The notes: generated from the sequence alone by a model not told the origin. DNA of 38,257 nt from Brevinematales bacterium (GCA_020059465.1 JAGVBZ010000048.1:1-38257), one strand, 5' to 3'; positions 1-38,257 are shown, counted from the first letter of the stretch. Made by a program: numbers and translations.

Positions 1-50
1 TGTCGTCTCGCATTTTTTTTGTCCTATTAGTCGCAAATAGTATGTCACAA
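1..50. repeat. Left terminus of the prophage with transposase end site
   Basis: The window opens with TGT, the terminal dinucleotide type of Mu-class elements. At 31-47 lies TCGCAAATAGTATGTCA, which matches 13 of 17 bases of the reverse complement of 38211-38227. Both motifs start exactly 30 bp from their terminus. Known: MuA binds inverted sites near both phage ends and cuts at TG/CA. Inference: this is the phage right end (late-gene side), and 31-47 is the innermost recognisable part of a transposase-binding site. A second TCGCA at 72 may belong to another site but is too weak to call. Confidence 0.7.
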
Positions 51-141
51 ATCGTTCCTAAAATCAACCCCTCGCATGCCCGCAAGGAGTTTTTATTTTA
101 TTCGATAGCCATTATTTCAACGTTCTAACTATCCTCGAACA

Positions 142-1104
142 TTAGTAATTGAGTATCAGAAGCTCGTTTACACTCTTCCTATCCGTACCGAGGGCAGAGT
201 AACGCGTGGTGATCGTCTCGATCCTAAAGTCCTTGTATAGTTCCCGGATAGCCGGATGATCGTTATACGAAAGGGCGAATTTACCGGCGAACTCGCGGAG
301 CATATCCCTGAGGCGTATATGGTCGTTAGTCCCGATTGTCGCGTCGTAAAGATGTTCACAGCCATAATAGGGCGGGTCGAGATAAAGAAACACATTCTCG
401 CGGTCGAACCGTTTGATTACCCGCTCGAAACCGTCTTGCGTGACCGCGACCTTATCCAAACGTTTCGCGAGCGCGAGTATTTTCCGCGCGAGAACCGTCA
501 TAGAATTCGGTTTGAATGCGTAGGTCTCTCCGCGTCCGGAGAACGAATGCGCGTACTTCACATAGCACGCCGCCGCGCGCTGGACATCCGTAATCGGCCG
601 GTTCGTTTTAAAATAATCGAACATCTCCTGACTATCCGGCATTAACCGGAACTCCCGCCATAGTTCATGGGGATGGTATTTCATTACATTAAACAGGTTC
701 ACCAGGTCTCCGTTCGCGTCGTTATAAATTTCGTACATAAACCATCTTGGTTTATAGAGGAGCATCCACGCCACACCGCCGAACACCTCGACATAATAAT
801 GAATTTTCCGCGCCTTGAACGGGATATCCTGCTCCGGCACGAAACGCGAGATCTGTTCCCGGAGTAACCGTTTTCCGCCGATCCACCCGAAGATAGCCGC
901 CGTCGCGCCTTTAATCTCTTCGTCAGGCTGAGCTTGCCTGCCTTCTCCTTCGGAGAAGGAGACAGGTCGAAGCCCGCTTACCTCCGTACAATTACCTTTT
1001 TGGGCGGACGGCTCTATGGCCGTCCTTCCCTCGACATCCTTGTCTGTCGGCTTCATCCCGTCCGTGGAACCGCCGACACTAACGCATCCTTGCGTGTCGT
1101 TCAT
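142..1104 (-). CDS. D12-class DNA N6-adenine methyltransferase (Dam-like)
   Basis: 320 aa. A likely adenine-N6 methylase that modifies phage DNA, probably against host restriction. It shows the SAM-binding start IFGWIGGKR near residue 71, the VEVFGG block near 106, the catalytic DPPY motif within LYLDPPYYG near 244 and a C-terminal YNDH/ELLILNY region typical of D12 enzymes. The start is an ATG behind AAGGAGGGCTAAA. About 70 residues precede the catalytic core. Part of this extension (VSFSEGEGRQAQ) is a dispersed intergenic repeat read in frame. It is the last gene of the late operon, the place where Mu keeps its mom modification gene. Specificity (GATC or other) cannot be read from the sequence. 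Confidence 0.9.
   Translation of the reverse strand: MNDTQGCVSVGGSTDGMKPTDKDVEGRTAIEPSAQKGNCTEVSGLRPVSFSEGEGRQAQPDEEIKGATAAIFGWIGGKRLLREQISRFVPEQDIPFKARKIHYYVEVFGGVAWMLLYKPRWFMYEIYNDANGDLVNLFNVMKYHPHELWREFRLMPDSQEMFDYFKTNRPITDVQRAAACYVKYAHSFSGRGETYAFKPNSMTVLARKILALAKRLDKVAVTQDGFERVIKRFDRENVFLYLDPPYYGCEHLYDATIGTNDHIRLRDMLREFAGKFALSYNDHPAIRELYKDFRIETITTRYSALGTDRKSVNELLILNY
917..990. repeat. Dispersed repeat copy inside the methylase gene
   Basis: The stretch CTTCTCCTTCGGAGAAGGAG forms a perfect hairpin and is flanked by GCCTGC and ACAGG. A near copy in inverted order lies at 21656-21700 between two lysis-region genes. Here the repeat is translated in frame as part of the methylase N-terminal extension. 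Seen directly; that it is mobile or host-derived is inference. Confidence 0.7.
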
Positions 1105-1105
1105 T

Positions 1106-1291
1106 TTAGCCCTCCTTGGCTTTATTTTCTATTGCCGCCGGAGTTACCGACGGGTCGTATTTCTTCCTCTCCTTATACTCCTGCTTTTTACCCTCATTCC
1201 AGTTCTGTACCGGTCTATAATACCCGACAATCCGGCTGTAAACCTCTGTCGGCATCACCAAATGACCGCGTGCATTCGTTGTGTCCGGCAT
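1106..1291 (-). CDS. Stand-alone NrdD-like glycyl-radical tail protein
   Basis: 61 aa. Residues 16-44 (EVYSRIVGYYRPVQNWNEGK and the following KQEYKERKK) resemble the extreme C-terminus of class III anaerobic ribonucleoside-triphosphate reductase, including the R-x-x-G-Y glycyl-radical motif with Gly23. No catalytic barrel is present in this gene or anywhere else in the window. The start ATG overlaps the stop of the fibre gene (TAATG), so translation is probably coupled. The methylase SD lies at its 3' end. By analogy with the autonomous glycyl radical protein GrcA/YfiD, it could replace a damaged radical domain of host NrdD, but that is inference. Family resemblance is strong; function is untested. 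Confidence 0.75.
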   Translation of the reverse strand: MPDTTNARGHLVMPTEVYSRIVGYYRPVQNWNEGKKQEYKERKKYDPSVTPAAIENKAKEG

Positions 1292-2673
1292 TAGTCGTTT
1301 AGTGGTTTGTTTATTTCCACAACCACCACCGTATTTCCGAGCGCGCCGGAATCAACCGCATAAAAAGCCCCGGCGGGAGTAACTTCGGCACGGCCGCAAC
1401 CGCGGGTGGTTCCGTTCCAATGGAATGCGGGGCCGTAAATGTTTTTAGTCGCCGGACGATACCCGACGGGAAGCGTAAAAACCGTAATCGCTGTCCCGCT
1501 CTTTATTACACCGCTGACGAGTAAAGAACCGTCCTGTTTCAGCTTAAACCGTAACGGTTCTTCGCTCCCGCCGCTATTTACCCAACCGTTCTGGAACGCC
1601 GGTTCGCCGGACGCGCCGACGTAGTGCCACGTATCTATGGTTGCATGTAATCCATCCCATTTATCAGCGTCGAGGTTTGTCACCTTGGGTTTCGCCGCAT
1701 TGACGCTCTGCGATCCGCTAGATGTATCAATAAATTCATTCGCATGTTTCCCGTCCAGTTTATCAGCGTCGAGGTTTGTCACATTAGGCTTCGCCGCATT
1801 GACGCTCTGAGAACCGCTCGACGTGTCTATAAACTCACTCGCGTGCTTCCCGTCGACTGTATCGGCGTCGGATAGCGACGGCAGCAGCTCCGTCCACGGG
1901 ATATCCGCGGTCGCGTACGGCGGGTTATCCGTTACCTCACGCACCGCCGTATAAACAGGTTTTCCCTCGTTCTCCCGGCGCGATACGATAATATAAACCC
2001 CGCCATAATCCACCCAATCTCCGGGTTCGGCATAGAATTTGTCCCACGCCTCGAAAACGATAATATCGGAAAGAGCTTTGGTTCTATTATCGAACCTGCG
2101 CTTAAGCGCGTCGTCGAGCAGTTCCGGGATAATCACGTCGCATTTCGGGAAATTCGATATCTCCGCGCCCTCGCCGGTGAATTGGATATCGTTCTTCTTC
2201 AGTTCGTTCGACTTCAATATATTCTTTTTCACCAGCGTTCCGCGCCTGACCGAATCCGGACCGCGCTCCGGAGCGATTAGGATCATCGAATCTTCGAGAA
2301 ACACCGTAAACCAGTACGGCGCGGCGAAAAGTTCCGATAATGACCGGAACTTCCAGATATAATTGAGCGCGTCGGTGAAATTGGCCGTAATGCCCATCCC
2401 GGTAAGCGCGGATATCTGCGCGATGGTCTTGAGTTCGGCCGGGATATTGTAAAAATCGAGATAACGCATCGATATATCGAACCCGAATCCGGTCATACGG
2501 GCGTCGTTTTTTGCGGTATAATCGTCGAAAAACTCGTACTTCATCCCGTCGTTCGTGATAATCTTATCGTTATTCGCGCTCTCCCGGTATTCGAACATTT
2601 CCGTCAGAATCATCCGCTTCGCGCCGTTTAAATCACAACCTTCCGCTATCGGGCAGATAAACCGTTTACTCAT
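1291..2673 (-). CDS. Tail fibre / receptor-binding protein
   Basis: 460 aa. The N-terminal about 250 residues are unrecognised and should attach to the tail. From about residue 265 come two 33-residue tandem repeats plus a partial third, each carrying DADK-DGKHA-EFIDTSSGSQSVNAA-like sequence. The 'ADxxDGxHA' repeat is common in phage tail fibres. A C-terminal domain of about 110 residues (WHYVGASGEPAFQNGW onwards) resembles a fibre tip. The gene lies between another tail protein and the NrdD-like gene. Recombination between the repeats could change fibre length. Confidence 0.75.
   Translation of the reverse strand: MSKRFICPIAEGCDLNGAKRMILTEMFEYRESANNDKIITNDGMKYEFFDDYTAKNDARMTGFGFDISMRYLDFYNIPAELKTIAQISALTGMGITANFTDALNYIWKFRSLSELFAAPYWFTVFLEDSMILIAPERGPDSVRRGTLVKKNILKSNELKKNDIQFTGEGAEISNFPKCDVIIPELLDDALKRRFDNRTKALSDIIVFEAWDKFYAEPGDWVDYGGVYIIVSRRENEGKPVYTAVREVTDNPPYATADIPWTELLPSLSDADTVDGKHASEFIDTSSGSQSVNAAKPNVTNLDADKLDGKHANEFIDTSSGSQSVNAAKPKVTNLDADKWDGLHATIDTWHYVGASGEPAFQNGWVNSGGSEEPLRFKLKQDGSLLVSGVIKSGTAITVFTLPVGYRPATKNIYGPAFHWNGTTRGCGRAEVTPAGAFYAVDSGALGNTVVVVEINKPLND
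1657..1866. repeat. Tandem 99-bp repeats in the fibre gene
   Basis: About two copies of a 99-bp unit, plus part of a third, read as DADK(L/W)DG(K/L)HA...IDTSSGSQSVNAAKP(N/K)VTNL. Copies differ by several silent and replacement changes, so the duplication is not very recent. Confidence 0.85.
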
Positions 2674-2700
2674 TCTTACTCCTGCCTCTATACACCTTAT

Positions 2701-2762
2701 GGCTACTCGGTATCCGGGATGTTCCGGTCATCGAGTGCGCGAAGCGCGTATCGAGATGACTA
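2701..2762. repeat. Intergenic dispersed hairpin repeat
   Basis: Contains CCGGGATGTTCCGG and CGAGTGCGCGAAGCGCG, both hairpin-forming, ending in ATCGAGATGACTA. It fills the gap between the two fibre-region genes. It resembles the other invasive repeats of this prophage and carries no gene. Confidence 0.5.
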
Positions 2763-4472
2763 ATTCTGAATTACCACCTTACTCGTCACATCCTGATAGA
2801 CCGCCGTCCCCTCGAGTTCCGAATCGTCCCAATCCCCGTAATTCCGCACCTCGATTTCGTCCGGCGCCTGCCAAATTTGGAAACACCATATGATCTCAAA
2901 TTCTACTCCGAACGGAGCGTCACCGAATACGGTCGGCGCGATCTCGCCCTTATGCCACGCGAATACCGTCAGGTCGGACGCGTCGCCCGCGTTTTGCCCG
3001 ATGATCAGGAACGACGAATCGTTCCTGTAGGCGTACACGCTCGCCCCGTCGTAGAGCGTCAGGTCTTTTATCGACAATCCGAGAAGAGCGGTTTCCTCTT
3101 CCGTGCGATGGATCACCAGGTAATCGTAAAAATCGAAGTGTTTCAGGCCGTCGTCCACGATCACGTTCGCCATGAACTGCACGCGGTAGTACTTCCGGTT
3201 GATCGTCCCGGCGACTCCCCGCACCGTCTTCCTCTGCGGATTGAACTGCGCCGAAAACAGGGTGTAGTTCGCGGAGTTCATGATTTCATCGAGGTCGAGT
3301 TCGTCCCAAAGTATATTGTTCGATATCGTCGTATCGAACGACGCCGGAACGGGCAGAAATATTGCGTTCTGCAGACCCGCTCCCGAGATAATACTATTTC
3401 TTGTATAAAGGTACTCGAAACTAAAATTATTATAATTCTCAAACAGAACACTACAGTCTTCAAAAAAGTAATAATCGTTAATCTGATCGTATCCATCGGT
3501 AGGATAAAACTCGACTTGTCCGGTAGATTTATTAAAGCCTTTGAAATGGATTCGTAACTGGTTACATGGTTCGGCATTATAAATCACTAAAAATCCTGTT
3601 CCTTTAGAAACAAAAAGCGAATTGATAATCGTAGTATCAAATGTTCCTACATAATCATCGTAAACATTGACGATGCAATTTTCTAGATGGCCGCCTTCCG
3701 AATCTTGGGCAAATGCCCCGATATCACAATTTATAATAGAATCATAAACATAGGGAAATCTTCCGCCATCAATAGGGTTTTTGAAATGCCAATTACCGTA
3801 TTTCCATTTTGCGGAAGTTGTGTAATTTATCTCCACCTGCACAGGAAAACAAATGCTTTCGATCAGGTTATTTATGCCAAGTTTGACACCTAATATCTCT
3901 ACGGTCGCATCAACTCCAACATCGCCATCCTCAATCAGGTCGGGGATACCGACTTCACATAAACTATCTATATCATTCCATTCGTATGGCCATGAAACCG
4001 CCACCGTAGCGATTCCGGTTGTGCCGTCATAATCGATAATTGTGTTTCTGATCCATTCCGGACTGCCCGGACTGCCGACATCGTCCAGATAACAATTAAT
4101 ACACATTCCGGTGAAATAATCATCCGCAGTATAGAGCTCTTCTATTGGATGCAAATCTCCGCCCTCTAAATACATAAGGTGGATATGAGTCGCGTCGATA
4201 TAATTACCGGAGTATAAAGTCAGACTATCCGGATAAAGGAATTTCGGTTTAATTGACTGATAGAGCGCGACAATCTTCGCCGTGCCGGTGGCGACCGTGT
4301 GCAGGTAGGATAACCCGCCGTTCGCGATGATATCGTATGTGGCATATCCCGCAGTCCATAAATCCCTCAGTTCCACAGCCGCGTCGATTATCCGGGGTAC
4401 CGGCGCTTTAGTCCAAAAATCGCTCTTCTTTACGTTCCATGCCTGAAAAAGCAGGCTATTCCGTTCCGGCAT
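2760..4472 (-). CDS. Tail-tip / host-interaction protein, possibly beta-helical
   Basis: 570 aa from the ATG at 4472, chosen because AAGGAGAAAATT precedes it directly. The open frame continues upstream to 4643 without a stop (see the entry at 4473-4643). No catalytic motif was found. Residues about 240-430 hold repeated short strands of the type SIINCDIG, LENCIVNVY, TTIINSLFV and NSIISG, the pattern of a right-handed beta-helix. It lies between the tape measure and the fibre, so a baseplate, tip or host-binding role is inferred. Its codons are AT-richer around 3.4-4.3 kb than in the flanking genes. Confidence 0.6.
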   Translation of the reverse strand: MPERNSLLFQAWNVKKSDFWTKAPVPRIIDAAVELRDLWTAGYATYDIIANGGLSYLHTVATGTAKIVALYQSIKPKFLYPDSLTLYSGNYIDATHIHLMYLEGGDLHPIEELYTADDYFTGMCINCYLDDVGSPGSPEWIRNTIIDYDGTTGIATVAVSWPYEWNDIDSLCEVGIPDLIEDGDVGVDATVEILGVKLGINNLIESICFPVQVEINYTTSAKWKYGNWHFKNPIDGGRFPYVYDSIINCDIGAFAQDSEGGHLENCIVNVYDDYVGTFDTTIINSLFVSKGTGFLVIYNAEPCNQLRIHFKGFNKSTGQVEFYPTDGYDQINDYYFFEDCSVLFENYNNFSFEYLYTRNSIISGAGLQNAIFLPVPASFDTTISNNILWDELDLDEIMNSANYTLFSAQFNPQRKTVRGVAGTINRKYYRVQFMANVIVDDGLKHFDFYDYLVIHRTEEETALLGLSIKDLTLYDGASVYAYRNDSSFLIIGQNAGDASDLTVFAWHKGEIAPTVFGDAPFGVEFEIIWCFQIWQAPDEIEVRNYGDWDDSELEGTAVYQDVTSKVVIQN

Positions 4473-4643
4473 AATTTTCTCCTTATTATTTGTCATACCG
4501 AGCTGGTCGAGGTATCCGCGGTCGTCGAGCGCAGCCGAGATGCCGCAACTGGTTGCCAATAATACTATCCCGCATATCCCGGCGATAATCACGATCCAAA
4601 ACACCACTCCCATTATCCCCGAAAGACATCCTTTTCTATGCAT
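4473..4643 (-). pseudogene. Small membrane or lipoprotein-like segment fused by a repeat to the next gene
   Basis: From ATG 4643 the frame encodes MHRKGCLSGIMGVVFWIVII, then a long hydrophobic stretch ending LLATSC, which looks like a membrane segment or lipobox. After residue 37 the sequence is a dispersed repeat (translated ALDDRGYLDQLG) and runs without a stop into the next gene, whose own SD and ATG lie in the same frame. Inference: a small membrane-protein gene lost its stop when the repeat arrived. It may be made as a 627-aa fusion, or the segment may be dead. Confidence 0.4.
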
Positions 4644-4654
4644 TATTTCCCCCT

Positions 4655-4706
4655 GTCTCGACTACACTCGACATCCGGCGGACACTGAGCGAAGCCGAAG
4701 TGTCTC
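4655..4706. repeat. Dispersed repeat with CTGAGCGAAGCCGAAG core
   Basis: The segment between the tape measure and the next gene contains TCGACTACACTCGACATCC and CACTGAGCGAAGCCGAAGTG. Related cores occur at 19083-19100, 21817-21845, 26870-26885 and 28050-28070. Here it directly follows the tape-measure stop codon. Confidence 0.65.
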
Positions 4707-7700
4707 TACAGCATCCCCGCCCGTCGGCCGATAGTCGCCTCGTCGAGCGTATCCCCCTGCGCTTCCGAAATATTAATAGTTAATCCATTAAACGTCTTGC
4801 TTTGATCGACAATTTGCTCCTTCACCCCGATCTGCGACAGTTCCCGCGCGGCCTGCGCCTGCGAATACCCCTGACGCTGGTACTCCGTCATCGCCTGCCG
4901 GATATTCCAAAGGTTCTCCGTGTCGAACGCTGCGCCTTCCGTTAACTCGCGGATTCGGTCGATCAGCTTGATTTGCTCTTCGAGCTCCTGATTCTGTTCG
5001 TCGATTATTTCGGCGGTGCTTTCCTCGAGTTCCTTCCGCAGGTTCGCGATCTCGGTCATGATCTGGTATCTCTCTGTCTCATCTGTGATGATTTCAAGCT
5101 GCTCGGTAAGAACATCGATCTGGGACTGAAGATTGGCGTTGTAATCCTCTCCGCTTGCTTTGAGGTACGCCTCCTGCGCTTGAAGGATTTCCATCTGAGT
5201 TTCGAATGGGAGCCGCGCGAGAGCCTCGTTATTTTCATTAAGCTGTGTAATAGTCGCGGCAAGGTCGCCGTTCGCGCCGATTAATTGATCGATTAACGCC
5301 TGTACGTCGGCGCGGAAACCATGCGGAGCTGAGGAAATTGCGTCCATTAGAGACGGTAAATCTGCGATTAGACCGTGTTCATCTAATGCTAAGGAGTTAA
5401 ACATATCTTTATAGAGTTTGTATCTCGGTATTTTTGAAAGCTCTTCATCTGACATTCCTTTTTGTTTCTGCATATCCCAATAATTACTAAGTTCCCGGTA
5501 AAATATTCCCTGTAATTGACTTTGTGCGGGTTTTAATTGTTTTTCCGCTTTATCTTTTTCGATCTCAAGGAGTTTATTCGACTGTTCAAGCTGTATTTTC
5601 GGATCGCTGTAAAGGTTGTTGATCTGCGAAAGCGCGTCCCGGATACCGTTTAACTGATCCTGATACTTTTCGACCTTCGTCTGTATCTGGTCAAGAAGCT
5701 GTTCCTGCCGTTCGTATTCCGTATTCTCGCCTTTGATCGCGTCGATTATTCCGCCGGCAACAGTCATCAGTACGCCGAAAATCCCGCCGATCAGGTCCCC
5801 CGATGCGAAAGACTGAAATATACCAACCATCTCATTGACGGTCTCGACCACCTTTTTCGCCTTTTCGTTCCCTTCGCCGAATTTATCGACGAACGTACTC
5901 ATGTATCCCGTCATCCGGTCGAGCGCGGATTTCAACTCATCACTGCGTTGTTTTTCTATTTCCGCGATTTCGCCGATAGTTTCCTTCTCTTCATGCAGAA
6001 TACCCAACCGTTTACTTTCGTTCTTCGCGACCAGGAACCCGGTCTTTTCAATCGATTTTTCATTCTCTTTAATTTCTTCCCTGATTTTTAGGATTTCTTC
6101 GGTGTTTTTATAATATGCTATCGAATCGACTTGAATATTTTGCCGAATCTGCATTAATACGGCTTCCTGCTCTCTCAAGTTTTTATTGAGAAATTCGACC
6201 GAAGCCCCAGACATTTTATAATAAGAATACTGCGCTTTCAATAACTCGAGCTTTTTCTCGGCTGCCGACGGCTCCTTTTCCCCACCAGTATTTCCGGTAT
6301 CTCCGACTTCACCTACATTTTTTATCCCATCCATATATGACTTAATTCGACCAATAAAATCTTCCACATTTTTCATTCCCTGCGCGCGAAGATTATTTTC
6401 AAGTTGTTCGAGGGTAAGGTATCCTTGTTCGATAGCGAATGAGTACTGAGATACCCACGCATTCAATTCATTCAAAGCACTCGCTTTATCTTTTTGTAGT
6501 ATTTCTCGTTGATCGTCTATCTTCTTCATAAATGTTTTAAAGTATAAATCCCAATTACCGATATTGGCGTTAAACTCAGTATTAAAATAGGCTTTAAACT
6601 TTCCCCCGCCGCTTTCAAATACAGAGCTTACTGTTTTCTGCCCGCTTTTTATTGCATCATCCATCTTATTTAACTGAGCGGTCAAATCATTATAATACTC
6701 CAATGCCCAATCATAGGCGGTTTTTCCTTTTTTATCGTATTTCGATATAACAGTGTCTTTTATATATTTTCCTGTCATTTCTAGTGGGTCTTCCAGTAAG
6801 AATAACGGGATTTCTTTCGAATATTGTTCATATTGTTTTTTTACTTCTTTTAAATCCTCGACGAGTTTCATTTTTAAAAGCTTTTGCTTAGCTTTTAAAT
6901 TTTCAGCTTCTTCTTTTGTTAATTTTTTAGTAGAATTTTTCAGTTGATCGGTTACTTCTTTATAGCTTTTATAAGTTCCGATTAAGCCGGTGGTTGCGCT
7001 GTTCAAATCTTTTTTTCCTTCAAAAGCGGAATTAATATCCTTAATGAAAGGTTCGAATACAGGCATGAGTTTTTTGCCTAACTCGACCTGTAAATCTTGC
7101 AAATGTCCTTGAAGTATTTTCGTCTGGTTTGCGAAGCTGTCCTGCGTCCGGGCGAAATCGCCGACCGCCTTCTTCGACTGATCCATGATGAGCGCGAGCG
7201 TCGCCTGCGCCTTCGCCTGTTTCGATATTTCCCCGGCGGTGACCTTGAACCCCATCGCGAGGGCTTTCTCCTTCAGTTCCGCCTCGCCGATCTTTACGCC
7301 GAGCGAAACAAGCGCGTCCCGTTCCCCGAGCATCGCTTTTGTGATAATTTCGCTCGCCCGCGCGGCTCCGCCTTCGAGGTTCTGGAAACTCGCGAGGTCG
7401 ACCGAGAGTTTCTGCACCTGCCCGGACAGTTCGAGCGCTGCGGTCTCGCTGAAATCGAACCCTACCAGCAGGTCGCCGGTCGCCGCGAGGAGCTTTTCCG
7501 CTTCGAGGCCGGAAAGCCCGTAGGCGTTCTTAAGCTGGTTCGCCATATTCTGCGCCTGCGAGCTGATCGACGAGAATACCGTGTTGAGCTTGGAATGGAC
7601 TTCCTCGTACTGGCTCGCCATTTGTATAGATTCCATGATCTGCCCGGCCGCCCATTTGAACGCCTCGCCGATCTTCTGCCCGGCCCATACCGCCCCGGCC

Positions 7701-7846
7701 TGCAGGTTCATGATCCCGCCGAGCGCGTCCTTTTCAGCGGCTTTACCGACGCCCCCGGTCATTTCGCTGACCTTCGCTATCGCCGCTTCGTACTGCCCGC
7801 TCTTCAGTAATAATTGTATCTCCACGACTCTGTTATCTAATGCCAT
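4706..7846 (-). CDS. Tail tape measure protein
   Basis: 1,046 aa from ATG 7846 (SD AAGGAGATTTATT). It sets tail length and is normally ejected with the DNA. The N-terminal 200 residues match the tape-measure family (EAFKWAAGQIMESIQMASQY, then FSSISSQAQNMANQLKNAYG-type helices). Long coiled-coil stretches follow, with a glycine-rich hydrophobic segment (GDLIGGIFGVLMTVAGGIID) around residue 675 and more Q/E-rich coil to the C-terminus. Its length fits a siphovirus-type tail. The middle (6.1-7.0 kb) is clearly AT-richer than the ends, suggesting mosaic origin. A frame-open extension to 7924 crosses a double-hairpin repeat and is not used as the start. Confidence 0.9.
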   Translation of the reverse strand: MALDNRVVEIQLLLKSGQYEAAIAKVSEMTGGVGKAAEKDALGGIMNLQAGAVWAGQKIGEAFKWAAGQIMESIQMASQYEEVHSKLNTVFSSISSQAQNMANQLKNAYGLSGLEAEKLLAATGDLLVGFDFSETAALELSGQVQKLSVDLASFQNLEGGAARASEIITKAMLGERDALVSLGVKIGEAELKEKALAMGFKVTAGEISKQAKAQATLALIMDQSKKAVGDFARTQDSFANQTKILQGHLQDLQVELGKKLMPVFEPFIKDINSAFEGKKDLNSATTGLIGTYKSYKEVTDQLKNSTKKLTKEEAENLKAKQKLLKMKLVEDLKEVKKQYEQYSKEIPLFLLEDPLEMTGKYIKDTVISKYDKKGKTAYDWALEYYNDLTAQLNKMDDAIKSGQKTVSSVFESGGGKFKAYFNTEFNANIGNWDLYFKTFMKKIDDQREILQKDKASALNELNAWVSQYSFAIEQGYLTLEQLENNLRAQGMKNVEDFIGRIKSYMDGIKNVGEVGDTGNTGGEKEPSAAEKKLELLKAQYSYYKMSGASVEFLNKNLREQEAVLMQIRQNIQVDSIAYYKNTEEILKIREEIKENEKSIEKTGFLVAKNESKRLGILHEEKETIGEIAEIEKQRSDELKSALDRMTGYMSTFVDKFGEGNEKAKKVVETVNEMVGIFQSFASGDLIGGIFGVLMTVAGGIIDAIKGENTEYERQEQLLDQIQTKVEKYQDQLNGIRDALSQINNLYSDPKIQLEQSNKLLEIEKDKAEKQLKPAQSQLQGIFYRELSNYWDMQKQKGMSDEELSKIPRYKLYKDMFNSLALDEHGLIADLPSLMDAISSAPHGFRADVQALIDQLIGANGDLAATITQLNENNEALARLPFETQMEILQAQEAYLKASGEDYNANLQSQIDVLTEQLEIITDETERYQIMTEIANLRKELEESTAEIIDEQNQELEEQIKLIDRIRELTEGAAFDTENLWNIRQAMTEYQRQGYSQAQAARELSQIGVKEQIVDQSKTFNGLTINISEAQGDTLDEATIGRRAGML

Positions 7847-7867
7847 AATAAATCTCCTTTCCGCGAA

Positions 7868-7942
7868 CCCCACATCCCGCTTCGCGTAATGCAAGCGGAT
7901 GGGGGAAGTGCCGGAAGCAGCCACGGATGGCGTTTCCGGCGC
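7868..7942. repeat. Double-hairpin repeat, copy a
   Basis: Hairpin 1 pairs CCCCACATCCCGCTT with AAGCGGATGGGGG. Hairpin 2 pairs GCCGGAA with TTCCGGC around an inner GCCA-CGGA-TGGC stem. It lies just upstream of the tape-measure SD, reading leftward. Confidence 0.8.
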
Positions 7943-7959
7943 CGCATGTATTACGCCCT

Positions 7960-8625
7960 TTATCTCGCTCCGTAGTTGTTCTGACAGTACTTTTCTTCCA
8001 TCCGTTTCGCCTCTTCGCTGGAAATCTTATCCTTCTGCGCCGCCCCGTCTCCGCCGTCCAATTCTTCGAGGCGTTCCATAATCGACCCCGGCGCATGCTG
8101 CGCCGACGCATGGTCGGCCAGCCGGATCAGGTCGCGTTTTTTGTATGCCCTGATCCGCGCGAGTATCTCGTCCGGGTAAAGCGAGAGCACTTCTTTTTTT
8201 TCCATCCCGTGCGCCCCGAATAACGCCAGTAAATCGTCCAACCAACCGTCATTTCGACTCGCAGAGCCGGATGACGATTCTCCAACCTTCAACCGTGATC
8301 TATTCATATCTTGGGATTGTTCCATTATCGCGGTCAGGTCCCGCTTTGTTAAAAATAACATTCTACTGCGGTCTGCTTTCCGGTCATCAAGCATAATCGA
8401 GATGCCCGCCATTTCCCGGAGCAGTCTCGTCTGTTCAGAAGCCGTATTACCGATTTGTAAAACCCCTTTTACAGGCGTATTTTGAATCGTTTCAAGGAAC
8501 TTATAATACCGGTAATACTCGCCCCATTCGAGCGATTCGCCGAGATTGAGCTTCTTTATCCGTACCGTTCTTCCGAACGATATTTTTATATCCCGGTATT
8601 CGGGTAGCGAATCATAAATACTCAT
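7960..8625 (-). CDS. Tail assembly chaperone-like protein
   Basis: 221 aa. It sits between the tail-tube and tape-measure genes, where long-tailed phages encode tail assembly chaperones, and has their alpha-helical charged character (RTVRIKKLNLGESLEWGEYY; YPDEILARIRAYKKRDL). No slippery frameshift site or second frame was seen, so it may be a single product. The start ATG 8625 follows GGAGAAAGGTTTT. An in-frame stretch around residue 122 (SSSGSASRNDGW) looks like inserted repeat sequence. Assignment rests mainly on position. Confidence 0.55.
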   Translation of the reverse strand: MSIYDSLPEYRDIKISFGRTVRIKKLNLGESLEWGEYYRYYKFLETIQNTPVKGVLQIGNTASEQTRLLREMAGISIMLDDRKADRSRMLFLTKRDLTAIMEQSQDMNRSRLKVGESSSGSASRNDGWLDDLLALFGAHGMEKKEVLSLYPDEILARIRAYKKRDLIRLADHASAQHAPGSIMERLEELDGGDGAAQKDKISSEEAKRMEEKYCQNNYGAR

Positions 8626-8635
8626 AAAACCTTTC

Positions 8636-8860
8636 TCCGACCCCTTTGAATGGGGTAAACACTTCGTCCCGTGCGGAATCGAACCGCCTTGTATCGCCAG
8701 TCGGGACTTTTATTAACGCTTCGGCACCCCGCTTTTGGCGGGGCAAGTGCTCAGCGTGACAAACGTCATTCCATGTCTGCTTCTGCCCGCCTTCCGTCGT
8801 CAGGCGGACAGGCGAAGCAGAATGCAGGCGAGCCTGCCGAGGAACTGTTAATATTGAACT
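8636..8860. repeat. Repeat-filled gap between tail tube and tail assembly genes
   Basis: 225 bp without a gene. Reading rightward it holds a partial double-hairpin repeat (GACCCCTTTGAATGGGGT), a tRNA-like minihelix (8664-8708), a hairpin CCCCGCTTTTGGCGGGG and repeat-like sequence of the type CAGCGTGACAAACGTCATTC. It looks like a pile-up of invasive elements behind the tail-tube stop. Confidence 0.6.
8664..8708 (-). ncRNA. tRNA-like minihelix (acceptor plus T-arm only)
   Basis: On the minus strand AGTCCCG (8708-8702) pairs with CGGGACG (8671-8665) at six of seven positions, like an acceptor stem. Just inside its 3' strand is a T-arm: GCGG, loop TTCGATT, CCGC. Only about 14 nt replace the D and anticodon arms. 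Seen directly as a fold. That it is transcribed or processed (for example by RNase P) is inference. Confidence 0.35.
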
Positions 8861-9808
8861 TTAAGCGTGCACAGTAACCTTCCGCTGGGTGATCCCGGCC
8901 ATCGTGTTGCCGCTGATATCCTGCAGCCCTCCGATCAGTACCTGGTATACCGCGCCTGCGGTCAGGGACGAGGTCGGGGTAAACGTGATCTTGCTCGTAT
9001 CCGGCGTACCGGTAACCACTTCGTGGACATACGCGCCCGCGACTATCGATTTATCCGAGTCCTTAATGAGGGTGATGTACTTCTGCACAGCCATCCAACT
9101 CTTGATCTCCTCGGCGATAATCACCTCGATGACCGAAGCCGCGTCGATATCCACAAGTCCTGCGTCATCGGCGGGAACCAGCGTCAGTACGTCGGAAATC
9201 TCGGCTTTGACGCTCGCTACCGTCGGGGGAGCCACATCGATACCGACCACATCGGGATCGCCCTCGATGCAGACGTTATAATTCGCGGGCTTCGACGAAT
9301 CGATGATACACTGGAGTTCGATATCGATCAATTTATCGTCCGCAGGGGTGATCTTGCGCGGGGTTTCCTTCATATTCACACCTTTCCAAAACGTCACATC
9401 GGCATGCAGGTAGGTCGGGTCGTCATTGCCGTCCGTCCCGCGCTTATTGATCGGGTGAACACGCACCATCACCGCTTCGTCGGACAGTTCGAGCCCGATC
9501 TGTGCGCCGTGACCTAACGCCTGATTCGCGCCGTCGGTGTAGAGTGTCGTCCACGGCATCGCGAGGCGCAGGTTGTCGATAGTGTACTCGGCGGCGCTGA
9601 ATTTCACGATTGCGCCCATGCCCTGCAGTTTGTACCCGACAGGCGTCTCGCCGTACTGGTGGAATTTCTGCTCGCGCACGTCCGGTTTGATCGTGAACTC
9701 CACGTCGCCCCGTGTCAGCCCTACATTGCGCTCCCCGGTTCCGTCGTCCACATATATCAGACACGGCCCGGAGATGACATTGGCCCTGTTTCCAAATTCT
9801 GTTGCCAT
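8861..9808 (-). CDS. Major tail tube protein with C-terminal Ig-like domain
   Basis: 315 aa, SD GGGAGGAAATAAA before ATG 9808. The first 200 residues have the beta-rich character of tail-tube proteins (GPCLIYVDD; DVEFTIKPDVREQKFHQYG; DKLIDIELQC). Residues about 205-315 (PPTVASVKAEISD..., ITFTPTSSLTAGAVYQVLIG, LQDISGNTMAG) match the SbsA/Big_5-type Ig-like domain found as surface decoration on tail tubes. It lies upstream of the tail-assembly and tape-measure genes. Highly expressed structural role inferred. Confidence 0.75.
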   Translation of the reverse strand: MATEFGNRANVISGPCLIYVDDGTGERNVGLTRGDVEFTIKPDVREQKFHQYGETPVGYKLQGMGAIVKFSAAEYTIDNLRLAMPWTTLYTDGANQALGHGAQIGLELSDEAVMVRVHPINKRGTDGNDDPTYLHADVTFWKGVNMKETPRKITPADDKLIDIELQCIIDSSKPANYNVCIEGDPDVVGIDVAPPTVASVKAEISDVLTLVPADDAGLVDIDAASVIEVIIAEEIKSWMAVQKYITLIKDSDKSIVAGAYVHEVVTGTPDTSKITFTPTSSLTAGAVYQVLIGGLQDISGNTMAGITQRKVTVHA

Positions 9809-9826
9809 TTTATTTCCTCCCTTATT

Positions 9827-10078
9827 TTATTCGAACTTGATATCGATCATTTTGTTCGACCGGTATTTTTTAAGAAGCTGGACATCGTCGTTTGCCGCCC
9901 ACACTGTAAGCTCGCCGTCCTTCCAGTCATGAAGCTGTTTCCCGAAAAGTTCCTCCAGCCCCATCCGCCTCAGGTTCAGCGTGACATGCTTCGTCACGGT
10001 AACAGTTACTTTCCTTTTTCCGTACGGCCGGGCGGTTTCCGCTCCCGTATCCGGTTCTTTCTTTTTCCCTATTGACAT
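9827..10078 (-). CDS. Small hypothetical tail-region protein
   Basis: 83 aa, start ATG 10078 behind GGGAGGAAATAT. Basic N-terminus (MSIGKKKEPD), then KRKVTVTVTKHVTLNLRRMG and a charged C-terminus. No family recognised. It lies between the tail-tube and tail-completion genes, so a minor tail role is likely from position only. Confidence 0.65.
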   Translation of the reverse strand: MSIGKKKEPDTGAETARPYGKRKVTVTVTKHVTLNLRRMGLEELFGKQLHDWKDGELTVWAANDDVQLLKKYRSNKMIDIKFE

Positions 10079-10097
10079 ATATTTCCTCCCTTAATTT

Positions 10098-10574
10098 TTA
10101 TTCTGTTGGAACATACGGCGCGAGATCGGCCTCGGCGCAGAATACGCTGAACGCGAACTCGATTTCGGCGTCGGCGACAGAATTCCCGCGTATCCGGGTG
10201 GACGTATCCGAGTAGTCGATCTGAGACGGCTTGATACCGATATGCTGCATCCCGGTAGCGTCCGTCTTCACCAGGTACGGCGATAACGCCGCGAGGATCG
10301 CATCCATCCAGCCGTCGGCTTCCGCCTCGGTCTTCCCGCATACCGCGAGCGACAGCGGCTGGAACACGTCGTACTTCCGGATCCTCATCACACGCTGGAA
10401 ATTCGGTTCTTTCCTCATCAGGACTTCTACCCGCGCCGGTTGTGTCAAAATACTCGCCCAGGGCGCGATTTTGTACGTCTGTTCCTCTTTCACATCGAGA
10501 AATATTTTACCGTCCTGTATTCCGGTCTGCGCAAGGATCAATTCCTTCAGATACGCTTTAAAAACACTGATCAT
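10098..10574 (-). CDS. Tail terminator-like protein (Mu gp37 / DUF1834-like)
   Basis: 158 aa. Location between the gpG-like and tail-tube genes, its length and pattern (ILAALSPYLVK; AEIEFAFSVFCAE) resemble the Mu gp37-type/tail-terminator group that caps the tail and joins it to the head. The start ATG follows GGAGACAGGG. A long open frame on the other strand here is a shadow. Family call by pattern and context, not by a signature motif. Confidence 0.55.
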   Translation of the reverse strand: MISVFKAYLKELILAQTGIQDGKIFLDVKEEQTYKIAPWASILTQPARVEVLMRKEPNFQRVMRIRKYDVFQPLSLAVCGKTEAEADGWMDAILAALSPYLVKTDATGMQHIGIKPSQIDYSDTSTRIRGNSVADAEIEFAFSVFCAEADLAPYVPTE

Positions 10575-10587
10575 CCCTGTCTCCTTA

Positions 10588-11100
10588 TTAAGCTCCGATC
10601 GGAGCCGAAGCGCGCCGCGTCAGCCAATCCCCGACCATATCGCAGATATCCTGCAAATCCTGCTCGCTGAAACCGAGGTACGGCCGCGCTGGCATATTCA
10701 CTTCTTTCACAAATACATCCTTGCCGTCCGCCCCGATGAAATGCAGGTAGCCCCCGTCCTTCGCCTTGATCACTCCGCCGTACTGGTGGATCGCGCTGTA
10801 TTCCTTGTTCGACAGCACCGATACCGACCGGGTGGACGGGTGTGTCTTATGCGTCACACTTCCCGCGAGCTGTCCTTTATCCGTCAGCGTCTTCCCGCCG
10901 TCGCGTTTCACCCGCCCGGACGGTTTCCACGGTTTTCCTGCAGGGGAGACCTGATCGAAAAACCGCTGTCCTGTCGCGGACACTTCGAATACCCCGATAG
11001 CGTTCAGAATCTTCGGCCAATCCTCCGGGATAAGCCTATCCAGTTCCCCGTTCAGGTCGTCGAACCCTTCGAGGATAAACGTTTCCTTAGCGGCCGACAT
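10588..11100 (-). CDS. Virion morphogenesis protein, Mu gpG / phage_tail_S family
   Basis: 170 aa. Shows the family pattern SPAGKPWKPSGRVKRDGGKT, LTDKGQLAGSV, EYSAIHQYGG and MPARPYLGFSEQDLQDI. In Mu the gpG protein acts in head-tail joining; in related phages the family is a tail completion protein. It lies between the neck and tail-terminator genes as in Mu-like genomes. Confidence 0.85.
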   Translation of the reverse strand: MSAAKETFILEGFDDLNGELDRLIPEDWPKILNAIGVFEVSATGQRFFDQVSPAGKPWKPSGRVKRDGGKTLTDKGQLAGSVTHKTHPSTRSVSVLSNKEYSAIHQYGGVIKAKDGGYLHFIGADGKDVFVKEVNMPARPYLGFSEQDLQDICDMVGDWLTRRASAPIGA

Positions 11101-11103
11101 TCT

Positions 11104-11571
11104 TTATCTCCGGATTGTCTTAATAAACTCCAATGCCTCATATACCAGATATCCGGTAACATCACAGAGGCGTTCCTCGGCGTTATCGTATTTATCAGCG
11201 CGCTCCCCCGCGTCCGACTTCCTCCCGAAATTGAGCGGCGTACCGGTCAGTTCGAGGTAATACATCGCGGCATGAACGCATTCGTGAGTTAGGGTAAACT
11301 CTTTTTCGCCATTGAGATGTATGATTATTTGCCCAATGAACCGCGAACGGATGCCGCCGATAAACCTTTCGTAGTTGAAAAATAATCCCTGATACTGTTC
11401 GTGTTTATCGCCATATTTATTATTCAGGTACCTCACCATCAGTTTATGCGTCCGGAAGATTAACAGGCGGATAATATGATCCCCGATATGGATGTTTTTC
11501 CGGTGGAACAGCGGTTTGCTTTTCGGTTTCATATTCGTCCCCTGTTTGATAGACGTATTACCGGATTTCAT
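11104..11571 (-). CDS. Neck-region protein with zinc metallopeptidase-like HExxH motif
   Basis: 155 aa from ATG 11571; a later ATG at 11532 is possible. Residues near 94-102 read LTHECVHAA, an HExxH zinc-peptidase signature, followed about 30 residues on by NAEERLCDVTGYL, whose glutamates could be a third ligand. The N-terminus is basic. No signal peptide. It lies between gp36-like and gpG-like genes, where Mu has no peptidase. It may process neck or host proteins, or the fold may have lost activity. Confidence 0.6.
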   Translation of the reverse strand: MKSGNTSIKQGTNMKPKSKPLFHRKNIHIGDHIIRLLIFRTHKLMVRYLNNKYGDKHEQYQGLFFNYERFIGGIRSRFIGQIIIHLNGEKEFTLTHECVHAAMYYLELTGTPLNFGRKSDAGERADKYDNAEERLCDVTGYLVYEALEFIKTIRR

Positions 11572-11573
11572 TC

Positions 11574-12011
11574 TTAAAACCCCTCCAAATTGAATGGGCT
11601 GTCTTTTCCTTTCCATTTCGCAGGCGACGACGGGGCGGTTTCCCCGGTATCCTCCGACGTCGTTCCGATATTGGCTTTCCCGGCGGCGATATCCCGCAAT
11701 ACTCCGACTGCGTCCTTATACTTCTCAAGGATCGCTTTCTCGGACGAATCCTCGGCGAGGCCTTTCCGTGTAACAATGTAGTAGATTGCCATATCGACGC
11801 AGAGGTCGGCGATCATCGGCGGTACGGGATCCAGCGGCACAGTTTTCCGGTTCGCAATATATCCGTCGATACGCGCGCTCGCCTTAACGATCATCGCGTC
11901 GATACGCGCCTCGATAACTGTTTCCTCTTCCGTAGACACGTCGGTCGCGTATTCCTTCGCCGCCGTTTCGCCCATCGCGTCGTAAATATCCTCTTTCGTA
12001 CAGTAAGGCAT
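11574..12011 (-). CDS. Mu gp36-like head-tail connector (DUF1320)
   Basis: 145 aa. Begins MPYCTKEDIYDAMGE, then a helical segment (ARIDAMIVKASARIDGYIAN) and DLCVDMAIYYIVTRKG, the pattern of the gp36/DUF1320 family that closes the head and connects the tail. The C-terminal 30 residues are low-complexity (GTTSEDTGETAPSS). Position after the capsid gene supports the call. Confidence 0.85.
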   Translation of the reverse strand: MPYCTKEDIYDAMGETAAKEYATDVSTEEETVIEARIDAMIVKASARIDGYIANRKTVPLDPVPPMIADLCVDMAIYYIVTRKGLAEDSSEKAILEKYKDAVGVLRDIAAGKANIGTTSEDTGETAPSSPAKWKGKDSPFNLEGF

Positions 12012-12080
12012 ACTAACCCCTTTAAATTGTCAATCCGAACCTTGTAAATTGTCATTCCATAAAATATAAGTTGTCAATCT
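12012..12080. repeat. Three iteron-like repeats with exact 22-bp spacing
   Basis: TTGTCAATC at 12027, TTGTCATTC at 12049 and TTGTCAATC at 12071 are direct repeats spaced 22 bp apart, about two helical turns, in an AT-rich stretch. Regular spacing suggests a protein-binding array on one DNA face. Which protein binds, if any, is unknown. Confidence 0.5.
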
Positions 12081-12120
12081 TCACCGTTCGCGGAGTCGAA
12101 CCGCCGGTTCCCGGTACGGA
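12081..12120 (-). ncRNA. tRNA T-arm-like hairpin
   Basis: Minus strand holds GCGG, loop TTCGACT, CCGC, enclosed by CCGT pairing with ACGG. It carries the TTCGANT T-loop signature but no D or anticodon arm. It resembles the minihelix at 8664-8708 and sits next to the 22-bp-spaced repeats. Transcription and function unknown. Confidence 0.3.
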
Positions 12121-12123
12121 ATA

Positions 12124-12192
12124 AATGTCATTGCGAGGCGAAGCCGAAGCAATCCGTTCGAAAACAGACTGCCGCGCTTCGCCCGCAGTGAC
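12124..12192. repeat. Dispersed repeat GTCATTGCGAGGCGAAGCC family
   Basis: Begins GTCATTGCGAGGCGAAGCCG, continues GAAGCAATCC and ends with CTTCGCCCGCAGTGACG. Relatives occur at 14867-14903, 24275-24350 and 32367-32414. In the first two of those it is translated in frame. Confidence 0.75.
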
Positions 12193-12198
12193 GTACTT

Positions 12199-12489
12199 TT
12201 ACTTCTTCGCTTCCGCCGCCTTCGCTTCCTGTTTAGAGGCGAGCTCAGCTTTCCTTTCGTCGGCTTTCGCCAAGATTTCCGCCTTCAGGCGCGCGATCTC
12301 GGCGTTCGCCGCTTCCATATTTGCCGGCGTGGCTGGAGCGGACACCTTCTGGTATACCGGTTGATCGCCCAGCTTCTTCGCGAGATACTTCTCCGCGAGA
12401 CCGGGGCTGACCTCGAACGGTTTACCCGGCCCGACTTTTCCGCTCAGACTGAGAACGGATATCTTTCTGATCCATACGTTTTCCGCCAT
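12199..12489 (-). CDS. Small head-region protein with C-terminal coiled coil
   Basis: 96 aa. The first 50 residues are beta-like (VWIRKISVLSLSGKVGPGKP), resembling small Mu-like proteins encoded after the capsid. The last 45 residues are an Ala/Lys/Glu-rich coil (AEIARLKAEILAKADERKAE). SD AAGGAGGGTAATAAAA. No precise family is claimed. Confidence 0.65.
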   Translation of the reverse strand: MAENVWIRKISVLSLSGKVGPGKPFEVSPGLAEKYLAKKLGDQPVYQKVSAPATPANMEAANAEIARLKAEILAKADERKAELASKQEAKAAEAKK

Positions 12490-12503
12490 TTTTATTACCC
12501 TCC

Positions 12504-13397
12504 TTAGGTGTTCACGAATTTCGCCATCAACTGCGGGAACCCGAATCCGGCGTTACCCTCGGAGTCGACGCCGACGTCGACCGATTTATCGTTGAACGTA
12601 TTGTCACGGGTCGCCACTTCCGGCCCCTGCGATTCGACGAACAGCAGAGGCTTCATACCCTGCTTCGTGCTGGCGAAATACCAGTCGTTCGCGTCGGCGA
12701 GGCGCGCGTCGGTAATCAGCGTATAACGCCCGTAGTAGGGGTTGTTCGATCCTGCGCGCATTGCGATGCCGACAGCCTCCTCGAACTTGCCGACCGCTTC
12801 GGGCGGGCAGACGATGAGGTCGGGGATGACGTTCAGCGCGCGTCCCTGATCGTTCGGGTAACGAGCCATCGCGGAGCGGCCGATAGCGATATCGGTCAGG
12901 ATATGATCGGCAGTATCCACCCCGTTACCGGTGAACAGGTTCTTGAATAAGCGCACTCCGGTGATATCGCTGAAGAACGGTACACCGTCGAACGCATATT
13001 CGGACTCGCCCGCTTCCAGCAGGTCGTAGATCACATTGGCGGGATACTGGTTACGGAATCCCTGACCCATACTGGTGACCCGGTCGCGGAGCATCTGCGA
13101 CAGTTTCGTCCCGGAACGGTCGAACGCTTTTTTATAGAGAACCTTGACCGCCATCGACCATGCGCGCTTCCGTACGGTATAGTCATAATCTTTTAGCGTC
13201 TCGATGATGCGCGGCCCGATCCATTCCACAACTGTCGGAAGCTGTCCGATCCATTCGAGCACTGTCAGGTTTTCGGAATCATGTATTTCCGATGTGAAAA
13301 ACTGATACGTGGTCGGGGTTTCCCGAAATACGTTATTGAAATCATCCCGTATCATTTTTTCGATACGGTTGAGTTCGTCGATTGAAATTCTCGGCAT
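12504..13397 (-). CDS. Major capsid protein, Mu gpT-like
   Basis: 297 aa. The pattern matches the Mu-like major head subunit: MPRISIDELNRIEKMIRDDF, TVLEWIGQLPTVVEWIGPR, DYTVRKRAWSMAVKVLYKKA, PDLIVCPPEAVGKFEEAVG and the end FGFPQLMAKFVNT. It forms the icosahedral shell. It follows the decoration and protease/scaffold genes as in Mu. The start ATG lies behind GGAGGGTAAATAA, directly next to a double-hairpin repeat. Confidence 0.93.
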   Translation of the reverse strand: MPRISIDELNRIEKMIRDDFNNVFRETPTTYQFFTSEIHDSENLTVLEWIGQLPTVVEWIGPRIIETLKDYDYTVRKRAWSMAVKVLYKKAFDRSGTKLSQMLRDRVTSMGQGFRNQYPANVIYDLLEAGESEYAFDGVPFFSDITGVRLFKNLFTGNGVDTADHILTDIAIGRSAMARYPNDQGRALNVIPDLIVCPPEAVGKFEEAVGIAMRAGSNNPYYGRYTLITDARLADANDWYFASTKQGMKPLLFVESQGPEVATRDNTFNDKSVDVGVDSEGNAGFGFPQLMAKFVNT

Positions 13398-13409
13398 TTA
13401 TTTACCCTC

Positions 13410-13476
13410 CGACCCCCACGGATTGGGGGAGTGCCGACAAGAGCCACGGATGGCGGAGTCGGCCGACAACACTATT
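13410..13476. repeat. Double-hairpin repeat, copy c
   Basis: GACCCCCACGGATTGGGGGA forms hairpin 1. GTGCCGAC...GTCGGCC forms an outer stem around GCCA-CGGA-TGGC. The GTC end abuts the capsid SD (GGAGG) on the minus strand. Confidence 0.85.
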
Positions 13477-13484
13477 TTCCCGCA

Positions 13485-14414
13485 TTAGAGCGAGAACACG
13501 AACAGGTTGACCTTTTTCGAGGCCAACGCCGCGCGCGCCGCGCCGGTAGTCGCATAAACCGTCACTTTTCCCGTGGCGCAGATGACGTCGGATATCGCTT
13601 TGTACGAACCCGGGTCTTCCGCGAACGTTGCAAACACAACACCCGCGCTGGTCATGGACGCGACCGCGATTTCGCCGGATGCGTCGGTCGTTTCCTGCGA
13701 GATGAGAACCGCGCTGGTAACAATCCTCTTGCCGTTCGCTTTCGCTACGCCCGCGCCTTTCGACTGGAGGTCGAGATCGACATCCGCGCCCGCTCCTTCG
13801 GCATAAAGCTTTCCGTTATACACGTCGACCGATTCGTTTCCTTTCGGTTTCAGTATGACGGCAACATTCGTTCCGGTACCCTTAGCCTCGACTTTGTTAT
13901 CGTCGAGACTCAGGACGGCCGCCTCTACAGCCGGATCGTCGGTCTCGATGGCGTCGCCCGCGGTCGTCGGACGTACGGCTGAATCCGCCGCGTCGCGGCT
14001 CATATCGCCGGAAACCGTCACGGGACCGGTAACGACCGGATCGATCAGCCAGCTTACACCGGCGACCACATCGATGATTTCACCGGCGATTACCCCATTG
14101 CCCGGAGTCATCGACAGCGCGGACGAACCGGAGAAGTAGACCATATTCCCGATATCGGTCTGCGCGGCGGCGGCGTTCGGGTATTCGAACGGAGTCCCGG
14201 CTTCGAGTTCGAGATAATCATCCTCTCCGTCTGCACCAGCGTTATGCTTCGCGATACCGGCGAAACGGTACCCGGAGACGTTATCGCCTTTACGGATTTT
14301 ACCGTCGGTATCGAACACGCCGAGTTCGTCGGTGTCGATTTCCTGCCCGGCGGCCATTATCCCCCGGCGTATTTTCGATACGCCGTTATTCCTGTACCTG
14401 AGTATCTGTGCCAT
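13485..14414 (-). CDS. Capsid decoration-like protein
   Basis: 309 aa. The N-terminal 120 residues (QILRYRNNGVSKIRRGIMAA, DVVAGVSWLIDPVV) resemble DUF2190-type capsid cement proteins. A second, unrecognised beta-rich part follows from about residue 125, ending KVTVYATTGAARAALASKKV. It lies between protease/scaffold and capsid. The start overlaps the previous stop (TAATG). Head surface role inferred from position and pattern. Confidence 0.65.
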   Translation of the reverse strand: MAQILRYRNNGVSKIRRGIMAAGQEIDTDELGVFDTDGKIRKGDNVSGYRFAGIAKHNAGADGEDDYLELEAGTPFEYPNAAAAQTDIGNMVYFSGSSALSMTPGNGVIAGEIIDVVAGVSWLIDPVVTGPVTVSGDMSRDAADSAVRPTTAGDAIETDDPAVEAAVLSLDDNKVEAKGTGTNVAVILKPKGNESVDVYNGKLYAEGAGADVDLDLQSKGAGVAKANGKRIVTSAVLISQETTDASGEIAVASMTSAGVVFATFAEDPGSYKAISDVICATGKVTVYATTGAARAALASKKVNLFVFSL

Positions 14415-14833
14415 TATTTACCTCCTTCTTCAGGATGGTCGAGCGCGCTGACACATTCGTCCTCATCCGCGAAGTCTGCGGAACCGCGTGCCGTCCCTTT
14501 GGTGAATTTTTCTTTCCCGTCGACTGCGGCGACCGAGTTTTCAGGCACCATTTCGGCGAAACCCGCGAGGATACCGTCGATATCTCTTTCCGCGAAATCC
14601 GCTGTCCCCGATTTTTCCAGTTCGATGAAACGCAGAACGCGCTTCACCCATTCGTCCTTTTTCGCGGGCAATAAACGCCCTTTACCGATCATCTCGGCGT
14701 CGGCGAAGCTCGCGACTTTTCCCAGAAGCGCGTCGGATTCGCTTTTAGCGATTTCCGCTTTCAATCCGGCGTTCTCTTTATCTTTCGCCGCGATGTCAGC
14801 TTCCAGTTTTGCGATCTTTTCAGCATCCGTCAT
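14414..14833 (-). CDS. Putative nested scaffold protein (internal start in the protease gene)
   Basis: 139 aa in the same frame as the protease. ATG 14833 is preceded by GAGGAGGATACAGAC, a strong SD in the middle of the longer gene. The product begins MTDAEKIAKLEADIAAKDKE and is coiled-coil rich, as scaffolds are. Known: Mu encodes scaffold Z as the in-frame 3' part of protease gene I. Inference: the same arrangement operates here. Confidence 0.65.
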   Translation of the reverse strand: MTDAEKIAKLEADIAAKDKENAGLKAEIAKSESDALLGKVASFADAEMIGKGRLLPAKKDEWVKRVLRFIELEKSGTADFAERDIDGILAGFAEMVPENSVAAVDGKEKFTKGTARGSADFADEDECVSALDHPEEGGK

Positions 14834-15544
14834 GTCTGTATCCTCCTCTTTATTTTCTTCTGAATCGTCATTGCGAGCGACCGAAGGGAGTGAAGCAATC
14901 TCTTCACTTTCCGCGAAACTCGCGGGTTCACGAACAGGGATAAACTCCCGCTTGATATAATCAATCTCCCATACCGGCAGTATATTATCCGCCCTCTCCT
15001 GTCCCTCTTTTTCGATCAGATAATCACGGCAACGTCCCAACAAGATACCGACCGAGTTCAGGCGGTTCTGCACAGGATCGAGTCCCTCGAAGTCAGCGAG
15101 TTCGAGCGGCGTTTCTATCGAGACAGTCCCGTCTTCATGATCCGCGAACTGTACCGCTTCAAGTCCTTTCACTGCGGGTTGTACTGCTCCGAGCATTCCG
15201 ACATGCCGCAAATACCATTTTCCCGGCTCGGGATTATTGGCGGTATCCGGGGTGTACAAACTCGCCGACACATGGTCGTAATATCCCTCGCGATTCTTTT
15301 TGATCATCTCAGGTTTAATCCGGTCGATCTCGGCAAATAAGAGATTCCCGACTTTCTCCAGCCGGATAATGTCGCCCATCGCCGGGTCGGAGAATTCAGG
15401 GTGACCGATCACAAGCTTGGCGTCTCCGACTGCAGGGTTATACGTCTGCTCTAACTCGGAAAGAATTTCATCTGTGATATCGAACTCTTTTCCGTTTGTC
15501 CCGCGAAATTTCCCCGTCTTCAATATCTGTATCTTTTTTGCCAC
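14414..15544 (-). CDS. Prohead protease with scaffold domain, Mu gpI-like
   Basis: 376 aa, GTG start at 15544 behind AGGAGGGTATC. Residues 1-170 match the Mu I-type head maturation protease (FDITDEILSELEQTYNP, KLVIGHPEFSDPAMGDI, YYDHVSASLYTPD, YLRHVGMLGAVQPAVKG). It cleaves itself and the scaffold during head assembly. The C-terminal third is scaffold coiled coil with its own internal start. A dispersed repeat is read in frame near residue 215 (EEIASLPSVARNDDS), apparently tolerated in the linker between the domains. Confidence 0.88.
   Translation of the reverse strand: MAKKIQILKTGKFRGTNGKEFDITDEILSELEQTYNPAVGDAKLVIGHPEFSDPAMGDIIRLEKVGNLLFAEIDRIKPEMIKKNREGYYDHVSASLYTPDTANNPEPGKWYLRHVGMLGAVQPAVKGLEAVQFADHEDGTVSIETPLELADFEGLDPVQNRLNSVGILLGRCRDYLIEKEGQERADNILPVWEIDYIKREFIPVREPASFAESEEIASLPSVARNDDSEENKEEDTDMTDAEKIAKLEADIAAKDKENAGLKAEIAKSESDALLGKVASFADAEMIGKGRLLPAKKDEWVKRVLRFIELEKSGTADFAERDIDGILAGFAEMVPENSVAAVDGKEKFTKGTARGSADFADEDECVSALDHPEEGGK
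14867..14903. repeat. Dispersed repeat inside the protease/scaffold gene
   Basis: GTCATTGCGAGCGACCGAAG followed by GGAGTGAAGCAATCTC is the same family as 12124-12192. It is translated in frame as EIASLPSVARND, between the protease and scaffold parts. Confidence 0.75.
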
Positions 15545-15589
15545 GATACCCTCCTTTAAATATTTTTTTCTCCTCGTTCCGCATTAAAA

Positions 15590-15733
15590 TTATTTAATGC
15601 TGGACTTGACTTTCCGATAATCCTGTAGTAGACTATTTGTAGAGCGTTTGGCCGAATCGATTTCCGGGAGTAGGCTTGATACCGTAAATCCCCGGATTAG
15701 ACAGGCGGAGACAAGCTCCTCCGCGACTGCCAC
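15590..15733 (-). CDS. Doubtful 47-aa open frame after the toxin fusion gene
   Basis: A GTG-initiated frame (MVAVAEELVSACLIRG...) runs to TAA at 15590 in the 200-bp gap between the portal-MuF-nuclease gene and the protease. A TTG lies one codon upstream. No good SD is visible, and the region forms hairpins (GCGGAG...CTCCGC at 15706-15724; CCGGGA...TCCCCGG at 15669-15700), so it may instead be structured RNA. It is noted because an immunity gene would be expected here. Confidence 0.2.
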   Translation of the reverse strand: MAVAEELVSACLIRGFTVSSLLPEIDSAKRSTNSLLQDYRKVKSSIK

Positions 15734-15744
15734 CAACGATAGGC

Positions 15745-18591
15745 TTATACGCTCTTTATTTTTTCCTTAGCTCCTTTCTTAAAAATCAGATATCCCATCC
15801 GGTTATTATCGATGCTCCTGTTCGGGTAAATAGTCCACCCGGACGGAATTCCCCCGTATTGCTGGACAACCAACTCCACCGCTTTCCCGTTGATCATCTT
15901 GATGTACTCGTACGATAACACCGTCTGTTTATCAGCGGTTAAATAATGAATATTCATCCAAATTTCATCCGGGTCGGTCAGTACATTTTCCAGCCCGTCA
16001 AGTAAACTCATCCTCTCTTTATCTTTATCGATATGGGAAATAAACTGCTTCGGGTTGATAAATACCGGTTTACCTAGCGCGTCTTGAATGAAGGCTTTAT
16101 CCGCCAATTTCTCCGCGAGCATTTTCTCGCCGGTTTTAGCGTCGTACTTTCCGAGTTTCATTTCCGTTTTATATCCCTGATCCTTAAACGATTTTAATCC
16201 TAACTCCTGCCAGTTCTTCGTTTCGAACGGTATTCTTGCGCCTTTCGCATCCGGACGCAATTCCTTCAAATCCGCGAGTTTCTTTTGTATCCACGCATCG
16301 CTTTTGACTTCCGCCGGATTATGTGCGAATCCGTCGTCGGGCATCATGGGCGCGGCCGGGTCGATGTTTCCGGGGACATTTCCCATCTCCGTCTGCGTCC
16401 CGAACTGCTGGGAGAACGACGGTATTCCCTTGCCGACCGTTATCCCCATTGCTTTAACCTGTCCGGCGGTCAACGCCCGTACGAAGCACCGGCACCGGAA
16501 CCCGTTCGGCGGATACCAGATACTCCAGAACGGGTCGTCATGGCGGCGGACAATCCCATGCATCGCGGCGTGTCCCGGACGCACACGGTCGTCTCCGACA
16601 GTCACATACATCCAGTACGGCAGGAATTCCGCCGAAGCCTTCATCTGCCCGTAACGCCCCGACATATAGGCGGTCTGCAGGTTTTGCAAATAGGATAACC
16701 GGAGGTCGTTTATCGCCAGTAACTTCGGGTCTATCCCGGACTTAAATTGCTCGTAAGTCTGTCCTTCGTCGAGCGCCTTGGCGAGTTTATCGAGAATACC
16801 CTGCGCGGTCTCCGCTTTCGATATCCCTGTCACAGCGAACGCATAGTTTTTTTGCTCGTCCGAAAGGAGTTTGAATTCGGCGTCCGACATCGCCAGTTTC
16901 GATGACAGGAACTTCTTCGCGCCGGAATATTCCATCATCCCGGTTTTCGGATCCCAGTCGCCATCCGCGAAATCGGCAGATGCGCCATCCTCATTGATCT
17001 GCCGGATCACCTGCCTGCGTCCCAGCGCGTTCATTGTGATCAGCGACCGCGCGAGAAAATCTGACGCGCCCGCAGTGACCTTTGTCGTATTACCGACCCC
17101 CACGACGGGGGAAGCGCCGTCGATGCCACGGATGGCATGGAGACGGCCGATTTCTATTATCTTTCCTGCGGCCTCGTTGAAATCCGACGAGGTTTCTACC
17201 GCGTTTTCAATCTCGTTTACAGTATCTTCGAAGTACCCGTAAAAATCCCCGAATCCCTTTTCCGCGAGATCTTCCGCTTCCTTCGCTTCCCGTTCGGCCT
17301 GCGCAACAATATCTTCTATAGTAAGATGTTTTTGCTCCGGGTCAGCGAATTCTACTCTATAATCCCGGCTCTTTTTTTTTTCCGACCCGCCGGATGCGGG
17401 GAGTCCCGTGGTTAAATCAGCCGGTTTGATTACCTCCTTCAGGTCTCCGGGCTGGTAATCGTATACGCGCTGGAGGTACTGCTCGGTAGGCTGCCAACCC
17501 ATCTCGAATACCTTCGCGTCGCGTTCCGCGCGGATGGACTGCACATCCTCTTCCTCGAAGAATTCGAATTTCGGATATGAGCTTACGGTGAAGTTCAGGT
17601 CGACCAGACGGCGGATCATCCGGTTCATTACCCCGCTGATCAGGCGCTTATCGCTATCCTGAATATCCCCGCGCACAGTCTCAGCCATATCCTCGTTTCC
17701 GAGTTTTCCCGGCGTGGAGTCGGCGGTCGCGGAATGTCCGGTAAGCGTCTTACTGATAGACGAATCGCAGAATTTCACCATTTCATTAAAAAGGTCGCTT
17801 GACGCCTTTTTATCGACTCCGAGAGTTTCCGGCTTGCTTTCTCCCCAGAATACCCCGGCCCCGGACGATTTCATTTCATAAAGCATATCGAGATACTTAT
17901 CTATTTCATCGTCTGCCGGGCGCGTCGGCAGGTTGATAAATACGGGGTCGTCGCCGAACCGTTCGATGAAACTGATCCAATATCTGATATCGCCTTTCTT
18001 AAAATGAACCGGCCAGAAACAGCGCGCGAGTTCCGATTCTCCGTACGGGTTACGATATCCGGCGCGGTACTGCACCAGTTCGACCTGACGGTTTAACCCG
18101 GACACGATCACCGGATCGCCGTCGGTAGGATTGTTCTCCGAACGGAAACGAAGGTTATTCTCCGTATCGAAGAAGAACCATTCCGCAGGCCGCCCGATCA
18201 GCGCGTCATAAACGATACGCTCACCATCGCGACCGAGTATGGTTTCGATAGGGGAATACCCCAGCCATACGGCTTCGAGGATGTCCCGGTAAAGATTTTC
18301 CATATTCAGGGAATTCCATTGTTCGGTGATAAACCCGTGAGCGCGGCTGTCCAATCCGGCGGCGTCCTTCTCCGATACAATCCGGTACTCGCAGCTCATC
18401 ACTCCGCTCTCGCGGGAGACGATGCACGAGTTGACCTGGCTGTCGTACGTCAGATCGCGGTAGACCGATACGTCGCCGCCCTTCGCTTCGAGTACCTTAT
18501 CGGGATTTGGCAACTGCGACGTGTATTGAAGGAAACTCTGCCATGTATTCTGCCGCCTGTATAGAGGTTTAAATTTGCCTATTTCGGGCAT
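15745..18591 (-). CDS. Portal (DUF935) - MuF - BECR-type nuclease fusion
   Basis: 948 aa from ATG 18591 (GGAG 10 nt upstream); a TTG at 18639 is less likely. Residues 1-420 are the Mu-type portal (QVNSCIVSRESGVMSCEYRI, YDALIGRPAEWFFFD, RCFWPVHFKKGDIRYW, KTLTGHSATADSTPG). Residues about 600-720 are MuF (QTAYMSGRYGQMKASAEFLP, VTVGDDRVRPGHAAMHG, PPNGFRCRCFVRAL). The last 110 residues (LGKPVFINPKQFISHIDKDK ... YGGIPSGWTIYPNRSID ... MGYLIFKK) resemble the phage Barnase-EndoU-ColicinE5/D-RelE (BECR) domain carried by MuF proteins as a virion-borne toxin. A double-hairpin repeat is translated near residue 505. Portal and MuF are usually separate genes in Mu-like phages, so the fusion is unusual. Confidence 0.87.
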   Translation of the reverse strand: MPEIGKFKPLYRRQNTWQSFLQYTSQLPNPDKVLEAKGGDVSVYRDLTYDSQVNSCIVSRESGVMSCEYRIVSEKDAAGLDSRAHGFITEQWNSLNMENLYRDILEAVWLGYSPIETILGRDGERIVYDALIGRPAEWFFFDTENNLRFRSENNPTDGDPVIVSGLNRQVELVQYRAGYRNPYGESELARCFWPVHFKKGDIRYWISFIERFGDDPVFINLPTRPADDEIDKYLDMLYEMKSSGAGVFWGESKPETLGVDKKASSDLFNEMVKFCDSSISKTLTGHSATADSTPGKLGNEDMAETVRGDIQDSDKRLISGVMNRMIRRLVDLNFTVSSYPKFEFFEEEDVQSIRAERDAKVFEMGWQPTEQYLQRVYDYQPGDLKEVIKPADLTTGLPASGGSEKKKSRDYRVEFADPEQKHLTIEDIVAQAEREAKEAEDLAEKGFGDFYGYFEDTVNEIENAVETSSDFNEAAGKIIEIGRLHAIRGIDGASPVVGVGNTTKVTAGASDFLARSLITMNALGRRQVIRQINEDGASADFADGDWDPKTGMMEYSGAKKFLSSKLAMSDAEFKLLSDEQKNYAFAVTGISKAETAQGILDKLAKALDEGQTYEQFKSGIDPKLLAINDLRLSYLQNLQTAYMSGRYGQMKASAEFLPYWMYVTVGDDRVRPGHAAMHGIVRRHDDPFWSIWYPPNGFRCRCFVRALTAGQVKAMGITVGKGIPSFSQQFGTQTEMGNVPGNIDPAAPMMPDDGFAHNPAEVKSDAWIQKKLADLKELRPDAKGARIPFETKNWQELGLKSFKDQGYKTEMKLGKYDAKTGEKMLAEKLADKAFIQDALGKPVFINPKQFISHIDKDKERMSLLDGLENVLTDPDEIWMNIHYLTADKQTVLSYEYIKMINGKAVELVVQQYGGIPSGWTIYPNRSIDNNRMGYLIFKKGAKEKIKSV
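17094..17152. repeat. Double-hairpin repeat, copy d, inside the portal fusion gene
   Basis: CGACCCCCACGACGGGGGAA is hairpin 1. GCCGTC...GACGGC encloses GCCA-CGGA-TGGC. It is translated in frame as IGRLHAIRGIDGASPVVGVG, in the linker between the portal and MuF domains. The length keeps the frame. Confidence 0.85.
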
Positions 18592-18852
18592 ATTTCCGGT
18601 TCTCCTTGTTTCGTCCGCGCTTTTTTTGCGCGTTTTCAATAAAATAATCTTTAATTCATTACTATATTACAAGTTAAACAGTTTTTAAACATCGTTAGAA
18701 TATCCTTAAATTAACCTTCTTTTTCTTAGTTAATTCTTTACCCTGTTATAAATTACAATAACATTACATATCTCTTTTTCCTGTATACAGTTAGAGTTAA
18801 ACCCGTTTAACAGCCTTCAATATGACTTCGAGGAAGTCTTCCTCGTGTATTT
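18592..18852. promoter_or_regulatory. AT-rich leader with palindromes upstream of the portal fusion gene
   Basis: A gap of 260 bp without a gene. It holds CTGTATACAG (18781-18790), GTTAAACCCGTTTAAC (18796-18811) and CGAGGAAGTCTTCCTCG (18829-18845), all perfect palindromes or near it, then about 100 bp of strongly AT-rich DNA. It separates terminase from portal, genes usually tightly linked. Inference: a promoter or operator controlling the head operon, possibly restraining the nuclease-bearing gene. Confidence 0.4.
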
Positions 18853-20490
18853 CTATACCCTGCCTTTTTTCTGGTCGAAATCCTTGTCGTTCCTCCGTAC
18901 CGGCCCGTCGTACCCGTCGAGGAATTTCCGCGATTCGCGCGTCCCGCCGCTTACGAAATCCGGCTTGATATTCCCCACCATCAGGAGTTCGTCCGCGCCC
19001 GCGAGCGCGTCAGGCCCGTCGTCATGGTCTGCTTTGGGGAAATATAGAAGCTGTTCGATCAGGAGCTGTATATCCCCGCCGCCCGCGCTGAGCGAAGCCG
19101 AAGCGTCTTTCGGGAATAATATTTTCCCGCGCTCGACCTTTGGCGTCAGCCGCTCGATCCTGTCCTGCTTGGGAATTTTATTCGTTACCAGTTTCAGCGG
19201 CAGGAGAAATCCCATCTCTTTACAGAGCGCGTCATACAACGGTTCGAGAAGCGACTGAAAGCCGTTCGCCTCGAACCCCGCGAAACGTACCCTGAACCCG
19301 CGCTTCACAAGATGCTGGTACATCCGGTAGGTCGCGTAAAGCATCGCATTGATCGACTGCCTCTGTATCCACGCTTGGATCACGTACTCTTTCATCGTCT
19401 CGTGATCCAGCGCGAGCGAAACGATTGCCTTATAATCGTTATGCGCCTGCGACCGCGCGGAAGGGTCGACCATCAGCACGGCGGTCATCCGCTGAGGATC
19501 GAGTTCGGAGGGATGGTAATACCTGATCCATTCCTCTTTAAAAAGCGCGTCCTCGTCGTCGAGCGGGTTGTTCTGGTACTCCTTCTCGAACGCCCGCGTG
19601 CCGATCTTTTCCCTGATCGCGAGGAGTTTGTCGAGCGGCCAAAGTTCCGGCCAAAGACTCGCGTCGTTTCCCTTCACGTCTTTCGTGATTGCGCGGTAAA
19701 CCTTCCGGTTCCAATTTCTGTACGGTTCGTTCTCATCGTCGGAGAACAGGATCGTACCGAGCGCGCACTTCTTGCGGATAATCGTTCCGATGTAAATCAG
19801 TGTACTGTATCCCCGTTTCATAGACGGGTATATAGCTTCCTTGATCGTCTGTAAAAGATCGCCGACCGTGCTTTGGCTCTGTGCTTCCTTATCCTTCTCG
19901 GGGTCGTCGATGATGATCAGGTCGGGACGGTGCTGGCGGTGCCGGAATCCCCGGACGCCCTGTTTCCAACTGCGGGAGAATACCCGCACTCCATTCGCGA
20001 CAAAATCGTTTTTCTCGGCCTCGGTAACCAAATCACCATGATCGTTAAAATCCTGCGCGATACGCCGGTTATGCCGGAACTCGATCAGGATAAATTCCAC
20101 GAGGTCTGATGCGAGATCGTCGTTCGCCGAAACGATTACGACGAAGTTCCGGGTGCGGAAGCAGATCGACCAGATCACATAAGCGAAACTGACGACCGTT
20201 GATTTTCCGAATCCGCGCGGGGCCGCCCGTACTATCGGATTGCAAATATATTCCCGCCGCTCCATCTCTTCTATCAGCTCCCGGTGAAATCCGGCAGGTT
20301 CGCTTGTACTCCCATCAGGGGTGCCTTCCACGTAATGCGGAAGGTAAAGTTTCATAAACTCAAAGAAGCTCGATTTTGCTAACGTCCGGCGGAGTGATTT
20401 ATCCTTTGGATCGAGAGGGAGAACGTCCTCATCTAAAATTCTGAGGATATCGTCGACTTCCCGCCTTGCCGCGAAAATTCCTACCGGCAT
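18853..20490 (-). CDS. terL: Terminase large subunit
   Basis: 545 aa. The DNA-packaging motor. Walker A APRGFGKST near residue 90, Walker B LIIIDDPEKD near 190 and the nuclease part starting VLMVDPSARSQAHNDYKAI near 348 are clear. The start ATG overlaps the previous gene. A dispersed repeat (CTGAGCGAAGCCGAAG core, 19083-19100) is translated in frame as DASASLSAGGGD near residue 466, inside the nuclease domain, so it must lie in a tolerant loop if the enzyme is active. Confidence 0.93.
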   Translation of the reverse strand: MPVGIFAARREVDDILRILDEDVLPLDPKDKSLRRTLAKSSFFEFMKLYLPHYVEGTPDGSTSEPAGFHRELIEEMERREYICNPIVRAAPRGFGKSTVVSFAYVIWSICFRTRNFVVIVSANDDLASDLVEFILIEFRHNRRIAQDFNDHGDLVTEAEKNDFVANGVRVFSRSWKQGVRGFRHRQHRPDLIIIDDPEKDKEAQSQSTVGDLLQTIKEAIYPSMKRGYSTLIYIGTIIRKKCALGTILFSDDENEPYRNWNRKVYRAITKDVKGNDASLWPELWPLDKLLAIREKIGTRAFEKEYQNNPLDDEDALFKEEWIRYYHPSELDPQRMTAVLMVDPSARSQAHNDYKAIVSLALDHETMKEYVIQAWIQRQSINAMLYATYRMYQHLVKRGFRVRFAGFEANGFQSLLEPLYDALCKEMGFLLPLKLVTNKIPKQDRIERLTPKVERGKILFPKDASASLSAGGGDIQLLIEQLLYFPKADHDDGPDALAGADELLMVGNIKPDFVSGGTRESRKFLDGYDGPVRRNDKDFDQKKGRV

Positions 20491-20924
20491 CCTAACTGCT
20501 CCTTTTCGAGGAGTTTGAAGAAGTCGCGTATCATCCCCGCTATCTTCTCCCGTTCTTCAGGATAACGGTCGCTCGTGAACTGCGCGAAACGCTTCATCAC
20601 CGCGAGAGCCATCCCCACCATATCGCGTTCTTTTTCAAGACCGCGCAGGCTCTTTATCAGCTTCACTAATGTGTCCGCATCCTCGGATGTAATCTCCTTG
20701 CTTTCCATCTTGTTGATAAAATCTATTATCCTTCGCTCGAGGGTCTCGAATCCGCCCTCGCCGTTCAGACGATATCGCTTCCGGCGTTCTTCCCAATCGT
20801 TATCCTGTTTCCAAGCGGACAACGTCCTCACCGATACCGGGATAATTTTCGAGATTTCATCGAGGGTCTTTCCTTCGAGGTAGAGGTTCATCGCGTCCTG
20901 GTGATAAACGTCGAACTTCGCCAT
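20481..20924 (-). CDS. Terminase small subunit-like DNA-binding protein
   Basis: 147 aa. The N-terminal helix-turn-helix (YLEGKTLDEISKIIPVSVRT, then LSAWKQDNDW) is typical of small terminase subunits that recognise packaging DNA. The rest is helical. It lies directly upstream of terL with overlapping stop and start, and its own start overlaps the previous stop (TGATG). Confidence 0.75.
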   Translation of the reverse strand: MAKFDVYHQDAMNLYLEGKTLDEISKIIPVSVRTLSAWKQDNDWEERRKRYRLNGEGGFETLERRIIDFINKMESKEITSEDADTLVKLIKSLRGLEKERDMVGMALAVMKRFAQFTSDRYPEEREKIAGMIRDFFKLLEKEQLGCR

Positions 20925-21181
20925 CAGGCAAGCTCCTTCTTCAGGTTCTCGATCTCGTCCACCAGCGCTTTCCGTTCACCCATCCGGTCGCGCATTTCGA
21001 TCATCGCGCTTAAGGCGTAATCGATCTGCAATTCGTCGATAACCGACGAGAGGGGGAGATACGGCCGGAGATAGGTGCTGACATCTTTCCGGCAGCGGTC
21101 GATCACGATATCGAGCTGGCGGAGTTTCTCCTCTTTTTCAACCCGTAATCCGTTAAGAGTTCTTTTTTCGTCCTGATTCAT
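20924..21181 (-). CDS. Helical hypothetical protein before the terminase genes
   Basis: 85 aa, almost entirely helical and charged (LRVEKEEKLRQLDIVIDRCR ... RKALVDEIENLKKELA). No family recognised. The start ATG 21181 follows AGGAGGATAA, abutting a double-hairpin repeat. Confidence 0.7.
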   Translation of the reverse strand: MNQDEKRTLNGLRVEKEEKLRQLDIVIDRCRKDVSTYLRPYLPLSSVIDELQIDYALSAMIEMRDRMGERKALVDEIENLKKELA

Positions 21182-21189
21182 TTATCCTC

Positions 21190-21245
21190 CTGACCCCCAC
21201 GGATGGGGGAAATGCCGTGCGAAGACTGGACGTCGAAGCCGGCCC
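21190..21245. repeat. Double-hairpin repeat, copy e
   Basis: CTGACCCCCACGGATGGGGG is hairpin 1. GCCG and CGGC form the outer stem around a variant inner segment (GAAGACTGGACGTC). The GTC end touches the AGGAGG SD of the 85-aa gene. Confidence 0.8.
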
Positions 21246-21246
21246 C

Positions 21247-21606
21247 TTATTGGATGAGCTTAATCGCGACCGTCGTGATCAGCGCGGTCAACAGCGCGGA
21301 TACGATCCCGATAATCACCTGCACTGCCGCAGAACGCCGTTCCATCTCGCCGATCCTTTCAGCGTGTTTTTCCAGCGTTTCAGCCTGCCGGTCGAGTTCT
21401 TTACCGATATTCGTCCGGTGGTTAAAACACTCTTCTTTCCCGAACGAAAAACCGCTCTTCATCATTTGCTCAATATTCTGCACGGAACCGGATAATGACG
21501 TCATGTTTCTCATAAAGTCCAGTTGTATCTTGGATATCGAGGCTTTGATTTCCTCGATTTCTTTCTTAACTATAGTGAGTTCAGACTCGTTTCCCTTCGG
21601 CGCCAT
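21247..21606 (-). CDS. Lysis-region protein with coiled coil and C-terminal membrane anchor
   Basis: 119 aa. Helical cytoplasmic part (ELTIVKKEIEEIKASISKIQ; LDRQAETLEKHAERIGEMER) and one hydrophobic segment at the end (AAVQVIIGIVSALLTALITT). The layout resembles XhlA-type hemolysin/holin-associated proteins. It lies near the endolysin and holin genes, so a lysis role is likely but not proven. Confidence 0.6.
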   Translation of the reverse strand: MAPKGNESELTIVKKEIEEIKASISKIQLDFMRNMTSLSGSVQNIEQMMKSGFSFGKEECFNHRTNIGKELDRQAETLEKHAERIGEMERRSAAVQVIIGIVSALLTALITTVAIKLIQ

Positions 21607-21623
21607 AGTCGCTCCTTATTATT

Positions 21624-21712
21624 CCTTGCTCCGGCAGGCTCAGCATGACAAAATGTCACCCCCTGTCTCCTTCTCTGAAGGAGAAGGCAGGCGAGCCGGT
21701 CGAGGGGTTAAT
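21624..21712. repeat. Dispersed repeat cluster
   Basis: CTCCGGCAGGCTCAGCATGA is followed by CAAAATGTCACCCCCTG and TCTCCTTCTCTGAAGGAGAA. The second part is the inverted relative of 917-990. It fills the gap between two lysis-region genes. Confidence 0.7.
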
Positions 21713-22250
21713 CTATCAGTACGTTTAATCCTATTTGAACGCTTTTAAAATCGCTCCCGATCCAAACGCCCAAACGGTCGTAGAACCGGTAAGACCCGTA
21801 AACCGAAATTCCAAAACTGTCACCCTGAGCGGAGCCGAAGGGTGCGCTTATTCCTACCCCCGCCTGCCAGCGCGGGAACGAGAGCGGCAGGGTGTAATGA
21901 TTCTTATATACGTCGAAAGTTATAGTTTCCAACGTTTGCCCGGTCGCGGCCGGCGCGGCGGTGACGTAGTTCGAAAGTTCGCGGTAGACGTACACGATCT
22001 GCGTTAGCGCGGTCTCGTTCGTTACGAAGCGGATAATATTTCCGACTGTACTGACCGTCTCTAATGTGCCGATATCCGGGATCACAATCCCGGTATTCGT
22101 ATTCTTCGCCGCACCCGGGGAGAACGGCGACGAGGGAAAAGTCCCGAACGGGTTCCAGCCGACCATCGCGCATGCGATAAATCCGATGATGAGTCCTGTG
22201 AGGAAACACCACCCGCGCCCCATTTCGGTATCTCTATTTTTCTTTTTCAT
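21708..22250 (-). CDS. Membrane-anchored lysis-region protein (spanin candidate)
   Basis: 180 aa from ATG 22250, chosen because it overlaps the previous stop as ATGA and has GAGAGGA upstream. One N-terminal membrane segment (WCFLTGLIIGFIACAMVGW) is followed by a long outside part. The end (LPLSFPRWQAGVGISAPFG, GISVYGSYRFYDRLGVWIGS) has beta-strand character. A dispersed repeat is read in frame as APFGSAQGDSFG (21816-21845). Position next to holin and endolysin suggests an inner-membrane spanin role, but no spanin partner was recognised. Confidence 0.5.
   Translation of the reverse strand: MKKKNRDTEMGRGWCFLTGLIIGFIACAMVGWNPFGTFPSSPFSPGAAKNTNTGIVIPDIGTLETVSTVGNIIRFVTNETALTQIVYVYRELSNYVTAAPAATGQTLETITFDVYKNHYTLPLSFPRWQAGVGISAPFGSAQGDSFGISVYGSYRFYDRLGVWIGSDFKSVQIGLNVLID
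21816..21846. repeat. Dispersed repeat inside the membrane-anchored lysis gene
   Basis: CACCCTGAGCGGAGCCGAAG followed by GGTGCGC, related to the core at 4680-4705. Read in frame as PFGSAQGDS. Confidence 0.65.
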
Positions 22251-22447
22251 ATTTTTAGTCCTCTCGCCCGGAGTTTTCTCAGAAGTCGTCTCCATGACCG
22301 CCGTGTGTTATTCCGTCCGTATCCATAGGCGACATGTCCGCAATCCGGACACCGCATCCTGTAGACCGGCCGAAGATCGCCCCTGACAAAGGAAAGCACC
22401 GGGATTCCGCCGCACCCGCATCGCGGGATAATCATCCGCGCCTTCAT
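22247..22447 (-). CDS. Small zinc-ribbon protein
   Basis: 66 aa. Two cysteine pairs, CGCGG near residue 10 and CPDC near residue 33, form a probable zinc ribbon. The C-terminus is very basic (RRSWRRLLRKLRARGLK), suggesting nucleic-acid binding. In Mu the small zinc protein Com activates translation of mom; whether this is a relative cannot be said. It overlaps the next gene by ATGA and begins 4 nt after the endolysin. Confidence 0.65.
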   Translation of the reverse strand: MKARMIIPRCGCGGIPVLSFVRGDLRPVYRMRCPDCGHVAYGYGRNNTRRSWRRLLRKLRARGLKI

Positions 22448-22450
22448 GTG

Positions 22451-22960
22451 TTATTTCCTGACGAATTTCTTATTCGCATACGCCAGCGCGGATTCGAACT
22501 CGACCATCTTCGGGCCGATCATTCCCCAACGCCCGCGGTATCCCCGCATATCGATATGATGTCCGGGATTATTCCAATCGGGATATATTCCCCATCCGAC
22601 AGAATCGAGAAGATTATTCTCCTTTAGGAATTCCTTTATCACTTCGATACTCGAAAGAAAATCGATACCGGCGATATGAAAATCACCTGCGATAGCAAGA
22701 CGGACGATTTTCCCCGCCTTATCCTTTTTTACAAAATGCTTAGAGCTGGGCACATGTACCGACGAGGGATCGTACAGACAGTGAATCGCAAGTACCGCGC
22801 AGGGTTCGTAATGGGTCAGCCATTCCTGAAAATCAGAAAGGAATCGAAGGATTTTAATATCGGTGAACTGTTTCACCGACGGGGTAAGGAGCTTCCCGCC
22901 CTTATCGTCCACGCGGAATATATCCTGATGTTTGATGGTTGCGAATTCCTGATCGGTCAT
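22451..22960 (-). CDS. Endolysin, peptidase M15-like
   Basis: 169 aa. The pattern SSKHF-(18)-AGDFHI and GWGIYPDWNNPGHHIDMRG provides the His and Asp zinc ligands and downstream His of M15 D-Ala-D-Ala peptidases, which cut peptidoglycan cross-links. No signal peptide, so release depends on the holin. The start overlaps the holin stop (ATGA). Confidence 0.8.
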   Translation of the reverse strand: MTDQEFATIKHQDIFRVDDKGGKLLTPSVKQFTDIKILRFLSDFQEWLTHYEPCAVLAIHCLYDPSSVHVPSSKHFVKKDKAGKIVRLAIAGDFHIAGIDFLSSIEVIKEFLKENNLLDSVGWGIYPDWNNPGHHIDMRGYRGRWGMIGPKMVEFESALAYANKKFVRK

Positions 22961-23226
22961 TTTCCCTCCCCGGTGTTTTCAGGAGGGGTGTCGGTTTCAG
23001 GTAATTCCCCGCTTTGCGAAGACATGCCTTTCAGGTTCCTGATGATAAGAGATAGATTGATAGGCGTAGGGATGAGGGCGATAAACGCCCCTATGGTAAT
23101 GATGGCGCCGGATTCGTCGGAACTGATCGTACCGCGAGCGATCAGGTAATAAAGCGAACTTCCGATAACCCAAAGATCGGCCAGAATCATGGTGATAAGC
23201 GCGATAGGTTTACCTTTTAACCGCAA
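22957..23226 (-). CDS. Holin candidate
   Basis: 89 aa. Two hydrophobic segments (IALITMILADLWVIGSSLYY and AIITIGAFIALIPTPINLSL) and a charged tail. The start is a TTG preceded by GGGAGGGGATT. First gene of the late/lysis block and coupled to the endolysin, which together with topology supports a holin. Confidence 0.65.
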   Translation of the reverse strand: MRLKGKPIALITMILADLWVIGSSLYYLIARGTISSDESGAIITIGAFIALIPTPINLSLIIRNLKGMSSQSGELPETDTPPENTGEGK

Positions 23227-23322
23227 AATCCCCTCCCGGAAATCTGCTTTGTTTACATTCGATGCACCATTCTATCATGCCTGTGAATTTTAAAGGTCAC
23301 GAAATGTTCCTGTTTTTTGTAA
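23227..23322 (-). promoter_or_regulatory. Candidate late promoter region
   Basis: 96 bp between the Mor-like gene and the holin. The minus strand reads CACAGGCATGATAGAATGG, where TAGAAT could be a -10 box without a clear -35, as in activator-dependent Mu middle and late promoters. Position is exactly where Mor/C-type control of late genes is expected. No experimental support. Confidence 0.35.
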
Positions 23323-23598
23323 CTATTTTTTCAGGTCGAATAACCCTGCTTGTTCGTCGAGGGTGATCCGGCGGATCACATATCGCACCCGCCGTTCGGA
23401 TATCCCAAAATGACGGGCAATTTCACGTTGAAGCTTCCCGCCGCGCCACTCCCGGATAATCGATTCGTCCCGGACTGCGCGGCGAAGCGTCCCCGCTTTC
23501 GGCATCCGGATATGTTCACCCGAAAAGAGGTAGACTATCTTGAGCGCGGTTTTTTCTCCGGCAGCTTCTGCGATTTTTTTTATCTTCGCGTACGACAT
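23323..23598 (-). CDS. mor: Mor/C-family transcription activator
   Basis: 91 aa from ATG 23598, preceded by the full anti-16S complement AAGGAGGTGA. It matches Mor: dimer part IAEAAGEKTALKIVYLFSGE with HIRMPKAGTL, and the HTH end LQREIARHFGISERRVRYVI. Mor-family proteins activate middle and late promoters of Mu-like phages. It stands at the early/late junction, just upstream of the lysis genes. The first 83 nt overlap another open frame. Confidence 0.87.
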   Translation of the reverse strand: MSYAKIKKIAEAAGEKTALKIVYLFSGEHIRMPKAGTLRRAVRDESIIREWRGGKLQREIARHFGISERRVRYVIRRITLDEQAGLFDLKK

Positions 23599-23761
23599 CG
23601 TCAATCACCTCCTTGATACTATCCTTGTCGATCTTATTCCGTCTGATATATCCTTCGATGGTCGGGATGCGCATATCCTCGTCGCCGGCGGCCGCCATCG
23701 CGGTCTCGACTTTTTCATCGTTCAGTACTCCGCGCAGGTCCCGCAAAACCCGGCTACGCAT
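23516..23761 (-). CDS. Small charged protein overlapping the Mor-like gene
   Basis: 81 aa from ATG 23761 (SD GGAG behind a double-hairpin repeat). N-terminus MRSRVLRDLRGVLNDEKVET, then PTIEGYIRRNKIDKDSIKEV, rich in charged residues. No family recognised. It overlaps the Mor-like gene by 83 nt in another frame, which is unusual; the shared part codes a basic tail (KKNRRSCRRKNR). Confidence 0.6.
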   Translation of the reverse strand: MRSRVLRDLRGVLNDEKVETAMAAAGDEDMRIPTIEGYIRRNKIDKDSIKEVIDDVVREDKKNRRSCRRKNRAQDSLPLFG

Positions 23762-24035
23762 TGTCATACTCCGACGGCAGGATGCCGGAGTCCCGCGCGT
23801 CCATGGATGGATAAGAGCGGGACGCTTCCCGTTTCATGTCGGCGTGGTACTGCGCGTTCTTCGCCGTCTGTAATACGTCGATCAGTACACCCGCGTCGAT
23901 GGCATCAATATCGCGGTAACTTTTATCACAAAAAAGAAGTGAACAATACTCCAGCCTATCGCCTAAATCGCCGCCATGTAAAATTTTCCATCCTAGATCA
24001 CGGATGTATTTATCTTGCTTTTCACTGATCGGCAT
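23754..24035 (-). CDS. Small early protein with repeat-derived C-terminus
   Basis: 93 aa. Begins MPISEKQDKYIRDLGWKILH, followed by DAIDAGVLIDVLQTAKNAQY. No family is claimed. The last 20 residues (SRSYPSMDARDSGILPSEYD) are a translated double-hairpin repeat, so the original end of the gene has probably been replaced. SD AGGAGGCAGGGG. Confidence 0.7.
   Translation of the reverse strand: MPISEKQDKYIRDLGWKILHGGDLGDRLEYCSLLFCDKSYRDIDAIDAGVLIDVLQTAKNAQYHADMKREASRSYPSMDARDSGILPSEYDNA
23769..23824. repeat. Double-hairpin repeat, copy f
   Basis: CCGACGGCAGGATGCCGGAG is hairpin 1. TCCCGC...GCGGGA encloses GTCCA-TGGA-TGGAT. It codes the C-terminus of the upstream gene, and its GTCGGAG end supplies the SD region of the next gene. 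Confidence 0.85.
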
Positions 24036-24255
24036 CCCCTGCCTCCTTTGGTTCCGCGCGGTCGCAGGTATTTCCCGGCTGAATCCTGTAGTTCATCCCT
24101 GCATCCAGACCAAGTTCTTTACAACGCCATTGAAAACCGAGAGAGCCGAATCCTATACCTTTGATTTCCTTAAAGATAGATGAAATACATCTTGAACACT
24201 TAACATCATTCTTTTTTCCCTTCCGGTAGTTTACGGCTATCTTTTTCTTCATCAT
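24022..24255 (-). CDS. Four-cysteine protein, paralogue 1
   Basis: 77 aa. Cysteines at CSRC, WRC and TCD plus the motif GFGSLGFQWRCKELGLD and TCDRA. A second copy lies at 26553-26783. Spacing CxxC-x22-C-x17-C suggests a zinc site. Function unknown. Start and stop overlap its neighbours. Confidence 0.75.
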   Translation of the reverse strand: MMKKKIAVNYRKGKKNDVKCSRCISSIFKEIKGIGFGSLGFQWRCKELGLDAGMNYRIQPGNTCDRAEPKEAGDADQ

Positions 24256-24539
24256 GCCGCTTTCCTCCTCTTGTCATTGCGAGGCCGCGTAGCGGTAGAA
24301 GCAATCGGTTCCTGAACAGACTGCTTCACTTCGTTCGCAGTGACATTTTTGTCATCCTGAGCACAGTCGAGGGATGATTTGATTATCCCCACCGCGAGGA
24401 ATACCCCCGCGACCACGGTATAGGTCACGAATACCCATTTAGTCATATCGTTCCACCCGGACAGCCCGCAGACCACCATAGCGGCGAACATAACAGCGTT
24501 CTCTACGCCGAACGCTGTTTTCCAATAATCACCCTTCAT
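24252..24539 (-). CDS. Small membrane protein with repeat-derived tail
   Basis: 95 aa with two hydrophobic segments (NAVMFAAMVVCGLSGW and WVFVTYTVVAGVFLAVGIIK). The last 40 residues (SLDCAQDDKNVTANEVKQSV onwards) are two dispersed repeats translated in frame. Overlaps the next start as ATGA. Function unknown. Confidence 0.65.
   Translation of the reverse strand: MKGDYWKTAFGVENAVMFAAMVVCGLSGWNDMTKWVFVTYTVVAGVFLAVGIIKSSLDCAQDDKNVTANEVKQSVQEPIASTATRPRNDKRRKAA
24275..24378. repeat. Two adjacent dispersed repeats in a membrane-protein gene
   Basis: GTCATTGCGAGGCCGCGTAG ... CGTTCGCAGTGACA and GTCATCCTGAGCACAGTCGA follow one another. Both are read in frame as the C-terminal tail of the 95-aa protein. 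Confidence 0.75.
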
Positions 24540-24639
24540 AGAGATACCCGTATCTGATTATTTCCAGTCCGAGCCAAACAAGGCCGAGACCGGCGATTAT
24601 ATTCCACATTTCCGACTCCCATGGACAGTAGTCCTTCAT
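24529..24639 (-). CDS. 36-aa membrane microprotein
   Basis: ATG 24639 overlaps the previous stop as ATGA, and the frame ends at TGA 24529 inside the next gene. The product is MKDYCPWESEMWNIIAGLGL followed by VWLGLEIIRYGYLYEG, with one hydrophobic segment. The tight coupling on both sides supports a real gene. Function unknown. Confidence 0.55.
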   Translation of the reverse strand: MKDYCPWESEMWNIIAGLGLVWLGLEIIRYGYLYEG

Positions 24640-24815
24640 TCAGCTTCCCGAATCGCTTCTATACGAGAATAAAGCAACCAAACTTCTATATCATGTAAAA
24701 TTACAAACACCGAGTTATTCATCCAATTAACACCTAATACTTTACGCCATATCCCTTGAATGAATATTTCTGTTTTTATACTAAAATGGTATTTATCAAA
24801 TTCTTCTCCAGTCAT
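24636..24815 (-). CDS. Small hypothetical protein
   Basis: 59 aa from ATG 24815 (ATGA overlap with the gene before). MTGEEFDKYHFSIKTEIFIQ ... VNWMNNSVFVILHDIEVWLL, a compact beta-like protein. No family recognised. AT-richer than its neighbours. Confidence 0.65.
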   Translation of the reverse strand: MTGEEFDKYHFSIKTEIFIQGIWRKVLGVNWMNNSVFVILHDIEVWLLYSRIEAIREAE

Positions 24816-25369
24816 TTTTCCAACCTCCGCTTCTCTGCTTCCCATTCCGCAAGCCTCTTCTCCATCAGCCCGTAATCCCGGAAGTAATCGAACACTTCCC
24901 AACGGGTGCTGAGTTCCTTATGCGCCGGGACTTTGACAAACGCGTGCCGGTGCGGAGAATCGGACAGCATCGCGACCGCGGCCCATTTTCCGAACTCACG
25001 CGCCCAGGTCAACTCCGCTACGCACCCGATACTGACCGCGTCCGCGCCCGTCAGGTCGCAGAACAGGACGTCGCAGATCAGGACGTTATTCCGGCATTCG
25101 TCGTAGATTCTCTCGTTATCCTCGCGCAGGTCGGAGGGTATCGGCCAGTCGTCGCGAATCTCACCGGCGACCTTCGGCGCGATCACGTCATACCCGTACT
25201 CGTGCAGTTTTGCCCGCAGGGTTAGGATATGCCGGTCGACGTCGGGTTTCAGCCGCCCCGATATCGGGATGGAAACATAGACCTTTATCTTTTCGTTCCG
25301 ACTCGCACGAAGCGAGGAGTCCCGCGAGTCCACGGATGGACAAGAGCGGGAATGCTTATTTTCATTCAT
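24812..25369 (-). CDS. Nucleoside 2-deoxyribosyltransferase-like protein
   Basis: 185 aa from ATG 25369 (coupled, ATGA). After a 24-residue repeat-derived N-terminus comes KVYVSIPISG, then NNVLICDVLFCDLTGADAVS and SIGCVAELTWAREFGK. This is the deoxyribosyltransferase fold with the GxxxE-type catalytic glutamate (DUF4406-like group). Such enzymes move bases between deoxyribosides or hydrolyse nucleotides, so it may adjust nucleotide pools together with the nearby MazG-like enzyme. Confidence 0.75.
   Translation of the reverse strand: MNENKHSRSCPSVDSRDSSLRASRNEKIKVYVSIPISGRLKPDVDRHILTLRAKLHEYGYDVIAPKVAGEIRDDWPIPSDLREDNERIYDECRNNVLICDVLFCDLTGADAVSIGCVAELTWAREFGKWAAVAMLSDSPHRHAFVKVPAHKELSTRWEVFDYFRDYGLMEKRLAEWEAEKRRLEK
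25297..25353. repeat. Double-hairpin repeat, copy g
   Basis: CGACTCGCACGAAGCGAGGA forms hairpin 1 (CTCGC/GCGAG). TCCCGC...GCGGGA encloses GTCCA-CGGA-TGGAC. It codes SCPSVDSRDSSLRASRNE at the N-terminus of the deoxyribosyltransferase-like protein. Confidence 0.88.
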
Positions 25370-25518
25370 ACTTCCCCCCTGCGTAACGATTCCTCGATCA
25401 TCCATGCGATATCGTCGTCGACTAAAAGAATAGCGTTATCGTCTAATAGACGCCACGCCCACCAGATCAGCCCGGCGGCCGCTACCGCCGCGAGCGAATA
25501 CCAGAACCAGCTGTGCAT
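25366..25518 (-). CDS. 50-aa single-span membrane protein
   Basis: From ATG 25518, directly after the MazG-like stop. MHSWFWYSLAAVAAAGLIWW is a membrane segment; the remainder (DDNAILLVDDDIAWMIEESL) is acidic. Its stop overlaps the next start. Function unknown. Confidence 0.65.
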   Translation of the reverse strand: MHSWFWYSLAAVAAAGLIWWAWRLLDDNAILLVDDDIAWMIEESLRRGEV

Positions 25519-25520
25519 CC

Positions 25521-26108
25521 TTATATCCTCTTGCCGTGTTTGTACGAACGGCCCGTATTGTAGTTCATTTTCCGCATCATAGCCTCCTCCAAGTCCCACC
25601 CCCGAAGCAGGCAGTAAAACACCGTGCGAAGGATAATAGTCGCGAAACTATGGTCGAGGGCGATATGCTTATGCAGTTGGGAGTAAAATTCCAGTTCGGT
25701 CTTTTCCCCGTCGTTCCAATTCCGCTTCGCGGCCTCTTTTAACGCCATCGGGATCATATGGTCGAACTTCTCGGCGTTGAGGGGGAAAACAATGCCCTTC
25801 ATTCCCCGCGCGGTATCGACTATTCTGATGATCAGGTCGCCGAGTTCGACAGCCTGTCCTTCGATTTTATGCGTAATATCCGCTATCCGTTCGAACTGCG
25901 GCATATCGGGCGTAATGATCTCGTTGCGGATATAATACAAGCCGGGCATTCCTTCCCGCGATTCCTCGACCGCTTCGGATACTTCCGTATGGAAAAGCGC
26001 CTTTTGTTCCTCGTAACTCGGTATCGGTTCCCAAAATCCGTGGGCTAACGCGTTCTCGTGAACCGCGTCCGCGAACGAGGCCATCCGCATCCCTTTCCAA
26101 AATATCAT
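25521..26108 (-). CDS. MazG-like NTP pyrophosphohydrolase
   Basis: 195 aa from ATG 26108 (SD GGAGGTAGAAGT). All-alpha NTP-PPase pattern: LFHTEVSEAVEESREG supplies ExxE and IEGQAVELGDLIIRIVDTAR supplies ExxD magnesium ligands. The end MNYNTGRSYKHGKR is typical of phage members. It would hydrolyse (d)NTPs or an alarmone-type nucleotide. Coupled to the HNH gene upstream. Confidence 0.82.
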   Translation of the reverse strand: MIFWKGMRMASFADAVHENALAHGFWEPIPSYEEQKALFHTEVSEAVEESREGMPGLYYIRNEIITPDMPQFERIADITHKIEGQAVELGDLIIRIVDTARGMKGIVFPLNAEKFDHMIPMALKEAAKRNWNDGEKTELEFYSQLHKHIALDHSFATIILRTVFYCLLRGWDLEEAMMRKMNYNTGRSYKHGKRI

Positions 26109-26551
26109 ACTTCTACCTCCGACCGCACGGATGCGGAAGTCCCGCGCGGACAAGGATGTCCTGGAGCGGGACGATTATCTGATAATTCTTTCATTCTTTC
26201 TATCACCTCGTCCGGGATAACGCATTCGTCCATTACGGCGAGCTTCCGGGCGACATACCCCGCGATCCGGCGGAGTTCCGCCAGTTCCTTATTCTCCCGG
26301 CGGTTCTTCGCATGATACGCGCGGTCGAGACGGAAGTGGCAACGCTGGCACGCGACCAGCAGATTGCCGTCGGTGTTATTCCATGTATCGAAGTCTATAT
26401 GGTGCACGGTCAGCACGACCATGCTTTTCGTCTTCCAGTGCGGTTTCCCATGCTCGGCCCCGCACATCTCGCATTTCCACCCGACCGCGACCTTCCGCCG
26501 GTACGAAATCTCCTTCCAGTCGGGCGGGTAATTCGACCAGTCGACCGGCAT
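26105..26551 (-). CDS. HNH endonuclease
   Basis: 148 aa. CEMCG and CQRCH zinc pairs flank the HNH core VLTVHHIDFDTWNNTDGNLL. Could be a homing-type or packaging-associated nuclease; its location among early genes, away from terminase, favours an early DNA role. The C-terminus (RPAPGHPCPRGTSASVRSE) is a translated double-hairpin repeat. Confidence 0.87.
   Translation of the reverse strand: MPVDWSNYPPDWKEISYRRKVAVGWKCEMCGAEHGKPHWKTKSMVVLTVHHIDFDTWNNTDGNLLVACQRCHFRLDRAYHAKNRRENKELAELRRIAGYVARKLAVMDECVIPDEVIERMKELSDNRPAPGHPCPRGTSASVRSEVEV
26119..26173. repeat. Double-hairpin repeat, copy h
   Basis: CGACCGCACGGATGCGGAAG is hairpin 1. TCCCGC...GCGGGA encloses GGACAAGGATGTCC. It forms the end of the HNH gene, and its GTC boundary adjoins the GGAGG SD of the MazG-like gene. 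Confidence 0.88.
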
Positions 26552-26552
26552 C

Positions 26553-26783
26553 TTATTCCGCCACCGTACGCAGACATGCTTTGTCGCACGTATCCGCGTG
26601 GCTGATCTTCTCGTCCTTCCGGTAATCGAGGCCGATCAGAAGGCACCGCCACTGCATACCGAAACTCTGCAGGTTCCATCCGAGTATCTGCATGAACCGT
26701 GAGAACTCGCAATCCCGGCAACGGATATCCCCGTCCCGCGCGGGACGGTAATTGTTCGCCTTTTTGATTTCAAGCGGGGTCAT
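26553..26783 (-). CDS. Four-cysteine protein, paralogue 2
   Basis: 76 aa. CRDC near residue 22, NLQSFGMQWRCLLIGLD and ADTCDKA correspond residue by residue to the protein at 24022-24255. Likely zinc binding. Located between the gp16-like and HNH genes; function unknown. Confidence 0.75.
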   Translation of the reverse strand: MTPLEIKKANNYRPARDGDIRCRDCEFSRFMQILGWNLQSFGMQWRCLLIGLDYRKDEKISHADTCDKACLRTVAE

Positions 26784-26787
26784 TTAA

Positions 26788-27231
26788 TTACTCCTCTGGA
26801 CACTTCGACTTTCGCTCACCTGCATTCTGCTTCGCAGAAGTAGACATGGTGTCCGTTCGGTTGCCGAGCGGAGCCGAGGCACGATGGTACCTTTTCAACG
26901 CCTCGATGACCTTCCGCGCTTCGTGCGTTTTGAGGTCGCCGGGGGATTTCACCGTCCGGGACACGATCTTACCGCAAAATCCCGGCAGGTTATTAACCGT
27001 CCCTTTTGCGAGATCCCGAATCTTAATTAACTGCGCGTCGGTGGCCATTCCCGCGGCGTTTAACAGCTTCTCGAAGACGATTTTAATATCCCGGTAACGC
27101 GCGTAACTCAATTCCGTAGAACTCTCTACGCCGAATCCGCCGAGAAGCGCGCGGTAGGATTCTTCGTCCATTCCGAGCCTCTGCTTCCAGATATGAATCT
27201 TGGCTATTTCAGCCTTACCGATTGTCTTCAT
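26788..27231 (-). CDS. gemA: Mu gp16 / GemA-family regulatory protein (DUF1018)
   Basis: 147 aa from ATG 27231 (ATGA overlap). AEIAKIHIWKQRLGMDEESY, RALLGGFGVESSTELS, YRDIKIVFEKLLNAAG and the later KVIEALKRYH helix match the DUF1018 family next to early genes of Mu-like phages, linked to modulation of host gene expression. The last 30 residues (RASAPLGNRTDTMSTSAKQN onwards) come from a dispersed repeat. Confidence 0.83.
   Translation of the reverse strand: MKTIGKAEIAKIHIWKQRLGMDEESYRALLGGFGVESSTELSYARYRDIKIVFEKLLNAAGMATDAQLIKIRDLAKGTVNNLPGFCGKIVSRTVKSPGDLKTHEARKVIEALKRYHRASAPLGNRTDTMSTSAKQNAGERKSKCPEE
26797..26887. repeat. Dispersed repeat in the gp16/GemA-like gene
   Basis: GACACTTCGACTTTCGCTCA, CATTCTGCTTCGCAGAAGTA and GAGCGGAGCCGAGGCACG follow in a row, related to 4655-4706. 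Translated in frame as the C-terminal tail. Confidence 0.65.
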
Positions 27232-27635
27232 CTTTTTCTCCAAAGAGGAAAAAATTGAATCGATACTGCTTTTCTACCATCCTTGTATATTTTTGTAGCA
27301 TTAACCTTTTTATATTCTATTTCGCCTAAAAAATTCTTGATTATTTTCTCTGCTTCTTCAACACTTGGAATACGTTCGGCAAAACAAATCGCCGAATTCA
27401 TGATTATACCAAAAGCCTTTTCTTCCTTCTTATCTCGATTCAATAAAAACAAATTAATACTGGTAAGATGAATAATAAGGACGGCATACTGTCCTTTTTT
27501 CTCGTCGGAATCAATTATTGAAATCCATTCGATTTTTTTATTATCGCGCAACCACTCGGTAAGTTCTTGAATCGTATTTGCCATTACATCCAAATAGCAA
27601 TCACAATCCGGCCATTTGTTTACAACGTTAATCAT
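27228..27635 (-). CDS. Hypothetical protein, AT-rich insert
   Basis: 135 aa from ATG 27635 (SD GGAGAGGACG). INVVNKWPDCDCYLDVMANT, IEWISIIDSDEKKGQYAVLI and EEAEKIIKNFLGEIEYKKVN suggest a compact alpha/beta protein. No family recognised. Base composition is clearly lower in GC than both neighbours, suggesting later acquisition. Confidence 0.7.
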   Translation of the reverse strand: MINVVNKWPDCDCYLDVMANTIQELTEWLRDNKKIEWISIIDSDEKKGQYAVLIIHLTSINLFLLNRDKKEEKAFGIIMNSAICFAERIPSVEEAEKIIKNFLGEIEYKKVNATKIYKDGRKAVSIQFFPLWRKR

Positions 27636-27758
27636 CGTCCTCTCCATTTCTAAACGGGGTGTCATGCGGGGCATTCGCCCCGCCGCACCCCTTTTCCATT
27701 TTAGTACCGTTTAGCTATTGAGTGCCTTGGGAACGGCGGCCCTTATCATCACTCTGCT

Positions 27759-27837
27759 TGCCGGGAGCAGGATTTGAACCTGCGTCCTCATCTTCCGAAT
27801 TAATCGGACGGTATTCTCCCGATTGAAATATCCCGGC
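27759..27837 (-). tRNA. tRNA-like gene, degenerate
   Basis: 79 nt. Perfect 7-bp acceptor stem (GCCGGGA with TCCCGGC, discriminator A), perfect T-arm (GCAGG, TTCAAAT, CCTGC) and a D-loop-like AATCGGGA. The D stem is 3 bp. The anticodon stem is weak; one fold gives loop ATTAATT with anticodon UAA. Either a degenerate tRNA-Leu-like gene or a tRNA mimic. It lies in a gap of about 200 bp that also holds the hairpin GCGGGGCATTCGCCCCGC at 27666-27683. Confidence 0.45.
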
Positions 27838-27843
27838 TATTCA

Positions 27844-28029
27844 TTACCTTAACAAATTCGCGTCGCCGGTCTCGACGGCGCGGATGAATTTCTGCAACTT
27901 CAATTCTTCCATTTCCATCCGCCGCCGTCTCTCTCTCATCGTTTCGCCGGAATACCCGGCTCTTCCGGACGGAGACCGATGATTCTGTTTCCATGCTCGC
28001 GTATTTCTGACCGCCCGCTTTTTGCTCAT
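27844..28029 (-). CDS. Small basic protein after Gam
   Basis: 61 aa. MSKKRAVRNTRAWKQNHRSP and RERRRRMEMEELKLQKFIRA: strongly basic, helical. Its start overlaps the gam stop (ATGA). A competing longer frame here is a shadow. Nucleic-acid binding is plausible. Confidence 0.6.
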   Translation of the reverse strand: MSKKRAVRNTRAWKQNHRSPSGRAGYSGETMRERRRRMEMEELKLQKFIRAVETGDANLLR

Positions 28030-28589
28030 GCGGCACCACCATCCCTGTCACTGAGCGAAGCCGAAGTGTCGGCGAGTTCTTTATCCAATTCCCCCTCCAT
28101 CGCGGCGATAATCTTATCGATCTCGCCGTCGGTCGCGCTGATCACCAGCTCGTCCACGTCGGCCTTGATCTCGACTCCGATAGCCTTCAGGTCGGAGGCG
28201 GTCAGCGATTTCAGGCTATCCTTGATGACCGATTCCTTCGTCTGAATCATCAGCTTCGCCTGTTTTTCGCCGAACTTCTTTCTGATCAGCACGATAGTCT
28301 GTTCCTGCGACAGGATGACCGTCTCGCCGGTCTTCTTCCGGTACCCGATCTTGATACCGTGCATAATCTGCGTCTTCGGTTTCCCGAATAATTCCTTGTT
28401 CGCTTCGATCACTCCCGCGAGTTCGGACTTCTTATCCGCCATACGGACGAAGAGACGCTTGAGCTTCTGCATATACCCGCGCTTGACTGCTTCGATCTCG
28501 CCCTGGAGCGTGGCCAGTTCGTTCGCGAGAGCCTCGCGCGCGTCGGCGTACTCCTTGACCGGCTTGTCCAAAATCTCGATATGGTTCAT
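28026..28589 (-). CDS. gam: Mu Gam-like DNA end-binding protein
   Basis: 187 aa. The coiled start (LATLQGEIEAVKRGYMQKLK), KPKTQIMHGIKIGYRKKTGE and the following helices match Mu Gam, which coats DNA ends and blocks exonuclease. SD AAAGGAGGTTAA. The C-terminus (DTSASLSDRDGGAA) contains the CTGAGCGAAGCCGAAG repeat in frame. Confidence 0.85.
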   Translation of the reverse strand: MNHIEILDKPVKEYADAREALANELATLQGEIEAVKRGYMQKLKRLFVRMADKKSELAGVIEANKELFGKPKTQIMHGIKIGYRKKTGETVILSQEQTIVLIRKKFGEKQAKLMIQTKESVIKDSLKSLTASDLKAIGVEIKADVDELVISATDGEIDKIIAAMEGELDKELADTSASLSDRDGGAA

Positions 28590-28602
28590 TTAACCTCCTT
28601 TT

Positions 28603-28672
28603 GTCTGCCTTCGTCAGTGTAGGGAGACAATCCCCTACAGACCCCCCGCGCGAGCGGGGAGTTTCGGCTATT
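28603..28672 (-). other. Structured leader upstream of gam
   Basis: On the minus strand CCCCGCTCGCGCGGGG (28644-28659) is a 6-bp hairpin. GTCTG...CAGAC (28603-28642) encloses TAGGG...CCCTA. They end 5 nt before the gam SD. Could be a regulatory hairpin pair or another repeat copy. Confidence 0.4.
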
Positions 28673-28927
28673 TTAGGAGGCCCCTCCCGTTGGGGCGAGC
28701 GACTCACATGGATATGGAAGTCCCGCGCGCACAGGATGTGCAGGAGCGGGATCGATATCTGCTTCAAGTTTCTCTTTAATCTCCATTGCGAGGTCGACTT
28801 CCATCCCGATGATCCAATTATGCAGTTCGCGTAAAGTGCGCATATCTTCAAGGTTAGGATTTTCGAGCATGGTACGGAGTATCTTCACATCGCGCTCGAG
28901 CATCGTCTCTTTACTTTCCTTTGCCAT
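28673..28927 (-). CDS. Small helical early protein with repeat-derived tail
   Basis: 84 aa, SD CAGGAGGAAACG. MLERDVKILRTMLENPNLED and LRELHNWIIGMEVDLAMEIK are helical; no family recognised. From about residue 58 the sequence is a translated double-hairpin repeat (DPAPAHPVRAGLPYPCESLA), so the ancestral end may be about 58 residues. Confidence 0.6.
   Translation of the reverse strand: MAKESKETMLERDVKILRTMLENPNLEDMRTLRELHNWIIGMEVDLAMEIKEKLEADIDPAPAHPVRAGLPYPCESLAPTGGAS
28700..28753. repeat. Double-hairpin repeat, copy i
   Basis: CGACTCACATGGATATGGAAG, shortened hairpin 1. TCCCGC...GCGGGA encloses GCACA-GGA-TGTGC, a fully rebuilt inner stem compared with other copies. Confidence 0.82.
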
Positions 28928-28954
28928 CGTTTCCTCCTGTTTTCATATCTTCCT

Positions 28955-29009
28955 CCGACCGCATGGATGCGGAAGTCCCGCGGGGACATGGATGTCTGGG
29001 AGCGGGACT
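28955..29009. repeat. Double-hairpin repeat, copy j
   Basis: CGACCGCATGGATGCGGAAG, then TCCCGC...GCGGGA around GACA-TGGA-TGTC. It lies between muB and the 84-aa gene. GTCGGAGGAAGATATG on its left opens an 11-codon leader (28911-28946). Confidence 0.85.
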
Positions 29010-29949
29010 ACAATAGTGCGGCGGCCGCTTCGTTGATGATCCCGATATCCAGTCCCTTATTATTCAGCGACATCAGACGCTGGGTGCGGATGATGAGATT
29101 GACGAGCTTCCGGGCGTTCCCCTGCGCGACCTTATGCAGGTGCGCGATAATCGATTCCGATGCGTCGAGGACGTTCCCGGTGATCATTCGCGTATCGTCG
29201 AGCGTCAATTGCGGGAGTTTGACCGCGAACATGCGGCTGAATATCTGGCGGTACTTCTCGGACACGGACGATATCATCTTCTTCAGCTTCTCGAGGCCGA
29301 TCAGCACGACGGGAACTTCGGCTTCGTCATGAATACGCCGGAGTACGTCGAGAGCCTTGACGTTCAGGTAATCCGCTTCGTCCACGATGATCATGCGCCC
29401 GGTTCCGCGCAGTTTTGCGACTATCTCGTCGAACAGCACGTCTTTCCTGCCGGTATTCTGCAGGCCGAGGCTGTCGGCAATCGCTTTCAGGATAGTCGCG
29501 TCTTTGTAAGTGGGGTTGACCCTAATAAGCGATGTGGTGGACGGGTGTTCGTGTGTGTAGAAATCGAGAGCCATCGTTTTGCCGAGTCCCGCATCGCCGA
29601 CGATAACGGTAATCATCTTGTCGGACTGCGCGATCTCGAGGCTGTACATGATGTTCTTGTAGATGCTGGTCGCCTGAAAATCCGGGCGTTTGAGCGATAT
29701 CCGTTCCTTCGTCCGTTCACGTTCGACCACATCCATCATCTTCGCAATAGCCGCGTCTTTGTCTCCCAAATAACTTCCGCTGAGCACCTGGCTGACTACC
29801 GATGACGATACGCCCGCCATCTGACCGAATTTGTTCTGCGAAATCCCTTTAAGGTCGATGAAGTTTTGGATCTCGCTGATCCTGCCTTTGAGCCGGTCTT
29901 CCTCGGTTGTCAAGTCGGGGCCGGTCTCGTCAAACATGCCGTCTGTCAT
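29008..29949 (-). CDS. muB: MuB-like AAA+ transposition target protein
   Basis: 313 aa from ATG 29949 (SD AGGAGGATTCT). N-terminal HTH (ISQNKFGQMAGVSSSVVSQV), Walker A VIVGDAGLGKTMALDF near residue 107, Walker B RMIIVDEADYLN near 175 and C-terminal helices. It delivers target DNA to the MuA-like transposase and stimulates it. The next gene upstream is a small membrane protein, not MuA directly. Confidence 0.92.
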   Translation of the reverse strand: MTDGMFDETGPDLTTEEDRLKGRISEIQNFIDLKGISQNKFGQMAGVSSSVVSQVLSGSYLGDKDAAIAKMMDVVERERTKERISLKRPDFQATSIYKNIMYSLEIAQSDKMITVIVGDAGLGKTMALDFYTHEHPSTTSLIRVNPTYKDATILKAIADSLGLQNTGRKDVLFDEIVAKLRGTGRMIIVDEADYLNVKALDVLRRIHDEAEVPVVLIGLEKLKKMISSVSEKYRQIFSRMFAVKLPQLTLDDTRMITGNVLDASESIIAHLHKVAQGNARKLVNLIIRTQRLMSLNNKGLDIGIINEAAAALL

Positions 29950-29957
29950 AGAATCCT

Positions 29958-30013
29958 CCTGTATCATGGATGATACAATCCCGCGAGTCCATGGATGGAC
30001 GAGAGCGGGACTG
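29958..30013. repeat. Double-hairpin repeat, copy k
   Basis: Hairpin 1 here is TGTATCAT-GGAT... pairing with GATACA, entirely different bases from other copies but the same fold. TCCCGC...GCGGGA encloses GTCCA-TGGA-TGGAC. Directly abuts the muB SD. Confidence 0.88.
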
Positions 30014-30022
30014 CTCCCATGT

Positions 30023-30211
30023 TTATTTCTTGCTCAAGTGTTCTCTCCTGAGTTTCGCAAGTTCTGCCTGTATCTCGCGGATACGTTTAGGCGTATCCCC
30101 TGCGGTATTCACGATACGTTTCAGGGCAGAACGGTATCCTATTATGTTACCGGCTATTATCCCCGCAATCAGACTTCCCGCCGCTATCAAAATCCATGCA
30201 ATATCAGTCAT
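30023..30211 (-). CDS. Small membrane protein between muA and muB
   Basis: 62 aa. One membrane segment (IAWILIAAGSLIAGIIAGNI) then a charged coil (RIREIQAELAKLRREHLSKK). SD GGGAGGAATAA. Function unknown. Confidence 0.65.
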   Translation of the reverse strand: MTDIAWILIAAGSLIAGIIAGNIIGYRSALKRIVNTAGDTPKRIREIQAELAKLRREHLSKK

Positions 30212-30298
30212 TTATTTATTCCTCCCGCTTCTTCATGGTTCGACCTGCTCACCATGACAATCTGTTATTGACCGCTTCGCAAACTCGATGTGACAGCG

Positions 30299-32350
30299 TT
30301 AATACGGCAACTGCTTTATCGTTCCTTCCGGCTCGTCTTTTTCGTCGTCATCCTGAGCTTCCACCGCGATCAGGTTATCCATCCCCGCGATCTGCGCGGT
30401 CTTATCTTCTCCGAGACGGATATGTTTCATTTTCTCCCGTTCGAGACGTTTCCGCTGGGCGAGTTGTTCCATATCCATAGGAACACCCGGTTTACTAAAT
30501 CCTTGCGGTTTTATCCATTCAGCCTTACAAATCAGCCGTCCGCCATCTGGATCGATTGGATTTCCGTTCTCATCCCGCTTATCAGGGACGAAAATATATA
30601 GCTTTGTCAGGTCGTCGCGGTCTATCCCAATCTCGACCGTCGTAGTCAGCCAATTTATCAGTTCGGGAGCGTCATACCATCGGTTATCCCATGTCACGCC
30701 TTCGTTTTGTACGACGCGCGTCATTCCTCTATGCAGTTTGAGTAGCGATATGGTTTCCGGGGAAAGTTTCCTGACTTCACGTTTCGCAATACCTTCTTTC
30801 CATACTTCCATTGGCATCAGCCCGTTCATTCCCGCGCCGCGCGACGGCGTGTGGTTGTAATCTTCGAATACCCCGGCGAGATAATCGCGAAGTTCGTCGA
30901 TAGTCGGGAGTTTTAATGTGTCTTTCAGACGGTCCGGAAGGTTTTCCGGTTTTTCTAAAATAGAGTTTCCCCCGTAACTTGCTAAAAATCTCGTTCCCGA
31001 ATTATTCAATACGCCCCAGAACGGCTCGACCGGCTTCGCCTTCGCGTTATACGGCAGCGCCCATACGACGTTTACCCCGAACCTGAAGAATGTTCCTACC
31101 GTCGTCGATTCATCCGCGATATCGTTCAATGCAAGACGTGTTTCCTCGGAAGCGAAGCGGTACTTGTTCATTTTATTGCGGCTTACGCCCATCGTCTGCT
31201 TGTTCTTATATGCTTTACCGTTATCGAGATAAACCGTATCCGGCACCCCGCACTTTCCGATACCGTCGGCGAGTGACGCGACGACCGCGCCGGTGTTTTC
31301 ATGCAGGTTGACGCTGAACCCGGTGATCATCTTCGAGCGCAGATCCATCCATACCACGACTACCGGGCGGACTGCCTTGTTTGCGATATATGGATGCTGA
31401 ATCCAGCAGTTCAATCTATGCCCGTCGGAGTTCCATATCTCGTTTACTCCGAGAGTGTTCGGATCGCGTTCGACATATCCCATACATTTTTCTTTAAATC
31501 TCATTTTTCCCTCCCGGTAATAAACATTCGATGCGTAATTCGAATTGTTCTTGATAAACCGGAGTACCGTATCGTAGGACGGGTAGGAACGCATCACCTC
31601 GCGCACGCATGCCGTATAATCCGCAATTCCTTCACTTCCAGACGGAATTTCACCGCCTTGAGCCTGCCGCATTGTAAGAAGTTTTAGCTCCTGAAGAGCT
31701 TTAGCGCGGGTATGGATTATTTTATGATAGATAGAAAGCGCGCGGAGTTTATTCTGGTTGTTCCATAACCCCATGATGGTCTGCCTATCCTCGACCGGCA
31801 CCTTGCTCATTCCTTTTTTCTTGCCGTATGCCGCCATCAGACCGCGCGCGCCCCGCTTTTTATATGCCGCTTCCCATCGTTTCAACGTGCGCGGGCAGAT
31901 CGAGCCTTGCCTTTTCAGAATTTCCGTCGAAATATCGCCGGAGTTATAACGTCCGACGAAGCACTCGTAAAGAATCGTCATATTTTTACCGTTATAAGAA
32001 GCGTCTACATAATTACGGAATTGGGTTAGTAAATACAGCCTGTCGTTCACGATCTCCTGCTGCCAACTCGGCTGGTCGATAATCAGCGCGGCGTCGTCTT
32101 TTTTCACTGTTTCGGCGAGCTTGTCCATGCGGGCGGCAGTGAGTTTATCCCGGAAATCGGCGGGAAGGCTGTCGATACGGATGGCGAGCGTCTTTCCTCC
32201 GCGCCCCCGTCCGTCGATAACAGCGAGCTTCCATTTTTCGCGGCGAGCGAGCGTGCGGAGCCATTCGGGAGATTTCCCGACCGCTTCGGCAAGCTCGACC
32301 GGCGAAACATATTCCCGCCGGAGTTCCTTGATCTTGAAAATTCTCGGCAT
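30299..32350 (-). CDS. muA: MuA-like DDE transposase
   Basis: 683 aa from ATG 32350. N-terminal HTH part (YVSPVELAEAVGKSPEWLRT), DDE core EIWNSDGHRLNCW, DTVYLDNGKAYKNKQ and KAKPVEPFWGVLN, followed by the beta-barrel and a C-terminal tail (EREKMKHIRLGEDKTAQ) that would meet MuB. It cuts at phage ends and joins them to target DNA for integration and replicative transposition. A dispersed repeat is translated near residue 225 (MRQAQGGEIPSGSEGIADYT), apparently tolerated before the catalytic core. Confidence 0.95.
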   Translation of the reverse strand: MPRIFKIKELRREYVSPVELAEAVGKSPEWLRTLARREKWKLAVIDGRGRGGKTLAIRIDSLPADFRDKLTAARMDKLAETVKKDDAALIIDQPSWQQEIVNDRLYLLTQFRNYVDASYNGKNMTILYECFVGRYNSGDISTEILKRQGSICPRTLKRWEAAYKKRGARGLMAAYGKKKGMSKVPVEDRQTIMGLWNNQNKLRALSIYHKIIHTRAKALQELKLLTMRQAQGGEIPSGSEGIADYTACVREVMRSYPSYDTVLRFIKNNSNYASNVYYREGKMRFKEKCMGYVERDPNTLGVNEIWNSDGHRLNCWIQHPYIANKAVRPVVVVWMDLRSKMITGFSVNLHENTGAVVASLADGIGKCGVPDTVYLDNGKAYKNKQTMGVSRNKMNKYRFASEETRLALNDIADESTTVGTFFRFGVNVVWALPYNAKAKPVEPFWGVLNNSGTRFLASYGGNSILEKPENLPDRLKDTLKLPTIDELRDYLAGVFEDYNHTPSRGAGMNGLMPMEVWKEGIAKREVRKLSPETISLLKLHRGMTRVVQNEGVTWDNRWYDAPELINWLTTTVEIGIDRDDLTKLYIFVPDKRDENGNPIDPDGGRLICKAEWIKPQGFSKPGVPMDMEQLAQRKRLEREKMKHIRLGEDKTAQIAGMDNLIAVEAQDDDEKDEPEGTIKQLPY
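31618..31680. repeat. Repeat-derived insertion in the transposase gene
   Basis: The segment translated as RQAQGGEIPSGSEGIAD shares its RQAQ- part with the CGGCAGGCTCA repeat at 21628. It lies in the linker before the catalytic domain. Confidence 0.5.
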
Positions 32351-32509
32351 TAACACCTTTCCTTGTCACCGCGATGTTTATTCGAACAGATTGCTTCGCT
32401 TCGCTCGCAATGACAGTCGTTTAATAGACCGAAGAGGGCATTGCGGCCCTCCCCGGCTTACAGGGTTCTATGAGATGACGACTCTTAAGAAGGCCGTCGT
32501 CCCATTTAC

Positions 32510-32562
32510 GACTCGCACGATGCGAGAAGTCCCGCGTGCGCATGGATGCGCAGGAGCGGGAT
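32510..32562. repeat. Double-hairpin repeat, copy l
   Basis: CGACTCGCACGATGCGAGAAG is hairpin 1. TCCCGC...GCGGGA encloses GTGCGCA-TGGA-TGCGCA. Not next to an SD. Confidence 0.85.
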
Positions 32563-32563
32563 T

Positions 32564-32635
32564 TACGGGCGGGAGGAGTCGAACCCCCGGAAACACCACT
32601 ATTTGCGGCGTAAGCACCACGCTTTGGACACCCGT
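32564..32635 (-). tRNA. tRNA-like element with unusual anticodon arm
   Basis: 72 nt. Seven-pair acceptor (ACGGGTG with CGCCCGT, one G-U) and T-arm (GGGGG, TTCGACT, CCTCC). The middle gives CGCCG, loop CAAATAG, TGGTG, which lacks U33. D arm AAGC/GCTT has a five-base loop. Probably not a decoding tRNA. Lies in the repeat pile-up upstream of muA. Confidence 0.4.
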
Positions 32636-32747
32636 GATCCCTCGACATCCCCCGCTTTCGCGGAGGACAAGTGCTCGGGATGACTGTTTTTTTGTCACCC
32701 TGAGCGCTTGTCCCGCGTTCCATCGCGGGATGCCGAAGGGTAATAAT

Positions 32748-33074
32748 TCACGCTACCGGCTGTAACTCCGGTTTCTCCGCCGGGACGGCATCGTCGTCGA
32801 TATCCGCTATCGCGCCGATATGGATTTCCGGTATATTTCCGATTTCCATAGACTTATACCGGCGTATCGATATCGTGGATACGCACAGGCTCCGCTTGGG
32901 CGAATGCGCGTTGTTATACAGCGACCATAACGCGAGCGCGGTATGCGAATCCGGCGCGACTACGAACATCGTTGACCGCATTTCCTTCACCTTCTCGGTA
33001 ACCTCGAATAACCGGTCTTCCGCCGCGAGTTTCCTCGCCTCTTCATGGGTCACTTCGATTAAATGCGTCATCTC
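32748..33074 (-). CDS. Hypothetical early protein
   Basis: 108 aa from ATG 33074 (SD AGGAGGATAGAG). MTHLIEVTHEEARKLAAEDR, VTEKVKEMRSTMFVVAPDSH and an acidic tail. No family recognised. It lies upstream of muA. Confidence 0.65.
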   Translation of the reverse strand, partial: EMTHLIEVTHEEARKLAAEDRLFEVTEKVKEMRSTMFVVAPDSHTALALWSLYNNAHSPKRSLCVSTISIRRYKSMEIGNIPEIHIGAIADIDDDAVPAEKPELQPVA

Positions 33075-33083
33075 TATCCTCCT

Positions 33084-33102
33084 GACTCCCATATATGGGA
33101 GA
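33084..33102. repeat. Partial double-hairpin repeat, copy m
   Basis: GACTCCCATATATGGGAG is hairpin 1 only. It abuts the AGGAGG SD of the 108-aa gene. Confidence 0.6.
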
Positions 33103-33105
33103 ATA

Positions 33106-33579
33106 TTATTCCGCGAATGCTTCAATCGCGGGTGAGTCCAACTCGAACGCAATGATCTCTTTTTCGATCTTATACCGCTTCGCACTCACTTCTTCATTGC
33201 GGAAAAATCCTTCCGCCGGGTATTTCAGCATCACGTACCCGCCGCCGTTCGCTTTAGAAACGAATTTATACCCATCGTCGCCTTGGGGATCGGTTTCAGC
33301 CGAAGGCCGTATAAAGTACCTTTTAGCCGTCTGATCAGCGAGCACGCGAAGCCGAGTTCCGTTCTCCCAACCGAGCATGGACATAATCTCCGGCGAAAAC
33401 TCGATCACGCCCTTCGGGTGGCCGTAGGCTTCGGTAAAACGGTAGCTGACCGGCGGTTTCGGTTTTGATTTCGGTTTCAATGACTTCTGCAGTTCCGCGT
33501 AAAGGTCGATAAATCCGTCCTCCGCTCCGTCAGCCGCGATCAGTTGTTCCAAATCTTTTAACTCTAATTCTGTCGTCAT
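33106..33579 (-). CDS. Hypothetical early protein
   Basis: 157 aa from ATG 33579 (SD AAAGGAGGAGTT); an ATG at 33621 is a weaker choice. FTEAYGHPKGVIEFSPEIMS followed by MLGWENGTRLRVLADQTAKR suggests a swapped-hairpin, AbrB-like beta fold, tentatively. No clear family. Confidence 0.6.
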   Translation of the reverse strand: MTTELELKDLEQLIAADGAEDGFIDLYAELQKSLKPKSKPKPPVSYRFTEAYGHPKGVIEFSPEIMSMLGWENGTRLRVLADQTAKRYFIRPSAETDPQGDDGYKFVSKANGGGYVMLKYPAEGFFRNEEVSAKRYKIEKEIIAFELDSPAIEAFAE

Positions 33580-33617
33580 AACTCCTCCTTTCAGCCGTAT
33601 CCGGCCGACATTTACCA

Positions 33618-34019
33618 TCATCTTAAGGCATTCGTCAGGCGCAGGCGGGACGACTCCCGCTCCAGCCTAACTGTCTGCCGAATTATATTCCGTCCCATCA
33701 TATCGCGCCCCAATTCGAACCCGCGTATTGTGTAATACGAGGGTTTCGGCGTAGCCGTTTGTGTGGACGTGCTGATGAAAGGTGTGCATTTAGGATGGAT
33801 GCCCTTAATCAGATATTTTCTTACGATTTCCACCCGGAGCGGCGTGGATTTATAGACCTCAAGTTTCTTCGAGGTCTTTATCCGGTAAAATTCGTATAGG
33901 GAGATATCCCCGGCGGAAAAGAAACTTCCGTCTTTTTTTATAACGACAGGAATAATGGTGTTTTTTGAGGTTTTTATAATACTCGGTTCGCCGAAGGAAG
34001 TCGAGGTGTTATTTTTCAT
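33618..34019 (-). CDS. Hypothetical protein after the leftward regulator
   Basis: 133 aa from ATG 34019, which overlaps the regulator stop by 11 nt. FGEPSIIKTSKNTIIPVVIK and YTIRGFELGRDMMGRNIIRQ; basic. No family recognised. Second gene of the early operon. Confidence 0.6.
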   Translation of the reverse strand: MKNNTSTSFGEPSIIKTSKNTIIPVVIKKDGSFFSAGDISLYEFYRIKTSKKLEVYKSTPLRVEIVRKYLIKGIHPKCTPFISTSTQTATPKPSYYTIRGFELGRDMMGRNIIRQTVRLERESSRLRLTNALR

Positions 34020-34398
34020 TTTCCGGCTCCGTTTTACCTTGAGATACAAGGGTCATATATGGATTGAGATTCCAATCGTAGATGTTTCCGTCGCGGATTT
34101 TCAGGGTGAGTTCGGTCAACTCGTCCATCTTCCCGATCAGGCGGTCGATCTCGTCTAATAATTCCGAACGGGTTTGTCGTATTCGTTTTTTACCCTCACC
34201 AGTCTTTAACCATAAGTAAGAAATGCCAGTTATTTTCGATAAATCCTGAAAAAAATGATCAGGCGGCATCACATCGGTCGATTCGAAACTTATAATATCT
34301 TCTGGTGATACGTGGAATTCTTGAGCGAATTGTTCTAAAGTTAGATGATAAAATAATCTGACCTCATTAATCCTCGAACCGTAGTCGTTCCGTTCCAT
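34009..34398 (-). CDS. HTH regulator, Cro/Ner-like position
   Basis: 129 aa from ATG 34398 (SD GGGAGGATTTT). HTH: YHLTLEQFAQEFHVSPEDII; then ISYLWLKTGEGKKR, the WL-TGEG motif of phage Cro/C1 N-domains. First gene of the leftward early operon, divergent from the rightward repressor, so it is likely the lytic-side repressor. Operator candidate TTTCGTGCGAAA at 34418-34429. Confidence 0.75.
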   Translation of the reverse strand: MERNDYGSRINEVRLFYHLTLEQFAQEFHVSPEDIISFESTDVMPPDHFFQDLSKITGISYLWLKTGEGKKRIRQTRSELLDEIDRLIGKMDELTELTLKIRDGNIYDWNLNPYMTLVSQGKTEPENEK

Positions 34399-34778
34399 AA
34401 AATCCTCCCTCATTCGATTTCGTGCGAAACCGTTTGATAAATACATCCCTCACCCGGACGCCGGTAAAGCCGAAGCTGTCCGCCGGGCGGAGCCGAGGCG
34501 AGGGACGGCACGAAATCAACCCTTAGGAGGTCGAAGAAGACGGTTTTCGCCGATTTCGTACCAATTTATTAATTTTCACCTGAGTTATTTCAAAATACCC
34601 ATTTACTTTTATGGAAAAAACCCCTATAATAACCGTTGTTTCTTTGGGAAACCAATCTGAAACTCTATTATTACGGATAAAATCCGTGAAAATAGAAATA
34701 TTCTATTATGCTATAGTATATATACAGGAAAGTCAAATATTTTCCTTAATAATAGAAATATATTTTTTGAGGTGTGTT
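34399..34778. promoter_or_regulatory. Divergent control region between the two regulators
   Basis: 380 bp. TTTCGTGCGAAA (34418-34429) is a palindrome next to the leftward start, and CGATTTCGT recurs at 34415 and 34549. AATAGAA-ATA-TTCTATT (34691-34707) is a 7-3-7 palindrome, with AATAGAAATAT repeated at 34751. CTATAGTATATATAC (34711-34725) offers rightward -10 boxes. A repeat (CCGGGCGGAGCCGAGGCG) lies at 34476-34500. Operators and divergent promoters are inferred. Confidence 0.5.
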
Positions 34779-35279
34779 ATGGAAGTTCAAGACATTGATG
34801 TTGGAATGAATTACGGAATAAAAATCAAACAGATTCGGCAGATGTGGGGATTGAATCAGGAAAAATTTGCTGAAAAAACGGGTTTTTCTCCTCAAGCTAT
34901 ATCACAATATGAGAATAATATTGCTACTCCTAATTTAACTTTCATGAAGAATTTAATATTTAATTTGAACGTCAACCCGCTATGGTTCTTCATGGATCAG
35001 GGAGACGCGATCATCGACACCCAGTTCCAGCTCGGTGACGACTTTGAAGACCTGATGGAGCATTTCAAAGGAAGTTTCGCCCTCCAACAGTTATTTACTC
35101 AGGCGATGGCGTTGAAAAGAGAGGACGAGGAAGGTAAAGAGAATAAGGAATACTTTTACCAATGGCATGGTCTTGTTAATGGAATGAAGGATATTTTAAT
35201 GGGTATGAAGACGGAGCGGCAGAAGAACGTGGAGAAGCAGAGGCAGAAACCCGCGGGGCGCGGGGAGGAGAAGGGATGA
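34779..35279 (+). CDS. Rightward HTH repressor (lysogenic repressor candidate)
   Basis: 166 aa from ATG 34779 (SD GAGGTG). HTH_3 domain: IKIKQIRQMWGLNQEKFAEK, then TGFSPQAISQYENN and NVNPLWFFMDQGDA. The C-terminus is a charged helical tail, not a LexA-type peptidase, so induction would not be by RecA self-cleavage. Transcribed toward the phage left end like Mu c. Coupled to the following moron gene by ATGA. Confidence 0.78.
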   Translation: MEVQDIDVGMNYGIKIKQIRQMWGLNQEKFAEKTGFSPQAISQYENNIATPNLTFMKNLIFNLNVNPLWFFMDQGDAIIDTQFQLGDDFEDLMEHFKGSFALQQLFTQAMALKREDEEGKENKEYFYQWHGLVNGMKDILMGMKTERQKNVEKQRQKPAGRGEEKG

Positions 35280-35794
35280 GGATAGCAGGGTGGATCATTC
35301 TGCTCCTGACGGCATGGACGGCGGCGTACGCCGGGAAGTACGACGAGATACTGAAATTTCCGCTCGTACCGTTCGGGATCAGTAAGGCGGAGGTTGAAGA
35401 TAGATTAGGAAATTTAGCTGAATATACCCCTTTCATGGATAAATCAAAAAAGTCAGATTTTTTCTTTTCTGATTATTTCATTGCAGGAATATTATTTAAT
35501 GCTACTTATGACTTTCAAGATGGATTGTTACATTTTTTTAAATTAGTAGCTGTGGTAGACAAGACAGATTATCAATCCATGAAATATATTTACCGACAGT
35601 TTTATAATGCTTTAAATTCAAAATACACGTTAATTACTAATATAGTTCAGGATTATGATGGAAAAGGCGGATTGGAAAAATCTCAATACCTATCTAAAGA
35701 TAAAAGTTATAAAATATATATGGAGTTTATTTTGCCTTATATGAACGATAAGCTTGGAACTCCCTCATTTTCAATAGAATATAAATCCAAATAA
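35276..35794 (+). CDS. Secreted moron-like protein
   Basis: 172 aa. Signal peptide MRIAGWIILLLTAWTAAYAG, probable cut after AYA. The mature part (ILKFPLVPFGISKAEVEDRL and SKKSDFFFSDYFIAGILFNA) is AT-rich coded and unrecognised. It overlaps the repressor stop, so it is likely made in the lysogen, which suggests lysogenic conversion or superinfection exclusion. Confidence 0.7.
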   Translation: MRIAGWIILLLTAWTAAYAGKYDEILKFPLVPFGISKAEVEDRLGNLAEYTPFMDKSKKSDFFFSDYFIAGILFNATYDFQDGLLHFFKLVAVVDKTDYQSMKYIYRQFYNALNSKYTLITNIVQDYDGKGGLEKSQYLSKDKSYKIYMEFILPYMNDKLGTPSFSIEYKSK

Positions 35795-35830
35795 ATCACC
35801 CCGCTCCGGCGGAGGTAAAGGAGAAACTGA

Positions 35831-36058
35831 ATGAAGTATCTGATTGGATTCATTCGATATGTAGTTATCGGAAGTATCATTACTACATTATTTATTGGTT
35901 TTTCACATTTAAGCGGTTATACGAATAATATTTCTATAATCTCAACAGGTATTGGGTATATAATATGTTCAATTCCGCTGACCATGATAGCAATAGCTTC
36001 ATTTATAATACCGTACTTGAAAAGGATTAAAGATAAACTGGATGAAAAGAAAGAATAA
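35831..36058 (+). CDS. Small two-span membrane protein in the immunity operon
   Basis: 75 aa. Membrane segments IRYVVIGSIITTLFIGFSHL and GIGYIICSIPLTMIAIASFI, then a charged tail. SD AAAGGAG. AT-rich. The phrase CACCCCGCTCCGGC follows the stops of both this gene and the previous one. Likely expressed with the repressor; function unknown. Confidence 0.6.
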   Translation: MKYLIGFIRYVVIGSIITTLFIGFSHLSGYTNNISIISTGIGYIICSIPLTMIAIASFIIPYLKRIKDKLDEKKE

Positions 36059-36093
36059 TCCACCCCGCTCCGGCATGTCAGGAAGGGGGGAGG

Positions 36094-36807
36094 TTATTTA
36101 TCTTTGTTCTCATCGTAAAGCATCGCCCATGTATGTACCTGTTCGGTTTCCCGTTTGTGGATATAACGGATGCCCTTCGGGGTGATCCGCACTTCAGGCT
36201 TCAATCCTTTTTTATTCGGTTTGTAACGGAGCGTAAAATACCCGTTAAATAGAGCTTTTTCACTCGGTAAACCGTTTTCTTTGATCAGTCCGGTAGTCCG
36301 TTCGCCGTCGTTCAGCCGGATGGTCTTGAGATTGTCGATAAGGAACTTCACGCCGCCGAGCGGATAGAGCATCCTCGCTGCTTCTTCGAGGGTAACACCG
36401 TAGCTCGACCCGAAGAACCATTCGTACTCCATGACTTTCGGCAGCATCGCTTCTATTTTACTCTCGAGTTGGATTTTATCCTCGCGCACTTTCTTCCAAT
36501 ATTCCTTCTCGACCGCGATGAAGTACTTTCTTACCGCCTTTCCCGCCTCGTTATTTTCTACCATCGCCAATTCTTTAGCAGTGTCCAGAGTAAGTAGATA
36601 TTCTTTTTCACGTCTTCCTCCGGTACTTTTACTCAAATTTGAGTAAAAGTCTTCTCCCTCTATAAATCCATACAGTTCGATACGGCGTGTAATCCAGTCG
36701 TTAAACCTTGTCTCAATTTCAAGTTTATCCCAGAGTTCGCGGGCATTGACCGTTTTCTCGGTAGTCCCGTCGATCTCCTTCTCGTGAATGGTGACCAGTT
36801 CGTTCAT
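36094..36807 (-). CDS. AntA/AntB-type antirepressor
   Basis: 237 aa, SD GGAGGGATT. VNARELWDKLEIETRFNDWI, EGEDFYSNLSKSTGGRREKE and YLLTLDTAKELAMVENNEAG are the AntA/AntB domain. The C-terminal part (EAARMLYPLGGVKFLIDNLK ... VRITPKGIRYIHKRE) is a winged-helix-like phage antirepressor domain. It would relieve repression and trigger lytic growth. Convergent with the repressor operon. Confidence 0.85.
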   Translation of the reverse strand: MNELVTIHEKEIDGTTEKTVNARELWDKLEIETRFNDWITRRIELYGFIEGEDFYSNLSKSTGGRREKEYLLTLDTAKELAMVENNEAGKAVRKYFIAVEKEYWKKVREDKIQLESKIEAMLPKVMEYEWFFGSSYGVTLEEAARMLYPLGGVKFLIDNLKTIRLNDGERTTGLIKENGLPSEKALFNGYFTLRYKPNKKGLKPEVRITPKGIRYIHKRETEQVHTWAMLYDENKDK

Positions 36808-36846
36808 AATCCCTCCCGGAAGCCGATTCGATAGGATCGGTAGAGT

Positions 36847-36852
36847 ATTATA
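36847..36852 (-). promoter_or_regulatory. Candidate -10 box of the antirepressor gene
   Basis: TATAAT on the minus strand, with GGTGCGCGGAAA (36859-36870) just upstream, an inverted relative of the TTTCCGCGCC boxes. The -35 is poor, so a regulator may be needed. Confidence 0.4.
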
Positions 36853-36898
36853 CCGCCGGTGCGCGGAAATTCCTATCCTTTCGGAAAATATTTCGTTG

Positions 36899-37031
36899 TT
36901 TCCGCGCCAACCTATTGACTTTTGCCGCAGAGCAAGCCCCGCTTGGTATAATTATTGTCCATAACAAGAATTATCTATAATATTTTCCTATATTTCCGCG
37001 CCAACCTATTGACTTCCGTCGCGGGGCAAGC
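36899..37031. repeat. Two 39-bp direct repeats in the antA control region
   Basis: TTTCCGCGCCAACCTATTGA, then CTT and a variable part ending GCAAGC, at 36899-36937 and 36993-37031 (23 identical bases, then about 10 of 16). Each contains TTGACT. TATAAT boxes at 36947 and 36976 follow. Likely operators or duplicated promoter parts for the rightward operon. Confidence 0.65.
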
Positions 37032-37064
37032 TAATGTGTGTGTATCAAAGACGAGGAGAAAAGG

Positions 37065-37277
37065 ATGACAAGAACGGAAAAAACGCCGTCGGCGGAACGG
37101 TTTATCAAGCGGAAAGCGGATATCGCGTCGATGTTGACCCGTTTACAGAAAGGCATCGCGGAGTACGGGAAAGGCCGGGAAGACTATTTCGGAAAGTTCG
37201 ACGATTTGGGGTATGTCAAAGAGATGATCACCCGCGCGAGCGATTTTCTGTTTCAGGAAGGCGAGAACGCGGAATAG
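37065..37277 (+). CDS. Small helical hypothetical protein
   Basis: 70 aa from ATG 37065 (SD GAGGAG). TRTEKTPSAERFIKRKADIA and MLTRLQKGIAEYGKGREDYF; no family recognised. First gene of the rightward end operon. Confidence 0.6.
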   Translation: MTRTEKTPSAERFIKRKADIASMLTRLQKGIAEYGKGREDYFGKFDDLGYVKEMITRASDFLFQEGENAE

Positions 37278-37286
37278 GAGGCGGTA

Positions 37287-37502
37287 ATGAAGGTCGAAAG
37301 GATAATTAAAGAAGGATGGGCGATAATCGGCGGCCGGATATGTGATTACGCCTATATCGCGCGGAACAATAATCCGCTCGCGGCATACGCGGCGATCAAA
37401 CGGAGTTATACCGGCGGGCTGGCCCGGCAGGTCTGGAACGGCCTCGTGATCTATCTACTCCACGGGATCGGCGCGTATTACTACGGGATAGACGCCGCCT
37501 AA
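37287..37502 (+). CDS. Small hypothetical protein
   Basis: 71 aa, SD GGAGGCGGTA. IIKEGWAIIGGRICDYAYIA and WNGLVIYLLHGIGAYYYGID, partly hydrophobic, Tyr-rich. No family. Followed by a terminator. Confidence 0.6.
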   Translation: MKVERIIKEGWAIIGGRICDYAYIARNNNPLAAYAAIKRSYTGGLARQVWNGLVIYLLHGIGAYYYGIDAA

Positions 37503-37523
37503 AAAACCTATCGAACATCAAAT

Positions 37524-37550
37524 AACCCCTGCCAGCGCGGGGGTTTTCTT
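37524..37550 (+). terminator. Rho-independent terminator
   Basis: AACCCC, loop TGCCAGCGCG, GGGGTT followed by TTCTT. Closes the two small rightward genes. Confidence 0.75.
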
Positions 37551-37635
37551 ATCGGTGCCTTAATAACTTTTAACAATTTCCCGCGATTAAGGGTATGCAA
37601 TAAGGAGGGTTCTGCGTTATCTATAGGAGGATCGG

Positions 37636-37875
37636 ATGACAGGACGTCGATTAAGGGAGGTGCGTTTATCGCATGGATGGACGCAGGCACAGATGGCGAG
37701 CGCGGTGGGTTATCGTCAGAATACTTGGTGCCAATGGGAGAAGGGGCGGCGGCGTGTTCCGTCGGAGGTTATAGAATCTCTCGTCCGGGAACTGAACGTT
37801 TCGGCGGATTATCTCCTTCGGGGAAATCTGCCGATGTATCGGAATTCGCTCACGGACGCACGTTGGTTTTTTTAG
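37636..37875 (+). CDS. HTH_3 regulator near the terminus
   Basis: 79 aa, SD AGGAGGATCGG. LREVRLSHGWTQAQMASAVG followed by YRQNTWCQWEKGRRRVPSEV and LNVSADYLLRGN, a Cro/C1-type domain. Located where Mu has its c repressor, so its role beside the 166-aa repressor is open. It has its own terminator. Confidence 0.8.
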   Translation: MTGRRLREVRLSHGWTQAQMASAVGYRQNTWCQWEKGRRRVPSEVIESLVRELNVSADYLLRGNLPMYRNSLTDARWFF

Positions 37876-37886
37876 TTCGTTAGTCG

Positions 37887-37922
37887 GCGCCGGGCGGTTA
37901 TTAAGTCCGGCGCTTCTTTATT
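37887..37922 (+). terminator. Rho-independent terminator
   Basis: GCGCCGG, loop GCGGTTATTAAGT, CCGGCGC, then TTCTTTATT. Ends the last rightward gene. Confidence 0.8.
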
Positions 37923-38257
37923 CATAATGTAACGCATCTCGATCTTTTATGGTTACTTTAACTCTATACTATATAGCGGTTTAAACCTCTTTAAAGTCTC
38001 TTAAATAATTTCTCGAATAGTCCTCGGATTATTCAGCACTTCTTAAGTCGAAAACTTCCGGTTATTCTTGAAATTCTCATAATTCCGTATTATTTCGTTA
38101 GTTATAACCGGAAGCTGGGGTGCAGTTTTTATGCGGTTATAGAAGTCCTAATAATTGCTTTATCAGTTGCGTCTTTTTTTATAAATCCTTATAATATCTA
38201 TAGATGGAGTTGATAAACTGTCTGCGAACTTACTTACAAATTATCTACTCCCCCACA
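37923..38257. other. Right terminal region with transposase end sites
   Basis: 335 bp without a gene, AT-rich. Contains GGTTTAAACC (37979-37988) and the inverted repeat CTTCCGGTTAT / ATAACCGGAAG (38055-38065, 38104-38114). TGATAAACTGTCTGCGA (38211-38227) is the counterpart of 31-47, again 30 bp from the end. CGCA-containing relatives lie near 38155-38173 and 38119-38138. The window ends ACA. This is the phage left end in Mu terms. Confidence 0.65.

What the first reader, a model, noticed from the sequence alone, without database searches (positions are those of the whole stretch)
15745..18591. Portal-MuF-nuclease triple fusion carrying a virion toxin
Seen: DUF935 portal, MuF, and a C-terminal 110-residue BECR-like domain in one 948-aa reading frame, where Mu-like phages normally use separate portal and MuF genes. 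Known: BECR-type nucleases occur at the end of MuF proteins as polymorphic toxins. Inference: the toxin would be built into each portal ring, possibly freed by the gpI-type protease, and delivered with DNA.
Basis: partly seen in the sequence, partly recalled or inferred. Interest (0 to 1): 0.85.

Follow-up and report, generated by a model that had tools for sequence, protein, structure and literature searches.

The report
Phage portal gene with slippage-made toxin extension
A virus of a spirochaete-group bacterium carries one gene that reads straight from its DNA-entry ring protein into a predicted toxin, but a run of ten A's at the join, shared by many related viruses, suggests the gene makes two proteins: a short plain ring protein and a longer one carrying the toxin.

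Summary
The 948-aa reading frame is real. It lies on the MINUS strand (18591 to 15745) and carries Portal_Mu, Phage_Mu_F and PBECR2 domains, each over its Pfam cut-off. The architecture recurs in six distant relatives. Fusions of PBECR to MuF and portal are already published.

The same place carries A8-A10 or T7-T10 in 23 relatives whose portal and MuF are separate, overlapping frames. In all 23 MuF lies in the -1 frame. Only 1 of 23 has an ATG for MuF near the join (89 of 101 in phages without the run). In the fused A10 genes both other frames stop within six codons.

Most likely this is a programmed slippage site giving two products: a plain portal (about 411 aa) and a portal-MuF-toxin, rather than a toxin on every ring subunit. 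A motif, F[AS][DE], strongly enriched in the phages' maturation protease/scaffold, flanks the linker before MuF and may be where the toxin half is cut free. In relatives the C-terminal domain is swapped for CdiA_C or papain-fold toxin domains.

No expression data exist. Nuclease fold and activity remain unproven.

The parts
15745..18591 (-). portal-MuF-PBECR2 reading frame, 948 aa (long product)
17458..18468 (-). Portal_Mu (DUF935) core, residues 42-378
   Evidence: Pfam E=6e-70; PDB relatives 8rka, 9khx
17372..17381 (-). A10 homopolymer at the portal|MuF join (codons 404-407); contains in-frame heptamers A_AAA_AAA and A_AAA_AAG; proposed slippage site
   Evidence: only run >=9 in the window; conserved in relatives
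17357..17359 (-). stop (TAG) in the -1 / one-A-added frame, ends predicted short product of 411 aa (46.9 kDa)
   Evidence: sequence
17352..17354 (-). stop (TAG) in the +1 / one-A-lost frame, ends predicted 412-aa product
   Evidence: sequence
17334..17371 (-). possible RNA hairpin just after the run (dG -13.4 for 60 nt, z -2.2; weak)
17341..17349 (-). F-A-D motif 1 (residues 415-417), candidate maturation-protease site, long product only
16963..16971 (-). F-A-D motif 2 (residues 541-543), candidate maturation-protease site before the MuF core
16480..16800 (-). Phage_Mu_F (MuF) domain, residues 598-704
   Evidence: Pfam E=3e-20
15778..16110 (-). PBECR2 domain (PF18810), residues 828-938, predicted RNase-like toxin
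   Evidence: T920 invariant in 16 aligned sequences
14414..15544 (-). Mu gpI-type head maturation protease/scaffold with eight F[AS][DE] motifs
   Evidence: phrog_976 E=1e-66; motif 8 vs 0.45 expected
18853..20490 (-). terminase large subunit, upstream neighbour
   Evidence: phrog_38 E=5e-86
12504..13397 (-). major head protein
   Evidence: phrog_371 E=3e-34

Best explanation
The gene is a recoded portal gene of a Mu-like phage. Shown by sequence: one frame encodes portal core, linker, MuF and PBECR2, with an A10 slippery run just after the portal core and stops in both other frames within six codons. Inferred: RNA polymerase (or the ribosome) slips on the run in a fraction of events, so the gene yields a short portal of about 411 aa and a long portal-MuF-PBECR2 of 948 aa. 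In relatives the default is reversed: frame 0 gives the short portal, and a -1 shift gives the long form, whose MuF part has no start codon of its own. The portal ring is then built from both forms, placing a controlled, probably small, number of MuF-toxin units inside the head. Further inferred: the maturation protease cuts at F[AS][DE] motifs after the join and before the MuF core, freeing MuF-PBECR2 in the head, to be ejected with the DNA, where PBECR2 would act as an RNase effector.
For: A10 at the join is the only run of 9 or more in 38 kb. The same A10 at the same place is found in four other fused genes: L023/G042, L136/G065, L150 and L151, and in L245, an independent near-copy of L151. 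In separate-frame relatives, 23 of 23 with a run of 7 or more in the overlap have MuF in the -1 frame, against 14 of 72 without a run (Fisher 9e-13; data). For the 17 of these with runs of 8 or more, no other stretch of equal length in the same locus has a run as long. An ATG for MuF near the portal stop exists in 1/23 run-bearing versus 89/101 other junctions (Fisher 8e-15). In the five fused A10 genes both alternative frames stop 0-6 codons after the run, as in the Thermus dnaX arrangement (PMC5009743). The window's short product (411-412 aa) is the size of most short portals of relatives (393-430 aa open frames). A-runs occur in all three codon phases; T-runs always in phase 2, as an X_XXY_YYZ heptamer requires; T-runs are nested as one switch within an A-run clade. 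F[AS][DE]: 8 vs 0.45 expected in the window protease/scaffold; portal tails 31 vs 5.8 expected in 37 non-redundant portals; 17 of 30 long forms have it within 40 aa of the run vs 2.3 expected. [quoted passage not shown] Mu protease I is inferred to remove the last 124 aa of portal gp29 (PMC11915804).
Against: No RNA, protein or virion data exist. Given its EKKK peptide and the phage's codon usage, A10 is not rare at this one site (P=0.23), so the case rests on the comparison. Run-bearing phages are related, so the p-values overstate independence. Fused relatives L024 and L026 have no slippery run, so a plain fusion is viable too. Homopolymer length from short-read assemblies can be wrong; with A9 the window gene would be a split gene like its relatives. 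The hairpin after the run is weak. Phage Mu itself lacks F[AS][DE] in protease and portal tail, so the motif cannot be its general signal.
Confidence: 0.72

Rival explanations
1. Hard-wired fusion: every portal subunit carries MuF and PBECR2, twelve per ring, possibly trimmed by the protease. The A10 is a leftover.
For: The annotated frame is uninterrupted; three fused relatives lack an A-run; the protease motif could release the extra domains from all subunits. Portal-MuF gene fusions are described in Microbacterium phages (PMC7302621).
Against: A10 is kept in five fused genes at about 30-40% protein identity, and in L151/L245 while codons around it change; both other frames close at once; short portals of the same size are the frame-0 product in relatives. 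SPP1 carries only one or two MuF copies per capsid.
Confidence: 0.17
2. The run is a replication-slippage hot spot: a phase-variable or degenerate site where insertions and deletions switch the gene between fused and split states, without a designed ratio of products.
For: Within one clade the same A10 is seen fused (L002, L150, L151) and split (L003); losing one A would turn the window gene into a split gene ending at 412 aa.
Against: Split forms always keep MuF exactly one slip away (23/23) and intact, also with T-runs; neutral decay would give other offsets and broken MuF genes.
Confidence: 0.07
3. Assembly or homopolymer error: the true run is A9 or A11 and the gene is split like its relatives, so the fusion does not exist in the DNA.
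For: Long homopolymers are error-prone; A9 gives the relatives' arrangement.
Against: The window and IMG/VR copy agree (perhaps the same data); L151 and L245, diverged assemblies from two metagenomes, both have in-frame A10; three fused relatives have no A-run to misread.
Confidence: 0.1
4. The PBECR2 domain is a structural or RNA-binding part of the head, not a toxin. (This concerns the end domain only and is compatible with the slippage model.)
For: The C-terminal domain of Mu MuF is held to be an inactive PBECR with possible RNA binding (PMC5512222); no immunity gene follows here; the basic catalytic residue is not clearly kept.
Against: Threonine T920 is invariant in 16 aligned sequences; the C-terminal slot is polymorphic, holding CdiA_C and papain-fold deamidase toxin domains in other run-bearing phages.
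Confidence: 0.35

Closest known systems
PBECR-MuF-portal fusions of phages (Iyer et al. 2017, PMC5512222)
   Different: No mention of a slippery run or of two products in the passages read. The C-terminal domain here is PBECR2.
MuF polymorphic toxins of temperate phages (Jamet et al. 2017, PMC5576092)
   Same: MuF domain followed by an exchangeable C-terminal toxin, in the packaging module of a temperate-type phage.
   Different: Here MuF is covalently attached to the portal and apparently made by slippage; no clear immunity gene follows. The paper does not contain the word frameshift.
Portal-MuF gene fusions of Microbacterium phage clusters EA3, EA5, EA8 and EB (PMC7302621)
   Same: Portal and MuF-like functions in one gene.
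   Different: Siphophages of Actinobacteria; no toxin or slippage reported for the fusion. Their junctions were not examined here.
dnaX of Thermus thermophilus (transcriptional slippage; PMC5009743)
   Same: The long product is encoded in frame 0; slippage gives shorter products because both other frames stop nearby.
   Different: A cellular DNA polymerase subunit; here a phage portal. Analogy of mechanism only.
Rhodobacter phage RcapMu (NC_016165) portal gene RcapMu36 and MuF gene RcapMu37
   Same: A8 run in the overlap, MuF in the -1 frame, MuF carries PBECR2-like sequence; the GenBank note says 'possible +1 frameshift would allow readthrough'.

Membership tests
PBECR2 (PF18810) | Match to the family profile above the curated cut-off | tested here: met
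   56.7 bits vs 27.1
PBECR2 / BECR nucleases | C-terminal Thr/Ser of the active site | tested here: met
   T920 invariant in 16 sequences
PBECR2 / BECR nucleases | His (or Arg) in the N-terminal helix | tested here: inconclusive
   H853 and R859 are present, but neither column is invariant and the alignment register is unsure
[quoted passage not shown]
   AF2 pLDDT 76, pTM 0.73, topology fits; no PDB match at E<=0.001; viral library top hit is an LPD3 polyvalent protein, probability 1.00, E 7e-3 (earlier model)
BECR nucleases | RNase activity | not testable with these tools
   needs biochemistry
MuF polymorphic toxins | MuF domain with a C-terminal toxin-type domain that is exchangeable between relatives | tested here: met
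   PBECR2 here; CdiA_C, Gln_amidase, weak Tox-MPTase4 and LPD3 in run-bearing relatives
MuF polymorphic toxins | Small immunity ORF (<150 aa) directly downstream | tested here: not met
   Only a 47-48 aa frame with GTG/TTG start lies before the protease, 200 nt downstream; the source reports it for 89% of the toxins, not for all, so it is a usual rather than a strict feature
Mu-like transposable phage | MuA/MuB transposition genes and Mu-type head genes | tested here: met
   phrog_310 E=5e-95, phrog_296 E=1e-64, Portal_Mu, MuF, gpI-type protease
Programmed slippage / -1 frameshift gene | Slippery sequence conserved at the frame junction | tested here: met
Programmed slippage / -1 frameshift gene | No independent start for the downstream frame (in split relatives) | tested here: met
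   ATG in 1/23 vs 89/101
Programmed slippage / -1 frameshift gene | Two protein products in the cell or virion | not testable with these tools
   needs protein data

The most novel reading that the evidence does not exclude
A widespread class of Mu-like phages uses programmed slippage (transcriptional on A-runs, ribosomal on T-runs) at the end of the portal gene to fix how many portal subunits carry a covalently attached, protease-releasable MuF-toxin, so that the portal ring doubles as a dosing device for polymorphic toxins injected with the genome.
Probability: 0.5. Interest if true: 0.85.

Novelty: new variant of a known kind. Interest (0 to 1): 0.7.

Why it matters
MuF toxins are thought to reach the host cell inside the phage head, but how a phage loads a small, fixed number of them is open. 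A slippage site that turns a fraction of portal subunits into toxin carriers would answer this. It predicts exact products and can be tested in a cultured phage (RcapMu, RcWaterboi). It also explains why gene callers see 'fused' and 'split' portal-MuF genes in sister phages, and would add the portal to the phage virion proteins known to be extended by recoding.

Tried and rejected
(1) A chance or single-assembly fusion: rejected, the same architecture occurs in six distant relatives. (2) An immunity gene downstream: none convincing. (3) The 120-bp repeat-like stretch after the gene as a dispersed element: single copy in the genome. (4) Direct nucleotide relatives among cultured phages: none; tblastn with the PBECR2 domain alone: none, although more typical PBECR2 domains hit RcapMu, RcWaterboi and RR1-B. 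(5) Solved-structure support for the BECR fold by profile and Foldseek: none; inconclusive, not negative, because the domain is divergent and the model only moderate. (6) My first junction script had swapped start/end indices and its table was discarded; one search is the corrected run. (7) F[AS][DE] as the general Mu protease signal: rejected for Mu itself. (8) Viral scans with single PBECR2 queries gave few or no loci, except one; the A2 alignment was too diverged to scan. (9) Literature: searches for portal or MuF with frameshift or slippage found no report of recoding at this junction in the held open-access text; subscription papers, including the RcapMu description (Virology 2011), were not available.

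Full report
OBSERVATION. The frame is on the minus strand, 18591 down to 15745, 948 aa. Pfam assigns Portal_Mu (42-378), Phage_Mu_F (598-704) and PBECR2 (828-938), all over their cut-offs. PHROGs sees the same parts as portal and 'minor head protein and DNA pilot'. The context is a complete Mu-like head module (TerS, TerL, portal-MuF, protease/scaffold, structural protein, major head, adaptor, neck), tape measure, MuA and MuB. The window is one 38,257-base contig of a genome of the spirochaete order Brevinematales. The order is inferred because same-order genome G004 matches the contig length of 'Brevinematales bacterium isolate Ch60'. It is the only PBECR2 and the only MuF copy in that genome.

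THE FUSION IS REAL BUT RARE. The same three domains in one frame occur in G004, G007, G009 and G065 and in IMG/VR contigs L150 and L151, at about 30-40% identity. G042 has portal and MuF fused with a GNAT domain in the linker and no PBECR2. Of the 80 best matches in each of two collections only two per collection are fused. PBECR2 also ends ordinary separate MuF proteins, for example L106, L156 and L160; MuF frames at loci L311-L332 also end in a relative of such a domain, and RcapMu and relatives match too. So the PBECR2-on-MuF pairing is ordinary; the link to the portal is the unusual part. Iyer et al. 2017 already list PBECR fused to MuF and portal domains as the simplest PBECR architectures and note that Mu's own MuF ends in an inactive PBECR (PMC5512222). 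Microbacterium phages have portal-MuF fusions (PMC7302621).

THE JOIN. Reading the annotated RcapMu locus, I noticed that its portal ends in a poly-A run inside the overlap with an open MuF frame lacking a good start; its GenBank note suggests a possible frameshift. The window gene has A10 at the same place (17372-17381, codons 404-407), the only homopolymer of 9 or more in the window. Four other fused genes have A10 there too; L245, a near-copy of L151 from another metagenome, also has it in frame. I then scored the portal-MuF junctions of all fetched loci and, after fetching about 40 further regions from the phylum, repeated the count. A run of A8-A10 or T7-T10 lies inside the small overlap of 23 split pairs, in Treponema-type and other spirochaete genomes (several of them single-contig assemblies), in RcapMu and RcWaterboi (65% GC) and in RR1-B. 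In all 23 MuF is in the -1 frame; overlapping pairs without a run have 58 at +1 and 14 at -1. In run-bearing pairs MuF has an ATG near the portal stop in 1/23; in others in 89/101. In several (L003, L249, L250, L252, L256, L296) the MuF frame opens exactly at the run, with a stop just before it. The simplest reading is that MuF there is made only through the portal.

WHY THE FUSED GENES LOOK LIKE THE SAME SYSTEM. In the five fused A10 genes both other frames stop 0-6 codons after the run. Adding or losing one A in the window gene gives products of 411 or 412 aa, the size of most split short portals (393-430 aa open frames). This is the arrangement of Thermus dnaX, where slippage on a long-product frame yields the short product (PMC5009743). 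A portal tree puts run-bearing or fused phages in three clades. T-runs form one clade nested within A-run phages, so the slippery base changed while the junction stayed slippery. A-runs occur in all three codon phases, as transcriptional slippage allows; T-runs always sit in the phase a ribosomal -1 heptamer needs. The window also contains A_AAA_AAG, so ribosomal slippage is not excluded there. Fused L025 has T7 with an immediate -1 stop; L024 and L026 have no slippery heptamer and may be hard-wired.

LIMIT. For the window alone, A10 is expected in 23% of synonymous recodings of the same peptide; the inference is comparative. Related phages are not independent data points. No product has been observed.

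PROTEASE MOTIF. F[AS][DE] occurs 8 times in the window protease/scaffold against 0.45 expected, and 4-9 times in most close relatives of that protein. It is enriched in portal tails (31 vs 5.8 expected in 37 non-redundant portals), mostly 17-36 residues after the portal core, and within 40 aa after the run in 17 of 30 long forms against 2.3 expected. In the window portal-MuF it is at 415 and 541, flanking the linker before MuF; two copies in that long protein are not by themselves more than chance. In phage Mu the last 124 residues of the portal are missing from the virion structure, attributed to protease I (PMC11915804). I infer that the motif marks cleavage sites in this group. Mu itself lacks it, and some distant relatives with the protease have none.

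TOXIN SLOT. In run-bearing relatives the part after MuF is polymorphic: CdiA_C (L266, weaker in L270), Gln_amidase (L281), weak Tox-MPTase4 (L284), LPD3 (L265); in the window clade PBECR2. This supports a toxin slot. For PBECR2 itself, T920 is invariant among 16 aligned sequences; the basic residue of the helix is ambiguous. The AF2 model (pLDDT 76, pTM 0.73) has the expected order of helices and strands, but no solved structure matched; the best viral-library hits are polyvalent proteins. Nuclease activity is therefore a family-based prediction. No immunity gene was found, which fits an early-infection effector or an inactive domain as well as it fits a toxin.

MECHANISM, STEP BY STEP. Shown in sequence: three-domain frame, slippery run, nearby stops, conserved offset, missing MuF start, motif enrichment, domain swapping. 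Inferred: two products, mixed ring, few long subunits, cleavage at F[AS][DE], delivery with DNA, RNase action. [quoted passage not shown] recoding would achieve a low copy number covalently.

VERDICT. Observation confirmed. New variant of a known kind; interest 0.7.

Noticed in passing
L023:5579-8638 (G042; 'Spirochaetes bacterium GWB1_27_13', also L099): Portal-MuF fusion with a GNAT acetyltransferase domain (residues about 443-520) inserted in the linker between portal and MuF, shortly before an A10 run (codon 536).
   Followed up: partly
window 14414-15544 and protease homologues in most loci: F[AS][DE] motif 4-9 times per Mu gpI-type protease/scaffold protein against about 0.5 expected; absent from phage Mu and from many Gastranaerophilales phages. 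Possible group-specific maturation-protease signal.
   Followed up: partly
L012/L032 (G025): Here an A10 run lies not at the portal end but between two frames that together make up MuF (about 230 nt after the portal stop); possibly a second slippage position.
   Followed up: no
L027 (G006) and L036 (G011): Short portal (about 377 aa) with no MuF recognised beside it; in L027 the next gene is the protease. MuF may be lost or moved.
   Followed up: no
L030:6547-7786 (G009 contig C2): A second portal in this genome is broken into three overlapping frames, looking like a decaying prophage copy.
   Followed up: no
G065 contigs C234 and C217 (L136, L296): One genome carries two such phages, one fused with PBECR2 and A10, the other split with A10, so both states occur in the same host genome.
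   Followed up: partly
window 15614-15733: Partly palindromic 120-bp stretch between the fusion and the protease, with no convincing gene; single copy in the genome.
   Followed up: yes
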